From: Brevibacillus ruminantium
GTDB taxonomy: Bacteria > Bacillota > Bacilli > Brevibacillales > Brevibacillaceae
Reading direction: 5' to 3'
Length of the DNA stretch: 64,000 nucleotides
NCBI RefSeq assembly: GCF_023746555.1
Contig: NZ_CP098755.1
Span: 1,747,001 to 1,811,000, forward strand
Shown here: positions 1 through 64,000 of the stretch, piece after piece
Numbering within the stretch: the first letter of the stretch is position 1
Layout: every line of letters starts with the position of its first letter
Notes under the pieces: model-generated
Databases searched by the model: none
Told to the model about the DNA's origin: nothing
The model's input: only the letters and a program-made list of their open reading frames with translations
Made by a program: the position numbers and the translations under genes

Positions 1-620
1 ATCTGCTTCGCCGACGGATTGGCATCGCTGCTTTTCGAGTCAGCCGTTTCTGGCGTATCCATCGCCGTGACAGTTTCCCCGGAAGACGGCATTGCCATCA
101 TGGCTGCAGGACTTGAGACCGGAGCGTCAGGCGATTGCGAAGCTGAGCCGGAAACAGCGTTGTTCTCGGTCTCGTTCGGCCGATCTTGAGATTCTCCGCT
201 TGCAGGAGCTAAAGCGATCTGCATTTCCGCTTGTCCGCTTATATTCGCTGTGCCGCTTAGTTGATTGCCCCCGAGCTGTTTATAACCCATGACCCCTACC
301 AAAAGCAGGATCGCAGCTGCACTTGCCCATGCCATACCGGAGAATTTTGGTGCGAAACGGCGTACTTTTGTTTCCGCCAAGACGGGTGCAGCCACAGCTT
401 GCGGAGTCAGACCCTGGCCGGCGGTTTGATAGATCGCCTGCATGATTTTGTCTTCCAGTTCCGCAGATGGCTGAGGAATCTCTTTCAAGAACTGCACCTC
501 CTCGCCGTTTGCTAGTTGTGCCTCGATCCAGACCATGCAATCATCACAGATTTCTATATGTGAGAAAGTGTCCAGTTCACTGTTGTCTTCCCAAGCTTTT
601 CTAAATTCCTGGCAGTTCAT
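1..620 (-). CDS. Anti-sigma factor with zinc-binding ZAS motif (3' part beyond window)
   Basis: The gene runs off the left edge; about 206 N-terminal residues are visible. Residues 21-28 read HIEICDDC, the H-x3-C-x2-C motif of zinc-binding anti-sigma (ZAS) domains, with a further Cys at residue 3. A single hydrophobic segment lies at about residues 96-114, followed by a Ser/Ala/Pro/Gln-rich extracytoplasmic stretch. The ATG overlaps the end of the sigma gene by 20 bp, so the two are probably translationally coupled. By family rule the cytoplasmic ZAS domain binds and holds the cognate ECF sigma until an envelope signal triggers release. The signal sensed cannot be told from the sequence. Confidence 0.88.
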   Translation of the reverse strand, partial: MNCQEFRKAWEDNSELDTFSHIEICDDCMVWIEAQLANGEEVQFLKEIPQPSAELEDKIMQAIYQTAGQGLTPQAVAAPVLAETKVRRFAPKFSGMAWASAAAILLLVGVMGYKQLGGNQLSGTANISGQAEMQIALAPASGESQDRPNETENNAVSGSASQSPDAPVSSPAAMMAMPSSGETVTAMDTPETADSKSSDANPSAKQ

Positions 621-1170
621 GTACGAGCCCCCCTTCCTTGCGTGAAAGTAGTTTGGCTAGTTCCTGGCGAGCGCGCAAATATCGGACGCGGGCCGTTGAC
701 TCGGCAATTCCGAGCATGGCGGCAATTTTTTCAAAAGGATACTCATGCGTGCAGCGGAGCACGATGACTTCCCGATACGATTCGGACAGCATCCCAAAAG
801 CCTCCTCGATTTCCCGACGAGTTTCTTTGGTCATCAGAGACTCTTGTGGAGATTCGTTACGGACCTGGGAAGGAACGTAGGCCAATTGGTCGTCTGAATC
901 ATGAAACTTGCGTCGACGGATAAAATCGATCGTCTTGTTGCGGGCAAGCGTATGAAGCCAGGAGGAAAATTGACTGTCTCCGCGGAAGGTGGACAGTTTC
1001 TCATACGCTTTGACAAAGACCTCCTGGGTGAGATCTTCCGCATCGGTTCGGTTGTTTATCATTTTGTAGATGAACACGTAAATCATGTGCTGATACCGCT
1101 GGATTAACTCTCTGTATCCTTCGGTGTCGCCCTGGAGAATCCGCTGAATGATTTCGGCGTCGGATTGCAT
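601..1170 (-). CDS. ECF-type RNA polymerase sigma factor (SigW/SigM-like)
   Basis: The protein has 189 residues, the usual size of a group 4 (ECF) sigma factor. Sigma region 2 is clear at about residues 25-95 (DAEDLTQEVFVKAYEKL, then FSSWLHTLARNKTIDFIRRR), and region 4 at about 125-175 (ESYREVIVLR, then the helix-turn-helix FEKIAAMLGIAESTARVR). A GGAGG box precedes the ATG. The next gene is a ZAS anti-sigma overlapping its 3' end. Upstream lies a TGAAAC-N16-CGTC promoter, the form read by SigW/SigM-type factors, so autoregulation is likely. Assignment to SigW rather than SigM or another ECF subgroup is not possible from sequence alone. Confidence 0.95.
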   Translation of the reverse strand: MQSDAEIIQRILQGDTEGYRELIQRYQHMIYVFIYKMINNRTDAEDLTQEVFVKAYEKLSTFRGDSQFSSWLHTLARNKTIDFIRRRKFHDSDDQLAYVPSQVRNESPQESLMTKETRREIEEAFGMLSESYREVIVLRCTHEYPFEKIAAMLGIAESTARVRYLRARQELAKLLSRKEGGLVHELPGI

Positions 1171-1198
1171 CGAATCTCCGGCCTCCTTCCCTCTATGT

Positions 1199-1224
1199 GA
1201 CGCTGGCTTATTTGAAACGTTTCA
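1199..1224 (-). promoter_or_regulatory. ECF-type promoter of the sigma/anti-sigma operon (TGAAAC-N16-CGTC)
   Basis: On the minus strand TGAAAC (1224-1219) is followed after exactly 16 bases by CGTC (1202-1199), the -35/-10 pattern of SigW/SigM-class promoters. It lies about 30 bp upstream of the sigma start codon and partly overlaps the end of the helicase gene. The -35 box is half of a 12-bp palindrome, TGAAACGTTTCA. Confidence 0.75.
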
Positions 1225-2913
1225 ATCCAGCGACTCTATTTCTACAATTTCATATTTATATCCTTGTTCTATCAGAAACAGCTGCCGATTCATAGCAAAT
1301 TCTTGTTCTCTTGTATCCCTGGTGACGAGGGTGTAAAAATGGGCAGCGTTTTCTTTTTGCTTCGGCCGCAAAATGCGTCCCAGACGCTGTGCTTCCTCTT
1401 GCCGGGAGCCATATGTACCCGAAATCTGAATCGCCACATTGGCATCAGGCAGGTCCACAGCAAAATTGGCGACCTTCGAGACGATCAGACGCTTCAGTTC
1501 CCCTTTCTTGAAGCGCTGGTAGAGAAGCTCCCGTTCCCGCTCTGGTACCTTGCCGGTTATGACCGGGATGTCCAGCTGCCGAGCCATGGTTTCAAGCTGT
1601 TCCACATATTGACCGATGATCAAGACCTGATCCTGTTCATGCTGTGACAGCAGTTTTTGCACTGCCGTCAGCTTCAGCGGATTTTCTGCAGCAATCCGGT
1701 ATTTTTGTCTGGCCCCGGCTTGAGCATATGCCTCTCGCCACTGCGCGGCGAAAGGCAAGCGAATTTCCCGGCAGCTGGCCTCGGCAATCCAGCCTTGCTC
1801 CTCCAGGGATTTCCACGGCATCTCGTATTTTTTCGGCCCGATCAAGGTAAAGACGTCTTCCTCACGCCCGTCTTCCCGTACCAGCGTGGCGGTCAGCCCG
1901 AGACGGCGGGTCGCCTGAATCCCGGAGGTGACACGAAACACGGGGGCTGGCAGCAGATGCACCTCGTCGTAAATAATCAACCCCCAGTCCCGCTTTGAAA
2001 AGAGCGCCATATGGGGAAAATCGCTTTCCGCATCAGGGCGATAGGTGAGAATTTGATAGGTCGCCACGGTCACAGGCTTGACCTCTTTGCGCTCGCCTGA
2101 ATACTCGCCGATCATCGACGGATCGAGATCGGTTTTCTCCAGTAATTCAGAAATCCACTGTCTGACGGAGGTTGTATTGGTAGTCAGGATCAGCGTTGCC
2201 TTTTGAAACTGGCAGAGGGCTCCCAGTCCGATCACCGTTTTTCCGGCGCCGCAGGGGAGCACGAGGACACCGCTTCCGCCCAGCGCTGTTCCCGCTGCAT
2301 AAAAAGCGTCGACGGCCTCCTGCTGGTAGGCGCGCAGGGAAAAGGGCGCTCCGCTCGAAGTGCTCGCAGACCGAAGCGAGACGGGACAAGCTTCTCCTTC
2401 GTTGTAGCCAGCAAAGTCTTGCACAGGATAGCCAAGGCGAATCAATTCCTGTTTGATCAGTCCGCGCGCGTATGGCTTGACTGGATAAGCTGTATGATCA
2501 GCTGTCTCTTCCAGCAAAGCAGAAACAGCTTTGTAGCTGGTCAAGTCCTGGAGCAGCGTCGGATCATCACCGCAGAGTAGGAGCTGCTCCTCCCTTTTTT
2601 CCAGTCGAAGCAATCCATACCGACTCATCGTATCGTGGATTTCCCGAATAATCGTCGGCGGGACGCCGTATTTGCTATACCTCTCCAATACCCCGGTCAC
2701 CTTCTCAGGAGCAGTGCCGGCTGCAGCCGCATTCCACAGAGAAAGCGGGGTCATTCTGTAGGTGTGTATATACTCCGGGCTTTTCATCAATTCCGCAAAA
2801 GCGGCAAGAGCCTGCCGGGCTTCTTCAAACTGCGGATGCTGAGCCTCAAGCAGGATGGTCCGATCGCTTTGTACGATCATGGGTAAATCGGGACGGTACG
2901 ACAAACTTTTCAC
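1222..2913 (-). CDS. XPB/Ssl2-type DEAD/DEAH-box DNA helicase
   Basis: This 563-residue superfamily 2 helicase resembles bacterial XPB. An N-terminal damage-recognition-like region occupies about residues 1-190. The core follows: Walker A PCGAGKT near residue 221, a DEVH box in IIYDEVHLL near 316, and LTATLVREDGRE (motif III) after it. The second RecA lobe ends in QRLGRILRP (motif VI) near 509. XPB proteins are ATP-driven 3'-5' translocases that open damaged DNA; bacterial XPB is sometimes paired with a Bax1-like nuclease, but none is seen beside it here. It reads toward the ECF sigma gene, and its last bases overlap that gene's promoter. Confidence 0.9.
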   Translation of the reverse strand: MKSLSYRPDLPMIVQSDRTILLEAQHPQFEEARQALAAFAELMKSPEYIHTYRMTPLSLWNAAAAGTAPEKVTGVLERYSKYGVPPTIIREIHDTMSRYGLLRLEKREEQLLLCGDDPTLLQDLTSYKAVSALLEETADHTAYPVKPYARGLIKQELIRLGYPVQDFAGYNEGEACPVSLRSASTSSGAPFSLRAYQQEAVDAFYAAGTALGGSGVLVLPCGAGKTVIGLGALCQFQKATLILTTNTTSVRQWISELLEKTDLDPSMIGEYSGERKEVKPVTVATYQILTYRPDAESDFPHMALFSKRDWGLIIYDEVHLLPAPVFRVTSGIQATRRLGLTATLVREDGREEDVFTLIGPKKYEMPWKSLEEQGWIAEASCREIRLPFAAQWREAYAQAGARQKYRIAAENPLKLTAVQKLLSQHEQDQVLIIGQYVEQLETMARQLDIPVITGKVPERERELLYQRFKKGELKRLIVSKVANFAVDLPDANVAIQISGTYGSRQEEAQRLGRILRPKQKENAAHFYTLVTRDTREQEFAMNRQLFLIEQGYKYEIVEIESLD

Positions 2914-3090
2914 CTCGCCGATTATGTGTTCGTAAGCACCATGTTATCACATCTAAAAGGAGAAAGAAAAACGGCGATTGACCGGTGGAAAATGGCACCA
3001 TTCCACACGCATGCAGGTTGAGAGCAACTTTTGACTCTCACTGGGTTACACTAACTCGGAAGAAACTAAGGCGAGGGAGGGAAGGGAGAC

Positions 3091-4434
3091 ATGGAGTTGT
3101 GGGGGAGCGTCATGAATCTGTTCCTGATCGTGGTTCTCGTCCTTCTGAACGGCTTTTTCGTTGCTACTGAATTCGCTGTGGTCAAGGTCAGGGAATCGCG
3201 GATTACCCAATTGGTGGCAGAGGGAAACAAACGTGCGGAAAATGTGGAACAGGTGCTGGATAATCTGGATGCGTATCTGTCCGCCTGTCAGCTTGGTATC
3301 ACACTGGCTTCACTCGGGCTGGGCTGGCTCGGCGAACCGGCGATCGCCCGTCTTTTGCACCCTGTTTTTCAGTATTTTGGACTCAGCGAGACGTTGGTGG
3401 GAAGCATTTCTTTCATTATCGCTTTTTCCATTATTACCTTTTTGCATATTGTCATGGGAGAACTTGCGCCCAAATCACTCGCGATCCAGCGCACTGAATG
3501 GGTAGCCCTGCACGTATCGAAGCCAATTCGGCTTTTTTACAAAATCATGTATCCGTTCATCGCCTTTCTCAACTGGTCCGCTGCGAAGATCCTCAGCCTG
3601 GCAGGCATTCAGATCAATCCGCATCAGGAAGCCCATACCGAAGAAGAGATCAGGATTCTGGTCAGCGAAAGCCACAAAAGCGGCCTGATTGATCAGACTG
3701 AGCTGATGCTGGTGGATAATATCTTTGATTTCTCCGAGACCATGGCCAGAGAGATCATGGTGCCGCGTACGGATATGGTCGTGCTGAATCTGCGCGATTC
3801 CTTTGAGGAAAATATCAGTCTGGTACAGCATGGCCGGTATACGCGATTTCCCGTGGTGGACGGGGACAAGGATCACGTAGTGGGCAGTTTGCATATCAAA
3901 GACCTGCTGACCAGTGTTCTGGGACACAAAAACAGCAGTCTGGAAGAGCTGATGCGTCCCATTTTGACGGTGCCGGAGACGATCTCAATCAGCCGGCTCT
4001 TGACCATGCTTCAGAAGCAGCGCGTGCAGATTGCGATTATTATCGATGAATATGGCGGCACGGCCGGGCTGGTGACGCTGGAAGATATTATGGAAGAAAT
4101 CGTGGGAGACATTCAGGATGAATTTGACAATGAACGGCCCGAAGTGGAGAAAAAAGATGACCAGCTCTCGTTCGATGGGCGGATGCTGCTGGAGGAAGTG
4201 AATGATTATCTCGACATCGACCTCACAGATCCGGAAGTCGATACGATCGCCGGTTGGATTTACAAGCGGATTGATCACACACCGCGGGTTGGTGATATCG
4301 TAAGTGAGGACGGATACGATTTTATCGTGGACGAGGTCGACCATTTCCGCATTACCCGTGTCCTGGTGAAAAAGAGTAAGGAAGAAGCGCAACAGGGAGC
4401 AACTGAAGAAGCAGAGCCCGTGTCCGGCCGGTAA
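3091..4434 (+). CDS. CorC/HlyC-family membrane protein with CBS pair (DUF21-CBS-CorC_HlyC)
   Basis: The 447-residue protein has the CNNM/CorC layout. A DUF21 membrane domain with several hydrophobic segments covers about residues 1-190. It starts at [11 protein letters not shown] and includes the family motif in [20 protein letters not shown]. Two CBS motifs follow at about 205-330, then a CorC_HlyC domain to about 430. Family members are linked to magnesium or cobalt export and metal homeostasis. The start at ATG 3091 has a GGAGG box; ATG 3112 is an alternative. A paralogue with the same layout lies on the minus strand at 28401-29816. The gene stands alone between the helicase and the ABC importer. 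Confidence 0.88.
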   Translation: MELWGSVMNLFLIVVLVLLNGFFVATEFAVVKVRESRITQLVAEGNKRAENVEQVLDNLDAYLSACQLGITLASLGLGWLGEPAIARLLHPVFQYFGLSETLVGSISFIIAFSIITFLHIVMGELAPKSLAIQRTEWVALHVSKPIRLFYKIMYPFIAFLNWSAAKILSLAGIQINPHQEAHTEEEIRILVSESHKSGLIDQTELMLVDNIFDFSETMAREIMVPRTDMVVLNLRDSFEENISLVQHGRYTRFPVVDGDKDHVVGSLHIKDLLTSVLGHKNSSLEELMRPILTVPETISISRLLTMLQKQRVQIAIIIDEYGGTAGLVTLEDIMEEIVGDIQDEFDNERPEVEKKDDQLSFDGRMLLEEVNDYLDIDLTDPEVDTIAGWIYKRIDHTPRVGDIVSEDGYDFIVDEVDHFRITRVLVKKSKEEAQQGATEEAEPVSGR

Positions 4435-4443
4435 AAGAAGCTC

Positions 4444-4471
4444 TTTTCAACCTGATAAAATATGTTATAAT
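4444..4471 (+). promoter_or_regulatory. Likely promoter of the first ABC binding-protein gene (extended -10)
   Basis: A perfect TATAAT at 4466-4471 is preceded by TGT, giving an extended -10 element. A weak -35 (TTTTCA, 4444-4449) sits 16 bp upstream. It lies about 45 bp before the start at 4516. Confidence 0.6.
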
Positions 4472-4515
4472 GGGACTCAAGTTTAGCTTAGCTGAGACTA
4501 GAGGAGGAAGTTTAG

Positions 4516-5529
4516 ATGAGAAAAGCAGTTACCTTTTTACTTTCTGCATGCCTGTTTACTGGATTGGCAGGCTGTGGCACACAACCAGGGCCGGACAAAA
4601 CGGCCAAAACGGCTGCACCTGCAGCTGCCGGAGAAACAACCGTGAAGCTGGGATTGACCCAATTTGTGGAGCACCCGGCGTTGGACGCGATCCGTCAGGG
4701 GATCATCGACGGGCTGAAGGAATCCGGTTATGAAGAAGGAAAGAACGTAGAGATTGACTATCAAAACGCCCATGGCGATATGAATAATACGGTTTCGATT
4801 GCACAGAAATACGCGGGTGACGGCAAAGACCTGGTGGTCGCGATCGCTACGCCGTCCGCCCAAGCTGCTGCCAAAGCGATTGCGGACAAGCCGGTTGTAT
4901 TCAGTGCCGTAACTGATCCGCTTTCGGCACAGTTGGTAAGTTCTCTGGAAAAGCCGGACAAAAACATCACCGGTACATCTGACAAGGTGTCAATGGAGCA
5001 ACAGCTGGAACTGATCAAAACCTTCATGCCGGAGCTGAAAAAGCTGGGCGTGATCTATACCACCTCCGAGGTAAATTCCGAGGTGCAGGTAAAAGACCTG
5101 GAGGCAGCTGCGAGCAAAGCAGGCGTGGAAGTTGTCAAAGCCGGCATCTCCCAGCTTTCTGAAGTACAGATCGCTGCTCAAGGACTTGTCGCAAAAACAG
5201 ACGCGCTCTTCATCCCGATTGACAACACCGTCGTTTCTTCGTTTGAAGCAGTTTTGGGAGCGGCTGAGCAAAGCAAAATTCCAGTGTTCGCCTCCGATAC
5301 CGATACAGTGAAGCGCGGAGCAGTGGCAACGTACGGGATTGATTACTATAAAATCGGCAAACAGACAGGGGAAATGGCAAGCCGCATTCTGAAAGGCCAA
5401 GCCGTTACCGATACACCTGTAGAGGTTTCCAAAGAAGCTGATTTATACATCAATGAAAAGGCAGCTGAAACATTTGGGCTGACCATCCCGGATGCGCTCA
5501 AATCTCAAGCAAAAGAAATCATGAAGTAA
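4516..5529 (+). CDS. ABC transporter substrate-binding lipoprotein (ABC_sub_bind/TrpX-type), copy 1
   Basis: The 337-residue protein begins with a type II signal peptide whose lipobox LAGC puts the lipidated Cys near residue 20. The mature part follows the ABC_sub_bind (PF04392) fold: FVEHPALDAIRQGIIDGL near the start, then IATPSAQAAAKAI and PVVFSAVTDP. It is about half identical by eye to the protein encoded at 5677-6726. The start has a GAGGAGG box. A permease and an ATPase follow the second copy, so both should feed the same importer. The substrate is unknown; tryptophan or other aromatic compounds are possible because TrpXYZ systems use this family. Confidence 0.9.
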   Translation: MRKAVTFLLSACLFTGLAGCGTQPGPDKTAKTAAPAAAGETTVKLGLTQFVEHPALDAIRQGIIDGLKESGYEEGKNVEIDYQNAHGDMNNTVSIAQKYAGDGKDLVVAIATPSAQAAAKAIADKPVVFSAVTDPLSAQLVSSLEKPDKNITGTSDKVSMEQQLELIKTFMPELKKLGVIYTTSEVNSEVQVKDLEAAASKAGVEVVKAGISQLSEVQIAAQGLVAKTDALFIPIDNTVVSSFEAVLGAAEQSKIPVFASDTDTVKRGAVATYGIDYYKIGKQTGEMASRILKGQAVTDTPVEVSKEADLYINEKAAETFGLTIPDALKSQAKEIMK

Positions 5530-5565
5530 AAAGAGAGAGCGAAAAGCTCTCTTTTTCCTTTTTTC
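5529..5565 (+). terminator. Rho-independent terminator between the two binding-protein genes
   Basis: A GAGAGC/GCTCTC stem with a GAAAA loop is followed by a T-rich run directly after the stop codon of the first binding-protein gene. It separates that gene from the rest of the transporter operon. Confidence 0.8.
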
Positions 5566-5609
5566 CAACCTCTTTTGGGCGACTTCCTTTACAACCGTCA
5601 TAATACAGC

Positions 5610-5638
5610 TTTCCATACCGTTTTAATCATGATAAAAT
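5610..5638 (+). promoter_or_regulatory. Possible promoter of the second binding-protein/permease/ATPase operon
   Basis: TTTCCA (5610-5615) and TAAAAT (5633-5638) are spaced by 17 bp and lie about 40 bp upstream of the start at 5677, just behind a terminator. The -35 box is weak. Confidence 0.45.
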
Positions 5639-5676
5639 TAAAAAAATTTATAAACTATAGGGGGCCAAGATTCATT

Positions 5677-6726
5677 ATGAAAAAACGAAAATCTGTGCAT
5701 CTGGTGCAGAAAATTCTGTGTCCTTTGCTGCTTTTGTCCGTCGCAGCATGTGGGCAGCAAAGTGCACCGGTAAACAATCCCACCCCAGCGCCTGCCGGAA
5801 ATTCGGCACCTGCAACAACAGAAACCAAGCAGGTAAAAATCGGCATCGCGCAATTTGTGGAGCATCCGGCACTTGATGCAGCACGTGAAGGCTTTATCTC
5901 TCAAATGACGAAAAATGGATTTGAAAAAGACAAGCAGGTCGTGTATGATGTGCAATCAGCACAAGCCAGCATGGACACTTCGATCCAGATCGCACAAAAA
6001 TTCAATGCGGATAAAGTCGATTTGATTCTCGCCATCGCAACGCCAACGGCGCAGGCATCGGCACAGACTACGAAAGAAATCCCGATCCTGTTTACCGCTG
6101 TAACGGACCCCGTTGAGGCTGGCCTGGTAAAAGCAATGGAGAAGCCGGAAGGAAACGTAACCGGTACCTCTGACATGAACCCGGTCGAAGAGCAGTTGAA
6201 GCTGGTCAAGGAACTGAAGCCAGAAGCGAAAACGGTCGGCGTGATCTACAGCTCCGGTGAGGTCAACTCCAAGGTACAGGTAGATGCAGCCAAAGCCGTT
6301 TCCGAGAAACTGGGACTGACCATTCAGGAAGCAGCAGTAACCAGCCCGACAGAAGTAAAGCAAGCGGCAGAGTCGATGGCTGGCAAAGTAGACGCATACT
6401 ACGTGCCGACAGACAACCTGGTCGTGTCCTCTATCTCTGCGGTTCTGGGTGTAGCTGAATCTCAAAAAATCCCGGTCATCGCTGGTGAAGAAAACTCTGT
6501 AAAGAGCGGTGCCATCGCCACATACGGGATCGATTACACCAAGCTGGGTGAGCAAACCGCTGACATGGCTGCAAAAATCCTCAAGGGCGAAGCAAAGACT
6601 GCCGACATGCCAGTTGAGATGCAAGCAGACATGAAGCTGGTGATCAACAAAAAAGCTGCAGAGAAAATGGGCGTAACCATTCCGCAAGCCATGCTGGATC
6701 GCGCTGGCGAAGTATTTGAGCAATAA
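5677..6726 (+). CDS. ABC transporter substrate-binding lipoprotein (ABC_sub_bind/TrpX-type), copy 2
   Basis: This 349-residue paralogue of the preceding gene has its own lipoprotein signal peptide (MKKRKSVHLVQ..., lipobox VAAC) and then a Pro/Ala/Thr linker. It keeps the same landmarks: FVEHPALDAAREGF, IATPTAQASAQ and FTAVTDPVEAGLVKA. I start it at ATG 5677, after AGGGGGCC; an open frame reaches 5575 but would bury the signal peptide. It is 21 bp from the permease gene and is probably co-transcribed with it. Two tandem binding proteins serving one permease usually means two ligand specificities or affinities. Confidence 0.9.
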   Translation: MKKRKSVHLVQKILCPLLLLSVAACGQQSAPVNNPTPAPAGNSAPATTETKQVKIGIAQFVEHPALDAAREGFISQMTKNGFEKDKQVVYDVQSAQASMDTSIQIAQKFNADKVDLILAIATPTAQASAQTTKEIPILFTAVTDPVEAGLVKAMEKPEGNVTGTSDMNPVEEQLKLVKELKPEAKTVGVIYSSGEVNSKVQVDAAKAVSEKLGLTIQEAAVTSPTEVKQAAESMAGKVDAYYVPTDNLVVSSISAVLGVAESQKIPVIAGEENSVKSGAIATYGIDYTKLGEQTADMAAKILKGEAKTADMPVEMQADMKLVINKKAAEKMGVTIPQAMLDRAGEVFEQ

Positions 6727-6747
6727 TTGCAGTAACAGGAGGCTAAT

Positions 6748-7680
6748 ATGAACCTGGCATTACACGGAGCAATCGAACAGGGCCTATTGTTTGCCATCAT
6801 GGCTCTGGGTGTTTACCTGACCTTTCGCATCTTGAATTTTCCCGATCTGACCGTGGATGGCAGCTTTGCACTGGGCGGCGCGTTGGCAGCCAGAATGATC
6901 ATCGAAGGTACCAACCCATTTCTCGCTACCCTCGCGGCATGTATCGTCGGAGCGGCAGCGGGTGCCTTTACCGGCATTTTGCACACCAAAGGGAAAATCA
7001 ATGGACTTTTGGCCGGTATTTTGACCATGATCGCACTCTATTCCATCAATCTTCGAGTTATGGGTAAGGCGAACTTGCCGCTGTTGCGAGAGGAGACGCT
7101 GTACACCTTTGTCAAAGGGCTGAATGTGCCGAATCTGGCGGTGGGAAGCTTCATGCTTCTCACCGGAGTCGCACTCGTCTTTCTCGTCGGAATTTATCTG
7201 CTCAAGATGATCATTGACTGGTTCCTGCAAACGGATCTGGGCCTCGATATCCGAGCGACCGGAGACAATTCCAAAATGATTCGCAGTTTTGGTGCCAATA
7301 CAGATACGACTACCATCATCGGATTGTCCATATCCAATGCGCTGGTAGCCGTATCGGGCGCCTGGGTAGCCCAGTATCAGGGATTTGCTGACGTCGGAAT
7401 GGGAATCGGGATGATCGTGATTGGTCTTGCCTCCGTCATTGTCGGGGAAGTATTGTTTGGAAGCTCGTCGATCTTTCGTGCAACACTGGCGGTTATCCTC
7501 GGCTCTGTCGTATACCGTCTGGTGATCGCGCTTGCCTTGCAGGCAGGTCTGAATCCGTCCGACATGAAGCTGATCACGGCTTTGATCGTGATCGTGGCAT
7601 TGACCGTTCCGACGATCGCCAAAGGCGTCTGGAAAAAGCAATCGTTCCGGGCGGCCAAAGGAGGGAATGGCGGTGCTTAA
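6748..7680 (+). CDS. ABC transporter permease (BPD_transp_2 family)
   Basis: The 310-residue integral membrane protein has about eight to nine hydrophobic segments and family motifs such as FRILNFPDLTVDGSFALGGA near residue 25. These fit the branched-chain-amino-acid/sugar type permease family (PF02653), also found in TrpY-like transporters. An AGGAGG box lies just before the ATG. The 3' end overlaps the ATPase gene by 14 bp, so the two products are probably made together. It forms the membrane channel for ligands delivered by the two upstream lipoproteins. Confidence 0.9.
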   Translation: MNLALHGAIEQGLLFAIMALGVYLTFRILNFPDLTVDGSFALGGALAARMIIEGTNPFLATLAACIVGAAAGAFTGILHTKGKINGLLAGILTMIALYSINLRVMGKANLPLLREETLYTFVKGLNVPNLAVGSFMLLTGVALVFLVGIYLLKMIIDWFLQTDLGLDIRATGDNSKMIRSFGANTDTTTIIGLSISNALVAVSGAWVAQYQGFADVGMGIGMIVIGLASVIVGEVLFGSSSIFRATLAVILGSVVYRLVIALALQAGLNPSDMKLITALIVIVALTVPTIAKGVWKKQSFRAAKGGNGGA

Positions 7681-8470
7681 AATTGCAGGAGTACGCAAGG
7701 TATTCAACCAGGGAACTGTCAACGAGAAAATTGCTTTGCGAGAAATTAATTTGAACGTCGCTCCAGGCGACTTTATCACTGTCATCGGGAGCAACGGTGC
7801 GGGGAAATCGACGCTGATGAACGTCATCTCCGGCGGCTTGATTCCGGATACAGGTAGTGTCGTCATCGACGGCAAAGATGTGACGCGCCTCGGGGAACAC
7901 AAGCGTGCCACCTTTGTGGGACGGGTGTTCCAGGACCCGATGGCCGGGACCGCCCCCAACATGACGATTGAAGAAAATCTGGCGATCGCCTACGCGCGAG
8001 GCAAACGGCGCACGCTCTCCTTTGGGGTGAACAACCGCAAGCGGGAATTGTTCCGCGAGCAGTTGAAACAACTGGACCAAGGGCTGGAGAATCGGCTTAA
8101 AACAAAAGTCGGTTTCCTGTCAGGCGGGCAAAGACAGGCACTCAGTCTGTTGATGGCTACCTTCACGGAGCCGAAAATTCTGCTGCTTGACGAGCACACC
8201 GCCGCACTTGATCCGAAGCGGGCGCAACTGATCGTCGATTTGACCCAAAAGGTTGTGGAGCAGTACCATTTGACTACGATCATGGTCACGCATAATATGG
8301 AACAGGCGCTCAACATGGGAAATCGTCTGCTGATGCTGCACGATGGCGGCATCATTCTGGACATCCCGGAAGAGAAAAAGAAAACGATGAAGCCGCAAGA
8401 CCTCCTGCGGGCCTTTGAACAAGCCCGCGGCGGAGAGTCGTTCAGCGAGGACCGCTATTTGTTGTCGTAG
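7667..8470 (+). CDS. ABC transporter ATP-binding protein
   Basis: The 267-residue ATPase has a Walker A GSNGAGKST near residue 42, the signature LSGGQRQALSL near 149, Walker B ILLLDEHTAAL and the switch histidine in VTHNMEQAL. In the signature, SGGQ is complete. The start overlaps the permease gene out of frame; GTG 7673 is an alternative start. It energises the importer formed with the preceding permease. This is the last gene of the transcription unit, and a terminator follows at 8507-8537. Confidence 0.92.
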   Translation: MAVLKIAGVRKVFNQGTVNEKIALREINLNVAPGDFITVIGSNGAGKSTLMNVISGGLIPDTGSVVIDGKDVTRLGEHKRATFVGRVFQDPMAGTAPNMTIEENLAIAYARGKRRTLSFGVNNRKRELFREQLKQLDQGLENRLKTKVGFLSGGQRQALSLLMATFTEPKILLLDEHTAALDPKRAQLIVDLTQKVVEQYHLTTIMVTHNMEQALNMGNRLLMLHDGGIILDIPEEKKKTMKPQDLLRAFEQARGGESFSEDRYLLS

Positions 8471-8495
8471 CGAAAACGATCGAGCGTGCCTCGTC

Positions 8496-9731
8496 TTACA
8501 AGCCTGAGCCTTCCCGAATTGCCGGGGAGGCTTTTTCTATCCGGCCGAGAAACAGATGTTGCGCGAGTGCGCCGATCAGAAGCAAAACGGCGACGCCGGA
8601 AAAGAGAATCGTGCCGTTAAAATGGAGCAGGATCATACTGCCAGCCAGAGGCCCCAGTGTTCGTGAGATATCCCAGTGGAGGCCGTAAATGGCAAAATAA
8701 CGACCACGCATGGTTGCTGGAGCGATGCGCGAGACAAGCGTCAGCATATGGTTCAGTCCGATGCTCTCGCCCATCACGAGGACCAGCTGCATGCCCAGCA
8801 GCAAGGCGATGCTGGTTGCGTTGCCATAGACCCATGAAACGAGGGCAAAACAAAGGTAAGAAAAAACGATCAGATGTCGCGGATTCAGATGCGATGTGAT
8901 CCGAACCAAGCCGTATTCAAAGAGGATCGCGGCGATGCTTTTGACGAGTGCCAGCCAGGCTAATACCTCCAGGTAATTGGCAAAGCCTTCCTTTAGATGG
9001 AGCTGCAGGTTGGTTTCTGATTGGGCGTAGAACAGGCTGATCGGCAAAGCCAGCACGAGCATCGACAAAACAGCCCGATGCCGGCCGAGAGTGGCCAGGG
9101 AAAAATGCTGTTCATTTGCTGGGGTTGATTCTGTTTCCAAAGGCTGCGGCTTATTTGTTTCGGGAACCTTCCACCAGATGACAGCAGCGTAAAGCAAGAG
9201 AGACAGGGCTGTGAAAAGGAAAGCAAGCCCGGGAGCTGTCTGATAGATCATGACACCGATCAGCGGCCCGATCGAGGCCCCGATATAGGTCGCTGTACTG
9301 AGAAGAGCAAAGGCTTCTGACAATTGACGGGAAGACATGCTGTCGGCCAGTACCGCTCGACTGGCCGGGATAAACATGGAGCGGCCGATCCCATTTAGAA
9401 TATAGAGAAAGGCAAAGGCGAAAAGGGAACCGGCGAGCGCCATCCCCAGCATGCTGAGCGCCTGAATGATCAGTGCGATCAGCATCACCGGCTTTCGCCC
9501 GTATCGATCCGTGACCCCGCCTGCAATCAAGGTAAACAAAATATCGCTGGCCGGCTGCAGACCGATCACCAGCATGACGAGCGGGACACTTCCCCCGATC
9601 TTTTCATGCAGGTACAAAATAAGAAAGGGGGTAATCATACTGCGGGACATCTCGCTTAACCATTCACCGAACAGCCGGACCCAGAGGATTACAGGATAGC
9701 GGGAAAAAAGATGTGTAAGGTTTTTAGGCAT
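8496..9731 (-). CDS. Major facilitator superfamily transporter (probable efflux)
   Basis: The protein has 411 residues and about 12 hydrophobic segments. The MFS loop 2-3 signature appears as GGVTDRYGRKPVMLIA near residue 70. I start it at ATG 9731 (MPKNLTHLF), which has an AAAGGA box; the open frame extends 60 bp further without a better site. It is divergent from an SgrR-like regulator, an arrangement reminiscent of enterobacterial SgrR and the sugar-efflux MFS protein SetA. A role in exporting a toxic sugar or drug is inferred, not shown. Confidence 0.85.
   Translation of the reverse strand: MPKNLTHLFSRYPVILWVRLFGEWLSEMSRSMITPFLILYLHEKIGGSVPLVMLVIGLQPASDILFTLIAGGVTDRYGRKPVMLIALIIQALSMLGMALAGSLFAFAFLYILNGIGRSMFIPASRAVLADSMSSRQLSEAFALLSTATYIGASIGPLIGVMIYQTAPGLAFLFTALSLLLYAAVIWWKVPETNKPQPLETESTPANEQHFSLATLGRHRAVLSMLVLALPISLFYAQSETNLQLHLKEGFANYLEVLAWLALVKSIAAILFEYGLVRITSHLNPRHLIVFSYLCFALVSWVYGNATSIALLLGMQLVLVMGESIGLNHMLTLVSRIAPATMRGRYFAIYGLHWDISRTLGPLAGSMILLHFNGTILFSGVAVLLLIGALAQHLFLGRIEKASPAIREGSGL
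8507..8537 (+). terminator. Terminator of the ABC importer operon, inside the 3' end of the MFS gene
   Basis: GCCTTCCC pairs with GGGGAGGC (one G-T pair), followed by TTTTT on the plus strand. The hairpin lies within the last codons of the convergent MFS gene, which ends at 8496. Confidence 0.75.
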
Positions 9732-9852
9732 ATCTGGTATCCTTTCTGTATGTGGAAGTGGATGCTTCCGATTGTATGTGGAAAGCGGCAAGACAAAAAG
9801 GGTACAGAATCCGTTCGATTTTTTTCATGTTTTCACAGGAGGCCGTTTTTTG

Positions 9853-11655
9853 ATGATTCTTTTCGAGCACTATCACCGTTTGTTTTCCTTTTATCGCGAG
9901 ACAGAAGTCGCCCGACCGATTTCCGTGACCTTGGAGCAGGTGGCGGCTCAATTGTGCTGTACCAGGCGCAATGCCGCGATGACGGTGAAAAAGCTGCAGC
10001 AGCGCGGCTGGTTGGATTGGCGGCCGGGAGTGGGCAGAGGCAATGCCTCCACTATTACGTTTCGTCTCCATCCCCAAGACGTCGCGTTGTCATTGGCGCA
10101 GGAATTGATTTTGAGAGGCGATATCCGGGAAGGGCAAGACTTTATCGCTCGCTACCAAGAAGAGTGGGAGGGCCTCGGAGAAGCCTTTCAACGCTGGATG
10201 GACAGCCAGTTTGGCTTGCATGTTCGGAGGGGGCCCGATGCGCGAATGGATGTGCTGCGCCTTTTTGCTGACCAAGCTGTCCCTGTTTTGGACCCTGCCC
10301 GTGTGCTGCTTCGTTCCGAAGCCAATCTGGTGAAGCATGTCTTTGACGGGCTGATCCGCTTTGATTCCGAGAAAAATCAAATAGAGCCGGGGCTTGCTTT
10401 CTATTGGGAGTTGAGCGAAGACGGCAAAACCTATACGTTTTACCTGAGAAAAGGCGTATCCTTTCATCACGGCCGCATGCTGACGGCAGAAGATGTCCGT
10501 TTCTCCCTGCTGCGACTGGGCAAACAGGCATCGCCTCACAGATGGCTGATGGACTCCATCCAGGATGTGGTTGTGATCGATCCGTACATCGTCCAGGTCC
10601 ATTTGCATACGCCCAACTATCTGTTTTTGCAGGCGCTCAGCAAAGAGTACGCTGCGATCCTTCCGCGAGATTACACGGAGCGGATGGGAGAAGAGTTCGC
10701 CCGCATGCCGGTGGGAAGCGGTCCGTTCCGCGTCGTGCGCAATGATGATTCCATGCTGGTGCTGGAAGCTTTTGCCCCTTATTTTGGAGGTCGCCCCTTT
10801 CTGGATCGGATCGAGCTATGGGTTGTGCCCGAACAAACAGGACCTCGTTCCCATGCCCATGCAGACATCCCGGCAATCGTCTATGCCCGGCCCAAGCATG
10901 CAGGGGGAGGGAATCATCTGCAAGCTTCCGGCAACTCCGTAGCTTGCATCGAACAGTGCTTTCAATATCTGGCTGTCAATTTGGCCAAGTCTGGTCCGCT
11001 TCAAGACACTGCCTTTCGGGAAGTGCTTGATCTGATCCTGGATCAGGGCGAAATGCTGGAGGAGCTGGGAGGGGAAAGAAAGCCATCGACGCGAGAAAGA
11101 ATCCGGGCTGCCGAAGAAGCGCGTATGAAGGACAGCCGGATCAAAGGACTTCTTCTTGGGAGCAGCTATCAGGGGGAGAGGCTCACACTGTACACAATGC
11201 CGGAGTACGACCATGTCGAGGATGCGGAATGGATTCAAACGCGCCTGCAAAGGTACGGGATCAACCTGGAAATTCGTTATGTACCGGCTGCTGATCTCGC
11301 CTCTTCTTCGCTGATGCGTGAGGCTGATCTGATCCTGGACAGCGCCAATATGGATGAACGGGAGCATCTGTCGATCCTGGAGTTTTTGTTCGATGATACC
11401 GCGGCTCCGGCCCATTTTCTTTCACCAGAGCTAAGGACGCGCGTGAGGGAATGTGTAGCCCAGGGAGTCGCACAAAGTGACGAGAAAAAGCGGGATCAGC
11501 TGTGGCAAGAAATGATGAACTTGTTGGTCCGTGAACGCCTCTTTTTTCCCTTGTACAGCAATTTTATTGAGGCTATAGCCGATGAAAGACTTGGCGGGCT
11601 TGCCCTTTCTGCTTACGGGTGGCCGGACTTTTGTCGAATTGTGGTGCGAACGTAG
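9853..11655 (+). CDS. SgrR-family transcriptional regulator (N-terminal HTH + solute-binding domain)
   Basis: About 600 residues from ATG 9853 (AGGAGG box 10 bp upstream). The N-terminal 110 residues form an SgrR_N winged helix (LEQVAAQLCCTRRNAAMTV, then LQQRGWLDWRPGVGRG). The rest is a SBP_bac_5 periplasmic-binding-like domain (LVKHVFDGLIRFD, YTFYLRKGVSFHHGR) without a signal peptide, so it acts in the cytoplasm as a ligand-sensing part. In E. coli SgrR answers phosphosugar stress and sits near setA; here an MFS gene is divergently transcribed and is the likely target. The ligand is unknown. Confidence 0.88.
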   Translation: MILFEHYHRLFSFYRETEVARPISVTLEQVAAQLCCTRRNAAMTVKKLQQRGWLDWRPGVGRGNASTITFRLHPQDVALSLAQELILRGDIREGQDFIARYQEEWEGLGEAFQRWMDSQFGLHVRRGPDARMDVLRLFADQAVPVLDPARVLLRSEANLVKHVFDGLIRFDSEKNQIEPGLAFYWELSEDGKTYTFYLRKGVSFHHGRMLTAEDVRFSLLRLGKQASPHRWLMDSIQDVVVIDPYIVQVHLHTPNYLFLQALSKEYAAILPRDYTERMGEEFARMPVGSGPFRVVRNDDSMLVLEAFAPYFGGRPFLDRIELWVVPEQTGPRSHAHADIPAIVYARPKHAGGGNHLQASGNSVACIEQCFQYLAVNLAKSGPLQDTAFREVLDLILDQGEMLEELGGERKPSTRERIRAAEEARMKDSRIKGLLLGSSYQGERLTLYTMPEYDHVEDAEWIQTRLQRYGINLEIRYVPAADLASSSLMREADLILDSANMDEREHLSILEFLFDDTAAPAHFLSPELRTRVRECVAQGVAQSDEKKRDQLWQEMMNLLVRERLFFPLYSNFIEAIADERLGGLALSAYGWPDFCRIVVRT

Positions 11656-11675
11656 AAATTTGTCACATTTTTGTG

Positions 11676-11701
11676 TGAAACCGCTTTCGTGTTTCATCGT
11701 A
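11676..11701 (+). promoter_or_regulatory. ECF-type promoter (TGAAAC-N16-CGTA) upstream of the TerB-like gene
   Basis: TGAAAC (11676-11681) is followed after exactly 16 bp by CGTA (11698-11701), within CGTATAAT, an excellent SigW-type match. TATAAT at 11700-11705 could also serve a vegetative polymerase, but no -35 box is spaced for it. The site is 20 bp past the SgrR-like stop and about 55 bp before the TerB-like gene. Confidence 0.72.
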
Positions 11702-11760
11702 TAATTAGACAAATGATAAACAACAAGAGAGACTTCTTGGTTTCTGGGGAGGTTATGGAA

Positions 11761-12186
11761 TTGATCACGAAAACGGAAAAGGACAAACGGATTTTATTCG
11801 CATCCATTCGATTGATGATCTGCGTCGGCCATGCCGATGGTTATATAGGAATGAAAGAAGTAGACCGTATTCACGAGCTTGTGAACTCGGAGCACTTTAC
11901 GCTGAGGGAACGGCAAATTTTGATGGATGATATGGATTATCCGAAACAGCCGGAGAGCATCGTTGCGGATATGGTCGACCTGACGCATACGGAGAAGCTC
12001 ATGTTGCTTCGGCAGCTGTACAAGATCGCTCTGATCGACCACAAGCTGTCATTGGCGGAAACGCGGGAAATTCGCAGGATTTCCTGCTTGTTGGGAATTT
12101 CTCAAGACAAGCAGGTCCAGGTGGAGGAGTGGATCAAGGAAGGCATTGAGTGGCGCGATCGTTGGAAGAGCATCATCGAACAGTAA
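11761..12186 (+). CDS. TerB-like (tellurite resistance B family) cytoplasmic protein
   Basis: A small helical, acidic protein of about 141 residues. Its layout fits the TerB/DjlA-N fold: a first half ending in MICVGHADGYIGMKEVDRI and a second repeat-like half, LYKIALIDHKLSLAETREI, each with the acidic D-G/L helical pattern that binds metal in TerB. The GGGGAGG box ends 8 bp before TTG 11761 but only 2 bp before ATG 11755, so TTG may be the true start. An ECF-type promoter lies upstream, which suggests an envelope-stress role. The molecular function is unknown. Confidence 0.75.
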   Translation: MITKTEKDKRILFASIRLMICVGHADGYIGMKEVDRIHELVNSEHFTLRERQILMDDMDYPKQPESIVADMVDLTHTEKLMLLRQLYKIALIDHKLSLAETREIRRISCLLGISQDKQVQVEEWIKEGIEWRDRWKSIIEQ

Positions 12187-12310
12187 AAGCAGCTAGCAAA
12201 GCGAACGGCAGCTAGTAAACGGTAAAAGCAGCTAGCAAAGAGTAAGTGCAAAAGTAAAGCAGCTAGCAATCAGTAAAAGCACCTAGCAAATCGTAAAACA
12301 GTACAAACAG
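12184..12310 (+). repeat. Degenerate tandem repeat (core GCAGCTAGCAAA) behind the TerB-like gene
   Basis: Five imperfect copies of a roughly 20-bp unit (GTAAAAGCAGCTAGCAAA and variants) follow one another, beginning in the stop codon of the TerB-like gene and ending before its terminator. Copies differ by small insertions and by AGCTAGT or ACCTAGC variants. It encodes no obvious protein. Confidence 0.8.
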
Positions 12311-12318
12311 TAGACATC

Positions 12319-12361
12319 AGGTGTGCAAACTGACCAACAGGTTTGTCACACCTTTTTCTTT
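12319..12361 (+). terminator. Rho-independent terminator
   Basis: AGGTGTG plus CAAAC pairs with GTTTG plus CACACCT around a short loop, followed by TTTTTCTTT. It ends the TerB-like transcript, including the tandem repeat. Confidence 0.75.
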
Positions 12362-12394
12362 GCATACAGATTAGGGAAAAGGAGAGATGGCGAA

Positions 12395-12889
12395 TTGAAT
12401 ATCAGGTGGATCATTTTTCTGCTTATCAGCCTTTTGGTGACTGGTTGTGGAACCCCTTCTTTGGACGAGCAATTGCAGGATTTGGCCTTTACCGTCAAAA
12501 AAATTCACTATGAAGTGACCGATTATACAAAGATCGATCCTTTTGAGGAAGGCTTGGCAAGGAACGAATTGATCAAACCATATCTGACAGAAAAAGCATA
12601 CGACCTTTTTTACAAAAACAGGGAATCATACTTCCCTCTTGAGGTGGCTCGGCAGCAAAGCGTAAATATTCAGGTGAAAAACCTCAGCCTGGTAAAAGTA
12701 TCAGAGGAAAATGATTTGCTAACCTATCACTACACGATGGACGTAGAGCTGCTTGCTCCAGACGGAAGCGTGAAAAAGACGCTCAACGCGACGGGACAAA
12801 TGGATTTCAAGAAGGAGGGTGAGGGCTGGAAGGTGGCGCGGGACTGGGATGGGAATCTGATGATCGGGGAGTGGGAGGCGGGCGATTAA
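12395..12889 (+). CDS. Small lipoprotein of unknown function
   Basis: About 164 residues from a TTG start at 12395, chosen because the lipoprotein signal begins there (NIRWIIFLLISLLVTGC, lipobox VTGC) and a GGAG box lies 10 bp upstream. The frame opens earlier at 12323, but that stretch overlaps the terminator. The mature part looks like an alpha+beta NTF2/DUF4878-type fold with a C-terminal strand pattern KEGEGWKVARDWDG, seen in many Bacillales surface lipoproteins. It is probably anchored on the outer face of the membrane. I do not recognise a specific family. Confidence 0.75.
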   Translation: MNIRWIIFLLISLLVTGCGTPSLDEQLQDLAFTVKKIHYEVTDYTKIDPFEEGLARNELIKPYLTEKAYDLFYKNRESYFPLEVARQQSVNIQVKNLSLVKVSEENDLLTYHYTMDVELLAPDGSVKKTLNATGQMDFKKEGEGWKVARDWDGNLMIGEWEAGD

Positions 12890-13029
12890 GTGTTTTTCGG
12901 ATGAAAAGCCGCTTTCTCCCGCCTTTTTGGTACAATAAGGTGGAGACCCCTTTGCATCTATGCCGGTAAAAATCTCCCGGAGCAGTTTAGTGTGGGGCAG
13001 CAGCGTCACGAGAAGAGGGAGGAAAAGAC

Positions 13030-13830
13030 ATGTTGCGAATCTTGATAACGAATGATGACGGAATTGAGGCGCTGGGTATTCGCCGTTTGGCAGAAGCGCT
13101 TTTGGCATTAGATGATGTGGAGATTTTCGTCGTGGCTCCCGCCAGTGAAAAAAGCGGAGTGGGTCATGGACTTACCTTTCGGAGCGCGCTTTCTCCTACA
13201 CCGCATTCTTTTTACGATCTGCCCGTAAAAGCTTGGGCGGTCGAGGGGAATCCTGCAGACTGCGTGAAAGGCGCCTATCACCTTCTGTTCGAAGAGGAGG
13301 AGAAGCCGGATATCGTCTTTTCCGGAATCAACGTTGGAACCAACCTTGGACGCGATATTTACTATTCAGGCACGTGCAGCGGAGCGAGGGAAGCCGTGAT
13401 TCTGGGAATTCCCGGCGTGGCCCTCTCTTACGACAACTGGGATGACCAAGAGAATTACGGTGAGGTCGGGGAGATCATCCGTCCATTGCTCCAGATGTTC
13501 TGCGATCAGGCTCGCGGAGATAAGCTGGTACCTGAGGTGTTCTGGAACATCAATATCCCGCATCTGCCGAAAAAAGACGTTCGCGGTATCGTCCCTGCTG
13601 CTTTGGCGATGAATCATTATGAAGATAAGTACAATCACGAGGCAGAAGGCTATTGGCTGACCCGCGAATATCCGGCCCGCAGCAATCCTACACCGGAAGA
13701 AGATTACTACCTGGTCAAACGCGGCTATGTTTCCGTCACTCCTGTACATATTGACGCTACCGATCACGTGCTGCTGGAAAAAATGCATGAATGGCCCCTG
13801 GTGAAGAACTGGAGCGGCGATGTGAAATGA
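13030..13830 (+). CDS. surE: 5'/3'-nucleotidase SurE
   Basis: The 266-residue protein has the SurE hallmarks: N-terminal ILITNDDGIEALGIRRLAEA with the metal-binding DD pair, VVAPASEKSGVG, the family motif SGINVGTNLGRDIYYSGT and GIPGVALS. SurE is a metal-dependent phosphatase acting on nucleoside monophosphates and short polyphosphate, often tied to stationary-phase survival. A GGGAGGAAAAG box precedes the ATG. The stop codon overlaps the next gene's start (ATGA), so the two form an operon. Confidence 0.95.
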   Translation: MLRILITNDDGIEALGIRRLAEALLALDDVEIFVVAPASEKSGVGHGLTFRSALSPTPHSFYDLPVKAWAVEGNPADCVKGAYHLLFEEEEKPDIVFSGINVGTNLGRDIYYSGTCSGAREAVILGIPGVALSYDNWDDQENYGEVGEIIRPLLQMFCDQARGDKLVPEVFWNINIPHLPKKDVRGIVPAALAMNHYEDKYNHEAEGYWLTREYPARSNPTPEEDYYLVKRGYVSVTPVHIDATDHVLLEKMHEWPLVKNWSGDVK

Positions 13831-14879
13831 CTGAACACGAAGCCTTGAGACCGGACTTGCTTCCCGACGCCAGCAGGGTGTCGCCCAGTCAGGAGACCCA
13901 GGGAGAAATCCTCGATCCGAAGCGTTATGCAGACCTCTATCAACTGGCGGAGCAGGAGGGCTTGCCCTACTTTGCCAGACTGGGAGCGAGCGGGGATGTT
14001 GAACTGTTTCTTGTGTTTGAAAGCATCGATGCCTTTTCGGAAGCGACCTGGGATGCGGTCTCGGTAGAATGCAAAACGTATCAAAGCAAGTTCCTGGCGG
14101 TGATCTGGACGCTTTCGGACCCGCTTCACCCGCTTGGCTTTCCGCTATCCTTTGACATCAAGCGTGCAGAGGAGCGCTTCATGGCTTTGCGGATGCTGGA
14201 GCAGGAAGAAGTGCCGCTTCACTATCTCTCCTTCGAAGAGGGGCGGCTTACCCATATATACACGGAAGCTATCTCCTTTTCGGACGGAGAAAAAAGGCAG
14301 GCTGAGCAGATGATCGAGGCTTTATTCTACGATCAGGCCGAAGCGCTTCCCAAAGAGGCAGAGGTACAAGAGGCTGCCGAAGCCCAAAGTGTTCCGCTCT
14401 CGTTTCTTTCGGATTCCGTTTTGCAGGAAAAAGGGACGGCGTACCTCGTCGACTTTGCCAGACTGCAGCAAAAACACGGGGAAGAAGAGGCCCAGCATCT
14501 GCTCATGAGCACGATCCATCAGGCCATATGGGTCATGCGGCGTCATGCACGGAGCGAGGTCAGGGAAACCTCCTTTACGATTTGGGCGGCTGAAAAGGAA
14601 GGGCTGCTGAGGATGATTGTCACTCCCGAGATGTCTGAGCTTTTTGAAGTCGTTCATATGACAGAGGAGGAAGCCAACCCGTTTTCCCGCTTCCTCTTTA
14701 CGCTTCCGGAGTTTCTTTCTACCGAAGAGACTGTTCCGCTCGGGTGTGGAGCCTATCCGTTGATTCGAGTGGAAGCAGGCCGACTGTATCACATCGAGCT
14801 GGACGAAGCAGACAATGCGCGCCTGGGTAAGCTGTATGTTCAAATTTTCCCACTGGCTAAAAATCCTTACGCCGGGTAA
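13827..14879 (+). CDS. Conserved hypothetical protein, coupled to surE
   Basis: I do not recognise this 350-residue acidic cytoplasmic protein. It has no signal peptide or membrane segment. Two related-looking halves, about residues 25-170 and 190-345, each contain predicted strands and Glu-rich helices, and a Glu/Ala-rich linker lies near residue 180. The start at 13827 overlaps the surE stop as ATGA, which indicates translational coupling. It is probably a lineage-specific partner or simply a co-expressed gene. Confidence 0.75.
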   Translation: MTEHEALRPDLLPDASRVSPSQETQGEILDPKRYADLYQLAEQEGLPYFARLGASGDVELFLVFESIDAFSEATWDAVSVECKTYQSKFLAVIWTLSDPLHPLGFPLSFDIKRAEERFMALRMLEQEEVPLHYLSFEEGRLTHIYTEAISFSDGEKRQAEQMIEALFYDQAEALPKEAEVQEAAEAQSVPLSFLSDSVLQEKGTAYLVDFARLQQKHGEEEAQHLLMSTIHQAIWVMRRHARSEVRETSFTIWAAEKEGLLRMIVTPEMSELFEVVHMTEEEANPFSRFLFTLPEFLSTEETVPLGCGAYPLIRVEAGRLYHIELDEADNARLGKLYVQIFPLAKNPYAG

Positions 14880-15069
14880 TCAAATGACGCTGACAAACAA
14901 TAGCAGCGAATAGCAGCGCACAATGCGTGCCGTGAGAGTTTCGACAAAAGGGCTGCGATGACGGATTTCTGCCGCGTGAAAACGGGAAAAGTAGTCACCT
15001 TTCAACAAAGGAAAGTAAAGACTTCAGTGCGAATGAGTAGAGAATGATTTTCCAGGGAGGGTGAGTAGG

Positions 15070-15558
15070 ATGTACACGGTACAACCTGAGGTTTTGGAGG
15101 CAGTTTCCGACTGTGCCCGTCTTTTTCAGAACGAGATCGAAATGATGGCAGAGACATTTTTACTTACGATAGATGGCCGTTTTCCCGCTTTGGACCTGCA
15201 GGTGCATCCTCATTTTCAGGCAACGCTTGAGTATGCGCTCTGGGCAGAGACCGGTGTGATCGCTGTCAAAGCAAAGCTGAACATGGACAAAGAGGATCTG
15301 ACCAGCTGTGAATCCGTGATGGTGACGATGAAGTTCTCCCTTTCCTGTGATCCACAGACAGATGTGGAGCGGAAAAAAGAGCGTATTGAGGAAATCCTCT
15401 ACGGGGAAGCAGAATTGTTTTGGGGGATACAGCCCGCTGGTCACAACGAGCATATCGAGCTGACCCTCTCCTTTCAGGCGAAGCCTGGCGCGAGCAGGAT
15501 GAGTGAATACGCTCGCTGCGTGCTGGGAATTATAACAGGAAAGATGATTGCGGCCTAA
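15070..15558 (+). CDS. Hypothetical protein
   Basis: A 162-residue protein of unrecognised family, with no signal peptide or membrane helix. The pattern of alternating hydrophobic residues (VMVTMKFSLSC, HIELTLSFQAKPG) suggests a beta-rich domain. ATG 15070 is preferred because the AGGGAGG box lies 9 bp upstream; GTG 15061 directly abuts that box. A terminator follows at once. The 190-bp gap upstream shows no gene and no clear promoter. Confidence 0.7.
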   Translation: MYTVQPEVLEAVSDCARLFQNEIEMMAETFLLTIDGRFPALDLQVHPHFQATLEYALWAETGVIAVKAKLNMDKEDLTSCESVMVTMKFSLSCDPQTDVERKKERIEEILYGEAELFWGIQPAGHNEHIELTLSFQAKPGASRMSEYARCVLGIITGKMIAA

Positions 15559-15592
15559 GGCTCCCCGTCCCGACGGGCGAGCCTTTTTTACG
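15556..15592 (+). terminator. Rho-independent terminator
   Basis: AGGCTC and CGTC pair with GACG and GAGCCT around a short loop, followed by TTTTTT. It overlaps the stop codon of the preceding gene. Confidence 0.85.
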
Positions 15593-15622
15593 CTCAGCCT
15601 ATGAACAGAGGAGGGCATTGGG

Positions 15623-16201
15623 ATGCGGCTATTTGTGGCATTGGAAATACCTGAGGTCGCAGCACAATATATCGAACAGGTACAAAAACAGGTACGTGGC
15701 GAAATCCGGGCAGAGCGTTGGCAATCCCTTCACAATCTTCATCTGACCCTTCATTTTCTGGGAGAGGTGGAGGAAAAGCTGGTTCCGGACATTAGCCGGG
15801 ATATGGATATCGTCAGTGAGATCATCCCCCCGTTTACGCTCAAGGTCGGCGGGTTTGGCGCTTTTCCAACCTGGGAGCGTCCCCGTGTCCTGTGGCTGGG
15901 GCTTCGCGGGCAAATCGAGCCGTTGAAGCAGCTCCACCTTTTGCTGGGAAAGCGCTTTGATCTGCATCCGGGCTTGAGCTATGACCAAAAGCTCTACCGC
16001 CCCCATATCACGTTGGCGCGAGGGCCGAAGACAGGGCCACAGGGTGTGCCTGCAGCAGAATGGAATGAGCGTTTTCTCTCTTCAGAGCCTCCCGAGTGGC
16101 AAGTGACTCGTTTTCATCTGTTTCGATCAGAGCTGCGACCGGAAGGGGCGAAGCATTCCATCCTGTACACGAGCACGTTTGGCAAAGATCACGGCAAATA
16201 A
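15623..16201 (+). CDS. thpR: RNA 2',3'-cyclic phosphodiesterase (2H phosphoesterase, LigT/ThpR family)
   Basis: The 192-residue protein has the two HxT/S motifs of 2H phosphoesterases: HLTLHFLGE near residue 41 and HITLARGP near residue 129. The N-terminal MRLFVALEIPE is typical of ThpR. These enzymes open 2',3'-cyclic phosphate RNA ends and can ligate tRNA halves in vitro. A GAGGAGGG box precedes the ATG. A second, more distant 2H protein (YjcG-like) occurs at 34963-35472. Confidence 0.92.
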   Translation: MRLFVALEIPEVAAQYIEQVQKQVRGEIRAERWQSLHNLHLTLHFLGEVEEKLVPDISRDMDIVSEIIPPFTLKVGGFGAFPTWERPRVLWLGLRGQIEPLKQLHLLLGKRFDLHPGLSYDQKLYRPHITLARGPKTGPQGVPAAEWNERFLSSEPPEWQVTRFHLFRSELRPEGAKHSILYTSTFGKDHGK

Positions 16202-16290
16202 TCGCCACCCCATGAATAAACTGGTAGAGAGAACTTTGGCTCAAACCGTGTGAGACCAGGGAGAGCCTGCCAGAGGGTGGTGGGTATCGG

Positions 16291-16959
16291 ATGAGTGAAT
16301 TCACGACCGGCATGTTATATCCTCGCAAATACGAACCGAAAGTGTTAATCGCCTTGCCTAAATCGCGGCAGCCTTATTTTCACCGAAACATCAACCGGGA
16401 CTGGAATGCCTTTTTTTTGCGTGACGAGTGGCTGGAGACGGCCCAGACCCTGCAATTTATTCTGCAGCTGTCCCGTCAGTGTGTTCCGCTGCTCTGGTTC
16501 CATGACTCGGAAGAAAATGGCTGGGGGTATCGGCTCTTCGATGCGGGTTATGAAGTCTCTTCCGCCACGATCAGCTATACCCTTGATGCGGATATGGCCG
16601 AGAGCGAATTCACGCGACTCTATCCCCATGTTGAGCTGCACGACGCGATACTGGAAAGTGAGGATGTAAGGCAGACGTATGAGGATATATTAAACCGAAC
16701 CATCAGATCCGAGGAATACCGAAGGGAAGTGAACAAAGGGATTAACCGGGTATGCCCGGCCTGCTTCGGCCGGATCGTCAATCCCAAACAGGTACAGCAG
16801 CTTCGCTCGCTTTTTGATATACAGATGCTGACGGAAGTCGACGAAGAAACGGGGGCGTCCCTGTTGTACGACTCTGTGGATTTGTTCAAGGAGATTTTGG
16901 GGATTGAAGAGATGATTTGGGTCAACTATGCCTACCTGGCAAGCGGCGGGCAGAAATAA
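16291..16959 (+). CDS. Conserved hypothetical protein
   Basis: A 222-residue soluble protein that I do not recognise. It has no signal peptide or membrane helix. It is rich in aromatic and charged residues, with a lone CPAC pair near residue 151 that could bind metal or form a disulfide. The start at 16291 has a GAGGGTGG box. It is followed by a bidirectional terminator and then the convergent cheW gene. Confidence 0.7.
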   Translation: MSEFTTGMLYPRKYEPKVLIALPKSRQPYFHRNINRDWNAFFLRDEWLETAQTLQFILQLSRQCVPLLWFHDSEENGWGYRLFDAGYEVSSATISYTLDADMAESEFTRLYPHVELHDAILESEDVRQTYEDILNRTIRSEEYRREVNKGINRVCPACFGRIVNPKQVQQLRSLFDIQMLTEVDEETGASLLYDSVDLFKEILGIEEMIWVNYAYLASGGQK

Positions 16960-17000
16960 TGACCCGGTTTCCGGCGACGAGGGAAAAGGGGCAGAAAAGG

Positions 17001-17036
17001 AAAACAGGCGGCTGAGAGCACGCCTGTTTTTGTTTG
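17001..17036. terminator. Bidirectional rho-independent terminator
   Basis: A perfect 10-bp stem, AAAACAGGCG/CGCCTGTTTT, closes a 10-nt loop. It has T-runs on both strands and serves the converging hypothetical gene and cheW. Confidence 0.88.
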
Positions 17037-17046
17037 GTTCCAATCG

Positions 17047-17523
17047 TCATTTTTTCCACTGGGAGAAAATTTCATCCACATCCAGCAGCATGATCAGCTT
17101 GTCCTTCAAACGAGCGATCCCGTTGAGGAATTTGCCATCCACTCCGGCGACGATCGGCGGGGCAGGCTCTACCAGTGAGGACGGGATGTGCATGACCTCG
17201 GAGACGGCTTCGACGACGATCCCGATGTTTAAGCCTTCGAGCTGCAAGTCGACAAAACGGCTCTCTTCGGTGAGCGGAATCGGCTCCAGGCCAAACATGG
17301 TTCGCAGGTTGATAATCGGCAAAATGCTGCCGCGCAGGTCGATAACCCCTTCCACATAAGGGGGAGATTTGGGAAAACGGGTAACCGGCAAAGGCTTGAT
17401 GATTTCCTTTACCAACGAGATTGGCAAGCCGTAGTACTCATTTCCCATTTGAAAGAGAATGGCATGAACCGTATCTCCCTCTGTGTTCCAATCCGTATCT
17501 CCGTGTTGTTTCACCGTTTCCAT
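17047..17523 (-). CDS. cheW: CheW-like chemotaxis coupling protein
   Basis: 158 residues from ATG 17523 (GGGAGGG box upstream); the open frame reaches 17580 but has no better start. The CheW SH3-like double beta-barrel motifs are present: ILFQMGNEYYGLPISLVKEI, YVEGVIDLRGSILPIINLR and the C-terminal KDKLIMLLDVDEIF. CheW links chemoreceptors to the CheA kinase at the inner membrane face. The gene is isolated, with no CheA or receptor beside it, so it is likely an accessory copy. Confidence 0.9.
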   Translation of the reverse strand: METVKQHGDTDWNTEGDTVHAILFQMGNEYYGLPISLVKEIIKPLPVTRFPKSPPYVEGVIDLRGSILPIINLRTMFGLEPIPLTEESRFVDLQLEGLNIGIVVEAVSEVMHIPSSLVEPAPPIVAGVDGKFLNGIARLKDKLIMLLDVDEIFSQWKK

Positions 17524-17618
17524 TACCAGGTCCCTCCCGAAATCCTTTTGCAATCTATACCCGTATTGTACCACGGCCAAACCGAACGGGGAGGGAATTT
17601 TTCACAGAACTGCGCAAT

Positions 17619-17939
17619 TTACCAGGGAAAAAGACCCAGGGAGGAGACGACGACCAGCCCCAGACTGACGCCAAAACTGAGAAAGACATTCTTGCTGATG
17701 GCCATCATGGCTAAGCAAACCAGACTGGCGACAAGATACAACGGCTGGATGACAAATGTACCCGCATCCACAAACAGCGAAGGAAAGACCAGGGATGCAA
17801 AAATACCCAAGGGAATGAAGCTGAGCCCGTTTTTCAGGCGGGCAGAAAAATGCTTGCTGGGCAAGCGAAGAAAGGCTCGCCGGGAAAAATAGGTGATGGC
17901 TGCCATACTGAGAAAAAGCAACAAGCTCTCTGTCGTCAT
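17619..17939 (-). CDS. azlD: AzlD-family branched-chain amino acid export subunit
   Basis: A 106-residue hydrophobic protein with about four membrane segments, the size and pattern of AzlD. Its start overlaps the stop of azlC by 4 bp, the usual azlCD arrangement. AzlCD exports branched-chain amino acids or azaleucine in B. subtilis. The MocR-type gene upstream in the same operon is the probable regulator. Confidence 0.87.
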   Translation of the reverse strand: MTTESLLLFLSMAAITYFSRRAFLRLPSKHFSARLKNGLSFIPLGIFASLVFPSLFVDAGTFVIQPLYLVASLVCLAMMAISKNVFLSFGVSLGLVVVSSLGLFPW

Positions 17940-18673
17940 GCTGATTCCACTCCTCTGTTATCTTCCGTCAGATGATCGGCCTCTTCTTTTACCGGCAGCA
18001 AATAGCCGATGGCAAATGCCAGGCAGCCGGCGATCAGCACGGGCAGTCCAGTTGGAACGACAAAGGCCAATCCCACGGAGACTGCACCGCACAGAAGAAA
18101 AGCGAAGATGCGGATGACGGAAGAGAGTTGGTAGTAGGCAAGCGCCAAAAACATCGCTGTGAAGCTAAAACCCAGTCCGAGTGAAGCGGGATCAGGAATC
18201 CAGTTGCCTGCCGCCGTTCCCAGCAGGGTGCCGCCGCACCAGCTCGCATAGAGACTGACACTGACGCTGACGATATAAGGAAGATCGCTTTGATGATGGC
18301 GAAAACGGTTCAGCGTGATCGCGTACTGCTCGTCTGTCAGAAAAAAGGCGAGCGCGTTGACCTGCGAATTGGTAAACCGCTGATAATGCGGCGAGATGGA
18401 CAAGGCCATCAGGAAATGTCGAAGATTTAGCAGGCAGGTGGTCAGAATAATCGCCCACATGCCCGCGTGCTCGGCAATCATGGAGCTGGCGGCAAACTGT
18501 GCGGCTCCCGAGTAGACAAACAGGGACATCGCCAGGGTTTCCCAGGAAGTAAGACCGGCTTGCCCGGCAATCATTCCATAGATCGCCCCAAACAGAATAT
18601 AGCTGGCGATCAAGGGTGCGGCGTCCAGCAGCCCTTGCTTCCAGGTTGAGGCCAGGGGTGGTGCATTTTTCAT
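17936..18673 (-). CDS. azlC: AzlC-family branched-chain amino acid export permease
   Basis: A 245-residue membrane protein with the AzlC landmarks: GAIYGMIAGQAGLTSWETLAMSL split across two segments, FVYSGAAQFAA and LLNLRHFLMALSISPHY. With AzlD it forms a two-component amino acid exporter in the cytoplasmic membrane. It starts 6 bp after the MocR gene and overlaps azlD, so the three genes are one transcription unit. Confidence 0.92.
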   Translation of the reverse strand: MKNAPPLASTWKQGLLDAAPLIASYILFGAIYGMIAGQAGLTSWETLAMSLFVYSGAAQFAASSMIAEHAGMWAIILTTCLLNLRHFLMALSISPHYQRFTNSQVNALAFFLTDEQYAITLNRFRHHQSDLPYIVSVSVSLYASWCGGTLLGTAAGNWIPDPASLGLGFSFTAMFLALAYYQLSSVIRIFAFLLCGAVSVGLAFVVPTGLPVLIAGCLAFAIGYLLPVKEEADHLTEDNRGVESA

Positions 18674-18679
18674 AACATG

Positions 18680-20098
18680 TTACTCCTTTCGTGTTTGCAA
18701 CACATCGTCAATAATCCTCATGCCGCGGTCGATTTGCTCTGAGCGCTCATGGGTAAAACAGAGCCGGATAAAGGGCTGTTCGGCTTCGCGTGAAAGAAAC
18801 ATATCGCCGCAGGTAAAGGAGACGCCCTGTTTGGCACAATCGTTCATCAGCTTGCGAGCGTGAATCTCTTCCGGCAGCGAGACCCAGAAATAAAAACCGC
18901 CAGCGGGGTGTTCGTAGCGAATCCCGAGAGGAAAGAACCGATCCAGATGACCGGCCATGATGGCCGCCTGTTCCCTGTACTGCTGACGGACGACCTCGAG
19001 ATGCGGCTTCAGCGCCCCTTCCCGCAGGAAAGCGGCCAAGGCCAACTGCCCCAGTGTATTGGTGGTGATCGACAATTCTTTCATCCGTGTAAGCAGCTGG
19101 GCAAAGGGACGATTGGCAGCGACCCAGCCCACACGCAGACCGGGAAAAAGCAGCTTGGAAAAGGTGTTCAAATAGATGACGTTCCCCGACTGATCCAGCG
19201 ATTTCAGCGAGGGCGGCGGCTCCTTTTCCAGGTGCAGATGACGGTAAGCATCATCCTCCACGATGGGCAGCTCGTATTTCTCACTCAAGGCAAGCAATTG
19301 TTTACGCCGGCTCAAAGACATCGTCCATCCGGTTGGATTGTGGTAGGTCGGCACCGTGTAAAGCATGCGGGGGCGGCAGCGGGCCAGGATCCCTTCCAGC
19401 ACATCGATGCGCATCCCCTCGGCATCCATCGGTACGGGGACAATTTGCATGCCCAGCGATTGAAAGAGCTGAAGGGAACCGAAATACGTAGGCATTTCTG
19501 TCACCACCAGATCACCCGGCCTGGCCAAAAGGGAGGTGATCAGGAAAAGACCTTCCTGTGACCCACTCGTAATCACGATCTGTTCAGATGATGAGATTTG
19601 CTCCATGTCCATCCAGTCGACGAGATGCTCGCGCAGCTCCGGCAGCCCTTGCACAGAGGTAAAGTAGTAGGAATGAAGCTGTTCAGCCGAACTTTTGACG
19701 TAGTCGGAGAAGCCTGACGATTCCAGCGTGTGCTTGCCGCCGTCACCGTGAGCGAAATTGATGGTATCCGGATATTTATCTGTCACAGCCAGAAGCTCTG
19801 CCATATGGGAGGGAGCCGAGGCCAGTGTACTATAGGCACGCTGGTGCCAATGATTTCGGGGACTGGCATAGGCGGGAGTCAATGCCTCGACAAACCGCCC
19901 GCTGCCCATTCTGCTAAAAATCAGACCCTCTGCTTCCAGTTCGGTGTAAGCGCGGACGATGGTGTTGCGGCTGACCTCCAGTTGTTCTGCCAGTTTTCTC
20001 TCTGGCGGCAAAGGGGAGCCAATTGCGAGTTCTCCGCTTAAAATCTGATAGCGCAACTGGTTGTAAACACGTGTATAAATCGGTTTGCGTCCCATCAT
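18680..20098 (-). CDS. MocR/PdxR-type regulator (GntR HTH fused to PLP aminotransferase domain)
   Basis: The 472-residue protein begins with a GntR winged helix (residues 5-75: YNQLRYQILSGELAIGSPLP, then RKLAEQLEVSRNTIVRAY). A type I aminotransferase domain follows, with the PLP lysine in TFSKLLFPGLRVGW near residue 315. MocR proteins usually bind PLP or amino compounds and control neighbouring transport or metabolic genes. Here it is the first gene of an operon with azlCD, so it may sense the exported amino acid. ATG 20098 or 20095 can start it. Confidence 0.92.
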   Translation of the reverse strand: MMGRKPIYTRVYNQLRYQILSGELAIGSPLPPERKLAEQLEVSRNTIVRAYTELEAEGLIFSRMGSGRFVEALTPAYASPRNHWHQRAYSTLASAPSHMAELLAVTDKYPDTINFAHGDGGKHTLESSGFSDYVKSSAEQLHSYYFTSVQGLPELREHLVDWMDMEQISSSEQIVITSGSQEGLFLITSLLARPGDLVVTEMPTYFGSLQLFQSLGMQIVPVPMDAEGMRIDVLEGILARCRPRMLYTVPTYHNPTGWTMSLSRRKQLLALSEKYELPIVEDDAYRHLHLEKEPPPSLKSLDQSGNVIYLNTFSKLLFPGLRVGWVAANRPFAQLLTRMKELSITTNTLGQLALAAFLREGALKPHLEVVRQQYREQAAIMAGHLDRFFPLGIRYEHPAGGFYFWVSLPEEIHARKLMNDCAKQGVSFTCGDMFLSREAEQPFIRLCFTHERSEQIDRGMRIIDDVLQTRKE

Positions 20099-20172
20099 GT
20101 CGCCTCTTTTTTACGCATTCTATTGAACATACTATACGCGCAATTCAGCATGAATAAAAGAGCCAATTTTCT

Positions 20173-20221
20173 TGCAAAAAAAAGCCACAGACCAAAGGGG
20201 CAGTTTGCTGCCGGTCTGTGG
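20173..20221 (-). terminator. Rho-independent terminator of the 20291-20812 gene
   Basis: On the minus strand CCACAGACC pairs perfectly with GGTCTGTGG, with an inner GGCAG/CTGCC stem, followed by a T8 run. It lies about 70 bp past the gene's stop. Confidence 0.85.
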
Positions 20222-20290
20222 AAAATGAATATGCCGTCCATGAAAGCGGTAAGGATCAGGCATTTTTGCGTAACCAGGATCGATTTTCTT

Positions 20291-20812
20291 TTACGGTTCG
20301 CGCAGCTGCTCGATGGAGATGCCCTGTTCCAAGGCAAACTCGAAATCGTCGATATCATAAAACTGGACAGGCACGACATACTCCAAAATCCGATCCTCAA
20401 AGTCAGGCTGGTCTGTAATCAGCGGGATGTCAAAATGCATGCCCGTCAGCAGCAGCTGGGTTTCTACGGGGTCAAACAGCTCGCCCCAAAGCGCATTGTC
20501 CTCTACCTTTACGACGTTTAGCGTAACCCCGTTAGGAAAGGTAAATGGGATGCTGGACCAGGGTGCGACCAGCCCTTTTTCCAGGCGCTTGCGGTTGAAA
20601 GGATCAGCAAAGAACTGGCTCATCTCTTGCATCACACGCCGGACGTGCAGATCGTCCTCAGGATCTGGCATGATCGGTTCAGGACTATGGTAAAATTCAT
20701 CCAATTCGTAGATTGTCGACGAAGGGATAAAATATTCAACTGGTTGCGAAGGTGCCATCAATTCTCCGTAGATGGCCAACATGATCGCTTCGATAACGAA
20801 TTGTTTCGACAT
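20291..20812 (-). CDS. Conserved Bacillales hypothetical protein
   Basis: 173 residues from ATG 20812 (AGGAGGG box); the open frame extends upstream into the intergenic region without a usable site. The start MSKQFVIEAIMLAIYGE, then PDPEDDLHVRRVMQEM and the ending YDIDDFEFALEQGI match a family I remember from Bacillales, often labelled ADP-heptose synthase. That label has no support in the visible motifs. It is acidic, soluble and of unknown function. It is divergent from the TerC gene, with a 130-bp gap. Confidence 0.75.
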   Translation of the reverse strand: MSKQFVIEAIMLAIYGELMAPSQPVEYFIPSSTIYELDEFYHSPEPIMPDPEDDLHVRRVMQEMSQFFADPFNRKRLEKGLVAPWSSIPFTFPNGVTLNVVKVEDNALWGELFDPVETQLLLTGMHFDIPLITDQPDFEDRILEYVVPVQFYDIDDFEFALEQGISIEQLREP

Positions 20813-20943
20813 TTCGACAACCCTCCTCGCTACCATCATACTAAAAGTAACGGTTTGACAACAACCCTGGACAGGCATAGGATATCGTTGATTTTTTATA
20901 CACGGATCGTGGAAGACTAAATGTCGACAAGGGGGCGCAGGTA

Positions 20944-21630
20944 TTGTTGGAACCGGCTTTTTTTTCAGCACTTTTGCTCATCATCACGATCAATATTGTC
21001 CTCAGCGGAGACAATGCAGTTGTCATTGCCATTGCCTGTCGCAGACTGACACCGCCGCAGAGAAAGAAGGCGATTATCTGGGCTACCGGTTTGGCTATCA
21101 TCGTCCGTATCATCGCAACGGCACTGGCTGTCTATCTATTGAAGATTCCCTATCTGTATCTGATAGGCGGGCTTATCCTGATCTGGATCAGCTACAAGCT
21201 GCTGCGCGAGGAGGAGGGAAGCGGGCAAATAAACGCCAGTGACAATCTGGTCCAAGCGGTAAAAACCATCGTGCTTGCCGATGTCATGATGGGGCTGGAC
21301 AATGTCCTGGCGATTGCCGGGGCAGCCGGCGGGAACATGCTGCTGATCATCCTGGGGCTCTTGATCAGTATTCCGATCATGGTGTTTGGCAGCCAGTTGA
21401 TCCTCAAAGCGATGGAGCGCATCCCGTGGCTGGTTTATTTCGGATCGGGCATTCTTGCCTGGGCAGCAGCCAAAATGATTTTCGAGGAGAGACTGGTAGC
21501 AGAGTGGGTCCAGGGGAAATACGGGGTGGAAGAGGCTTGCAAGATCGTGATTGTCAGTGTTGTCCTGGTTTTGGGTTATATCCAGCGGAAGAAAAGCAGC
21601 GAAAGAAAAACAGCCGAGCAAAGGCCTTAG
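20944..21630 (+). CDS. TerC-family membrane protein (YjbE-like)
   Basis: A 228-residue integral membrane protein with TerC motifs: SGDNAVVIAIACRRL near residue 20 and MMGLDNVLAIAGAAGGN in the second half. Both carry the conserved Asp-Asn pair, with about seven hydrophobic segments. TerC/YjbE/YkoY proteins are linked to manganese efflux and metallation of exported proteins. The start is TTG 20944, with AGGGGGCG upstream. No yybP-ykoY type riboswitch is evident in the short leader. The C-terminus is a Lys/Arg-rich tail. Confidence 0.9.
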   Translation: MLEPAFFSALLLIITINIVLSGDNAVVIAIACRRLTPPQRKKAIIWATGLAIIVRIIATALAVYLLKIPYLYLIGGLILIWISYKLLREEEGSGQINASDNLVQAVKTIVLADVMMGLDNVLAIAGAAGGNMLLIILGLLISIPIMVFGSQLILKAMERIPWLVYFGSGILAWAAAKMIFEERLVAEWVQGKYGVEEACKIVIVSVVLVLGYIQRKKSSERKTAEQRP

Positions 21631-21637
21631 TGCATCC

Positions 21638-22726
21638 CTATACCGATTTGACGATTGTGATGCTCATGCAATCCTTGTGATAGAGATCCAATTCATACGG
21701 GGAGGCGACGGGTGAGCCGTCCGGTTCCCGGAGAATTCTGACGATGGGGCGGTTGACTGCAAGCGGGTTTACCTCTGAGACGACGCCGATGTGACCGGTA
21801 TTGAGCTGGACGGTGGAGGCGATGGGATACACGGCCACATGCTGCAAAAACAGTTTCACCAAATCCAGGTCAAACATGCTGTTTCCAACAGCAAAGAGAA
21901 GCTCTGTTGCCTCACTGGGAGAATACCCGGTGCGAAACGGGCGGGGGGAAATCAGCGCATCGAACACGTCCGCAATCGCTACGATTTGGGCGTATTCATG
22001 TATCTGCTTGTCTTTTAATTGGCGAGGATATCCGGTCCCGTCATAGCGTTCGTGATGCTGCAGGGCACAGTGGGCAGATAACAGGGAGATGTTGTACTGC
22101 GTACGCAAAAGGTTGAAGCCATCCTCTGTATGGTAGCGAATCCGCTGTCGTTCTTCTTCATTCAACTCTGTCTTCTTGTTCCACAATTCTTTGGGAAGCT
22201 GCGTCATGCCGATATCAAACAGGAGAGCCCCGATTCCCAGTTCCATCAACTGCTGCTGGTTGTAGCCTTTTGCCAGACCAATAATACCGGCAAGTACGGA
22301 GACATTGACCGCATGATGGAAAAAGTAACCGTCCAGGGTGTGCAGATTGCACAGGTTGACCAGAATATCCCGGCGGCTGCTCAAGTCGCTGAGAATATCG
22401 CCAAACACTTTTTGAAAAATCTGTCCCAGGTCGGGAAGAGAAGTGCGGCGCTGCAGGGTCTGTTTTTCCATCAGCCCGGTCATGGTGGAGTAGATCGCAT
22501 CGACAGCCTGCTTTCTGGTTTCATCACGGATCGAGTCTTCCGGAATGATGTCCTCCGTATCCTTGTCTTCGATGTACAGCGTCTCAATACCCATGTTGAT
22601 CAGGCGTTGAATATAGCGGTCAGTCAGTGCGACGCCATGGCCCAAAAGTACATTGCCATTTTCCAGAAAGATTGTCTTGGCAATTATTTCTCCGGCTTTT
22701 ACTGAGTGGATATGTACTTTTCTCAC
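21638..22726 (-). CDS. HD-GYP-like domain protein with altered metal ligand
   Basis: 362 residues from GTG 22726, which has an AGGAG box 8 bp upstream. An N-terminal region (about 1-100) precedes an HD-GYP domain: HHAVNVSVLAGIIGLAKGY, LLFDIGMTQLPKELW, HHERYDGTGYP and IVAIADVFDALISPRPFR. Active cyclic-di-GMP phosphodiesterases carry HDIGK where this protein has FDIGM, so a metal-ligand histidine is missing while the GYP motif is kept. It may bind rather than cleave its nucleotide. It converges on TerC with only 7 bp between them. Confidence 0.88.
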   Translation of the reverse strand: MRKVHIHSVKAGEIIAKTIFLENGNVLLGHGVALTDRYIQRLINMGIETLYIEDKDTEDIIPEDSIRDETRKQAVDAIYSTMTGLMEKQTLQRRTSLPDLGQIFQKVFGDILSDLSSRRDILVNLCNLHTLDGYFFHHAVNVSVLAGIIGLAKGYNQQQLMELGIGALLFDIGMTQLPKELWNKKTELNEEERQRIRYHTEDGFNLLRTQYNISLLSAHCALQHHERYDGTGYPRQLKDKQIHEYAQIVAIADVFDALISPRPFRTGYSPSEATELLFAVGNSMFDLDLVKLFLQHVAVYPIASTVQLNTGHIGVVSEVNPLAVNRPIVRILREPDGSPVASPYELDLYHKDCMSITIVKSV

Positions 22727-22857
22727 ACTGCATACTCCTGTCTTTTGAGTATATTCTCTCAAGATATGTATCGTTTCAAGCGAGGTGATTAGATAAAATA
22801 TAGCACAAAAGACCGTATTCTAAAAAGTTTTTCACAAGAAAACACGACTTTAGAACC

Positions 22858-22890
22858 ATGAAAAAAGCAGGGCTTTTTACTGCCCTGCCG
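22858..22890 (-). terminator. Rho-independent terminator
   Basis: GCAGGGC/GCCCTGC around an 8-nt loop, followed by TTTTTT on the minus strand. It overlaps the last codons of the MerR-like gene. Confidence 0.87.
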
Positions 22891-23494
22891 TGATATTTCG
22901 ATTTGAGCGGGTGAACCAGCGAAACGGGTTGAGGGACCAACGGGTTTGATAGCGATCAAAACGCTCTTTGCGGCGTGTCAGGCGCTGCTGCATCAAATCC
23001 ATTTCAAAGGTGACACGGCGCATCTCCAAACGCAAAGATTCCTGCATTTCTTCGATATCAGTCAGCTTTTGCAAGAGAGTGGACTGCATGTGATTCATAT
23101 CAGGCAGTTGAGAGAGCTCCTGCTGAACCTGGATGATCGCTTCTGAGATGGTACTATGCATCCCCGGGGAAGCAGCAGAAACTGGCCCGGTAATGGCTTC
23201 AGCCAGCTCATCCGCAACAGCCACTTCACTTTCTGTCAGAATTGACGCCGGTATGAGACCTTCCTCGATGAGCTGCCGCTGGATTTCACGAAGCGAGAGC
23301 TTTCCCTCTTCCTTTCTCAGTTTCACCTCACGCAGTACAGAAAAACCTGTTTCACTGATCAGGTAGTGACCCTGCGGATTTTTTAGTCGTTCCTGCGCGG
23401 GAACAAACATGTCCAGCCAATTTCTCAAAGTCCGCACATGCACATCTAGCCGATCTGCCACTTCCTTAGAAGCCATCCACACTTGAACATCCAT
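22877..23494 (-). CDS. MerR-like HTH protein with C-terminal coiled coil (RacA-like layout)
   Basis: 205 residues from ATG 23494 (AAGGAG box). The first 75 residues form a MerR-type winged helix (WMASKEVADRLDVHVRTLRNWL, with the GHYLISETGFSVLREV wing). The rest is helical with heptad-like patterns (MQSTLLQKLTDIEEMQESLR), ending in basic residues. There is no ligand-binding Cys cluster. The layout recalls RacA, the chromosome-anchoring protein of sporulating bacilli, but it could be another DNA-binding adaptor. Upstream, minus-strand sequence is AT-rich. Confidence 0.78.
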   Translation of the reverse strand: MDVQVWMASKEVADRLDVHVRTLRNWLDMFVPAQERLKNPQGHYLISETGFSVLREVKLRKEEGKLSLREIQRQLIEEGLIPASILTESEVAVADELAEAITGPVSAASPGMHSTISEAIIQVQQELSQLPDMNHMQSTLLQKLTDIEEMQESLRLEMRRVTFEMDLMQQRLTRRKERFDRYQTRWSLNPFRWFTRSNRNITAGQ

Positions 23495-23704
23495 TCGAAT
23501 CACTCCTTTTCCCCATCAGGGATTCCCGGTTGCCTCATTATAGCACCATTTTTTTCCCGGTAAGAGATTGTCGACAAAGGTTCTAAAAACTAGTGATTTT
23601 TCGGCTAATTCGGACAGGCTGCCGTACTTTGTCGATACACATAATGCATGGGACATGCGCGTAGAATGGAAAGGACATCACCCGGAAGAAGGGAAGGCGG
23701 TCTG

Positions 23705-24439
23705 ATGCAGCCATACATCCCACTTGTCCTGCTGTTGGCTGCGGTGGCCAGCAGCATTGGCGGTCTGCTGTTGTGCGTGCGGTCTTGGTCAGAAAAATCT
23801 CTCTTTGCCATGATTAGTGTGGGAGCCGGTCTGCTCCTGGCGATCACCCTGATGGATATGCTCCCACATGCCTTGCTCGCGGGAGGGGGACGGGTCATGC
23901 CGTTTGTCCTCATCGGTTTTTCCCTGCTGTTTATGCTGGACTGGTTGGGGCATTCCGGGGCAAAAGAGAGCACATCAGGCTATGCGGGGATCGTTGGGGT
24001 TTTGTCCGGATTTTTGCTCCATGCCTATGTGGAGGGAATTTCGCTTCTGGCCAGCTTTTGGGTGAATTTGCAGGTAGGCTGGTCTGTGCTGCTTGCGATG
24101 CTGCTCCATAAAGTGCCGGATGGAGTGACAGTGGCGTCGCTTCTGCTGGCTGTGACGCGTTCGCGGAAAAAAGCGTTGTGGGGTGCTACAGGACTGGGTA
24201 TCGCCACGCTTGCAGGCGCCTTCAGCTTTCAAATCGCAGAGCCGTTTCTGCGGAAAGAGTGGCTTCCCTTGCTGATGGCCTTGGCTTCCGGTGTATTTCT
24301 TTACGTTGCGGCCAGTCATCTGATCCCTCTTATCCTGCGGGAGCGGGACAGAGATCTGGGTCTATTTTTTATCGCCGGAATGGTCGCCTATCTTTTGCTG
24401 ATGTCTTTTTTTCACCAAGGTCCGCATCAGCATGCATAA
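23705..24439 (+). CDS. ZIP-family divalent metal transporter
   Basis: A 244-residue membrane protein with eight hydrophobic segments. The ZIP metal-path motifs are HAYVEGISL (HxxxEG) in one helix and HKVPDGVTVASLLL (HxxxDG) in the next. It ends in a His-rich tail, HQGPHQHA. ZIP proteins bring zinc, iron or manganese toward the cytoplasm. I start at ATG 23705 because the first hydrophobic helix begins there and GAAGGCGG precedes it; the frame is open to 23648. Confidence 0.87.
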   Translation: MQPYIPLVLLLAAVASSIGGLLLCVRSWSEKSLFAMISVGAGLLLAITLMDMLPHALLAGGGRVMPFVLIGFSLLFMLDWLGHSGAKESTSGYAGIVGVLSGFLLHAYVEGISLLASFWVNLQVGWSVLLAMLLHKVPDGVTVASLLLAVTRSRKKALWGATGLGIATLAGAFSFQIAEPFLRKEWLPLLMALASGVFLYVAASHLIPLILRERDRDLGLFFIAGMVAYLLLMSFFHQGPHQHA

Positions 24440-24511
24440 ACCTCTTTCCTGCTAGTTAGTCTAAGAACATACATTTTCGAGCAGCTTGCGCAGGAAAGGA
24501 GCGAAAAAACA

Positions 24512-24679
24512 TTGGGGCAACGTGAAGACTGGCCGCATCAGGAAGAAGAGTCGCAGATGAAGGCGGAATTCCCGGAAAACGGTACACCCTTGAATCCGGT
24601 AGAAGAGCCCTGGGCGTTTGCCGACTCAGCCGCCGCTTCTGTCGAAAATCTGGCAGAATCCATGCAGCAGGGAGAATAG
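24512..24679 (+). CDS. Small acidic hypothetical protein (55 aa)
   Basis: A TTG-started frame of 55 residues with an AAAGGAG box 9 bp upstream. The product is very acidic and Gln/Glu-rich (REDWPHQEEESQMKAEF at the start, ENLAESMQQGE at the end), with no Cys and no hydrophobic helix. It is probably a real small gene because of the ribosome binding site and the snug position between the ZIP gene and fabI. Its function is unknown. Confidence 0.55.
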   Translation: MGQREDWPHQEEESQMKAEFPENGTPLNPVEEPWAFADSAAASVENLAESMQQGE

Positions 24680-24786
24680 CCTGTCTTTCGGCCCTTTTTG
24701 CGAGGTTTTCCCCTGAATTGCTCTCGTAACCGTAGACAAGATCGGTTATAATGGCAGGGAAATACGTAGGAAGGGGCCGATACATA

Positions 24787-25560
24787 ATGATGAATCTTCT
24801 TCAAGGAAAAAATATTGTGATTATGGGCGTGGCCAACCACCGCAGCATTGCCTGGGGAATTGCCCAATCCCTTAGCAAAGCCGGGGCCAACCTGATTTTT
24901 ACCTATCAGGGGGAGCGCTTGCGCGAGAACGTAGCCAAGCTGGTGGAAGAGCTGGAGGGTGAATCCCTGCTGATCAACTGTGATGTGACCAAAGACGAGG
25001 AAGTGGAAGCCGCTTTTGCCGAAATTAAGGAAAAAGTAGGCGTGATCCACGGATTGGCACACTGCATCGCATTTGCCAAAACCGAGGAGCTGGAAGGCGA
25101 ATTTGTCAATACTTCCCGGGATGGATACGCACTGGCTCAGGACATCAGTGCCTTCTCACTCGTCGCTGTGGCGCGGGCAGCTCGTCCGTTGATGAGCGAA
25201 GGGGGAAGCATCGTGACCATGACCTATCTGGGCGGCGAACGCGTCGTGCCGAACTATAACGTCATGGGTGTGGCCAAAGCCGCGCTGGATGCTTCCGTAC
25301 GCTATCTGGCCAGTGACCTGGGCAAGGAAAACATCCGTGTCAATGCAATCTCTGCAGGGCCGATTCGCACGCTGGCAGCAAAAGGGATTCGCAACTTCAA
25401 CAGCGTCTTGAAAGAGATCGAAGAGCGCGCGCCGCTGCGCCGCACCATCGACCAATCTGAAGTGGGCGACACGGCATTGTTCCTGATGAGCCATCTGTCC
25501 CGCGGAATTACCGGTGAAATCATTCACGTAGATGCCGGCTACAGCATCATGGGCAAATAA
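24787..25560 (+). CDS. fabI: Enoyl-[acyl-carrier-protein] reductase [NADH]
   Basis: The 257-residue protein is an atypical short-chain dehydrogenase of the FabI type: N-terminal NIVIMGVANHRSIAWGIA, CDVTKDEEVEAAF, and the active-site region MTYLGGERVVPNYNVMGVAKAALD with the Tyr-x6-Lys spacing of FabI. It performs the last reduction step of fatty acid elongation and is the triclosan target in related species. ATG 24787 or 24790 can start it. A TATAAT at 24747-24752 is a likely -10 box, without a good -35. A long terminator follows. Confidence 0.95.
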   Translation: MMNLLQGKNIVIMGVANHRSIAWGIAQSLSKAGANLIFTYQGERLRENVAKLVEELEGESLLINCDVTKDEEVEAAFAEIKEKVGVIHGLAHCIAFAKTEELEGEFVNTSRDGYALAQDISAFSLVAVARAARPLMSEGGSIVTMTYLGGERVVPNYNVMGVAKAALDASVRYLASDLGKENIRVNAISAGPIRTLAAKGIRNFNSVLKEIEERAPLRRTIDQSEVGDTALFLMSHLSRGITGEIIHVDAGYSIMGK

Positions 25561-25575
25561 AAAGCATAACAAGAA

Positions 25576-25630
25576 TAAAAGGCTCCCGTTATCCGCATGC
25601 TAGACGAAAATGCGGAAGGGAGCCTTTGTC
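25576..25630 (+). terminator. Two-part hairpin terminator of fabI
   Basis: AAAGGCTCCC pairs with GGGAGCCTTT, with an inner CCGCAT/ATGCGG helix. The T-run is short, so termination is likely but not certain. Confidence 0.7.
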
Positions 25631-25693
25631 ATGTTTCCGATTATTACCAATATGGAAGAGTGGTTGATTTACATGGGAGGCGGTATTGATCGC

Positions 25694-28282
25694 CTATCGG
25701 CCCATTTCGGAGATGAAGCGGGAGAGCCTGGTCTTGCGTCCGAACCGTTCGCGGGGGATGCCGATGCTCAGGGAGTAGCGGGCCCGCGTGATGGCCACGT
25801 ATAACAATCTCCGCTCTTCTTCGAGTGCGGCCTGATTTCCCTTTCTCACGGCATCCAATGCGTATTCGTGGGGCAGGGAGCCTTCGATTAGATCGGGCAG
25901 GAATACGTGGTCAAACTCCAATCCTTTTGCCCGGTGAATACTAAGTACATGTACCCCTTCTCCTGGGAGTGGCTGCTGCTGGCGCCACTCTTTTTCCTGG
26001 TTGGCCATCCGGTCCATATACTGGAGAAAGCCAGCTACATGCTCATGTCTCTTCGCTGTGGCGAGCAGCTGCTGCAGTTCATCACTCCAGCTTTCCCGGC
26101 GATCATCCCGTTCTTTGGACCGTTTTTTCAGATAATCACGCAGCCGGCAATCTTCGTAGATCAGCTCCAGGGCCTGGGCAGGCGGACAAGCGGCACAGGC
26201 TGCCAGCACTTCCCCGACAGATTGCAGATGTTTGCGCTGAAATCCTTTCCAATGCTCCAGCTTTGGTAGTACATGCAAAATGGGCATGTCCTCCAAAATG
26301 GCCTGACTCCGCAGTGCATTCCACATCTCCTGGGAAATATAGAGTGTCGGAAGAATCTCTTTCAAGCTGTCGCTGTCGTCCGGATTGAGAGCCAAACGCA
26401 AATAGGACAGAACCCAGCGAACGGTTTGCCGCTGGTAGAAGGAGTCCTCCTCTTGTGTATAGTGGAAGGGGATGCCAGCCTCGCTCAAATGCTCCAAAAT
26501 CGGACGGGCCGATTCATGTGTTCGGTAGAGAATGGCGCATTCACCGATCGGTGTCCCTGTTTCGATCCGATGACGAATCTCGTCCACAATCCGGGCAGCC
26601 TGTTCTTCCTCGTCGCCCGGTTCGAAGAGGTAGGTTTCCCCCTCTTCAGAGTGAAAGGAGAGACAGTCCTTTTGCCAACGTGCACGGTTGTGGCCGATCA
26701 GGGAGAAGCCAAGTCCGACGATGGAGGAGCGCGAGCGGTAGTTTACCTCCAGCGTAATGGTTTTCGCCTGGGGAAAATCTCGTGTAAAGCCGAGTATGTA
26801 TTGCGGATCGCTTCCACGAAATCCGTAGATGGACTGATCGTCGTCGCCAATCACGCAGAGATTGTTTTGCGGCGCGGCGAGCAGCTTGACGGTTTCATAC
26901 TGAATGCGGTTGATATCCTGAAACTCGTCGATCATGACATGCGTAATCCGCTCCTGGTACCGCTGCAGGATTTCGGGATGAGTGAGCAAAAGCTCGTAGC
27001 AGCCAATCAGCATATCGTCAAAATCAAACCAGCCTGTGCGTTTCTTTGCCTCTTCATAAAGGGGATACAGAAGCTGTGCCAATCGCTCGGCATCATCGTT
27101 CGCCACCCGATGTCCTGCCTGCTCGGGCAGCAGGTATTCGTTTTTCCAGCGGCTGATGATGGCCAGTGCCTCTAGTATCTCGCTTTCTTTGCGCGGACCG
27201 ATCTCAGGCGGGGCGGCCAATGCCCCGCTTTCGCGCAGCAGGCGCCACTTCTGCCAATCCTTTTTCAGCAGCTTTCGCTGATCCCAGCGGTCGGACTGGT
27301 GAAACATGAGCATCCGGTAGAAGATGCTGTGAAAGGTACCCGACACCAGCTCGCGTGCTTGTCCGCCAGGAAGCTGACGGGCCAGCCTTTGCTTGATCTC
27401 TTCCGCCGCCTTGGTCGTAAAGGTGACGACCATGATTTGCCGGGGGGAGAGGCCAAGCTCACGGATCAAATGCGATGTGCGGGCCGTCATCACCCGCGTT
27501 TTTCCACTGCCCGCCCCGGCCAGGATCAGGAGAGGCCCTTCTGTCGTTTGAACCGCCTCTTTTTGGTGAGGGTGAAGCTGTTCTTCGTGGCGCACTGCCA
27601 AATGCTCGATCGTCTTTTTAGGCATCAGCCTTTTGCGATAGAGCGGCGGCTTGGGCGGTTCGGGTACAGTACGGTTGACGTCCGATTCTGATTGGATGCT
27701 TCGTTTTTTCGGGATGCGAAAAGAGCCGAGCATTACTTCTTCGGTTTCTGCACTGGCCCCGCGGTCTGCACCGGCTGTAGCTTCTGAGCGTGCCACGGAT
27801 TTAGCGTTGGCTCCGGTCTCAGCACTTGCCACGGATTTAGCGTTGGCTCCGGCCTCAGCACTTGCCACGGTTTTAGCACCGGCTCCAGCTTCAGCACTTC
27901 CCACAGCTTTAGTATTTGCCATGGCTTCCGCACTGGCCGAAGCTGCTACACTCGCTGCGATTTCCGCATCGGCTGTAGTGAATGGTTTCTCCACAGCAAC
28001 AGCGACTTCTGCCATGACGGAAAAAGCCTGGCGGATGTGAGGCTCTGTATGAGCTGCCAGCAATTCGGCAGGTGGAGCTTCCAATCCTTCCCATTCACAA
28101 AGTTGATCCTCGGGATGCAAAAAAGAAGGATCAAAGCTGATCCCTGCTGACAGGCGAAGGGGTGCATCGCAGAGCGGGCAACGCACTTTTTCCCGGCGGG
28201 CAGCCATCCGCCAGACGGACAGGTGCTGGTATGTATCGGGCTGCAAGCGGATGATGGTATCGTCTAGCTGAGCAAATTTCAT
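25694..28282 (-). CDS. UvrD/Rep-family DNA helicase with N-terminal zinc-like domain and Ala-rich linker
   Basis: 862 residues from ATG 28282 (GAGGTG box); the frame stays open to 28561 but that part has no domain. Residues 1-100 carry a CPLCDAPLRL Cys pair. Residues about 110-220 are an Ala/Glu/Ser linker with 12-residue repeats. The superfamily 1 helicase core follows: LAGAGSGKTRVM (Walker A), MIDEFQDINRIQYE (Walker B), GDDDQSIYGFRGSDPQ and VLSIHRAKGLEFDHVF. It is a 3'-5' translocase, probably in repair or recombination. The linker is unusual and its length likely varies between strains. Confidence 0.9.
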   Translation of the reverse strand: MKFAQLDDTIIRLQPDTYQHLSVWRMAARREKVRCPLCDAPLRLSAGISFDPSFLHPEDQLCEWEGLEAPPAELLAAHTEPHIRQAFSVMAEVAVAVEKPFTTADAEIAASVAASASAEAMANTKAVGSAEAGAGAKTVASAEAGANAKSVASAETGANAKSVARSEATAGADRGASAETEEVMLGSFRIPKKRSIQSESDVNRTVPEPPKPPLYRKRLMPKKTIEHLAVRHEEQLHPHQKEAVQTTEGPLLILAGAGSGKTRVMTARTSHLIRELGLSPRQIMVVTFTTKAAEEIKQRLARQLPGGQARELVSGTFHSIFYRMLMFHQSDRWDQRKLLKKDWQKWRLLRESGALAAPPEIGPRKESEILEALAIISRWKNEYLLPEQAGHRVANDDAERLAQLLYPLYEEAKKRTGWFDFDDMLIGCYELLLTHPEILQRYQERITHVMIDEFQDINRIQYETVKLLAAPQNNLCVIGDDDQSIYGFRGSDPQYILGFTRDFPQAKTITLEVNYRSRSSIVGLGFSLIGHNRARWQKDCLSFHSEEGETYLFEPGDEEEQAARIVDEIRHRIETGTPIGECAILYRTHESARPILEHLSEAGIPFHYTQEEDSFYQRQTVRWVLSYLRLALNPDDSDSLKEILPTLYISQEMWNALRSQAILEDMPILHVLPKLEHWKGFQRKHLQSVGEVLAACAACPPAQALELIYEDCRLRDYLKKRSKERDDRRESWSDELQQLLATAKRHEHVAGFLQYMDRMANQEKEWRQQQPLPGEGVHVLSIHRAKGLEFDHVFLPDLIEGSLPHEYALDAVRKGNQAALEEERRLLYVAITRARYSLSIGIPRERFGRKTRLSRFISEMGR
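27792..27935 (-). repeat. 36-bp in-frame tandem repeat in the UvrD-type helicase gene
   Basis: Three near-identical 36-bp units (27792, 27828, 27864) and a degenerate fourth (27900-27935) encode 12-residue repeats such as SVASAEAGANAK. They extend an Ala-rich linker between the Cys-containing N-terminus and the helicase core. Confidence 0.85.
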
Positions 28283-28400
28283 TGTGACACCTCGATATGG
28301 AGAGGGTGTTGCGGAATCGCTCCGCACAAGGGAGGAAAGAAGAAGTGCCCCCTGTGTGCAGGGGACACTCGTCTTTGTGTTGTCGATCAGGACCGGGTGA

Positions 28401-29816
28401 TCAGGAATGGGCATGCAACAGGTAATTGTCTTCGTTGTCAGCCAGTTCTTCTTCACCCAGATCGGAGATGCCCACCCGGGTGATGCGGTGGTTTTCCAAC
28501 TCGGATATGGTGAACAGGTAGTTTTGATACTGAATGGACTTTCCTTCGGCAACTTCCTCATTCAGTTGGCTGTAGAGCCATCCGGCGATCGTATCCACCT
28601 CATCCGAATAGATCTCTACGGATATATAGTCGTTCAAATCCGTCAGCAGGGTTTTCCCGGACACGGAGAGCTCATTGTTGGCGCTTTCGATATCAGGGCG
28701 CTCATTCTCATCGAATTCATCCTGAATATCTCCCACGATTTCCTCCAGAATATCCTCCATCGTGATGAGTCCCGCCGTACCGCCATACTCGTCGATGACG
28801 ATCGCCATCTGTGAGCGGCGTTTTTGCATCAGGCGCAGCACATGACTGATTTCCATCGATTCGGGCACCGTCAGCAGAGGACGGAGAAAATCTTTCAGGT
28901 CGGCCTTTCCGTTCTTCAAAGCAGAGAGGTAAAAATCCGAGATGTGGACAAAACCGATCAGCCTGTCTTTTTCTTCATGAGCCACGGGGAAACGCGAGTG
29001 ACGGGATTCCCGCATAATAGCCAGATTTTCCTCAAAGGTATTGTCATCATACAGACAGACCATGTCGATGCGAGGGATCATGATCTCCCTGGCAAGACGC
29101 TCCGAAAACTCGAAGACGTTATCAACCAGAGCAAGCTCCGTTTGGTCGATATGACCGCTTTTGTGGCTCTGATTGACCAAAAGGCGAATCTCTTCTTCTG
29201 TGTGCGCATGATCGCTCTCGGTAGCAGGCTCGATCCCCAAGCGGCGAATCAGAAACAAGGCTGTCCCATTCAGCATCCAGATCAGCGGATAGCTGAGCTT
29301 GTAAAAGAACATCAGCGGTGCCGCCGTCCATAGTGATGTGGCTTCCGCTTTTTGAATCGCCAGCGATTTGGGGGCCAGTTCTCCAAAAACGATGTGCATG
29401 AAGGTGATCAATCCAAAGGCAATCGCCAAGGATACAGGTGTAACCAGCACCTGCGGCAGGCCTAAGGACATCAATACGGGTTCGACGAATCGGGATATGG
29501 CCGGTTCACCAACCCAACCCAGACCGAGCGAGGCCAGCGTAATACCGAGCTGGCAAGCGGAAAGGTAGGCATCCAACTGCTGTGTTACCTTTTGCGCGTA
29601 GACAGCGCTTTTGTTTCCCTCACTCACAAGCTGGACCAGACGGGTTTGGCGCACTTTCACCAGCGAGAATTCTGCTGCCACAAAAAAGCCGTTGAGCAAA
29701 ACCAAAAAGACAACGAGCAGCAGATTCAGGAGTATCTCCCCTATCGGACCTATCGGACTCTCCAAGAAAGTCTCCACCCTTTCGCAAAATTCGGAAAGGA
29801 GGAGATTCACCTCCAT
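28401..29816 (-). CDS. CorC/HlyC-family membrane protein with CBS pair, copy 2
   Basis: The 471-residue protein has the same DUF21-CBS-CorC_HlyC layout as 3091-4434: [19 protein letters not shown] near residue 37, [20 protein letters not shown], then the CBS segment [19 protein letters not shown] and the C-terminal domain from about 380. It is longer at the N-terminus, where a 30-residue amphipathic segment precedes the first membrane helix, and it ends in an acidic tail. The start at 29816 has a poor ribosome site, so a later start is possible. A weak hairpin lies after the stop, at about 28340-28370. Confidence 0.85.
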
Positions 29817-30026
29817 TTGTTATTCTCGATATTCTTTTCTACTACGAAATGTACGTTTGTGAATAGAAAAACATTCGTAGGCATGATTATGGATAGTATA
29901 CCAATAATAAAAGCAAAGAGTCAAAACCATCCGATTTTCTCGTACAGTTTGGACGATTCCATTCATACCGGAAATGCGCCAAACATAGAGATAATCCTGT
30001 AACCCTGTCCCAGGGAGGGAAGGCAA

Positions 30027-30662
30027 ATGATGTGGCTACAAAAGGGTGCAGCGATTCTGACAGGCGGCATAGCGATTGCGATCGGAGTCAATCTGTTTCT
30101 TGTCCCGCATCGCTTGATGGATGGAGGCATGATTGGAATCGGTCTTCTGGCCAATTATTTTTTTCATCTGCCTCCTGGTCTGGTCATGATCCTGTTTAGT
30201 GTCCCCGTGTTTGGACTGGTTTTTGTTTACGATCGCTCCCTTTTTTATCACAGCTTTCACGGGATGCTGATCGAGACGCTTCTGATCGATATGTTTGCTC
30301 CTTTGCGAGCATGGAACATTTGGGCCCTGCCATTTTCGGCAGTGGCAGGGGGAGCCTTGATTGGAATGGGAACGGGTTTGCTTTTGGCCTATCGGACCAA
30401 TACGGGGGGGACGGATCTGATCGCTCAGTTTTTGGCCCGTCGCACAGTCATTCCCGTTGCCCTGTATATTTTCATCATTGACGGCATTATTGTATCAGCC
30501 TCGATTCCTGTTATCGGTGCGGAGCGCACGGTCTATTCCTTTATCACCATCCTCGTTGTCGCCATTTTTACCCATCTGATCTACAACATCGGGCAGAAGA
30601 AACCGCCATATGTTGTAATTGGACCGCTGGGCAGGGAAGCAGGAAGAAGATGGAGAAACTAA
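30027..30662 (+). CDS. YitT-family membrane protein
   Basis: A 211-residue protein with five or six hydrophobic segments and YitT family motifs: GGIAIAIGVNLFLVPHRLMDGG, then GMGTGLLLAYRTNTGGTDLIAQF near residue 113. The usual C-terminal DUF2179 domain is absent: typical members have about 280 residues, so this is a short form. YitT proteins are of unknown function. The start follows AGGGAGGG; the next gene begins 31 bp after its stop. Confidence 0.87.
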   Translation: MMWLQKGAAILTGGIAIAIGVNLFLVPHRLMDGGMIGIGLLANYFFHLPPGLVMILFSVPVFGLVFVYDRSLFYHSFHGMLIETLLIDMFAPLRAWNIWALPFSAVAGGALIGMGTGLLLAYRTNTGGTDLIAQFLARRTVIPVALYIFIIDGIIVSASIPVIGAERTVYSFITILVVAIFTHLIYNIGQKKPPYVVIGPLGREAGRRWRN

Positions 30663-30693
30663 AAGGAAACAGACAGAATCGAGGGAGAAAATC

Positions 30694-31623
30694 ATGGCAC
30701 AGCACTCGCTTACGATGATTACGGATGGGGTCGGGTATTTTCCGGGAAGTGTAAACATCGGTCTGGTACTCGGACAAACAGGGGCGATCCTGATTGACTC
30801 CGGATTGGATACACAGACGGCCAAAAAGATAAAAAAAGGGCTGGACCAAATCGCCCAGCCACTAAGCGCAATCGTACAGACTCACGCCCATGCCGACCAT
30901 TTTGGCGGCAATGCATATCTTTTATCCTGCTGGCCTGAGGCCAAGGTGTATGCTCCGCCATTGGAAGAGGCCGTCATCCGCTATCCGCTTCTTGAGCCCA
31001 TCTATTTGGGGATGGGAGCCCAGCCTTTGGAAGAGCTGCGGAACAAGTTTTTGCTCGCGGAGGCTTCCCGTGTGGATCACCTTTTGCCAAACGAAGGGCC
31101 AGTAGAAATTGACGGTGTCCTGTTTCAAGTCATCTCCCTTCCCGGACATAGTTGGAATCAGGCAGGACTGGCTGTGGAGAACATTCTCTTTGCTGCAGAC
31201 AGCTTTTTCGGCGAAGAGACGCTGCACAAGCATAAGCTGCCCTTTTTAGTGGATGCGCATGAAACCCTGCTCAGCCTGGTCAAGCTCCTGGAATCGAATT
31301 TCCGCGGCTATTTACCCGGTCATGGTCCCTATACCACCTCACCGGAAGCGGTGTTGACCGCGAATATCCACTGTCATCGCCGGCTCTACAGGATGATCGA
31401 AGAGGCTCTGACCGAGGAGCGGACCTTGGAGCAATGTCTGGCAAGCGTCTGTGAGCGTTTACAAATTTCCATAGAGAACGCGACGAGCTACGTGCTATAT
31501 CGCACCGCTTTGATGGGGTATCTCATTGGTTTGCTAAAGGAAGAGCGCGTCAGTTACCGCTTTTTTGCCAATCAATGGCTCTGGGGAAAAGCAGCTCTGG
31601 CACAGGATGGTCTCGATAGATAG
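30694..31623 (+). CDS. Metallo-beta-lactamase-fold hydrolase
   Basis: 309 residues from ATG 30694 (GAGGGAG box); an upstream extension overlaps the YitT gene. The zinc-binding signature HAHADHFGGN lies near residue 63, and LPGHSWNQAG and LPGHGPY give the later His ligands. The C-terminal helical part may select the substrate. The family includes glyoxalase II-like, RNA-processing and lactonase enzymes, so the substrate stays open. Its 3' end overlaps the convergent YugN-like gene by 52 bp. Confidence 0.88.
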   Translation: MAQHSLTMITDGVGYFPGSVNIGLVLGQTGAILIDSGLDTQTAKKIKKGLDQIAQPLSAIVQTHAHADHFGGNAYLLSCWPEAKVYAPPLEEAVIRYPLLEPIYLGMGAQPLEELRNKFLLAEASRVDHLLPNEGPVEIDGVLFQVISLPGHSWNQAGLAVENILFAADSFFGEETLHKHKLPFLVDAHETLLSLVKLLESNFRGYLPGHGPYTTSPEAVLTANIHCHRRLYRMIEEALTEERTLEQCLASVCERLQISIENATSYVLYRTALMGYLIGLLKEERVSYRFFANQWLWGKAALAQDGLDR

Positions 31624-31958
31624 TCGCCTATTTCGGCCAGCTTGTGCTCGGCAGCTTCCCGTATTTCCTTGGGAATGATAAGGAGATCATCGATTGTCGT
31701 GTTGAGGTACAGCTTTGCTTCCAGATAGGGGTGGCCCAATTTGACGGTCATTTCACCGGTGTCGGTCGGCCTGCTGGTAAAGTTGGCGGGAATGCGGAGA
31801 AAATAGGAACTGCTGGTGGCTGAGTCGTAAATCTCCACATGGTAGGTGGGATCGTCACCGCCGGTAGGGGAAAAGCCTTGCTGCCGCAGCATCTTGTCGA
31901 CGTAAGAAAGCGGCTGGACGACACCAGTCAGGTTTTTGCTTTTTAACCGCATGGACAT
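31572..31958 (-). CDS. YugN-like protein
   Basis: A 128-residue soluble protein. The order of blocks (an N-terminal region ending in LRQQGF, then YFLRIPANF, MTVKLGHPYLEAKLY and a helical C-terminus) resembles the YugN family of Bacillales, function unknown. The last 52 bp overlap the convergent MBL gene, and no terminator separates them. The family call is from memory of motif layout and is moderate. Confidence 0.62.
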   Translation of the reverse strand: MSMRLKSKNLTGVVQPLSYVDKMLRQQGFSPTGGDDPTYHVEIYDSATSSSYFLRIPANFTSRPTDTGEMTVKLGHPYLEAKLYLNTTIDDLLIIPKEIREAAEHKLAEIGDYLSRPSCARAAFPQSH

Positions 31959-32060
31959 CCTCCTTGGCTAACGCTTTATGAATGCGTTTTGCCTAATCAT
32001 ATGAGGGGGAGCTCCAATTCAGAAGTGACAGACAAGGAGAAAGAAGGAGAGAAAACTTTG

Positions 32061-32930
32061 ATGAACAAACGAGCAGACCTGCATACGCATACACGGGCAT
32101 CGGACGGGACCTGTGAGCCGCAGGAAAATGTGCGCCTGGCACAGGAAGCGGGATTGGCCGCCGTCGCGATAACCGATCACGACACCGTAGCAGGCATCCC
32201 TGAGGCATTGAAAGCAGCCCAGAGAGGGGAGTCTGCTGCGGCGGTGGAGGTCATCCCCGGCGTTGAGGTAAGTTCGGTGGCGCGCGGTCAAGATATTCAC
32301 GTCCTGGGCTATTTTGTGCCGTATGAAGACGAGGCCTTTCACGAAAAGCTGCGTGGATTGCGCGAAACCCGGCATGAGCGCAATAAGCTCATGGTTGCAC
32401 GCTTGCAGGAGCTGGGCATCCCGATCACGTTGGAAGGCGTCTATCGGCGAAAGACGGGGGAGGATAAAAACATCGGGAGACCGCATATCGCCGAAGAGTT
32501 GATCGAGCTGGGCGCGGTGAAGTCCATCGATGAGGCTTTTGCCGTCTATCTGGGGAAAGAGGGCAAGGCCTATGTCAATCCTCCGCGCATCTCGCCTCAG
32601 GAAGCGATCACGCTGATCAAGGAAGCAGGCGGTGTGGCTGTTCTGGCCCATCCCGGCTTGTACGACGACGATGAGCTGGTGAAGGAGCTGATCGTCTTCG
32701 GTTTGGACGGAATCGAGGTCTGGCATCCCGATAATATGCGGGAGCAGCGGGAGCTCTATCAGCGCTGGGCGGAAGAAAACGGGCTCGTGATGACGGGCGG
32801 CTCAGATTTCCACGGTTGGCGCGGCGAGGAGCCGTTCCATGCCATGCTCGGAAGCCATACGGCCCCCTATGATGCAGTGGAGCGGATCAGGGAGATCGCG
32901 AAGAAAAGAAAGCAGGCGAGTTTTGGCTGA
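32061..32930 (+). CDS. PHP-domain phosphoesterase (TrpH/RNase AM-like)
   Basis: The 289-residue protein has the PHP motifs: DLHTHTRASDGT near residue 6, AITDHDTVAG near 35, GVEVS, VLAHPG near 195 and GGSDFHG near 252. These supply the tri-metal site. E. coli members (TrpH/YciV, RNase AM) remove 5' phosphates from nucleotides or degrade short RNA from the 5' end. TTG 32058 has slightly better spacing to the GAAGGAG box than ATG 32061. It converges on the small membrane gene immediately downstream. Confidence 0.9.
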   Translation: MNKRADLHTHTRASDGTCEPQENVRLAQEAGLAAVAITDHDTVAGIPEALKAAQRGESAAAVEVIPGVEVSSVARGQDIHVLGYFVPYEDEAFHEKLRGLRETRHERNKLMVARLQELGIPITLEGVYRRKTGEDKNIGRPHIAEELIELGAVKSIDEAFAVYLGKEGKAYVNPPRISPQEAITLIKEAGGVAVLAHPGLYDDDELVKELIVFGLDGIEVWHPDNMREQRELYQRWAEENGLVMTGGSDFHGWRGEEPFHAMLGSHTAPYDAVERIREIAKKRKQASFG

Positions 32931-33143
32931 TTAACGAGTCAGGTCATTTTTTGCATGCTCCGTTTCCCGGCTCTTTTTATCCAGATAGATCTGGCTGTCG
33001 ATGCTGTAGACATGGCCGATCGCTGTCAGGATGGTGATCAGGAAAAAGATCAATCCGTAGGCAAACATGAACTGATCCATCCAAAAACAAATGATGATCG
33101 CCGTCAGCAAAAGAAGAATGGCGGTCCAAGCGATTTTTTTCAT
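32931..33143 (-). CDS. Small two-helix membrane protein, predicted ECF target
   Basis: A 70-residue protein with two hydrophobic segments (about 6-22 and 28-45) and a charged C-terminal tail. The ATG has a TGGAGGG box. A TGAAAC-N16-CGTA promoter lies 35 bp upstream, so it is probably induced by the ECF sigma factor encoded at 601-1170. Small membrane proteins of this kind are common in envelope-stress regulons. No family recognised. Confidence 0.72.
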   Translation of the reverse strand: MKKIAWTAILLLLTAIIICFWMDQFMFAYGLIFFLITILTAIGHVYSIDSQIYLDKKSRETEHAKNDLTR

Positions 33144-33177
33144 GGCACCCTCCAGTGACTTTCCGTTTTTTGGTATA

Positions 33178-33203
33178 TACGACGGGAGAGGGGAGCGGTT
33201 TCA
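33178..33203 (-). promoter_or_regulatory. ECF-type promoter (TGAAAC-N16-CGTA) upstream of the small membrane gene
   Basis: On the minus strand TGAAAC (33203-33198) is followed after exactly 16 bases by CGTA (33181-33178), then TATA. The distance to the start codon at 33143 is 35 bp. It fits the same consensus as the sites at 1199-1224 and 11676-11701. Confidence 0.72.
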
Positions 33204-33238
33204 TGTGAAAGAAATAGAGGGAAAGGATTTAAAGAGGA

Positions 33239-33676
33239 ATGGAAATCAAAAAACCAAGCGAGGCTCAATTCGAGGAGATTTTGCAGCGATCTCCCCAAGC
33301 CTTATATGAAGGAACCAGGGGCAACGCACGTCCATCAGATGAAAAGGTAAAACAACTCATCTACCCTCTGTTGGAGAAAGGCGGCTACTATCTGGCGGCG
33401 ACTGAGGGCGAAACACTCATGGGGTGGGTTCTGCTCGGACCTGCGAAGGACCATTTTACGGACGCAGAGTATGGCTTTCTCTATGAGCTGTATGTCATAG
33501 AGGAATTCAGGGGAAGAGGCCTCTCCAAGCATTTGATGAAAGAAGCCATCGAGCAACTGAAACAGAAAGGGTACCCGGAAATTCGATTGGGTGTTTTTGC
33601 CGGGAACCCTGCGGCACAGCTTTATGAACAACTGGGTTTTACAGTGCGGAATATGGTGATGAGCTTGCCTTTGTAA
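33239..33676 (+). CDS. GNAT-family N-acetyltransferase
   Basis: The 145-residue protein has GNAT motif A as LYELYVIEEFRGRGLSKHLM near residue 85 (acetyl-CoA pyrophosphate loop RGRGLS) and the C-terminal NPAAQLYEQLGF. It transfers an acetyl group to an amine; the substrate is unknown. The GAGG box sits very close to the ATG, so the start is not fully secure. A strong terminator follows. Confidence 0.88.
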   Translation: MEIKKPSEAQFEEILQRSPQALYEGTRGNARPSDEKVKQLIYPLLEKGGYYLAATEGETLMGWVLLGPAKDHFTDAEYGFLYELYVIEEFRGRGLSKHLMKEAIEQLKQKGYPEIRLGVFAGNPAAQLYEQLGFTVRNMVMSLPL

Positions 33677-33696
33677 GGGAATATTGTAAAAAAGAG

Positions 33697-33730
33697 AACC
33701 CGCTATCGCTTTTCAGATAGTGGGTTTTGT
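33697..33730 (+). terminator. Rho-independent terminator
   Basis: AACCCGCTATC pairs with GATAGTGGGTT (one G-T pair) around an 8-nt loop, followed by TTTTGTT. It ends the GNAT gene. Confidence 0.87.
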
Positions 33731-33854
33731 TCTACTTTCGGAAAGTTTGATTTCGCTAACGCATTAAATGATGAAAGTATAAGAAAAACTAAAGCTCTCG
33801 CTATTTGACTTGGCGATAAGCCAAGTTTTTCTAATGACCGGGCAACACGGGAGA

Positions 33855-34352
33855 TCAGGAAGCATCTGTTGCGGAGTTCTTGATATCACTCAGGGCCTGG
33901 ACATATTTTTCGTGCCAGGTTTTCCATACTTCGAACCTGGATTCCATGGTTCTGCCATCGAGAAGCGCTTCAATGACATCCAGACAGACATGCCAACCGG
34001 CCAGGTCCTTCGCCGTATGGTCGGTAATTTTCGTGAGCTCCTCCTGGAATACCAAGAAACAGCCATCTGGCTCCGGTGAGAGTTCAAAGCGGACCAAGTC
34101 ATCCGCCCAGGTGTATTCCAGCAGGGAATGAATTTGCAGACGAGTGATGTTCATTTTCTCAAAGGTACCGTCTCCCATGTCGAAGAGAATGGTACCTCCC
34201 TCGCGAAGCTCTTCCACACGCAGTTCCGGAAACCATTGCTTCAATTTTTCGTTGTCGGTCAAGTACGACCACACTTCTTCCACAGAATGCTTGAGTCTGC
34301 GTTCGAAGCGGGCGAAGTAACCATGCTCCGTTCTGTCTATGGAAGCCAACAT
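33855..34352 (-). CDS. SRPBCC/AHSA1-domain protein
   Basis: A 165-residue protein with a START-like AHSA1 fold: RFERRLKHSVEEVWSYLTD near the N-terminus, WFPELRVEELREGGTILF in the middle, and a long C-terminal helix ending GWHVCLDVIEALLDG. Such proteins bind small hydrophobic ligands in a cavity or act as stress co-chaperones. The start has an AAGGAGGG box. It stands alone between a GNAT terminator and the YjcF-like gene. Confidence 0.87.
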   Translation of the reverse strand: MLASIDRTEHGYFARFERRLKHSVEEVWSYLTDNEKLKQWFPELRVEELREGGTILFDMGDGTFEKMNITRLQIHSLLEYTWADDLVRFELSPEPDGCFLVFQEELTKITDHTAKDLAGWHVCLDVIEALLDGRTMESRFEVWKTWHEKYVQALSDIKNSATDAS

Positions 34353-34381
34353 GAGAAGCCCTCCTTTTCAGGATATTGATA

Positions 34382-34813
34382 CTAGCTTGTCCAGCTTTTT
34401 TCCATGGCAATATGCTCAATTCCCGCTTCTACAAAAACGGACCCGATCGGTGTGTAGCCCAGCTTTTCATAGAAAGGCTGCGCGTGGGTCTGGGCGTTTA
34501 ATTTGAGGCCCTTATTTCTTTGTCGTTTCGCTGTTTCTTCCATATACAGCATCAGCAGCCGGCCTAAGCCTGTGCCTCTCTCGCTCTTGGCAATGGCTAC
34601 ACGCTCTACTTTGGAAATTCCCGGGGAATAAGGGCGGAGCCGGCCTGCTCCTACAGCCACTCCCCCGCGATAGACGACAAAATGAAGGGTCCCGGAGCCG
34701 ATCCGGTCATGCTCGTCGATCTCAATCTCCTGTGGCACCTGTTGCTCTTTTATGAAAACATCGTGTCTGACAGACAAGGCATCTTGCAATTGCTGTTCTG
34801 TCTGAACTTCCAT
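34382..34813 (-). CDS. yjcF: GNAT-family N-acetyltransferase (YjcF-like)
   Basis: 143 residues from ATG 34813; the product starts with QLQDALSVRHDVFIKEQQVP, typical of the ElaA/YjcF group, and carries motif A as RTGLGRLLMLYME near residue 85. A TTG at 34870 with an AGGAAG box is an alternative start that would add 19 residues. The next gene upstream in the operon direction is the YjcG-like 2H protein, and a YjcH-like esterase lies further up. This is the same order as yjcF-yjcG-yjcH of B. subtilis. Confidence 0.82.
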   Translation of the reverse strand: MEVQTEQQLQDALSVRHDVFIKEQQVPQEIEIDEHDRIGSGTLHFVVYRGGVAVGAGRLRPYSPGISKVERVAIAKSERGTGLGRLLMLYMEETAKRQRNKGLKLNAQTHAQPFYEKLGYTPIGSVFVEAGIEHIAMEKSWTS

Positions 34814-34962
34814 TATTTGGCATTCCTCGCTACTCTGTTCTACGCGTTTCAACTCGTTTGTCTGATTCAATGCAGTTCTTCCTTTCGATACGTCAAGTCT
34901 GGATGGAAAAATGGAAAGGCCCTTCCGCAAAGGGAAGGGCATATGAAGATTTCTCCCGGCTC

Positions 34963-35472
34963 TTACTTTTTCAGCAAGAAGGTTTGGTGCACGCTCCAGA
35001 TGCCATCCTCAAGCTCGTAAACCAGGTGGAAGCGATCAATTTCCGAGTCGAGATCAAATTTGACCATGCTGAGCTGCCCAGTAATGTCCCGCAATTCATC
35101 GTTGGAGAGCTCACGTCCGATGGTGAGATGCGGTACGAAGGCATAGGCTTCTTTTTCCTGGAAGACTCGTTCCAGGATTTTTTCGTGAAGTTGTTCGAAT
35201 GGTTCTTTGTTTTGAACCGCCAAGTAAATGACATTGTTAGTCGGATGGAACGACGATACCCGATGAAACTGGGCAGTAAAGCTCTCGGTTGAGTTCGCGA
35301 CCAGCTCCAAATGACTTACCAGATGAGGCAGCTGGGATTCATCGAGTTCAAACGCCTCTTTCAGGCGAATATACGGCGGAATTAAGGAGTATGCAGGATC
35401 GTAACGTTTTCGGTAGGAATTGGCCACTTCTTGCACCTTGCTGGATGGAAATACTACGATACTGTACTTCAT
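34963..35472 (-). CDS. yjcG: YjcG-like 2H phosphoesterase
   Basis: 169 residues from ATG 35472, with a GAGGAGGG box. The N-terminal MKYSIVVFPSSKVQEVANSY and the second motif HLTIGREL near residue 115 fit the YjcG branch of the 2H superfamily; the first motif is the degenerate HRVSSFHP. These proteins are predicted to process 2',3'-cyclic phosphate or nucleotide phosphodiesters. It lies between the YjcF-like and YjcH-like genes. Confidence 0.88.
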   Translation of the reverse strand: MKYSIVVFPSSKVQEVANSYRKRYDPAYSLIPPYIRLKEAFELDESQLPHLVSHLELVANSTESFTAQFHRVSSFHPTNNVIYLAVQNKEPFEQLHEKILERVFQEKEAYAFVPHLTIGRELSNDELRDITGQLSMVKFDLDSEIDRFHLVYELEDGIWSVHQTFLLKK

Positions 35473-35615
35473 TCGAATCCCTCCTCTATCATTTTTTTCG
35501 GCGTTGGGCAAAAACGAATAAACTTATTTTAACAGAAAATTCTCCATTTGTGTAATGTTATGCGCCGGCCCGTATATTCCTCTCAGCTAGGGACAGACTG
35601 TTAAGGAGCAGGGAG

Positions 35616-35786
35616 GTGCTTTCTACAGGCATGAAAACAGCTATGATGATCATTTTTATTTTCCTTGTTCTTCTGCTGCTGTCCCTCCTTACCTTTTCCC
35701 TCATCACTGCCATTCGGAAAACCGAGTTCGATGAGGCATTGGTCTCCCCGGGAAAAGAGGAAGGTCCTCAGGAAGAACAAACTTAG
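35616..35786 (+). CDS. Small single-pass membrane protein (56 aa)
   Basis: A frame of 56 residues, preferably from GTG 35616, which has an AAGGAG box 7 bp upstream; ATG 35631 is the alternative. It has one strong hydrophobic helix (TAMMIIFIFLVLLLLSLLTF) and an acidic Gln/Glu-rich tail. It sits between yjcG-like and yjcH-like genes but on the opposite strand, which breaks the B. subtilis order. Function unknown. Confidence 0.55.
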   Translation: MLSTGMKTAMMIIFIFLVLLLLSLLTFSLITAIRKTEFDEALVSPGKEEGPQEEQT

Positions 35787-35792
35787 GTAAGT

Positions 35793-36497
35793 TTACCCGA
35801 AAAGGCCAAGAAGAATGCGCCGCAGGTTTGCTTGCCAATAGCCCCAAGTGTGGTCACCCGCAAAGGTCTTATAGGCCAGGGTGACCGTTTTTGTTTGCAA
35901 AATGTCGCGCAGGCTCTCGTTGCTTTGCAGCAGATTGAGGGGGCCGCGTTTTGTGTCTACAGCGGTTTCTTCGAGTCCCACCTCCAGGTAAATGTGTAGG
36001 GGAACAGTTAGGTCGATCTCCCGCACTCGTCGGTTGAGCTCGTCGTCCATCGCAGCGGACTGGCAGGCAACCTGGCCAAAGGTATGCGGATAGGAGAGAG
36101 CGGTAAACAGGGAAACGACGCCACCGAGTGACTCCCCGAGCAGCGTTCGCGCCGAGCCAAGCGGATGGGTCGAGTAGCGGCTGTCGATCGCGCCGACCAC
36201 CTCGTCGGCCAGAAAGCGCAGGTATGCCTGGTGCTGCCCCCCGTCCGGATGGTACCGGTCGTACCGCAGGGATTTGTCCACCGGAAGAAAAACGGCGATC
36301 AGGTCTGGAATTTCTTTCGCCTGGTGCATTTCTTCGAGCAAGGTAGCCAAGCGGCCCATGGACAGGTAGTCTTGTCCGTCCTGGACGTACAGGACGGGGT
36401 AGGAATAGAGCGGGGAGTAGCGCTCGGGCAAGTAGACGAGAAACTTCTCTTGCGTCCCCAGGTGCTTGCTTGCGAGGATCAGTTCTTCAAGGGCCAC
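35793..36497 (-). CDS. Esterase-fold alpha/beta hydrolase (YjcH-like)
   Basis: A 234-residue protein of the putative esterase (PF00756, enterochelin esterase/antigen 85) family. The nucleophile elbow reads LLGESLGGV near residue 118. Catalytic Asp/Glu candidates lie in YLEVGLEETAVD, and the histidine is in FAGDHTWGYW near residue 217. YPVLYVQDGQDYLSMG is a typical N-terminal landmark. It ends 7 bp from the stop of the small membrane gene on the other strand. Substrate unknown. Confidence 0.85.
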   Translation of the reverse strand: MALEELILASKHLGTQEKFLVYLPERYSPLYSYPVLYVQDGQDYLSMGRLATLLEEMHQAKEIPDLIAVFLPVDKSLRYDRYHPDGGQHQAYLRFLADEVVGAIDSRYSTHPLGSARTLLGESLGGVVSLFTALSYPHTFGQVACQSAAMDDELNRRVREIDLTVPLHIYLEVGLEETAVDTKRGPLNLLQSNESLRDILQTKTVTLAYKTFAGDHTWGYWQANLRRILLGLFG

Positions 36498-36555
36498 TGT
36501 GTCGTCCTCCTTTGGGCTTTGGGTTTTATTATACAGGATGGAGGGGGATGAGGGG

Positions 36556-36578
36556 GAGAGGTAGAGGTAGAGGTAGAG
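36556..36578. repeat. Short AGAGGT tandem repeat
   Basis: About three and a half copies of AGAGGT lie in the purine-rich gap between the esterase and phosphatase genes. It is a simple-sequence tract with no coding role seen. Confidence 0.7.
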
Positions 36579-36717
36579 CCTTGCGGCTCAAGGTTGGTGG
36601 GTGGAGGAAAGAGGGGCTGGTCTGTGTTTGACTAGCGAAGATTGTCGCAATTTTGTCTCCTTGTGATACTATGATAATTGAATGACGTCACTTATCGGTG
36701 GAAGGGGTTGTCAACAG

Positions 36718-37287
36718 ATGAAGAAGCAAGTACACAGCAGCGAAGTTAGAAAAGCCGCGCTGGATCGACTGGCAGAACGCGGTGTGCGCGTAGAGGATAT
36801 TGCTGAGATCGTCTACCTGATGCAGTCGCCGTATCATCCCGACCTGACCATGGAACCGTGCATCGAGAGCGTAAAAGCGGTATTGGAAAAAAGGGAGATG
36901 CAGCACGCCATCCTCGTCGGTATCGAGCTGGATACTTTGGCTGAGAGGGGAATGCTGTCTGAGCCGCTTCAGTCCATTATTGCGGCGGATGAGGGCTTGT
37001 TTGGCTGCGATGAAACCCTGGCGCTCGGTTCGGTGTTCGGGTACGGGAGCATTGCTGTCACGACATTTGGCCATTTGGATAAGCATAAAATGGGTGTCAT
37101 CAAGCAGTTGGACACTAAGACGGCAGGTGGCAAGGTGCATACTTTCCTCGACGATCTGGTAGCGAGCGTGGCCGCCAATGCCTCCAGCCGGATGGCTCAC
37201 CGTCTCCGGGATGAGCAGGAGGAAGCGGAAAGACTGCACAACGAAGAGATTCGCGTAGAAGGCAAAGCGGTGGATGAGGCTGGTTGA
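36718..37287 (+). CDS. pgpA: Phosphatidylglycerophosphatase A-type protein (YutG-like)
   Basis: 189 residues from ATG 36718, preceded by AAGGGGTTG. The helical PgpA fold is suggested by the N-terminal LAERGVRVEDIAEIVYLMQ, the central REMQHAILVGIELDTLAE and LGSVFGYGSIAVTTFG. Bacillales YutG proteins have this form and are thought to remove phosphate from phosphatidylglycerophosphate. The C-terminal 25 residues are a Glu/Arg-rich extension. TATGATAAT upstream at about 36668 is a candidate -10 region. Confidence 0.82.
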   Translation: MKKQVHSSEVRKAALDRLAERGVRVEDIAEIVYLMQSPYHPDLTMEPCIESVKAVLEKREMQHAILVGIELDTLAERGMLSEPLQSIIAADEGLFGCDETLALGSVFGYGSIAVTTFGHLDKHKMGVIKQLDTKTAGGKVHTFLDDLVASVAANASSRMAHRLRDEQEEAERLHNEEIRVEGKAVDEAG

Positions 37288-37326
37288 GTTTTAGCAACTT
37301 TGTGGGGGAGAAGAAGGAATAAGTTG

Positions 37327-37363
37327 GGGGGCATCCCTTTCGGGATGCTCCGTTGGATTTTGG
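37327..37363 (+). terminator. Rho-independent terminator
   Basis: GGGGCATCCC pairs with GGGATGCTCC around a TTTC loop, followed by a T-rich tract. It ends the PgpA-type transcript. Confidence 0.75.
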
Positions 37364-37424
37364 GTGGTTTTAGAAGGAAGTATGATGGTGGTAAAAATTT
37401 TTACTGGAATTTTTGATTTTCCTC

Positions 37425-37453
37425 TTGAAAACGGAAATGAAATCCTGTATATT
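37425..37453 (+). promoter_or_regulatory. Promoter of the tRNA pair
   Basis: TTGAAA (37425-37430) and TATATT (37448-37453) are spaced by 17 bp, and the first tRNA begins 30 bp further on. Confidence 0.75.
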
Positions 37454-37483
37454 AAATCTTGTGATCGACGTCCGGTACGATTC

Positions 37484-37560
37484 GGGCCCTTAGCTCAGTT
37501 GGTCAGAGCGGTCGGCTCATAACCGATTGGTCGTAGGTTCGAGTCCTACAGGGCCCACCA
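37484..37560 (+). tRNA. tRNA with CAU anticodon (elongator Met, or Ile2 if lysidine-modified)
   Basis: 77 nt with a seven-pair acceptor stem (GGGCCCT/AGGGCCC), D-arm AGCTCAGTTGG, anticodon loop CTCATAA, T-arm GGTTCGAGTCC and an encoded CCA. CAU can read Met or, after lysidine formation, AUA Ile; the acceptor stem cannot settle which. It is not initiator tRNA, because the first pair is a full G-C match. Confidence 0.93.
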
Positions 37561-37595
37561 TTGAACGCTTTGGTGACATCACAACTATATCCCAT

Positions 37596-37671
37596 GATCC
37601 GGTAGCTCAGTTGGGAGAGCACCATCTTGACAGGGTGGGGGTCGCTGGTTCGAACCCAGTCCGGATCACCA
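37596..37671 (+). tRNA. tRNA-Val (GAC)
   Basis: 76 nt with acceptor stem GATCCGG/CCGGATC, D-arm AGCTCAGTTGGGAGAGC, anticodon loop TTGACAG (anticodon GAC), T-arm GGTTCGAACCC and an encoded CCA. Its 3' end is followed by an integrase remnant and the AT-rich island, so it is the probable integration site. Confidence 0.95.
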
Positions 37672-37685
37672 TATAACGAATGTTG

Positions 37686-37712
37686 AAACCCTTGATTACC
37701 AAGGGTTTTTCT
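37686..37712 (+). terminator. Terminator of the tRNA transcript
   Basis: AAACCCTTG pairs with CAAGGGTTT around a short loop, followed by T5CTTG. It lies 15 bp after tRNA-Val. Confidence 0.87.
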
Positions 37713-37798
37713 TGTTTTATATCGGTAATTTAACCCAGCTCAAAGCAAAAGAACTGGGTCAACAACCGTCTTTGGTGCCATTTTGGTGACATAGCTCA

Positions 37799-38915
37799 TC
37801 AAGCTTGTTTTTTGAACAAGGCTTGGCTTATTGCATTCGCTGCCTCGACCTGCATGCTCGGCTGAATATGACTGTACGTGTCAAGAGTCATTCTCGTATC
37901 AGTATGGCCTAAGCGATCAGCAACTACTTTGATGTGAATCCCTTGTTTAAGCAATAAGGTTGCATGCGTATGTCGCAGATCGTGGAAGCGGATCGGAGCC
38001 ACTCCAGCTTGCTCGATCAATCGTTTCCAGGTTCTCGTTAGGTTACGCGGGATAACTGGCGTACCGACTGATGTACATACAACCAGATCGTGGTCCACAT
38101 ACTTGTCTCCTGCTTGTAGTTTCTCCTGGATGATCAGGCTTCGGTGCTTCCTTAATGCTAAGAGAGTTTCAGTCGGGAGGTGTATGGCGCGGATACTTGA
38201 TTTAGTTTTTGCTTCGGTTTGCAGCTCCTTACCGTCATGGCTTAGTGTCTGACTGATACTCAAGCTGCAATTTTCAAAATCAAGATCCTTCCAACGGAGA
38301 CCGAGAATCTCTCCCTGCCGCATTCCTGTAGTAATTGCAAGAAGGAAGGCAACGTATAGACGTTCTTCTTGTGCTGTAGCAAGAAATTTTTCTACCTCAT
38401 TTACATCCCATACCTTCATTTCCTGTTTGGAAATGCGAGGCTTCTCCACTAACTCCATGGGATTACGTGCTATCATATCCAGTTTCTTAGCCTTTTCCAG
38501 CGATCCGTTCAGCACGTCGATGACCTTTTTGATATAGGAAGTAGCAAACCCTTTTTCACACAAGGAGTTCACAAACTTCTGAAGTGTAAAAGGGTTGAGT
38601 TGTTGAATGGATAGTGTGCCAAGTTCGGGAATGATATGTGAGTTGCAGATCGTCACATAGTTCGTGAACGTCTGTCTCCTAACGCTATTTCGTTTGTTTT
38701 CAAGCCATTCTGTCAGGAAGTCCTTGAAAAGCATCTTTACAGGCTCAATATAGGAGCCTGAGTTGACCTAGTTGATGACCTTGGCTAGTGCGGCTTCGGC
38801 TAGCTTCTTTGTTTCAAAACCCCGCTGCTTCTTCCGTTTGCGCTTATCATCGGCTCCTTTTCCCATATCCACGACAAAGTACCACAAACTTCCTTCTGGA
38901 TTGTCAACACCAAAC
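37799..38915 (-). pseudogene. Phage/ICE-type tyrosine integrase, disrupted
   Basis: The 311-residue open part from ATG 38734 keeps the core-binding domain and the complete catalytic set: R in TTGMRQGEILGLRW, HDLRHTHATLL, H in DRLGHTDTRMT and the Tyr in DTYSHI. Upstream in the same frame the missing arm-binding (AP2-like) domain continues (SLWYFVVDMGKGADDKRKR, then FETKKLAEAALAKVIN), but one TAG at about 38770 separates it. The extreme 5' end is cut by the IS3 element at 38916. So the gene carries both a nonsense mutation and an insertion. The shortened form might retain some recombinase chemistry but probably not normal site choice. Confidence 0.85.
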
Positions 38916-39757
38916 TAGACAGATTTCTTAAGTGCAACTTCTTTGTACGCTATAGGACTCAGATAACCTAATGTGGAATGAATCCTTGTTTCGTTAAACC
39001 ATTTTATATAGATTCCCAGCTCCTTTTTTAACTGAGCTAACGATTCAAACTGACGATTTCTCACGAACTCCGCTTTGATCAGCTTAAAGGTTGCCTCTGC
39101 CACTGCATTATCATAGGGGCAGCCTTTCATACTTAGTGAGCGTTTGATATTGAACGTATTGATCACATCATCAATCGTAAGATTTTTAAACTCACTGCCA
39201 CGATCCGAGTGAAAAAGCTGAATTTGGCGCAGATCTCCTTTTACGCTTGCAAATGCTTGATAGACGAGTGCGGCATCTTTGAATTTTCCGCAGCTGTGAC
39301 CGATAATCTCCCGATTAAACAAGTCCACAAGCAAGCAAATATAGTGCCATTTGTTTGCGACTCGAACGTAGGTCAAGTCACTCACAACAGCTTCGAGAGG
39401 TGCTTCTTTCACAAACTCGCGATTCAGTTCGTTCTGAATTGGCGATTCGTTACATGACGACACATTCGGTTTATACTGTGCAACCGTGTAGACCGAAACC
39501 AGAGCGTTTTTCTTCATCAAACGTCCAATGCGCCGTCTGGAAACCGTCAGTCCCTCTTTGTGAAGTTTTGCTTTGATCTTTCTTGCTCCATAAACGCGCT
39601 GATTCTCTTCAAAAATACGGATAATTGCTTGTTCCACCTCATCATCATCGATAGATGATGGCTCTTTACTCTCGTAGTAGTAGGTACTCCGATTGACCTG
39701 GAGGATCTTGCACATGGCCAATACGGAATACTGATGAGCGTTTTGCTGGATTACCAT
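38915..39757 (-). CDS. IS3-family transposase OrfB (DDE integrase domain)
   Basis: A 280-residue rve-type integrase. The helix-turn-helix-like N-terminus has RVYGARKIKAKLHKEGL, then the catalytic residues: D in VVSDLTYVRV, D in FHSDRGSEF and E in AEATFKLIKAEF. Its ATG overlaps the OrfA stop as TAATG next to an A-rich run, so it is made either by coupled re-initiation or by -1 frameshifting after AAAATAA. Both frames look intact, so the element may be active. Confidence 0.92.
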   Translation of the reverse strand: MVIQQNAHQYSVLAMCKILQVNRSTYYYESKEPSSIDDDEVEQAIIRIFEENQRVYGARKIKAKLHKEGLTVSRRRIGRLMKKNALVSVYTVAQYKPNVSSCNESPIQNELNREFVKEAPLEAVVSDLTYVRVANKWHYICLLVDLFNREIIGHSCGKFKDAALVYQAFASVKGDLRQIQLFHSDRGSEFKNLTIDDVINTFNIKRSLSMKGCPYDNAVAEATFKLIKAEFVRNRQFESLAQLKKELGIYIKWFNETRIHSTLGYLSPIAYKEVALKKSV

Positions 39758-40103
39758 TATTTTCGTCCGAAGATCAGCGCCGCTTGCTTTAAAATATCGT
39801 TCTCCATCTTCAGTCGTTGATTTTCCTTACGTAGCTGAAGTAGCTCGTTTTGTTCATCTGTACGGTTATCGCTTTCTTTGAAGGAACCGGTGGTTCTACT
39901 CTGTTTTACCCAACGATCAAATGCAGATGCACTCAGATCGTATTCTCTCAAAATATCTGCACGTGGTTTGCCGTTCTCATAAAGTTGAACCATTTGCTGC
40001 TTGAACTCATCTGTAAATGCTCGACGCTCACGTTTAGCCATGACATTCTCTCCGTCCTTTTTCGATTTGTTTCTAATCTACTAGACCTTAAGAGAACTGT
40101 CCA
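38916..40103 (-). mobile_element. IS3-family insertion sequence with orfA/orfB
   Basis: About 1.19 kb bounded by imperfect inverted repeats: TAGACAGATTTCTTAAG at the left, and TGGACAGTTCTCTTAAG reading inward from the right. It carries two overlapping transposase frames. The flanks (AAC and ATT) show no target duplication, so a deletion or rearrangement may have followed insertion. It truncates the integrase gene. Confidence 0.85.
39757..40041 (-). CDS. IS3-family transposase OrfA (HTH_Tnp_1)
   Basis: A 94-residue protein with an N-terminal helix-turn-helix (FTDEFKQQMVQLYENGK, then LREYDLSASAFDRWVKQ) and a C-terminal leucine-zipper-like coil (ELLQLRKENQRLKMENDIL). It binds the element's ends and supplies the DNA-binding half of the OrfAB transposase. 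It is complete and is followed in the -1 frame by OrfB. Confidence 0.92.
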   Translation of the reverse strand: MAKRERRAFTDEFKQQMVQLYENGKPRADILREYDLSASAFDRWVKQSRTTGSFKESDNRTDEQNELLQLRKENQRLKMENDILKQAALIFGRK

Positions 40104-40511
40104 ATTCAGTGTAGCCGATTCACCATTTTGGATATGAGAGGTTTGAATGCCGCCTTTACTATAGAGGGTGGCTTGTTATTGTTTATAGAAGCCCTTAGAA
40201 AACTTTACAGAACGTCGTAGTATAGAGGGGTGGGTGCCGAATGATTTGCTTTTGTTATTGCTATGAAGTTTACCCTCGTTTTGCCTACAGTAAATTTTTC
40301 TGAAATAGCTGTGTACGTACATCTTTTTCATAGACATAAAAAATTCCAACTGTAGTTATCTAAATTTTCATATAATATAAAGAGTATTTTACACTCTAAA
40401 ATGACGCTATTCCTAAAAATATTTGGGACTTTTGGTGGGATTTAGAGGAAAATAACCTTTTTTGTCGAAAGTCTATTGGCAAAACCTTCCTAGAACACTG
40501 GAGGACCAGCC
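40104..40511. other. Gene-free 408-bp AT-rich stretch upstream of Hachiman
   Basis: No gene is supported here. The right part holds a TATAAT at 40371-40376 followed by more A/T, the best candidate promoter for the hamAB pair though without a good -35 box, and a GGAGG box at 40500-40504 before hamA. The left part is the flank of the IS3 insertion and may contain integrase or attachment-region debris. Confidence 0.55.
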
Positions 40512-41375
40512 ATGAAGCAACTTAAAATAAGAGCTAAAAATCTAATTTATAAATTTGATGTTAGTCATACATTTGTAAAAACAGAAAAGACAGCAATGAC
40601 TCTTAATTATGAGGATGGAAAATATCGGCAGAAGGAACTGGTTAGAATTATCAGAGAAACAGTCGTTCATTTTGCCTTAACTAAGGAAGAGATTCGAAAG
40701 TATAAAGAGGATGATGATTTCGGCGAGATGCAAAGGAAGGCTTGGGAGCGAATTTCAAAAGCTCATAAAAACTCGAAAGGTGATTTTGGGGAGCTATTAC
40801 TCTTCATATTGCTAAGTATATTCTTTCCATCAGAGAAATTTGTGACAAAGGTTAGACTACGAAGTTCGACAAAGGAACAGATAAAAGGATTCGATTGTGC
40901 CCATTTTTCTATTGAAGATGGAGAGGTAATTCTATGGCTTGGTGAAGCTAAATTTCATAATAGGTTTAGTAATGCTATTAGTGGGGCGATTGATTCTATA
41001 AAGGAACATTGCAATATCGACTACCTTAGGGATGAAATAAGCATTTTAGGTTCCAATATTGAATTAAATGAAGAATTTCAAGAATATGAAAAAATAAATA
41101 ATATACTCAATGGTGGAGTTACTTTAGATAAAATTAAAATAAGAATACCAGTTCTATTAACATATGACTGCAATGTAATTCCTAAACATCAGGATATTGA
41201 AGATGCACTATTTATTGAGGAGATGACCGAAGAGTTCATAAGTAAATATAAAAACATTGATTCACAACAACTCTCTCTAAAACCAAATATTGAAGTTTTA
41301 TTTATTATTGTCCCATTTGAATCAGTAAGTGAAATTAAAGAAGAAATTCAAAAATTGGAAGAGGCGATGAGATGA
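40512..41375 (+). CDS. hamA: Hachiman defence nuclease HamA (DUF1837)
   Basis: The 287-residue protein has the DUF1837 layout: a helical N-terminal part (KGDFGELLLFILLSIFFPSE near residue 97) and a PD-(D/E)XK-like core, FDCAHFSIEDGEVILWLGEAK at residues 127-149, giving D, E and K. It is followed 4 bp into overlap (ATGA) by a large helicase, which is the diagnostic pair of Hachiman. In studied systems HamA is a nuclease held inactive by HamB and released on DNA damage during phage infection. GGAGG precedes the ATG. Confidence 0.9.
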   Translation: MKQLKIRAKNLIYKFDVSHTFVKTEKTAMTLNYEDGKYRQKELVRIIRETVVHFALTKEEIRKYKEDDDFGEMQRKAWERISKAHKNSKGDFGELLLFILLSIFFPSEKFVTKVRLRSSTKEQIKGFDCAHFSIEDGEVILWLGEAKFHNRFSNAISGAIDSIKEHCNIDYLRDEISILGSNIELNEEFQEYEKINNILNGGVTLDKIKIRIPVLLTYDCNVIPKHQDIEDALFIEEMTEEFISKYKNIDSQQLSLKPNIEVLFIIVPFESVSEIKEEIQKLEEAMR

Positions 41376-43597
41376 ATCCGTTTATTAGCAAGGAAAAATT
41401 AGAAATCGCCAAAAAATTACTAGATAGATTAAAAAGATATGATGCTTTAGAGAATAAAGAATTCAGGACTATTTTGGAAACGGCTTATTATTTATTGTCA
41501 TCTAAAGATGATGAATACTATAATTTAGGGCTATCGATTATTTGTCATGTGGCTGAGAATAGGCCTACCGATGAATTTGTTCATCAACTACTCTTTGATT
41601 GTATTATTGAATCAAGAGTATTTCTGTATCATCAGATGTATAAAAAGTTGGATAGTAAATATGGTGAAACTATTGAACATGGGTCTTTTGACATGTTCAG
41701 CGAATCGTTTTACACACTAAACACTGGAACAGTATTGACACGCGACCAAAAACGTGTTTTTGAAGATTTTAAAAGGTTTAGAAGGCTTGTTGTTAGTGCC
41801 CCAACATCATTTGGAAAGTCTAGAATTATCTCAGAAATAATAACGCATAATTCATATAACAATATTGCAATTATATTACCGACAATAGCATTGTTAAACG
41901 AAACATATCTGTCATTAAGGAAAAATCCAGCAATTAGTCTAAGATATAAACTAATCAATACTCTAACTCAATCTTTTGGTGATTCTAGTAATATTTTTAT
42001 CCTCACACCGGAAAAAATGGACCTCTTGTTAGATTCATACCCACAATTAAATATAGATTTTTTTACAATGGATGAGATATACAAAATACAAGATGATGAC
42101 GACAGAAAGCATGTGTTTACTCATTGCTTGTATCGCCTTTCCAAAATGAACGCCGATTTTTATTTAATAGGACCTTATTTTCAAGATTTCAGTAAAAAGT
42201 TTTTAGAAAGAACAAACGCCAAATTTAGAAGATATTCGGCAGAAATTGTCCAAAAGGACACAATAGATATTTCAGTTATTAATTATCATGAAGAATTTAA
42301 TGTTTCCACACATAAATTTAAGAAATTAAAAGATAATGATAGAAATTTAATTAATATTGCCAAAAAAGTTGACGGGCAAACACTTGTATATTTGGGACGA
42401 AAAGATACGGTTGAAACAAGAGCAAAGAGACTTGCTGAAAAACTAGAAGGCTCTGAACAAAGTAGTGAACTTATAGATTATATTAAAACAACAATTAATG
42501 AAGATTGGTCTTTAGTTCACTGTCTACAAAAGGGGGTTGCTTTTCACCATAGTGCAATTCCTAAGTACATTCAAACAGAGATTGTAGACGCCTTTAATAA
42601 TGGAAGTATTGACATACTTGTTTGCACATCAACTCTTACAGAAGGGGTAAACACGTCTGCCAAAAATATTATGATTTTTGATAATACAAAAGGTGATAAA
42701 CCATTAACTGGATTTGATGTAAAGAATATAAAAGGCCGGGCAGGAAGATTTTTGTCCCATTTCGTAGGTAGGGTAATTGCTTTGGAACCACTAAGTGAGG
42801 AGAAAGATAAAGAGAGCATCGATTTTAGTTACTATGATAATAAAAGCCTCTCTCCTGAAGAAGCGATTCAAGTAGACAAAGGTGATTTATTTGATGAAAA
42901 TTTAAAAAATAGAAACGAAATGGAAAAAGTCTTAGGAGAGTGGAATATTCCAATTGAATTAATTAAGAGAAATAAATTTATTCCTATTCATAATCAAGTT
43001 TCATTAATTAACGAATTACGGTGCGATCCCAATATTATGCCATATCTATTATTTGCATCTATCTATCCCAAAAAAGAACAGTTTAATTTGATATTGTTCT
43101 TATGCCATCGTCACTTGTTTAACGATAAAGATAAGAATGATAGGAATTTCTGGTTGGGTAATCTAGGCAGGCTAACAAAATTTTATATTTATCGCTCACC
43201 TTCTCTGAAAGAATTAATAAACACTCAGAACGGTAAAAGTATCGATACAAAAGTGCGTAACGCATTCGCACTAATAAGTAAATATTTTGAGTTTGCATTA
43301 CCAAAATATTTTTCTACTTTCGAACAAATCTTCAATTTTGTCTATCGAGAGAAATATGGTGTTCAAGATGCGATTAGCTTAAAAGCCCTTATTACGAAGT
43401 TAGAATTTGGCTACGTTGATAAGCATGAAATTGCTCTTAAGGAAGCGGGAGTACCAGTGAATATTATCAACAAGATATCTAATGGGTTTCTTGATTGTGA
43501 TAGTATTGACAAAATTAAGGCTAAATTAGCTTTGAATCCAAATTTAACAGGGAACCTATCACAGTATGAAAAAAGGATTTTGGAAAAGTATATTTGA
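41372..43597 (+). CDS. hamB: Hachiman defence helicase HamB
   Basis: A 741-residue superfamily 2 helicase. Motif I reads APTSFGKSRI near residue 143, motif II MDEIYK near 233 (DEIY rather than DEAD), and motifs V-VI lie in LVCTSTLTEGVNTSAK and IKGRAGRFLS near 454. A long C-terminal helical domain follows. The start overlaps the hamA stop. Family work describes HamB as the sensor that detects aberrant DNA and frees HamA. Codon use is AT-rich like hamA, unlike the core genome. Confidence 0.9.
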   Translation: MNPFISKEKLEIAKKLLDRLKRYDALENKEFRTILETAYYLLSSKDDEYYNLGLSIICHVAENRPTDEFVHQLLFDCIIESRVFLYHQMYKKLDSKYGETIEHGSFDMFSESFYTLNTGTVLTRDQKRVFEDFKRFRRLVVSAPTSFGKSRIISEIITHNSYNNIAIILPTIALLNETYLSLRKNPAISLRYKLINTLTQSFGDSSNIFILTPEKMDLLLDSYPQLNIDFFTMDEIYKIQDDDDRKHVFTHCLYRLSKMNADFYLIGPYFQDFSKKFLERTNAKFRRYSAEIVQKDTIDISVINYHEEFNVSTHKFKKLKDNDRNLINIAKKVDGQTLVYLGRKDTVETRAKRLAEKLEGSEQSSELIDYIKTTINEDWSLVHCLQKGVAFHHSAIPKYIQTEIVDAFNNGSIDILVCTSTLTEGVNTSAKNIMIFDNTKGDKPLTGFDVKNIKGRAGRFLSHFVGRVIALEPLSEEKDKESIDFSYYDNKSLSPEEAIQVDKGDLFDENLKNRNEMEKVLGEWNIPIELIKRNKFIPIHNQVSLINELRCDPNIMPYLLFASIYPKKEQFNLILFLCHRHLFNDKDKNDRNFWLGNLGRLTKFYIYRSPSLKELINTQNGKSIDTKVRNAFALISKYFEFALPKYFSTFEQIFNFVYREKYGVQDAISLKALITKLEFGYVDKHEIALKEAGVPVNIINKISNGFLDCDSIDKIKAKLALNPNLTGNLSQYEKRILEKYI

Positions 43598-43945
43598 TTC
43601 AATTGTTTTCTAATTAAAATTTATCTTATATTCCTCTTAGTGACATGGGGATGGTAACCCTTGCCTTTTTCCTCCCAAACATGTCGTTAGTTCGGTTAAG
43701 GAGTATTTGGAAGAACTTTTTGGTTCAGTTTCTCCTAAAGGGCTTATACTAGAATTTTTTGCTATTATTGCGACATCAGACTTGACTGTTTTAACTGATA
43801 CCACATATGTAGAGAAAGATAACGGAACAGCATCACAACTAGCGTTAGAGGGCTTTTAATTGGTGCCGAAGTGGTGCCAAACTTATTATCAGATGGTATC
43901 TGAGGATATTTTAGATGAACGGAAATTGCTTTATCATACGGATTC
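43598..43945. other. Gap with a possible gene remnant
   Basis: No complete gene is visible. One plus-strand frame, open from about 43649 to the stop at 43857-43859, encodes roughly 70 residues (for example EYLEELFGSVSPKGLILEFF) but has no ATG start or ribosome box. I do not recognise it, and it may be a decayed end of a gene. Just after it TTGGTGCCGAAGTGGTGCC recalls the motifs that often flank integrase genes. Confidence 0.4.
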
Positions 43946-45285
43946 GGGTCTGTCCAGTATTTTGTGTAAACCCTTTTGGAATAAAAAACTAGCGTAAGTA
44001 TTGACCGATCCGATCCGGGAAGAAAACGGAGAGCTGGAGGAGCATTTGCCCCCAGTTCTGCACTCGTCCAGTCCACTTCCTGGTGACATCCATGGTAGCC
44101 AAATAGAGCATTTTGAGCAGAGCTTCATCGGTGGGGAAAATGCTCTTGCCCTTCGTCACTTCCGGAGTTGCCGATGGTAACTCTCAATCATATTGGTCGT
44201 ATAGATCAATTTACGAATCTCTGGTGGATACTTGAAAAAAGTAGCTAGTTCGTCCCAGTTGGTACGCCAAGAGCGAACGATGAGGGGATATTTGCTACCC
44301 CATGTTTCCTCAAAACGATCCAATTCCAGTAAGGCAGCCTCTTCTGTTGCCGCTTTGTAGATTGGCTTTAAATCCGCCGTTACTTTCTTGAGATCCTTGT
44401 AAGAAACATAACGGGTCGAGTTGCGGATTTGATGAATGATGCACTTTTGAATCTCCGTATTCGGATAGCAGGCAGAGATGGCCTGAGAGAAGCCCGTTAG
44501 GTTATCCACGCAGGTGATGAGAATATCCTGAACCCCACGGTTCCGTAAGTCGTTCAATACGCTCAGCCAGAACGTTGCGGATTCATTCTCTCCAATCCAC
44601 ATGCCTAATACGTCCTTGTTGCCGTCCAAATCAATGCCAATGACCATATCAGCCGATAGCACCGTCTTGCTTGACTTTGTAGGGAATGGCGTCCATAAAT
44701 ACAACCGCATAGATGCTTTGTAGCGGTCGGTTCTGCCATTCTTTGATGAGTGGCACGATCTTATTCGTCACATTGGAGATCATGGTAGGAGAAACGTCAA
44801 TTCCATACAGATGGTTCAGATGGTCCTGGATATCCCGTGTGCTGACACCTTTGACATACATGGCGATGATTTGGTCCTCCATGCCGGTAACGGTAGACTG
44901 ATGCTTTTTCACGATAACGGGCTCAAATTCGCCATTACGGTTACGTGGCACCGCGATCTCCACCTCGCCGTATTCGCTTGTCACCGTCTTCTTTGTCTTC
45001 CCGTTACGGCTGTTTGTTGTTTTCTTTCGCTTCACATCGTGCTTTTCATAGCCGAGTTCCGTGTCAAGCTCCGCCTCTAGCATGCGACTGCAACGTTTCT
45101 GCAAACAGTTCCTTCAGTGCCGACTGCACATCGTCCATCGTCTTGAGGTTGTTTTCCTTCACAAACGCCTTCACTTGTTCCTTACTAAATCTCACCATGG
45201 GTGTCATCCTCTCAAACCATCCTTCTCTTATTGTCATAGGTTTTGAGAGTTTACACAGAATATTTTACAGTCCCTTGACAGACCC
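43946..45285 (-). mobile_element. IS256-family insertion sequence, decayed
   Basis: About 1.34 kb bounded by GGGTCTGTC and GACAGACCC, and inside these by TTTTGTGTAAACC and its counterpart. The left end lacks some bases present at the right. The transposase inside is broken in several places. No clear 8-9-bp target duplication is visible. Confidence 0.75.
43989..45198 (-). pseudogene. IS256-family transposase, several frameshifts
   Basis: Pieces of one transposase lie in different frames. The N-terminal piece (MVRFSKEQVKAFVKENN to about 45090) is followed by a piece with LEAELDTELGYEKHD and the first catalytic Asp in VVFMDAIPYKVKQDGAI. Next comes a piece with MVIGIDLDGNKDVLG and CVDNLTGF to ESYHRQLRK, and then the C-terminal piece GKSIFPTDEALLKMLYLA. 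A single missing base at about 44157 and a small deletion near 44655 explain two breaks. IS256 needs a complete DDE protein, so this copy is very likely dead. Confidence 0.88.
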
Positions 45286-45309
45286 TATCGTGCCGCTTAC
45301 CATTCAATT

Positions 45310-45338
45310 GCCTTTATAAAATAGTAAGGGCTTTTTTA
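45310..45338 (+). terminator. Rho-independent terminator upstream of the McrB cluster
   Basis: GCCTTTA pairs with TAAGGGC around an 8-nt loop, followed by TTTTTT. It insulates the McrB cluster from read-through out of the IS region. Confidence 0.7.
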
Positions 45339-45384
45339 TTTCTGAGAACAACGAAACCCACCACCCCCCCTCCCTAACAATATT

Positions 45385-45393
45385 TGCTATAAT
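45385..45393 (+). promoter_or_regulatory. Extended -10 promoter of the McrB cluster
   Basis: TGCTATAAT forms an extended -10 element 33 bp upstream of the McrB start. The expected -35 position is a run of C, so the extended motif must carry the promoter. Confidence 0.5.
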
Positions 45394-45425
45394 ATCCACA
45401 CAACCCTAATTACCGGAGGAAGCAA

Positions 45426-47645
45426 ATGGCCTTACCCATAGCCCTTACAAATATCTTCAAACACAAACAAAAATCATACAAAATGGTCCTAGTCCTCTGC
45501 CTTCTCGACGAACTAAAAAAAGGAAACCCATCCGTGACCTTGGACACTCTCAAACAAAAATTCCTCACGTACTACCAAAATCGAGAAGCGCAAGGACTGG
45601 TAGTTGATCCACCACCCTCAAAACTTAGTAAACAATGGCGCGAGATTACCTTAGCCCAAATCCACCACATCATCCAGACGCCGATCCAAGCTCTATCTCA
45701 AATTTTAATAAATGATCGCGACCATAAAGAGTATGGCTTCCGACCAGAAATTTTAGAAGAACTACGTACACCACAAATCCAAGAACTGAGCGAGTACACG
45801 ACACAAGAACTGGAGAAATACTTTGATCAACTGAATCCATCCGTTCCATTGCGTGATTATTTAGATACAATCCTATCTACCTACCTGGAAACGAAGCTAC
45901 AGCCTTTCAAAGAGAACGATCTCGGAAAACTAGTAAGACAGACGATTCCAATTGATCTTTCAAAACTGCCGTTCTTCCCAGATGAATGGAAGGCGCAAGG
46001 GTCTGTAGGACAAGGTAATTGGGCAGATGTACCTTGGATTGCGATTATGGATAAAAGAATCACTACCACTACACAACAGGGTGTCTACGTCGTCTATCTC
46101 TTTTCCCAAGACATGAGTGCAGTTTATTTAACTTTGGCCCAAGGTGTAGCAGAACCGTTAAAACAAGGAAAAAGAGTGGGGTATGAGTATTTAAGAAGAA
46201 AGGTTCAGGAGATTCGCTCCATTATTGCCCTAGACGGCTTCCAAAAAGATGAGAACATTCAGCTAACGGCGAAGGGGATTGGAGAAGATTATCAAGTATC
46301 CACGGTAGCCTACACGAAATATGAAGCAGGCAACTTGCCATCTAATCAACAACTCCTGACCGATCTGCATTCGATGCTGGAGTATTATCAAGAGTACGTG
46401 GAATACAGCCTAGCAGATGATACAACTACAACAAGCGAATCCAGTATATCTTCTAGTAAGAAGGAGCCACTCCTTGTGAATGATTCAGACGTAAGAGAAA
46501 CGATAGATACCATTAAAACATACATACGACAAAGAGGTTTCCACTACCCTGATCATTTGATCGAAAACTTCTACCTTTCCATGAAGACAAAGCCGTTTGT
46601 AATCCTCGCGGGTATTTCAGGTACGGGGAAAACGAAACTAGTGAAACTGTTTGCCGAAGCTCTCGGAGCAACTAGCGAAAACAGGCAATTTCGACTTATC
46701 CCGGTTCGACCAGACTGGAGTGACCCATCTGACTTGATCGGGTACAAAGATCTTACGGGAACTTTTCGGCCAGGTCCACTGACAGAGGTTCTCGTAGAAG
46801 CATCTAATCCAGATAACGAGGATAATGTCTATTTTATTTGTCTCGATGAGATGAACTTAGCACGTGTGGAACATTACTTTAGTGATATCCTCAGCTTGAT
46901 GGAAACACAGGAGCGTAAAGATGATCGCATTGTTACGAATCCACTAATCTCGACGAATCAGTTGGGCGAAGATGACCGTGTTTTCTATGAGGGACTGTTC
47001 ATTCCAAGTAATGTCGTGTTGATTGGTACCGTTAATATGGATGAAACGACGCACCCATTTAGCAAGAAGGTTTTGGATCGTGGGAACACGATAGAATTTA
47101 ATTATATCCAACTTGATAATTTTCCTGATGCCGAAGAAATCTACGAATCAGATTCAGAGCGTGGGGTACCCGCATCTTTTCTGTCAAGCGAGTACATTAC
47201 ACTACAAGAGGCATACAAAGATTATTCGAATCTTATCAAGGAATCTACTGAGAAGCTGATAAAAATTAATCTCGTTCTCGAAAATATCCACGCACACATC
47301 GGGTTTCGTGTAAGAGATGCGATTTGCTTTTACATGGTTTACAATGAACGTTTTCATCTGATGACAAAAGACGAAGCATTTGATTTTCAATTGCTACAAA
47401 AAATACTGCCCCGCATACAGGGAAGTAATTTGTCTGTGAAACGCACGCTAATGGAGCTCTTGAAAATCACATTGGGGGATCCCCGATTACAAGTGGACGA
47501 GCTGATGGGAGATGCTGCGTTGTTATACGAGTTAGATTTGCAAAAGGAATATCCAAACGCACCATATAAGCAAAGTAGTAGAAAACTACTCTATATGCTC
47601 CGGAGGCTTGAAGAAGATGGATTCACATCGTTTTGGGTCTCTTAG
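45426..47645 (+). CDS. McrB-like AAA+ NTPase with MrcB_N (DUF3578) domain
   Basis: The 739-residue protein has a helical N-terminal region (about 1-140) of unknown fold, and then a DUF3578/MrcB_N-type domain (about 150-340; GNWADVPWIAIMDKRITTTT). The AAA+ module has Walker A GISGTGKTK near residue 397, Walker B FICLDEMNLARVEHYF near 470 and GTVNMDETTHPFSKKVLDRG near 538, the NxD block of McrB. McrB proteins are GTP-driven motors that recognise modified DNA through the N-terminus and bring in a nuclease. The next gene, overlapping by 29 bp, is its DUF2357 nuclease partner. Confidence 0.88.
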   Translation: MALPIALTNIFKHKQKSYKMVLVLCLLDELKKGNPSVTLDTLKQKFLTYYQNREAQGLVVDPPPSKLSKQWREITLAQIHHIIQTPIQALSQILINDRDHKEYGFRPEILEELRTPQIQELSEYTTQELEKYFDQLNPSVPLRDYLDTILSTYLETKLQPFKENDLGKLVRQTIPIDLSKLPFFPDEWKAQGSVGQGNWADVPWIAIMDKRITTTTQQGVYVVYLFSQDMSAVYLTLAQGVAEPLKQGKRVGYEYLRRKVQEIRSIIALDGFQKDENIQLTAKGIGEDYQVSTVAYTKYEAGNLPSNQQLLTDLHSMLEYYQEYVEYSLADDTTTTSESSISSSKKEPLLVNDSDVRETIDTIKTYIRQRGFHYPDHLIENFYLSMKTKPFVILAGISGTGKTKLVKLFAEALGATSENRQFRLIPVRPDWSDPSDLIGYKDLTGTFRPGPLTEVLVEASNPDNEDNVYFICLDEMNLARVEHYFSDILSLMETQERKDDRIVTNPLISTNQLGEDDRVFYEGLFIPSNVVLIGTVNMDETTHPFSKKVLDRGNTIEFNYIQLDNFPDAEEIYESDSERGVPASFLSSEYITLQEAYKDYSNLIKESTEKLIKINLVLENIHAHIGFRVRDAICFYMVYNERFHLMTKDEAFDFQLLQKILPRIQGSNLSVKRTLMELLKITLGDPRLQVDELMGDAALLYELDLQKEYPNAPYKQSSRKLLYMLRRLEEDGFTSFWVS

Positions 47646-50034
47646 AGAAAGTGTAGAGTTGTTGCGAATCGAGACAGATGTCTTTGACCTTTATATAAAG
47701 GGCAAACCGTTTCATCCAACCGTAGAGAAACTGCAGCTTCATCGGGAGGACAGCTTAGAATGGGAGCCAGCGACGTTACGGATATCCAGTGATTCTCGGC
47801 TACTTACGATAAAATCAAAGCTTGTTTTTTCACCCATCACCGGTGCTTTGACGAATATAGAAGAGGGGGAAGCATTCCCCATCTTTTTCGAAACACAGTC
47901 GTATGAATTTGTTCTGGTGCGTAAACAGGAGAAGGATATCACTTTTTTTCATGAAAATGTTCATCTTCGCCAGGCTGTAAAGCCTCTTGGAAAAGATATT
48001 TTATCTGGAATATTACATTTTCAAAATGAAGTTGGATTGACTGAAATCGTGATTCAAATGAATCGTCAGCCAGTTTTAAAAATTGAGCTCGAAATCTTTC
48101 CCGTTAAAATGGATTACCGCAGGGATTATCAAAACATCTTACGTGAAGTGAATGAACAGGTGTACAACCTGGCTTTCGATTTCATGCGTAAGACACATCA
48201 AATGACTGGGCTTACCGAGACTCATTCACAAAGTTTGACTGAATTTTACTCGATTCTACAACATGTCTTCCAACAATTAATGGGTGCGATCGAGAGAATT
48301 AAAGCAAACCCTCACCATAAGCTAGAAGCCCAGCAAAAAGTCATGGACGCATCTCGGGTAAAGCGGGTGAGCAGGCATAATCAAGCGTTTCTTAGCAAGA
48401 ATCCTCACACCCTAATAGAAGATCATGCAAACGGATTTTTAAGAATTCAGGACAAGCTGTACCGTCCGTCTTTATTAAAAGAAAGTAGACGAGTTATTGA
48501 TTACGATACGGTAGAGAATCGTTTTGTTCGCTGGATGCTAGTAAAGATCGTTGCAAAACTAAAAGAAATTCGCCTCCGTGTTGAAACAAGTAGCCGTAAT
48601 CGCGACGAGGTATTTTTACAAAAGCTTGATCGGATGGTAGAACAAATAAGGCGGGTACTACAACTCGATTTTCTAGCTGCCGCAACAGGGATGAGTCAGC
48701 TGTCTGTTACGTTAGTTTTGCAAATGGCTCCCGGATATAGAGAAATTTATAAAGCGTATCTGACCCTGATGAAGGGGCTGACGATCCAAGGGGAGCTCTC
48801 GAAGCTGTCCATGAAAGACTTAGCGAAATTGTACGAATACTGGTGCTTTTTGAAAATCAATCAAATCCTGAGTAAGAAATACAAGCTATTAAAACAAGAC
48901 ATTGTAAAAGTAAATAAAAGCGGCTTGTTCGTTACATTGGATCGTAGCCAGTCAGCAAGCATGGTTTATGAAAACCCAGCGAACAAGGAGCAGTTTACTC
49001 TTTATTACAATGCGCTGCCGTCTGAAGACAGAAGAAAAGTACCTACTTTATCACAGCGACCAGATAATGTATTAACTCTGAAAAAAAGCGACTCTCAACA
49101 AGAATTCAAGTATGTCTTTGATGCAAAATACAGACTCAACCCGGCTTACGAAGGAACAAGCTACCATCAGAAATATAAACTTCCAGGTCCCGAGGAAGAC
49201 GATATTAATACCATGCATCGTTATCGTGATGTGATCGTCTATTTAGATGGCACGACACAAGAATATGAGCGAAGCATGTATGGGGCCTATGTACTTTTCC
49301 CTTATCCAAATGAAGAACAGTTTCGTCAGCATCAGTTCTATAAAAGTATTGAACTAATCAATATCGGTGCTTTCCCATTCTTGCCAGGGGCTACGTCTCT
49401 TTTCGAACAATTCTTAGATGAGCTCATTTTAGATAGCCCTGAAAAAGCGTACGAACGGTCTACTCGACCACGTGGTACGGATCGCTACTATCAGGATAAA
49501 CTGGGAAGCAAGAATGTATTGGTTGGGTCTCTGCGAACAGGGCAGTTGGATTTGGCCCTAAAGCACAAATTTTACCATGTTCCTTTAAAAAACCTAAAAG
49601 ATCATAAAGTATTGACACAGATTGAGTATGTTGCATTGTGCCAGTCCAGAAAACAGTACGGGGAAAATGGAGGTATCCATTGGTACGGCTCCATAACTGA
49701 CTGGAAAGTAGTGCGCAGAAAAGAGATTTCAGAAAGAATGCCACGTACTGGAACAGAAGAAGAATTGTACGTACGATTCGAAGTCAACGAATGGCTAAAA
49801 AGAGAAAAACCAATCCATTTCGGTGGACAAGGAATCTATACCCTCCTTCTGACGACCAAGTACATGTTTGATCGTGCAGATGAAATTAGTGAGCTGCGGC
49901 TAGACGATGAAGAGCAGCTAAAACTATGGCGCGAGAAACGTCGTAGTGGGAAAGTAAAAGTTGTCCTAGATCATGAGTATATCGATTTGGCCAAGAAGGT
50001 TCGTGTGGAAGAGGTACCGGAGAATCATAAGTAG
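47617..50034 (+). CDS. DUF2357 McrC-like nuclease
   Basis: 805 residues from ATG 47617, which has a CGGAGG box 10 bp upstream and overlaps the McrB gene by 29 bp. TTG 47608 is too close to that box. The protein has a beta-rich N-terminal domain, a long helical middle (about 160-400) and a PD-(D/E)XK nuclease near residue 500 (FKYVFDAKYRLNP). DUF2357 proteins take the place of McrC in many McrBC-like systems. It should cut DNA when loaded by the McrB motor. AT-rich codon use matches the neighbours. Confidence 0.85.
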   Translation: MDSHRFGSLRESVELLRIETDVFDLYIKGKPFHPTVEKLQLHREDSLEWEPATLRISSDSRLLTIKSKLVFSPITGALTNIEEGEAFPIFFETQSYEFVLVRKQEKDITFFHENVHLRQAVKPLGKDILSGILHFQNEVGLTEIVIQMNRQPVLKIELEIFPVKMDYRRDYQNILREVNEQVYNLAFDFMRKTHQMTGLTETHSQSLTEFYSILQHVFQQLMGAIERIKANPHHKLEAQQKVMDASRVKRVSRHNQAFLSKNPHTLIEDHANGFLRIQDKLYRPSLLKESRRVIDYDTVENRFVRWMLVKIVAKLKEIRLRVETSSRNRDEVFLQKLDRMVEQIRRVLQLDFLAAATGMSQLSVTLVLQMAPGYREIYKAYLTLMKGLTIQGELSKLSMKDLAKLYEYWCFLKINQILSKKYKLLKQDIVKVNKSGLFVTLDRSQSASMVYENPANKEQFTLYYNALPSEDRRKVPTLSQRPDNVLTLKKSDSQQEFKYVFDAKYRLNPAYEGTSYHQKYKLPGPEEDDINTMHRYRDVIVYLDGTTQEYERSMYGAYVLFPYPNEEQFRQHQFYKSIELINIGAFPFLPGATSLFEQFLDELILDSPEKAYERSTRPRGTDRYYQDKLGSKNVLVGSLRTGQLDLALKHKFYHVPLKNLKDHKVLTQIEYVALCQSRKQYGENGGIHWYGSITDWKVVRRKEISERMPRTGTEEELYVRFEVNEWLKREKPIHFGGQGIYTLLLTTKYMFDRADEISELRLDDEEQLKLWREKRRSGKVKVVLDHEYIDLAKKVRVEEVPENHK

Positions 50035-50099
50035 GGGCGTTTCCTGAAACAGCGCTCCTACTTCCGTTCATGTAGTGATTAATTGGAAAGGATTATGCC

Positions 50100-50930
50100 A
50101 TGCTATCTAAAATATTTAATATCTTTAAAAATACTAAAAAACCGATAGAGCAACATGCAATCGAAAAGACGCCAAGTAAGAAGATGGATAACCAAAAATC
50201 AATACGAAAAGGAGAGCTAGGAGAGTATAAGGTTACGATTCAGTTAGACCAAATGCCAAAGGAGTATAGGCATTTATCGGACTTACTTCTCCCCAATCCA
50301 AAAGCTAAGTCAGGGTATTCACAAATTGATCATATCCTCGTTACCCCGTACGCTATTTTCATCATCGAGACGAAAAACTATTCGGGCGAAATTAAGGGTG
50401 GAAGAGAGGATAAGCATTGGACGGTAAATAAGCGATTTAAAATGTTAAATCCCTTTTATCAAAATTATGGTCATATCGAATCTATCCGAAGCATTATCCA
50501 GGTAGAGAAAGAGCATTTTGTTTCACTCGTGTCATTTACCAGACGCTGCACATTCAGTGTTGATCCAGAGCTTAGGAAAATTGGCTCAAATGATTTAATC
50601 GTATACGATATTGAGCTAACAGAATTTATTCAACGGAAAATCAACCGCTTAAGGGAATTGAACAAAGAACATAGGTTTACCGCGGAACAAATAGAGAGCA
50701 TGTATGAATTATTAAAGCGTGAAAATATTACAGATTCAAAAGCTAGGGCTTCTCATGTTGAAGGGCTTAAAAGTGGTGGTAAGCTCACGGATAAAAACCA
50801 TGCAGTTACTGAACATACATGCGTAGACTGCGGGAAAACAGTCACTGAAAAAATCGCCAAGTTTTGTTTGGCAAATCAGTCAAGATTTCAAGGGAAAGTG
50901 TATTGTTACGAGCATCAGAAGACCCATTAA
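50100..50930 (+). CDS. NERD-domain protein with C-terminal zinc-finger-like tail
   Basis: A 276-residue protein. The nuclease-related NERD domain (about 35-150) shows KGELGEYKVTIQLDQMPKE, the acidic DHILVTPYAIFIIETKNYSGEI block with a restriction-nuclease-like D-x(n)-E-x-K (ETK), then the Trp-containing strand KHWTV. The tail has CVDCGKTVTEKIAKFC and a later Cys, a likely zinc site. NERD proteins are probable nucleases or DNA-end-binding factors. It follows the DUF2357 gene after 65 bp and precedes the MazG-like gene by 20 bp, so all four are probably co-transcribed. Confidence 0.85.
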   Translation: MLSKIFNIFKNTKKPIEQHAIEKTPSKKMDNQKSIRKGELGEYKVTIQLDQMPKEYRHLSDLLLPNPKAKSGYSQIDHILVTPYAIFIIETKNYSGEIKGGREDKHWTVNKRFKMLNPFYQNYGHIESIRSIIQVEKEHFVSLVSFTRRCTFSVDPELRKIGSNDLIVYDIELTEFIQRKINRLRELNKEHRFTAEQIESMYELLKRENITDSKARASHVEGLKSGGKLTDKNHAVTEHTCVDCGKTVTEKIAKFCLANQSRFQGKVYCYEHQKTH

Positions 50931-50950
50931 CGGTTGAATAGGAGAAGATT

Positions 50951-51313
50951 ATGGACGAACGTACAACGATAAGCGACCTTAAATTACGAGTTCAAAAGTT
51001 TTGTGAGGATAGAGATTGGGATCAATTTCACAATGCGAAAGATCTAGCGATCGGAATTATTACGGAATCATCTGAGCTACTCGAGCATTTTCGCTTTAAA
51101 TCCAAAGAGGAAATGGAAGGTTATTTTGTAGACGGCCATAAAAGAGAGGAAATCTCTGAGGAATTGGCTGATGTATTGTTTTTTGTCCTAAGGTTTGCTC
51201 AAATGTTTAACATCGACATTACGCAAGAACTCATAAAAAAAATTGAAAAAAATAATCAGCGTTACCCTGTAGAAAAATGTAAAGGCGCGAATAAAAAATA
51301 TTCAGAGCTGTAG
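50951..51313 (+). CDS. MazG-like dCTP pyrophosphohydrolase (RS21-C6/dCTPP1-type)
   Basis: The 120-residue protein has the all-alpha NTP pyrophosphatase signature: FCEDRDWDQFHNAKDLAIGI with ESSELLEHF (ExxE) at about residues 37-46 and EELADVLFF (ExxD) at about 70-77. DRDWxxFH is the dCTPP1/RS21-C6 hallmark rather than that of full-length MazG. Such enzymes cut (d)NTPs to monophosphate, and the dCTPP1 branch prefers dCTP and 5-modified dCTP. Placed directly behind an McrBC-like nuclease set, it may deplete modified dCTP in infected cells. Confidence 0.85.
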   Translation: MDERTTISDLKLRVQKFCEDRDWDQFHNAKDLAIGIITESSELLEHFRFKSKEEMEGYFVDGHKREEISEELADVLFFVLRFAQMFNIDITQELIKKIEKNNQRYPVEKCKGANKKYSEL

Positions 51314-51526
51314 TGTGTGTACATGCAATCTGTGTGGGGTGCGTAAAATAGACAGCTTTCGATGTGGCAGTATTCGCTTAAATACGCAGCTTTCGAACAG
51401 CGCGAACAATCTGTAACCCAATCGCCTCTTAACTTGTCAGGATATTCGAGCAATTGATGCGAACGTATTTTCTTAATATCGACAAAATAAGACCTGCCTA
51501 CTGCTGCTTTTTCAGTTGAAATGCAG

Positions 51527-51532
51527 TATAAT
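51527..51532 (+). promoter_or_regulatory. -10 element of the m5C methyltransferase gene
   Basis: A perfect TATAAT lies 31 bp upstream of the methyltransferase start. The -35 region (about 51504-51509) is poor. Confidence 0.45.
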
Positions 51533-51562
51533 GGATTTATATTTTTTAACGGGGTGAGTGTA

Positions 51563-52672
51563 ATGATTTTCAGAAAAGGTGAGTTCTTTAACGGCCCCGG
51601 CGGTCTTGCATTAGGAGCAAAGATGGTTAGGGTTGTTGATAAAAACGGCGTTGAATACAGAGTTGAGCACGAATGGGCTAACGACATAGATGAATCGGCA
51701 TGTCGTACATTTATTCATAATATTTGTCCTGACCGCCCTAACTCAGTTATCAATAAGGATGTTCGTGAACTAGATATTGAATCACTTGGAGAAATTGACG
51801 CGTTTACTTTTGGTTTTCCATGCAATGATTATAGCATTGTCGGAGAGAAAAAAGGATTGGATGGCAATTATGGCCCATTATATACTTATGGAGTCAAAGT
51901 TCTAAGGAAATTTCAACCCAAATGGTTTGTAGCTGAAAATGTGTCTGGCCTTCAAAGTGCAAATGAGGGACAGGCATTCAATATGATAATGAGAGACTTA
52001 ATGGAATCAGGCTACAAAATAACACCACATTTATACAAATTCCAAGATTATGGCATTCCTCAAACCAGACACAGAATAATTATTGTCGGTATCAGAGATG
52101 ATATAAACAAAGAGTTCAGAGTGCCTGCACCAACACACGGTGAAGGCAGATTACCTTATAAAACTGCAAAACAAGCCCTAACTGATCCACCTATTCCTGC
52201 TGATGCACCGAATAATGAACTTACTCGACATACTTCTAAAGTGATTGAATTCCTGAATCATATTCCTCCTGGTCAAAATGCGTGGTTCGAAGAAATTCCT
52301 GAACATTTGAGATTAAACGTCAAGGGTGCAAAAATGAGCCAAATATATCGTCGTTTACACCCCGACCAACCGTCTTATACCGTGACAGGCAGCGGCGGCG
52401 GCGGTACACATATGTACCATTGGAGTGAACCTCGTGCGTTGACAAACAGGGAACGTGCGCGAATACAAACCTTCCCAGATAATTTTGTTTTTCTCGGCGG
52501 TAAGGAAAAAGTCAGACAACAAATAGGAATGGCCGTTCCGCCAGAAGGTGCAAGAATCATTATTGAAGCTATACTGAAAACTTTCGCAGGAATCGAATAT
52601 GACAGTATTGAAGCAAAATGGAATGCAAATGAATTTGTATTCGAACCCGAACTCGAATTGATTTCTGTATAA
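51563..52672 (+). CDS. DNA (cytosine-5) methyltransferase
   Basis: 369 residues from ATG 51563 (GGGGTGAG box). The m5C methyltransferase motifs are present: I near FFNGPGGLALGAKM, IV with the catalytic Cys in GFPCNDYSI (PCN instead of the usual PCQ), VI in AENVSGLQS, VIII in QTRHRIIIVG, then a short variable region and IX-X in FPDNFVFLGG and QIGMAVPP. It transfers a methyl group from SAM to C5 of cytosine. It converges on an AlwI-type restriction operon, so it is probably the protecting enzyme. The small variable region suggests a short recognition site. Confidence 0.92.
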   Translation: MIFRKGEFFNGPGGLALGAKMVRVVDKNGVEYRVEHEWANDIDESACRTFIHNICPDRPNSVINKDVRELDIESLGEIDAFTFGFPCNDYSIVGEKKGLDGNYGPLYTYGVKVLRKFQPKWFVAENVSGLQSANEGQAFNMIMRDLMESGYKITPHLYKFQDYGIPQTRHRIIIVGIRDDINKEFRVPAPTHGEGRLPYKTAKQALTDPPIPADAPNNELTRHTSKVIEFLNHIPPGQNAWFEEIPEHLRLNVKGAKMSQIYRRLHPDQPSYTVTGSGGGGTHMYHWSEPRALTNRERARIQTFPDNFVFLGGKEKVRQQIGMAVPPEGARIIIEAILKTFAGIEYDSIEAKWNANEFVFEPELELISV

Positions 52673-52675
52673 AAC

Positions 52676-52708
52676 AAAGGGGTGACTTATTCACAAGTCG
52701 CCCCTTTT
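52676..52708. terminator. Bidirectional terminator between methyltransferase and restriction operon
   Basis: A 13-bp stem (AAAGGGGTGACTT pairing with AAGTCGCCCCTTT, one G-T pair) around a 6-nt loop, with A/T runs on both sides. It serves both converging units. Confidence 0.87.
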
Positions 52709-52712
52709 ATTA

Positions 52713-53366
52713 CTAAAACACATTATAAGGATTTGGATATCCTGAAGTATCAAATGGCGGGTTATTTGTTATCCAATGTATAACTTTGTTCCAATCATGT
52801 TCTAGATTGTCAAAATGAATTCCGAAATTATCAGCTTGCAATCTAGTATTAGTCTTTGGAATACAACTACCCTTTCGCAAAATTAAAGTATTTTTAACAC
52901 CATGTACGAGCCTATCAAGTGACGCGCAACCGACTATATCAACTTTGCCGGTTGGTAAATCTTTCACCCTGTCCCAGTTGACAGAAGACATAACGTATAA
53001 ATGAGAAAGAATTCCTTCCTTTTGGCGGAAATTTAACTTACTCCATTCAATAAGCATCCATCGGCCGCCTTGTCGAGTTCCTTTAACATCAATTCTCCAT
53101 CCGTTGATAATTGCATCCTGTTTATCCCATACGCCGCGAGGGTAATATTCGAAATCAAGTGCAATCATAATGCCAAAATATTTATCCATCATCTTTGAGA
53201 ATGCTACTTCTGCGATCTTTCCTATCAAATTGTCACGACCAATCTCGATATGGCTACGAGGAATTGTGTCTGATTGTCCGAATTCAATTTCCTGTTGATT
53301 CTTCGCACACTTATAAGAAAACTCAATACACCTATCTAGCTCCTGTGTAGTTAATTCAATAATCAC
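52713..53366 (-). CDS. PD-(D/E)XK nuclease, partner of the AlwI-type enzyme
   Basis: A 217-residue protein from GTG 53366, 5 bp after the AlwI-type gene. The N-terminal helical part has IGKIAEVAFSKMMDKY, a typical lead-in of PD-(D/E)XK folds. The core follows: KQDAIINGWRIDVKGTRQGG gives D (78-82 region), D-V-K near residue 92 and a following strand, WMLIEW. It is probably a nuclease that cuts DNA. It could be a second subunit or a separate enzyme of the restriction cluster. I do not recognise the family. Confidence 0.72.
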   Translation of the reverse strand: MIIELTTQELDRCIEFSYKCAKNQQEIEFGQSDTIPRSHIEIGRDNLIGKIAEVAFSKMMDKYFGIMIALDFEYYPRGVWDKQDAIINGWRIDVKGTRQGGRWMLIEWSKLNFRQKEGILSHLYVMSSVNWDRVKDLPTGKVDIVGCASLDRLVHGVKNTLILRKGSCIPKTNTRLQADNFGIHFDNLEHDWNKVIHWITNNPPFDTSGYPNPYNVF

Positions 53367-53371
53367 TATGC

Positions 53372-55000
53372 TTAATTCCTTTCCACTTGATTGGTTGCTA
53401 CGCGTAAAAATTCACCGACAGTTGAATATCCACGGTTTTGTATTGCGTTCAAAAATAACTGAACCCGTTCATGCTTTGGCAAATCGTTATCAATACAGTA
53501 GTCCAAGAAGCCAAGTAAAACATTTGCACTTAGCATAATTCCTTTGATATCTCGGTCGGGAATGGCCCGTTTGGTAAGGGTGCTGATTTTCTCAAGGTTT
53601 TTTTCACCACTCCAATCCGCCGCGGTAACGTATCCGAAGAAAGAAACTTGGCGTCCATCATAGCCGTCATAGTTCGGGAGATATTCGGATGCCATATGTG
53701 AAGCCAAATGCGCCGACAAAGGAAATTTTGTGCGGTAATTCTTCGCGTCAATAATCCCCATAAGCGAACCTTCGTATTTAAGCAATATCTCGATTTCAGT
53801 TTCAACGTTTGCAAGCGATTTGGGACGCATTTCAACTTCGAATCCGATTGCCTTGAAGACTTCGCCCGTTTTATCTTCAAACACAAGATTATCTTGCTCA
53901 TTCAGATATCCTTCAACAAAGTCATTATTGAGTGCTTGATGCGTGATTTGTTTAAGGTCGTGGGCGTGTTTTTCGGCTTCCTTCGGCGGAAATTCGTTCA
54001 TAAGAATTTCTTTCAAGTCGTCGTGAGTCAACTCGTCCAAATCGGGATAATCTGATAGTAATTCACGAATCTTATTCGCGGTCTTCGATTTGTTCGTTGC
54101 AGGTTTAACGTCTCCGTAACTGCTTGCCTTGTAGCTTTCGATATCCAAACCGTTATTTTCCGCCATGCGTTGAAGCGAAATAAGGTAACGAGAGTTGAAC
54201 GGATATCGGTAATCGTACATTTCGATTTCTTCGGAAACCTTCTTCGAGTTAGATGGGTCAACACGAAGGGCTTCACCACGAATGTATTCGACAAGACCGG
54301 TGTAGTCGCAAATCAACATGAACGTATGTGCCACGTCACCATGCGCGATCTCAAAATCTCTTGCGCCTTTATCTGAACGTTCGCGATGGTCGAAGTTTTC
54401 AGCGATTTCTCGCTTCATTTGCGCTTTGTCCGCTGGGCTTGCGCTTCTAAAGGTAAGAATCTTATCCGTTACGGGAGCCAACTGGTTGTCGTTCTGTGCC
54501 GTTAAAACGAAATAGGTGATTTCTTCTTTGGTCACGTAGTAGTTTAGTCGGGCTTGATTTGTCAGTTTGATAAGGAACCGTGCTGGACGAATTCGGAAAG
54601 TCGATTCAAATTGCGGTCGGAAACCCGATTCAAGAAAGTAAGCATTTGGGATTTGAAGGGTCAGGATTTGTTTTGTTACGTTATCCCGAACCCGTTCACC
54701 TTCAAGAATCTTCTTGCCAGCTTTGGTCAGTACCAAGAACCCTTCTTCATCCGTATAGACGTAAGCAAATGTTTTTAACATAGCCGCCCAGGTCCGCCCG
54801 CCCGAACCATCATTACTGATGTTTTCGCGTTTTACTCCACGGGCATTCAATGCGCGTTCGTAGTTAAGGTGGGCTTGACGATTGCCCGACCATTGAACGG
54901 TAAAACCATTCGTTGCATCCCATAAAGCGAGAAGTGCGTCACGATGGAATTTAGGGTCACGTTCAGGACGTGTGATAAACCAAATTTTGCGTTCTGCCAT
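53372..55000 (-). CDS. AlwI-family type IIS restriction endonuclease
   Basis: A 542-residue protein resembling the AlwI/BspD6I-type enzymes: N-terminal WFITRPERDPKFHRDALLAL, KTFAYVYTDEEGFLVLTKAG near residue 74, YFVLTAQNDNQLAPVTDKIL near 161 and YDYRYPFNSRYLIS. The C-terminal cleavage part has the PD-(D/E)XK-like sequence GIIDAKNYRTKF near residue 413. Members bind short asymmetric sites and cut beside them. It lies between a small helical protein and a second nuclease in one tight minus-strand operon (gaps of 4 and 5 bp). The exact site cannot be read from sequence. Confidence 0.85.
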   Translation of the reverse strand: MAERKIWFITRPERDPKFHRDALLALWDATNGFTVQWSGNRQAHLNYERALNARGVKRENISNDGSGGRTWAAMLKTFAYVYTDEEGFLVLTKAGKKILEGERVRDNVTKQILTLQIPNAYFLESGFRPQFESTFRIRPARFLIKLTNQARLNYYVTKEEITYFVLTAQNDNQLAPVTDKILTFRSASPADKAQMKREIAENFDHRERSDKGARDFEIAHGDVAHTFMLICDYTGLVEYIRGEALRVDPSNSKKVSEEIEMYDYRYPFNSRYLISLQRMAENNGLDIESYKASSYGDVKPATNKSKTANKIRELLSDYPDLDELTHDDLKEILMNEFPPKEAEKHAHDLKQITHQALNNDFVEGYLNEQDNLVFEDKTGEVFKAIGFEVEMRPKSLANVETEIEILLKYEGSLMGIIDAKNYRTKFPLSAHLASHMASEYLPNYDGYDGRQVSFFGYVTAADWSGEKNLEKISTLTKRAIPDRDIKGIMLSANVLLGFLDYCIDNDLPKHERVQLFLNAIQNRGYSTVGEFLRVATNQVERN

Positions 55001-55004
55001 TTTA

Positions 55005-55502
55005 TCAATTCCCTTCGGCTTTTATTCGATTCATTATTCCTTCGTAGGCTTGAATTTCTTCGTCCGATATAACATCGTGAAGTGTTTTCAGAGCATCAAC
55101 GTAGAATTTTATATCGACAAAGAACTTGCGTATATCTGGGTCATTTTGCAGTAAATGCCCAACGTCGTTGTTTATGGACAAATCTATAGACACAGAAGCG
55201 ACTTTGAATAATTCTTCATCGAGGACAGCACGGACTTCGACGGGTTTGAATTTTTCGTTTCCGCTAATAATCTTATTTATGGCGGATATCGACTTTATAA
55301 ACGTAGATATTCTCATGTCTTCCAGTTCGTTGAATGTTCGATTGAACCAATTGCCGCTTCGCCCTGTACTGCCGCTTAATTGCGAGTGACTGATCTTACG
55401 TTCATTCAGTTCTTTGTCTAAGTTGCGGGTGAATCGGTAAAGTAAAACCTTACTGAGCAGTCCTTGCAACAATGCACTTTCATTCGGTACAATTTCAGAC
55501 AT
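55005..55502 (-). CDS. Hypothetical protein leading the AlwI operon, possible regulator
   Basis: 165 residues from ATG 55502 (GGGAGG box 8 bp upstream). The N-terminal third has RFTRNLDKELNERKISHSQL, then SGNWFNRTFNELEDMR, which could form a helix-turn-helix, and the rest is helical with acidic stretches. It is cotranscribed with the restriction genes (4-bp gap). It might control restriction gene timing, as C proteins do, or be a specificity or assembly subunit. I do not recognise the family, and the HTH reading is weak. Confidence 0.6.
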   Translation of the reverse strand: MSEIVPNESALLQGLLSKVLLYRFTRNLDKELNERKISHSQLSGSTGRSGNWFNRTFNELEDMRISTFIKSISAINKIISGNEKFKPVEVRAVLDEELFKVASVSIDLSINNDVGHLLQNDPDIRKFFVDIKFYVDALKTLHDVISDEEIQAYEGIMNRIKAEGN

Positions 55503-55628
55503 AGCGTACACCTCCCAATCAATTCCAGTATCGTCCGCTGGTTCTAATAGTAAACGAAGTTCTGTCGTCCATAATCAGCTTATGAGGTGATATTTTCGTA
55601 CAGAAACAATTTTGTTGGGGGTGAGTAT

Positions 55629-56048
55629 ATGACTGACATGTTTACAAAAGAGCAACGCTCAAAAAATATGAAGGCTATACGTTCAACGGGGTCAGCGTTG
55701 GAGAACAAAGTCACAAAGGAATTATGGAGAAGAGGGTTCAGATTTAGAAAAAACGTCAGAAAACTAATGGGTAATCCTGATATAGCAATCCAGAAGCACA
55801 AAATTGTTATTTTTCTTGATTCATGTTTTTGGCATTCGTGTCCAATTCATGGGAATATGCCGACTACAAATGTTGGGTATTGGGAAAAAAAGCTGAAGAG
55901 GAACATGGATAGGGATATTGAAGTAAAAGAATATTATTCGAATAAAGGGTGGAAGATTTTACGAATTTGGGAGCATGAAGTGAAGAATGATTTTGAGGGT
56001 ACATTGGAAAAAATATCGAATTTCATACTCCAGTCCAAGCAATATTAA
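55629..56048 (+). CDS. vsr: Very short patch repair endonuclease Vsr
   Basis: 139 residues from ATG 55629 (GGGGGTGAG box). Vsr landmarks are complete: EQRSKNMKAIRSTGSALENKV in two parts at the start, the catalytic Asp in LMGNPDIAI, FLDSCFWHSCPIHGNMP with the zinc-site Cys and His residues, and WEKKLKRNMDRD. Vsr nicks 5' of the T in T:G mismatches that arise when m5C deaminates. It accompanies the m5C methyltransferase 3 kb away, though the restriction operon lies between them. Confidence 0.95.
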   Translation: MTDMFTKEQRSKNMKAIRSTGSALENKVTKELWRRGFRFRKNVRKLMGNPDIAIQKHKIVIFLDSCFWHSCPIHGNMPTTNVGYWEKKLKRNMDRDIEVKEYYSNKGWKILRIWEHEVKNDFEGTLEKISNFILQSKQY

Positions 56049-56065
56049 AAAGGCGCAAAAAAAAA

Positions 56066-57659
56066 CTACGACTGACCAATTAACATACAGTAAGCATTTT
56101 CGGCCTGTTCCAGGTACACACTTGGATTCGTTCGGAATCGTCTGCGTTTGGTAGCTTCACTCAAACGAGCAGACCAACGCAGGCGTTCATTTTTAAAATC
56201 AAGGTAGTTTACAGACTGAAGTCTACTTAACACATTACTCTGGTGAAGTGCGTCATCGACAAATACGACCATTTCACCACTTCGGAGGATATATTCGTTC
56301 CAACTTCTCAGACCCGTCATCCGTCGATGCCGGGTCTTCGTCTGGCGGAAGAAACGCTCATGGTCGTTGTTCGTTCGTGGGACATGCGGATGGTCGTAAC
56401 ACGTAAACAGGCCTTTCCAAAACCCTCGGGAGTAGCTTTTCAGATTTGCAACCATTGGCAAGTCGTCTTTGCTGGTGTACGTCTGTTCAACCCAATCTAA
56501 CAGATGCTGCATATGAAATCGAACCGTTTCACTTCGTTTATCTATGCTTGGATTCAAGATCCCGGCAACGTGGTGAATCGGTTTGGACCAGCGCATCACG
56601 GTAGCATATTGCTCTTCAAAATCATCCAATTTATCGAAAATTCTGATTAGGTTTTTGAGCAGAGAGGGCCCCTTTTTTACTCAGGCATCGTTCGAGGGAA
56701 GCCTGAATGGCTCTAGCATTTTCATAAACACGTATGCCCGGTAGATCGAGTGGGGGATTGCCGTCTTCGAGGAGCACAGAACGAATGGCCGCCACGTAAT
56801 CTTTTGCCACCTCTGCTTCTGTAGAGGCATCGTTTTCGATTCGCTTCTCGACTTCGCGAATACCACGGAGGCTCTTCTTGATTCCTGTCTTGAGCTTGCG
56901 GTCTAAATCGACAACAGGCTTTGCAATGTCCTTTAGATAGTGGTATTGGCAGTATTGGTACGGCACGTCCGGCAGTAACGATTCCATGGCCATTCGGATG
57001 GATTGTTGACCATCCGTAACGATCCCGATGATGGGAAATCCCAGTTCGATAACAGGCAGGATGAGTTTCTTAAGTTCTTCTGCGGAGCTACTCTTTAGAT
57101 TTTGTGCAGACAGGATCGTTCCGCTGAATACTTCTCGTATGACATAGAGCGTCTCATTGCCTTTCTCGGGCTGAACACCGTCCATGGAAATCATGATACC
57201 GCCACGGTCCTGAACAACTTGCTTGAGTGCTTGCTTGACGTGATCCGTCACGCTAGCGCGGAGCAAGGTAAGATAACGTTCGTACAACCGCTGAGAATTG
57301 CGTTCTGACGTGGTTACCCCGCGCTGATTCAACGTTTCCGTAATTTCGCCGATTGTCATATGTTGCTTAAACCGAAGCTGACCAACCAACGCTAGCACGT
57401 CAAAACCGTAGGAAGTGTGTTTCATGCTGAGAAGCTCAGCTTCAGCGGATTTGTAATAGGTTCTGGGGTATGAGCAATCTGCGTTGCTGCAAGCATAAGC
57501 CATACTCCAAGCTTGGATAACACCGGCAAGTGTGATGACATTCTTTTTCCATGCGGTATGATGTCGCCTGAGTTTCGTGCCACAGTGCGGGCAATGCTGT
57601 ATCTCTGGCCGAAAGTATATTTTCTTTTCAGGAATGACACGATTCTTGGGTAAAGGCAT
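56066..57659 (-). pseudogene. Transposase of the 56066-57741 element, one frameshift
   Basis: The N-terminal 342 residues (from ATG 57659) carry a Cys-zinc motif (HCPHCGTKL), a helical segment and a DDE-like region: D in MISMDGVQPEKGNET, D in GIVTDGQQSIRMAM. The C-terminal 187 residues (56629-56066) continue in another frame with a third acidic block, HVPRTNNDHERFFRQTK. The break lies near the run AAAAAAGGGGCCC at about 56665, so it is either a simple frameshift mutation or a programmed one. The stop codon lies inside the left inverted repeat. Confidence 0.82.
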
Positions 57660-57741
57660 GAGAAGACCTCCGTCAAATAGGCTAATGACTAACTTCGACA
57701 GAGGTCTTGGAAATCCTTGTTAGTTAATTGGTCAGTCGTAG
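56066..57741 (-). mobile_element. Insertion sequence with 19-bp perfect inverted repeats
   Basis: A 1.68-kb element bounded by CTACGACTGACCAATTAAC at the left and GTTAATTGGTCAGTCGTAG at the right, a perfect 19-bp inverted repeat. It is flanked by A-runs (nine A on the left, eight on the right), which fits an 8-bp target duplication in a poly-A tract. It holds one transposase broken by a frameshift. The IS family is not assigned. Confidence 0.9.
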
Positions 57742-57842
57742 AAAAAAAAGAACAGGCATTATCCTGTAACAGTTTACGAATGGTACTATCGATCAAATAA
57801 AATATTTCAAAGTATGATAAGAGTGGGGCTGAAAATCGCCGA

Positions 57843-58319
57843 ATGAACAGTTATAGAAACAATAAATCGCAAATTACTGTTTTTTGCGATGCTTCATGCG
57901 ATGCTTCAAATAACTCGATTGGTTTGGGCGTGATTGTCGTAGGTATGAGCAAGCATATCGCTGTTTCCGAACTAAAACAGGTAGCCGCTTCTGATCCTTT
58001 ATTCGGTGAATTGTTGGCAATTGAGTTTAGTATTAAGAGCCTGTCAGAACTTCTCGAATCCAATACTTTTGCTGTAGATAACTTGGAAAGGGCTATAATT
58101 TATTCCGACTGCGACATAATAAAACGTTTGCTTTCCAAAACCTTATTATCCAAATCCGTGTACACAGAGTTAATCGATGAAATTATCAATCTACTTCAAA
58201 AATTAACTTCTACTTATAAGAACACTGCCTTTAGCGTGAAATACATTGGGGCTAGGAGAAAATTTGCATACTATAAAGCCGCCCATGCCGCGGCGAGGAA
58301 GGTACTTGGGAAGGAATAG
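57843..58319 (+). CDS. RNase H-fold protein, orphan
   Basis: A 158-residue protein with an RNase HI-like pattern: first strand ITVFCDASCDASNN with D16, then GELLAIEF with E56 or E61, YSDCD with D89, and a C-terminal helix YKAAHAAARKVLG. It has no signal or membrane helix. RNase H domains cut RNA in RNA:DNA hybrids; here it is free of other domains and AT-rich. It lies beside the restriction cluster and is followed by a hairpin terminator that an IS has split. Role unknown, possibly nuclease activity in defence. Confidence 0.68.
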   Translation: MNSYRNNKSQITVFCDASCDASNNSIGLGVIVVGMSKHIAVSELKQVAASDPLFGELLAIEFSIKSLSELLESNTFAVDNLERAIIYSDCDIIKRLLSKTLLSKSVYTELIDEIINLLQKLTSTYKNTAFSVKYIGARRKFAYYKAAHAAARKVLGKE

Positions 58320-58459
58320 AGTAAGTTAGCTATTTGGACAGCAATTGCCAATAAATAAATTGCCATCAAAAATAAAAAGGCACAAAAAAACGCTGCTACG
58401 GCAAATGAACTGCACCCCATTTGTTAGACATATCTAACATTTGGAGGTGCAGTTTTTCT

Positions 58460-58969
58460 ATGGCCAAATTTACAGCTGACGATAAATTGTCGGCGGCTCT
58501 ACGCTATTTAGATGGTACAGAGAGTTATGAATCGATTGCTACGACCCTGGGTACAACAGAAAGCGTCGTTCGAAATTGGGTGAAGCAATACGAGCACAAT
58601 GGTGTAGAAGCATTTAGAAAATCCTATACAAGCTACTCCGCCCAATTTAAACTAGACGTACTCAATTATATGAATCATTTTGGGACGTCTCCGAATGAAA
58701 CTGCTGCCATTTTCCAAATCACCTCTCCTGCTTTAATCCGGAAATGGAGAATACAATTTCATTCACTCGGAATAGACGCCCTACAATCGAAGAAAAAGGG
58801 GCGTCCAACCATGAAAAAAGAAACTAAAAAGGGGATACCTGTTGAGGGCTCAGTCGAGGCATTACGGGAAGAAGTAGAGCGTTTACGCATGGAGAATGCT
58901 TACCTAAAAAAGTTGAATGCCTTAGTTCAAAGCAAGGAAAAATTACAAAGCAAGACAAAGCGCAAGTAG
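58460..58969 (+). CDS. IS3-family transposase OrfA with two HTH motifs
   Basis: 169 residues from ATG 58460. Two helix-turn-helix units are visible (ADDKLSAALRYLDGTESYES and SAQFKLDVLNYMNHFGTS), the IS150 form. A C-terminal leucine zipper (EALREEVERLRMENAYLKKL) follows. The heptamer A-AAA-AAG at 58906-58912 allows a -1 shift into the OrfB frame, which is open across it, so the full OrfAB transposase would come from programmed frameshifting. Confidence 0.92.
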   Translation: MAKFTADDKLSAALRYLDGTESYESIATTLGTTESVVRNWVKQYEHNGVEAFRKSYTSYSAQFKLDVLNYMNHFGTSPNETAAIFQITSPALIRKWRIQFHSLGIDALQSKKKGRPTMKKETKKGIPVEGSVEALREEVERLRMENAYLKKLNALVQSKEKLQSKTKRK

Positions 58970-59808
58970 TATTTGAGCTAAGGACAGAATTCCCTGTAAA
59001 AGCTTTACTGAAATTCGCTGGCATTCCACGCAGTACCTACTATTACTATGTGAAAATGAACAATCGTCCAGATAAACATGCTGAATTAAAAGCAGTGATT
59101 CAGGTCATTTACCATGAACATAAAGGGCGCTACGGGTACCGCCGTATTACGCATGAACTGAGGATTCTGGGGTATCTGGTAAATCATAAAAAAGTTCAGA
59201 GATTAATGAACAAGTTAGGTTTAAAAAGCATAGTTCGGATGAAAAAATATCGCTCGTATAAAGGGAAAGTTGGCAAGACAGCACCGAATCTATTGAACCG
59301 AGATTTCCATGCAGAAAAGCCAAACGAGAAGTGGGTAACAGATATAACTGAGTTTAAGTTATTTGGTGAAAAGCTCTATTTATCACCAATGTTAGATTTG
59401 TATAACGGAGAAATTATCGCTTATACCGTTGATACAAGACCAAGATATTCTCTTGTGTCTAAAATGTTGGAACAAGCATGTCGACGATTAACCGCTACAG
59501 ACAGATTGATGATTCACTCGGATCAAGGTTGGCATTACCAGATGAACCAATACCGACAGGTATTGAAAGACAATAACATCACCCAGAGCATGTCGCGAAA
59601 AGGAAACTGTTATGACAACGCTGTGATGGAGAGTTTCTTTGGAACTTTAAAATCGGAATTCTTATATACGCAAGAGTTTGAAAGTGTGGAACAATTTAAA
59701 CGAGAGTTAGCAAAATACATCGATTACTATAACAACAAGCGAATCAAGACAAAATTAAAAGGTCTGAGTCCAGTGCAATACCGAACTCAAACCTTGCGCA
59801 CTGCTTAA
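58915..59808 (+). CDS. IS3-family transposase OrfB (DDE), reached by -1 frameshift
   Basis: The frame is open from before the slip site at 58906-58912 to the stop at 59808, so no start codon is needed before the shift; an ATG exists at 59050. The rve-type domain has D in WVTDITEFKLF, D in MIHSDQGWHYQ and E in NAVMESFFGTLKSEF. It begins with RTEFPVKALLKFAG and a helical HTH_21 segment (GRYGYRRITHELRI). It looks intact, so the element may still move. Confidence 0.88.
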   Translation, partial: ECLSSKQGKITKQDKAQVVFELRTEFPVKALLKFAGIPRSTYYYYVKMNNRPDKHAELKAVIQVIYHEHKGRYGYRRITHELRILGYLVNHKKVQRLMNKLGLKSIVRMKKYRSYKGKVGKTAPNLLNRDFHAEKPNEKWVTDITEFKLFGEKLYLSPMLDLYNGEIIAYTVDTRPRYSLVSKMLEQACRRLTATDRLMIHSDQGWHYQMNQYRQVLKDNNITQSMSRKGNCYDNAVMESFFGTLKSEFLYTQEFESVEQFKRELAKYIDYYNNKRIKTKLKGLSPVQYRTQTLRTA

Positions 59809-59863
59809 TAAAAACTGTCTAACTTTTTGGGGTCACTTCACAAAACGCACAGCGTTTTTGTCA

Positions 59864-60196
59864 TTATTTCAAGTGGTCAAGAGGCATATAGCCTTTTTCT
59901 CCGCTGGATGTTCCTGACGTTACTTTGACCATTGCCCGCCCATTAAGGAAATTCGTTTCAAGCACGAGAACTGTGGTTCCTTCCTGTATCGGAATGACTT
60001 CTCCAGACGACATAAATCGTTTCAGAGCGTCAACGTCGAATCTAGCCATAATTTTCATTCCTGCTTCATATGCCTGTTCTGACGGCGCTACATAACTTAG
60101 GCTTTTTGTTTCCCTCTCATCCTCAAGTAGGATTGCCGTTGGACTTGATGTCTTTTGTCGTTTCGGAAGAAAGTTATTGCCTGTTTTGTTTATCAT
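59864..60196 (-). CDS. Small protein with C-terminal SH3-like domain
   Basis: A 110-residue protein; its start overlaps the end of the preceding gene by 23 bp. The N-terminal half is basic and flexible. The C-terminal half (about 60-105) has the beta-rich pattern GEVIPIQEGTTVLVLETNFL and GEKGYMPLDHLK of bacterial SH3-like modules. It probably acts with the upstream membrane protein. Its downstream terminator is the hairpin split by the IS at 58406-59840. Function unknown. Confidence 0.65.
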   Translation of the reverse strand: MINKTGNNFLPKRQKTSSPTAILLEDERETKSLSYVAPSEQAYEAGMKIMARFDVDALKRFMSSGEVIPIQEGTTVLVLETNFLNGRAMVKVTSGTSSGEKGYMPLDHLK

Positions 60197-60845
60197 GTTG
60201 ATTTACTATTTCTGCATCTTCCTGCATTTTAGCGACAAAAGAGGGATTTTCTTTCGTAAATTTACTGTTCTGGCTACTTAGCCATTCATAATACTCCTTG
60301 AGTTGCTTATCGTTCATGATTTCATCGTATTGTTCCTGCTCCATTTGTTTTTCGATGGTTCTGTCCTTTTCGTTATCCATCGGATCAAGTACAATATACC
60401 AATTGCCTTTTACCCTTTTCAAACCATAGGGCGATTTGATGTAAAACTCCCCTTTAGCTTCCGAAAAAGTAAGTTTTGCGGCAACACCCACGACAGCAAC
60501 GCTTCCAGTTATTTTTGTTCCAAATATTTTTTCTACAGAGACTGATGCTGGATTATGATATATCAGCTTTAAATCGTCTACGGAAGTGGTTTTTTTAGAA
60601 ATATCAAACAAAAGGGAATGAGCATTTTCATATTGGCGTAGGTTTATAAAATTGAAGTACTTCCTTATGACTTCTTCCGGCGGTTCAATAGCTGGTATTG
60701 AATCGTCTTCAACGTTAGCTTGTTCCGCCGCGACATTTATGGGGTTTTTATCAGTCTCGAAACTTTTGTTGATTGAAGTCATTATGCCTACGGCGATTAA
60801 AACGCAGAAACAGATAACAACGACTTTTTGAATCCTTCCATACAA
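60174..60845 (-). CDS. Hypothetical membrane-anchored protein
   Basis: About 223 residues from TTG 60845, which has a CGAGGAG box 8 bp upstream; the open frame extends to 60899 without a ribosome site. One N-terminal hydrophobic helix (VVVICFCVLIAVGIM) anchors the protein, with the rest predicted outside. A domain at about 70-175 resembles NTF2-like/DUF4878 surface proteins (PPEEVIRKYFNFINLRQYEN, KRVKGNWYIVLDPM). A helical Glu/Gln-rich tail follows. Its 3' end overlaps the SH3-like gene. Function unknown. Confidence 0.65.
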   Translation of the reverse strand: MYGRIQKVVVICFCVLIAVGIMTSINKSFETDKNPINVAAEQANVEDDSIPAIEPPEEVIRKYFNFINLRQYENAHSLLFDISKKTTSVDDLKLIYHNPASVSVEKIFGTKITGSVAVVGVAAKLTFSEAKGEFYIKSPYGLKRVKGNWYIVLDPMDNEKDRTIEKQMEQEQYDEIMNDKQLKEYYEWLSSQNSKFTKENPSFVAKMQEDAEIVNQHDKQNRQ

Positions 60846-61005
60846 TGTAACCACTCCTCGGATATAAACTAACCTTATAGATATATCGGAAGTTGCCAAT
60901 CTTCGTTTGATATTTAAAAATACAATTTTAACTAAAAACTGTATTCAACGCCTGATGTCTCGTGTTCGATTCATTGCCTACACTTTTTCTTAAAGAGGTG
61001 GGGTA

Positions 61006-61347
61006 ATGGACGAAATTGCTAAACAGGTTGGTTTACGGATTCGCGAACTAAGAAAGGCAAGAGGTCTTTCGCAAGAAGCGCTAGGGGAAAAGGGGGGGTT
61101 TCACTATTCCTACATCGGTCAAATTGAGCGCGGCGAGAAAAACATATCTCTTCAAAATATAGCTAAGATTGCCGAAGCCTTAGAGGTCGGCATACATCAG
61201 TTGTTCAGCTTCTCTTATCAACTTGAATCGTTAACCGAATCGGAGCAGACAATTAAAGAAATATTGACGATTCTTAAAAAAATAAAACCGGATCAGCTTG
61301 TTAAGGTTCGGAATGTCTTGATCGAAATCTTCGATGATTCGAACTGA
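61006..61347 (+). CDS. XRE-family HTH transcriptional regulator
   Basis: A 113-residue protein with a classic HTH_3 domain at about residues 9-65 (RIRELRKARGLSQEALGEKG, then SYIGQIERGEKNISLQNIAK) and a helical C-terminal dimerisation part. A GAGGTGG box precedes the ATG. It is divergent from the membrane-protein pair and may repress its own promoter or the island's genes. Size and layout also match restriction controller (C) proteins, but it is 6 kb from the restriction operon. Confidence 0.9.
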   Translation: MDEIAKQVGLRIRELRKARGLSQEALGEKGGFHYSYIGQIERGEKNISLQNIAKIAEALEVGIHQLFSFSYQLESLTESEQTIKEILTILKKIKPDQLVKVRNVLIEIFDDSN

Positions 61348-61461
61348 GTTCGTGCGTACATGCCATTTCAGAAAATTTGGTACGGAGTAAACAAGGGATA
61401 CGCTTGTGCAGAACTTTATTTGATGTTCATTCGGCACTGGGTGGGGCCTCTGGAAAATAAA

Positions 61462-61489
61462 ATAGTGCTACATTGGTTAGCAGCACTAT
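61462..61489 (-). terminator. Terminator of the 61498-61746 gene
   Basis: ATAGTGCT pairs perfectly with AGCACTAT around a 12-nt loop, followed on the minus strand by TTTTATTTT. Confidence 0.75.
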
Positions 61490-61497
61490 TACTATCG

Positions 61498-61746
61498 CTA
61501 TATTAATCTATCCAGTCTTTCATTCAACTCATTTATCGTTGGTTCATGGGTGGAGTTTGTCGTATTCGTTTTGCCGCGCTTTATCTCAGCACCATCAAGC
61601 AGTATGGATGCATCATAATGTTTATGAAAATCGCTTGGTTGAATGTTATCGTTTTTTAGAATTGAAACTAATTCAGTAAGTATTTGACTGTGACTGTTTA
61701 ACACCGTTTCAATTCGGTCAAGCTGTTTTTTGATTTTTTTACCCAT
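61498..61746 (-). CDS. Small coiled-coil hypothetical protein
   Basis: An 82-residue protein with a basic start (MGKKIKKQLDRIETVLNSHS), a coiled-coil-like helix (about 5-32) and a second helical segment at the end. It has no Cys and no membrane helix. A GGGCGG box lies upstream and a terminator directly behind the stop, which supports a real gene. Function unknown. Confidence 0.55.
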   Translation of the reverse strand: MGKKIKKQLDRIETVLNSHSQILTELVSILKNDNIQPSDFHKHYDASILLDGAEIKRGKTNTTNSTHEPTINELNERLDRLI

Positions 61747-61919
61747 GCTTTCTATCCGCCCTCCGTAATGTAGTTGACTTGCTTTTACTGATAGTTGCAG
61801 AAAAACATATCTTCTCGAATTAAAATACCGGAGATCACTTTTCTTACAGGAATAATGATTGATCTAATCGTTTATGTTTTGTTCTCGAAAATTTAATCTA
61901 AATAAGCACAGGCATAATC

Positions 61920-62834
61920 TCACATGTTGTTCAATGCTTTCAGTTGTTCGGCATGGGAAGGGTCGATGTAAATGGCTGTAGTTTGGATGCTCTCATGTCG
62001 CGCCAATCTTCTGATGACTTCAATCGTAGCCCCGCCGTTTGCCAGGTTCTTACAGAAGCTATGTCGAAAACGGTGAGGAGTAATGTCCTTCATATTCGCC
62101 AAGTCAGCATATTTATCGAGCATCACCTGTATCCCTCTTGCTCCAAACTTCCCTGATCGTTCAGATACAAACAGGTACGGGGAAGCTGAGTACTTTTCAT
62201 CGATTAAGCCATGTCGAAGTTTCAACCACTGACGGAGGTTCTTGGAATGTTTGTTCAGCATGGTAACGGCGGCATACTTCCCTTGCTTCCCTTCCCTAAC
62301 TGTAATCGTAATGTCGCCGTTTACCTTAATATCCTCTAGCTTCAATTCCTCTACTTCTGCCACCCTTAAACCGCAATAGAGCATTAAGTCAATCAGAGCC
62401 AAGTTGCGAAGTCGCTTAAAATCGTTGTTTTCTAATTCTACGTAGCTTATGAACCGCTCCTGTTCGGCTTTCGTCAGCCATTTGACTACACTTTTTTCTC
62501 CAAGTTTCTCTGTCGCTTGTACTTTTTGAATCTTAATTCGTGACATTGGGTTATCTTTGGTTACGCCTTGCTCCGCAAGATAGGCAAAAAAAGTTTTGAG
62601 GGCGGCCGTTGTCTTATTGATAGTTGCCTGTTTCCGATTCAAATTATGTTTCATGAATGATATGTACTCTTTAATCTCGATTGGTTTAACATTACCTAAA
62701 TTGGCGTGTCCTGTGGTTCCTTCGTACCACTCAATAAATTGCCGCACCGCTGTCCTGTAAGCCTTGACGGTTTTTTCGTCTTTACCTTCATCGTATAACC
62801 AATCTAGGAACTGTTCTATCTGATTCATGTTCAT
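61920..62834 (-). CDS. Tyrosine recombinase (XerC/XerD-like)
   Basis: A 304-residue recombinase with an N-terminal SAM-like core-binding domain (about 1-85; IEQFLDWLYDEGKDEKTVKA) and the catalytic domain: R in MLYCGLRVAEVEEL, K between the beta strands, HRFRHSFCKNLA, H in RRLARHESIQTTA and the Tyr in IYIDP. It has no AP2-type arm domain. Upstream lie three short TTCTACGAA repeats that could be its binding sites. It probably mobilises the island or a smaller unit within it. Confidence 0.9.
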   Translation of the reverse strand: MNMNQIEQFLDWLYDEGKDEKTVKAYRTAVRQFIEWYEGTTGHANLGNVKPIEIKEYISFMKHNLNRKQATINKTTAALKTFFAYLAEQGVTKDNPMSRIKIQKVQATEKLGEKSVVKWLTKAEQERFISYVELENNDFKRLRNLALIDLMLYCGLRVAEVEELKLEDIKVNGDITITVREGKQGKYAAVTMLNKHSKNLRQWLKLRHGLIDEKYSASPYLFVSERSGKFGARGIQVMLDKYADLANMKDITPHRFRHSFCKNLANGGATIEVIRRLARHESIQTTAIYIDPSHAEQLKALNNM

Positions 62835-62851
62835 GCCCCCATTTTGGAGTG

Positions 62852-62945
62852 TTCTACGAAGTAAATAATTGAACCTCTATAGTATTCTACGAATAGTTTA
62901 TCACGCAATCAAGAGTTTTTCAACACAGAATAATAATTCTACGAA
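62852..62945 (+). repeat. Three TTCTACGAA direct repeats upstream of the recombinase
   Basis: Exact 9-bp copies lie at 62852-62860, 62885-62893 and 62937-62945 in the gap before the recombinase start. The last two extend to ATTCTACGAATA. They may be recombinase arm sites or operator copies. Confidence 0.75.
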
Positions 62946-63753
62946 TAATATACTTGCTAAAAAATGTTGCTTAATCACTTCCATTAGAGGCTGTTGACTT
63001 GCCCCCAACTCTCGGTAATACAGTGGTCAAGGTAGTACTGTCTGACATTTTCTTTAATACGAATGCAAAACTTCAATCGCACGAACTTGAAATCGGCATA
63101 AAAAATGTAATAGTCAATCCACTAACCAATTCGAGCATTAAAACAATATTTTACGTGCATTGTGACTTAGTTATAAAAATAATCAAGTGACTTATTTCGT
63201 GGCAATACAGGCATTGTCCGTTTATTTGCTCCGTAAATTGTTGTAGTTTGCTCCCCGAAAGGCTACCACTAAAAGCCTTATTTTCGAGCAATCGTTGATT
63301 TATAAAAACAGTCATCCGCTAGGCGGAGTCAACACCTGAACCCCTCCTATGACAGCCGCCTGTTAGGGGTTTAGAAGCCCTTGAGGGTGGCACAGAGACT
63401 GTCAACAATGAAATCCTGACACAAAATAACACTTTAAGTAAAGACCGTCTATACGAGCGTTATCGTTGCCAAGCGGCGGAGCCTCCTATAACAAAGTCCT
63501 ATAAACCTTTTTTCAAAGAACTGAGCGAAGCTAACTCTCGTCGCCTACAGGCGGCGAGTTTTTATAGATGTACATAATATCTTTTCTCTAAGTGTCTTTA
63601 ATGTCTTTATAAGTGTAAATAATAGTGGGGAACTTTTTTCCGCCGAGGTCATAAATATAGGGGAATTGTTTTCCTCTATTGAAAACGTCAGCGGAAATGT
63701 TTACCGCTTTGATCGGTAAAATTTGCCCCCTTTAGAAGGGGAAATGTTTTCCC
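62946..63753. other. Long structured gap without a supported gene
   Basis: About 0.8 kb with no convincing gene; one 63-residue frame (62999-63190) has a TTG start and no clear ribosome site. It holds a CCGCTAGGCGG palindrome near 63318, an AACCCCT/AGGGGTT hairpin (63339-63371), a rho-independent terminator (63535-63566) and a palindrome cluster at 63627-63755. It might be a replication, transfer or regulatory region of a mobile element. Confidence 0.55.
63535..63566 (+). terminator. Rho-independent terminator in the right gap
   Basis: CTCGTCGCC pairs with GGCGGCGAG (one G-T pair) around a short loop, followed by TTTTT. No gene ends just before it, so it may end an unrecognised RNA. Confidence 0.7.
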
Positions 63754-63755
63754 CT
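63627..63755. repeat. Cluster of GGGGAA-N5-TTCCCC-like palindromes
   Basis: Five imperfect 15-18-bp palindromes lie within 130 bp: GGGGAACTTTTTTCCGCC, GGGGAATTGTTTTCCTC, GCGGAAATGTTTACCGC, CGGTAAAATTTGCCC and GGGGAAATGTTTTCCCC. Each has GG(A/T)AA/TT(A/T)CC-like half sites. The last overlaps the stop of the gene cut by the right edge. Confidence 0.75.
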
Positions 63756-64000
63756 ACACGGCTTCAGACAGCAGCCCTAACTTAGAAGCCTTCTTCATTA
63801 CGTCGTTGTTAATGAGTTCAAGTAGTTCATTTGTAAAGCTAATAGCGATATTTTCGTAGTCATCGGGAGTATCGGTCAGTCTCAGTAGGTACGGCTTGTA
63901 GAACTCCTCTTTCTTGGCTTCTTTCGCCAAAGTATCCACTACTGCTTCTCTCCAAAGACGAACCCCCTCGTCTCCTACAGCCTTGACCCATTCTTTGTCT
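63754..64000 (-). CDS. C-terminal end of a gene cut by the window edge, unknown
   Basis: The frame is open to the right edge and gives the last 81 residues of a protein. It has helical, charged sequence (EWVKAVGDEGVRLWREAV, then FTNELLELINNDVMKKASKL) with no Cys. I do not recognise the family, and the beginning is missing. It ends in the palindrome cluster, with the final palindrome across its stop codon. Confidence 0.6.
   Translation of the reverse strand, partial: DKEWVKAVGDEGVRLWREAVVDTLAKEAKKEEFYKPYLLRLTDTPDDYENIAISFTNELLELINNDVMKKASKLGLLSEAV

Follow-up and report, generated by a model that had tools for sequence, protein, structure and literature searches.

A candidate modified-DNA restriction operon in Brevibacillus ruminantium combining an NxD-type McrBC core with NERD nuclease and DCTPP1-type pyrophosphatase genes

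Results

Genes of the locus

The window analysed here, a 64,000-nucleotide stretch of Brevibacillus ruminantium DNA, contains four genes in a row on the same strand. The first encodes a McrB-type AAA+ GTPase of 739 aa (45426-47645, +; per Pfam, motif search, an AlphaFold model and PDB comparison) and the second a McrC-type protein with DUF2357 and PD-(D/E)xK nuclease domains (47617-50034, +; per Pfam and alignment). These are followed by a NERD-domain PD-(D/E)xK nuclease of 276 aa (50100-50930, +; per Pfam and DNA comparison) and a DCTPP1-type all-alpha NTP pyrophosphatase (MazG-like) of 120 aa (50951-51313, +; per Pfam and a PDB sequence match). The McrB and McrC genes overlap by 29 bp, and gaps of 65 bp and 20 bp separate McrC from NERD and NERD from the pyrophosphohydrolase. 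The best start for McrC is the ATG at 47617 (ribosome-binding site ccggagg), which yields the 29-bp overlap, with a TTG at 47608 as a possible alternative. The GC content of the region is 0.38-0.43, versus about 0.52 in the flanking chromosome. A terminator-like hairpin with a T-run (45310-45342, +, with the hairpin placed at 45310-45331), by itself no evidence of function, was found by consensus scan between the operon and an upstream IS remnant, and a candidate extended -10 promoter (TGcTATAAT; 45385-45393, +) was picked out by eye 33 bp 5' of the McrB ATG.

Re-derived coordinates thus bear out the first-pass annotation of this DNA as to four co-directional, AT-rich genes, their order, coordinates and spacing, and the terminator before the cluster, and the Pfam and PDB matches described below confirm its naming of the products (McrB with MrcB_N, DUF2357 nuclease, NERD protein and dCTPP1-type enzyme). 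The nearest named relative of the window genes is found in B. reuszeri, where McrB and McrC are 87-89% identical and the pyrophosphohydrolase is 81% identical; the window copy of the latter is intact and overall 78-81% conserved. This conservation across species shows that these are real genes.

The McrB and McrC core

The McrB protein retrieved Pfam matches to MrcB_N (6.6e-56) and AAA_5, and its architecture comprises a predicted winged-helix N1 domain (residues 1-135), an MrcB_N/DUF3578 reader (residues 149-325) and the AAA+ region, whose match to structures of E. coli McrB reaches 3e-9. It carries a Walker A motif (GISGTGKT), a Walker B motif (ICLDEMN) and the sequence VNMDE, which is the NxD variant of the Nx(x)D signature; an NxD motif was present in 28 of 28 relatives examined. 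An AlphaFold2 model of residues 1-343 (mean pLDDT 82) was searched with Foldseek, and the top matches were chains of the E. coli McrB DNA-binding domain on 5mC, 5hmC, 5fC and 4mC DNA (best E 0.0095, probability 0.99-1.0). Likewise, a VIA comparison of residues 139-330 with the E. coli McrB reader gave a Z of about 11, spanning 140 residues. The protein is therefore predicted to carry a modified-cytosine-reading domain, and the match of the modelled fold supports the earlier assignment of a McrB-type protein with an MrcB_N domain.

For N1 (45426-45830), no convincing sequence relatives were detected in the PDB or Pfam. Its list of structural matches is dominated by ORC winged helices (Z 12) and also holds residues 96-238 of a ScoMcrA chain (Z 9.8) and, at Z 7.9, the Hga sulfur-binding domain, so N1 may be another DNA-modification reader or may simply have a common winged-helix fold. 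We also observed that the McrB proteins of two other loci (L005 and L011) have a clearly different N-terminal region, matching the window's N1 and MrcB_N poorly, with the same GTPase behind it. The McrB N-terminal regions are apparently interchangeable specificity modules.

The McrC protein matches the Pfam families DUF2357 (PF09823, 2.6e-61) and PDDEXK_7 (PF04411, 3.5e-49), and no match to the classical McrC family PF10117 was found. Its nuclease motif (RPD...DAK) is intact, with D483 and D502-A-K504 invariant in an alignment of 12 relatives.

The NERD and pyrophosphatase genes

The third product matches the Pfam NERD family (2.7e-24) and ends in a C-terminal zinc-like tail (CxxC...C...C). 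The fourth matches Pfam MazG-like (5.6e-13), and phmmer aligned its residues 5-120 to human and mouse DCTPP1/RS21-C6 in the PDB at 1.2e-19. The metal ligands E39/E42 (ExxE) and E71/D74 (ExxD) are all invariant in the family alignment, and the RDWxxFH motif is present with W23 and H27 conserved, which together uphold the dCTPP1-type identity first proposed for this small enzyme. By alignment, the positions corresponding to DCTPP1 residues W47, W73 and H38, which we take to be base-pocket residues, are partly kept, with W47 retained, W73 replaced by F and H38 by V.

Island setting and comparison with relatives

The four genes belong to an island that begins with a tRNA-Val gene (37596-37671) and continues with an adjoining tyrosine-type integrase (37799-38734, -), the Hachiman genes HamA (40512-41375, PADLOC E 4e-116) and HamB (41372-43597, PADLOC E 3e-303), an IS256-type transposase remnant, the four genes themselves, a C5 methyltransferase (51521-52672, per Pfam), a Type II restriction enzyme that is AlwI/BpuJI-like (53372-55000, -) and a nuclease of Vsr type (55587-56048). 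The Hachiman pair (40512-43597) is complete and shares the island with the McrBC operon. Beyond the four genes, the Type II restriction-modification unit formed by the methyltransferase, the AlwI/BpuJI-like enzyme and the Vsr-type nuclease adjoins a system predicted to depend on modified cytosine, which implies that the site specificities of the two do not clash.

In a second genome, from another genus of Brevibacillaceae (G031, locus L138), the same McrC-MazG cluster stands beside this tRNA pair and an integrase related to that of the window. We favour the view that the four-gene locus, which is carried on a tRNA-Val island in Brevibacillus, is mobile. Both G031 and B. reuszeri have McrC and MazG followed by a Schlafen-group-3 helicase, which in B. 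reuszeri lies almost directly 3' of MazG and which is absent from the window. G031 has a run of N, an assembly gap, at the McrB position (5566-7500 of L138), so no McrB is visible there; a 1424-aa frame that appeared to be a McrB-McrC fusion was rejected as an artefact of reading through this run.

When the window was compared with B. reuszeri DNA, the two blocks of homology ended at 50070 and resumed at 50939, the corresponding gap in B. reuszeri being only 16 bp long. The NERD gene is thus a clean insertion in the window or was lost in B. reuszeri. Among the relatives compared, the exact four-gene order was found in the Brevibacillus window only, and we therefore rejected the idea of a fixed four-gene unit, which the first-pass annotation had treated as a set.

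Neighbours of the NxD/DUF2357 branch

To place these accessory genes in a wider context, 69 loci of this McrC branch were taken with their flanks from Bacilli and the wider phylum, and the flanks were scanned with profiles built from the neighbour genes, counting as a partner any same-strand match no more than 1.3 kb away. NERD was a partner at 9 loci (strand agreement 9/9), and 11 loci had an NTP pyrophosphatase partner, belonging to one or the other of two subfamilies. Seventeen loci had any NTP pyrophosphatase in the flanks, and all but one of these had a same-strand copy (16/17, p=2.7e-4). Within 250 bp, eight NTP pyrophosphatases were observed versus about 0.035 expected and six NERD genes versus about 0.017, the expected values being genome-wide rates that ignore defence-island clustering and shared descent. 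Parsimony on the McrC tree required at least seven changes for the NERD trait and at least seven for the pyrophosphatase trait, on a quick tree with some long deep branches and with changes that do not separate gain from loss. These repeated changes answer the matter of shared descent; island clustering is answered in part by the bias towards the same strand and by the crowding of partners into the immediate slots.

By contrast, when 20 classical McrBC loci of the same class were taken as a small control, no NERD, MazG or second-family pyrophosphatase gene was adjacent at any of them, although the second family lay about 3-6 kb away at two. The test that accompanied the earlier note, namely whether neighbours of the DUF2357 gene are random in related genomes, was thus run here and returned non-random neighbours. 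Nevertheless, around 50 of the 69 branch loci have neither partner, so neither NERD nor the pyrophosphatase is required.

When 53 immediate neighbours that had not been chosen by family were scanned with Pfam, NERD came up four times, Mrr_cat four times, HIT three times, MazG-like twice and Nudix once, and a second, putative MazG-superfamily subfamily, which Pfam misses, was also present among the immediate neighbours. Nucleases and nucleotide-cleaving enzymes are therefore recurrent themes beside this branch. Separately, HIT-family and Nudix genes directly adjoin branch McrBC genes at L216, L219, L232 and L233, in the slot that NTP pyrophosphatases take elsewhere.

Recurrent and alternative architectures

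The second pyrophosphatase family (about 104 aa) lies beside McrB or McrC at seven loci (L007, L014, L015, L136, L137, L241 and L246). Its members show the ExxE/ExxD pattern, and its close relatives are named nucleoside triphosphate pyrophosphohydrolase in RefSeq. Its similarity to the MazG superfamily is weak (PDB profile E 0.0055; hhalign E 3.3e-4, probability 38%), and Foldseek gave no matches for an AlphaFold2 model that was itself too weak (pLDDT 75). This family also occurs in unrelated contexts on plasmids, far from defence genes.

At the Fuchsiella locus L014 the order is NERD, NTP pyrophosphatase, McrB, an intervening gene and McrC, with a McrC identity of 41% and a pyrophosphatase of the second subfamily; this locus appears to reassemble the functions of the window operon independently. 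Three Paenibacillus loci (L121, L127 and L129) have NERD directly 5' of McrB, and L124 carries on one strand MazG, a SLFN-g3 helicase, a small gene, a PLD-helicase, NERD, McrB and McrC. At L038, L102 and L114 (a Priestia plasmid and two chromosomes), a DCTPP1-type gene follows an MrcB_N-HNH nuclease, a different protein that has its reader domain in common with McrB. We would like to note one further arrangement (L286, genome G246), in which NERD, an Mrr-like nuclease and a second-family NTP pyrophosphatase stand in a row behind a short, weak McrC match (31 aa, 25 bits); this may be a relative of the cassette that has decayed. Among mobile elements, viral contigs yielded four McrC relatives, all distant, and a single marginal match to MazG. 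Plasmids yielded only three distant DUF2357 relatives; the one in Caballeronia is accompanied by a C5 methyltransferase and Vsr, and the Mycobacteroides one by a site-specific DNA methyltransferase.

Discussion

Proposed reading: Type IV restriction with optional accessory enzymes

The reading that we put forward, and to which we give an even chance, is that the locus is a Type IV (modified-DNA) restriction operon of the NxD/DUF2357 McrBC branch with optional, functionally linked nuclease and nucleotide-hydrolase accessories. That related bacteria have repeatedly placed such partners beside McrBC suggests that the partners work together. Their joint function, the substrates and the role of the pyrophosphatase that counts are inferences. 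McrB hexamers would bind invading modified-cytosine DNA through the MrcB_N domain, the DUF2357 stalk of McrC would trigger nucleotide hydrolysis and translocation, and the PD-(D/E)xK domain of McrC would cut the DNA, while NERD would serve as an auxiliary nuclease that attacks this DNA or the DNA resulting from the cut. The DCTPP1-type enzyme would hydrolyse dCTP, or more likely 5-modified dCTP, to the monophosphate; DCTPP1 itself hydrolyses dCTP, 5-methyl-dCTP and 5-formyl-dCTP in vitro (PMC7162842). The enzyme has a single domain and no visible regulatory domain, so action on modified dCTP would fit better than action on plain dCTP. Modified cytosine would thus be removed at the level of both DNA and nucleotides, and modified-cytosine phages would be starved, salvage of modified cytosine into host DNA, where McrBC would cut it, would be stopped, or both. 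The double attack on modified-cytosine phages proposed in the earlier note is one possible account of the data, which self-protection through pool cleaning or a leftover gene would explain as well.

Alternative explanations

The DCTPP1-type gene might instead be part of a separate module with the Schlafen-group-3 helicase that landed by McrBC in Brevibacillaceae, the window having since lost the helicase and kept the enzyme as a leftover. The DCTPP1-type gene usually stands with this helicase, which lies within 400 bp on the same strand at 38 of 69 DCTPP1-type loci (including L002, L038, L040, L111, L116, L118 and L121-L124), from Bacilli to a haloarchaeal plasmid. The helicase is named SLFN-g3_helicase in Pfam and labelled DUF2075 in plasmid records, and we found no description of its pairing with a DCTPP1-type MazG in the literature searched. 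Its place right after MazG in both B. reuszeri and G031, and not in the window, also speaks for a leftover. Against this, the second pyrophosphatase subfamily fills the same McrBC slot in several lineages without the helicase, the MrcB_N-HNH and MazG pairs at L102 and L114 lack it as well, and the window's own pyrophosphatase gene is both intact and conserved. We consider a leftover unlikely, while giving it real weight.

We give similar, limited credence to a purely self-protective pyrophosphatase with no direct antiphage role, which would clear 5-modified dCTP salvaged from host methylation turnover or from cut phage DNA and so keep host DNA from acquiring McrBC targets. DCTPP1-deficient cells are hypersensitive to 5-methyl-deoxycytidine, the enzyme being termed a house-cleaning enzyme (PMC7162842). 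The C5 methyltransferase encoded next door makes self-protection plausible, and the HIT and Nudix families that take the same slot elsewhere include some house-cleaning enzymes.

Slightly more doubtful is a coincidence of the defence island, in which McrBC, NERD and MazG would be independent genes joined by shuffling at island hot spots. Defence islands do cluster genes without joint function, this one also carries Hachiman, IS remnants, the Type II unit and Vsr, and genomes hold NERD, MazG and second-family genes at other places too. The strong same-strand bias, the concentration in the immediate slots, the repeated changes on the tree and the absence of adjacent partners from all 20 classical loci argue against it. 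That the window's system acts on RNA as CoCoNuTs do, on the ground that its GTPase shares the NxD motif VNMDE with the CoCoNuT branch (PMC11090510), is highly improbable given the intact McrC nuclease motif, a predicted N-terminal reader resembling the McrB 5mC-DNA domain, and a Pfam scan of the window that detected no RNA-binding or HEPN domain of CoCoNuT type.

Extension to the branch and significance

The whole McrBC branch could be a two-level defence that cuts modified DNA and hydrolyses (modified) nucleotides, its architecture assembled several times independently. The hydrolases would come from different families, namely the DCTPP1 type, a second type of the MazG superfamily and perhaps HIT and Nudix, and NERD or Mrr would supply a further PD-(D/E)xK nuclease. 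We offer this broader proposal tentatively, as less likely than not. The recurrent link to modified-cytosine readers gives MazG-type enzymes a testable role, in which they would attack or clean up the pools of modified dCTP that surround Type IV restriction. Such a link would further hint at how a cell can harbour a nuclease directed at modified DNA while its own DNA stays safe, and it broadens McrBC from a pair of genes to a modular system of several enzymes.

Comparison with known systems

The NxD motif has been described for CoCoNuTs and for a methyltransferase-associated McrBC group that was left to a later publication (Bell et al. 2024, PMC11090510). The window resembles the latter group in its NxD motif, DUF2357 McrC and nearby C5 methyltransferase, a likeness drawn from these features; the text of that paper makes no mention of NERD or NTP pyrophosphatase/MazG partners. 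CoCoNuTs share an NxD McrB and a DUF2357 McrC with the window, which differs in its intact DNA-nuclease motif and predicted modified-DNA reader. The likeness of the small enzyme to DCTPP1/RS21-C6 is one of sequence, metal-ligand motifs and RDWxxFH, although the window enzyme is bacterial, sits in a defence operon and has a partly changed base pocket.

Defence by nucleotide depletion is known from dCTP deaminase and dGTPase. MazG domains are predicted defence genes that are as yet unvalidated (DefensePredictor, PMC13092281). The window enzyme is alike in being a nucleotide-hydrolysing enzyme in a defence setting, but it is single-domain and linked to a Type IV restriction core. In the literature searched, with most subscription journals outside it, searches for MazG with McrBC, Schlafen or defence islands found no paper that joins MazG with McrBC in this sense or describes the combination, and the earlier statement that no described system has this combination stands to that extent.

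A known layout close to this one is that of E. coli K-12 McrBC, in which McrB (DUF3578/MrcB_N and AAA+ GTPase) and McrC (DUF2357 and PD-(D/E)xK) are likewise adjacent with McrB first. Unlike E. coli K-12, the window has NxD in place of NxxD, an extra predicted winged-helix N1, a McrC without a PF10117 match, and accessory NERD and NTP pyrophosphatase genes.
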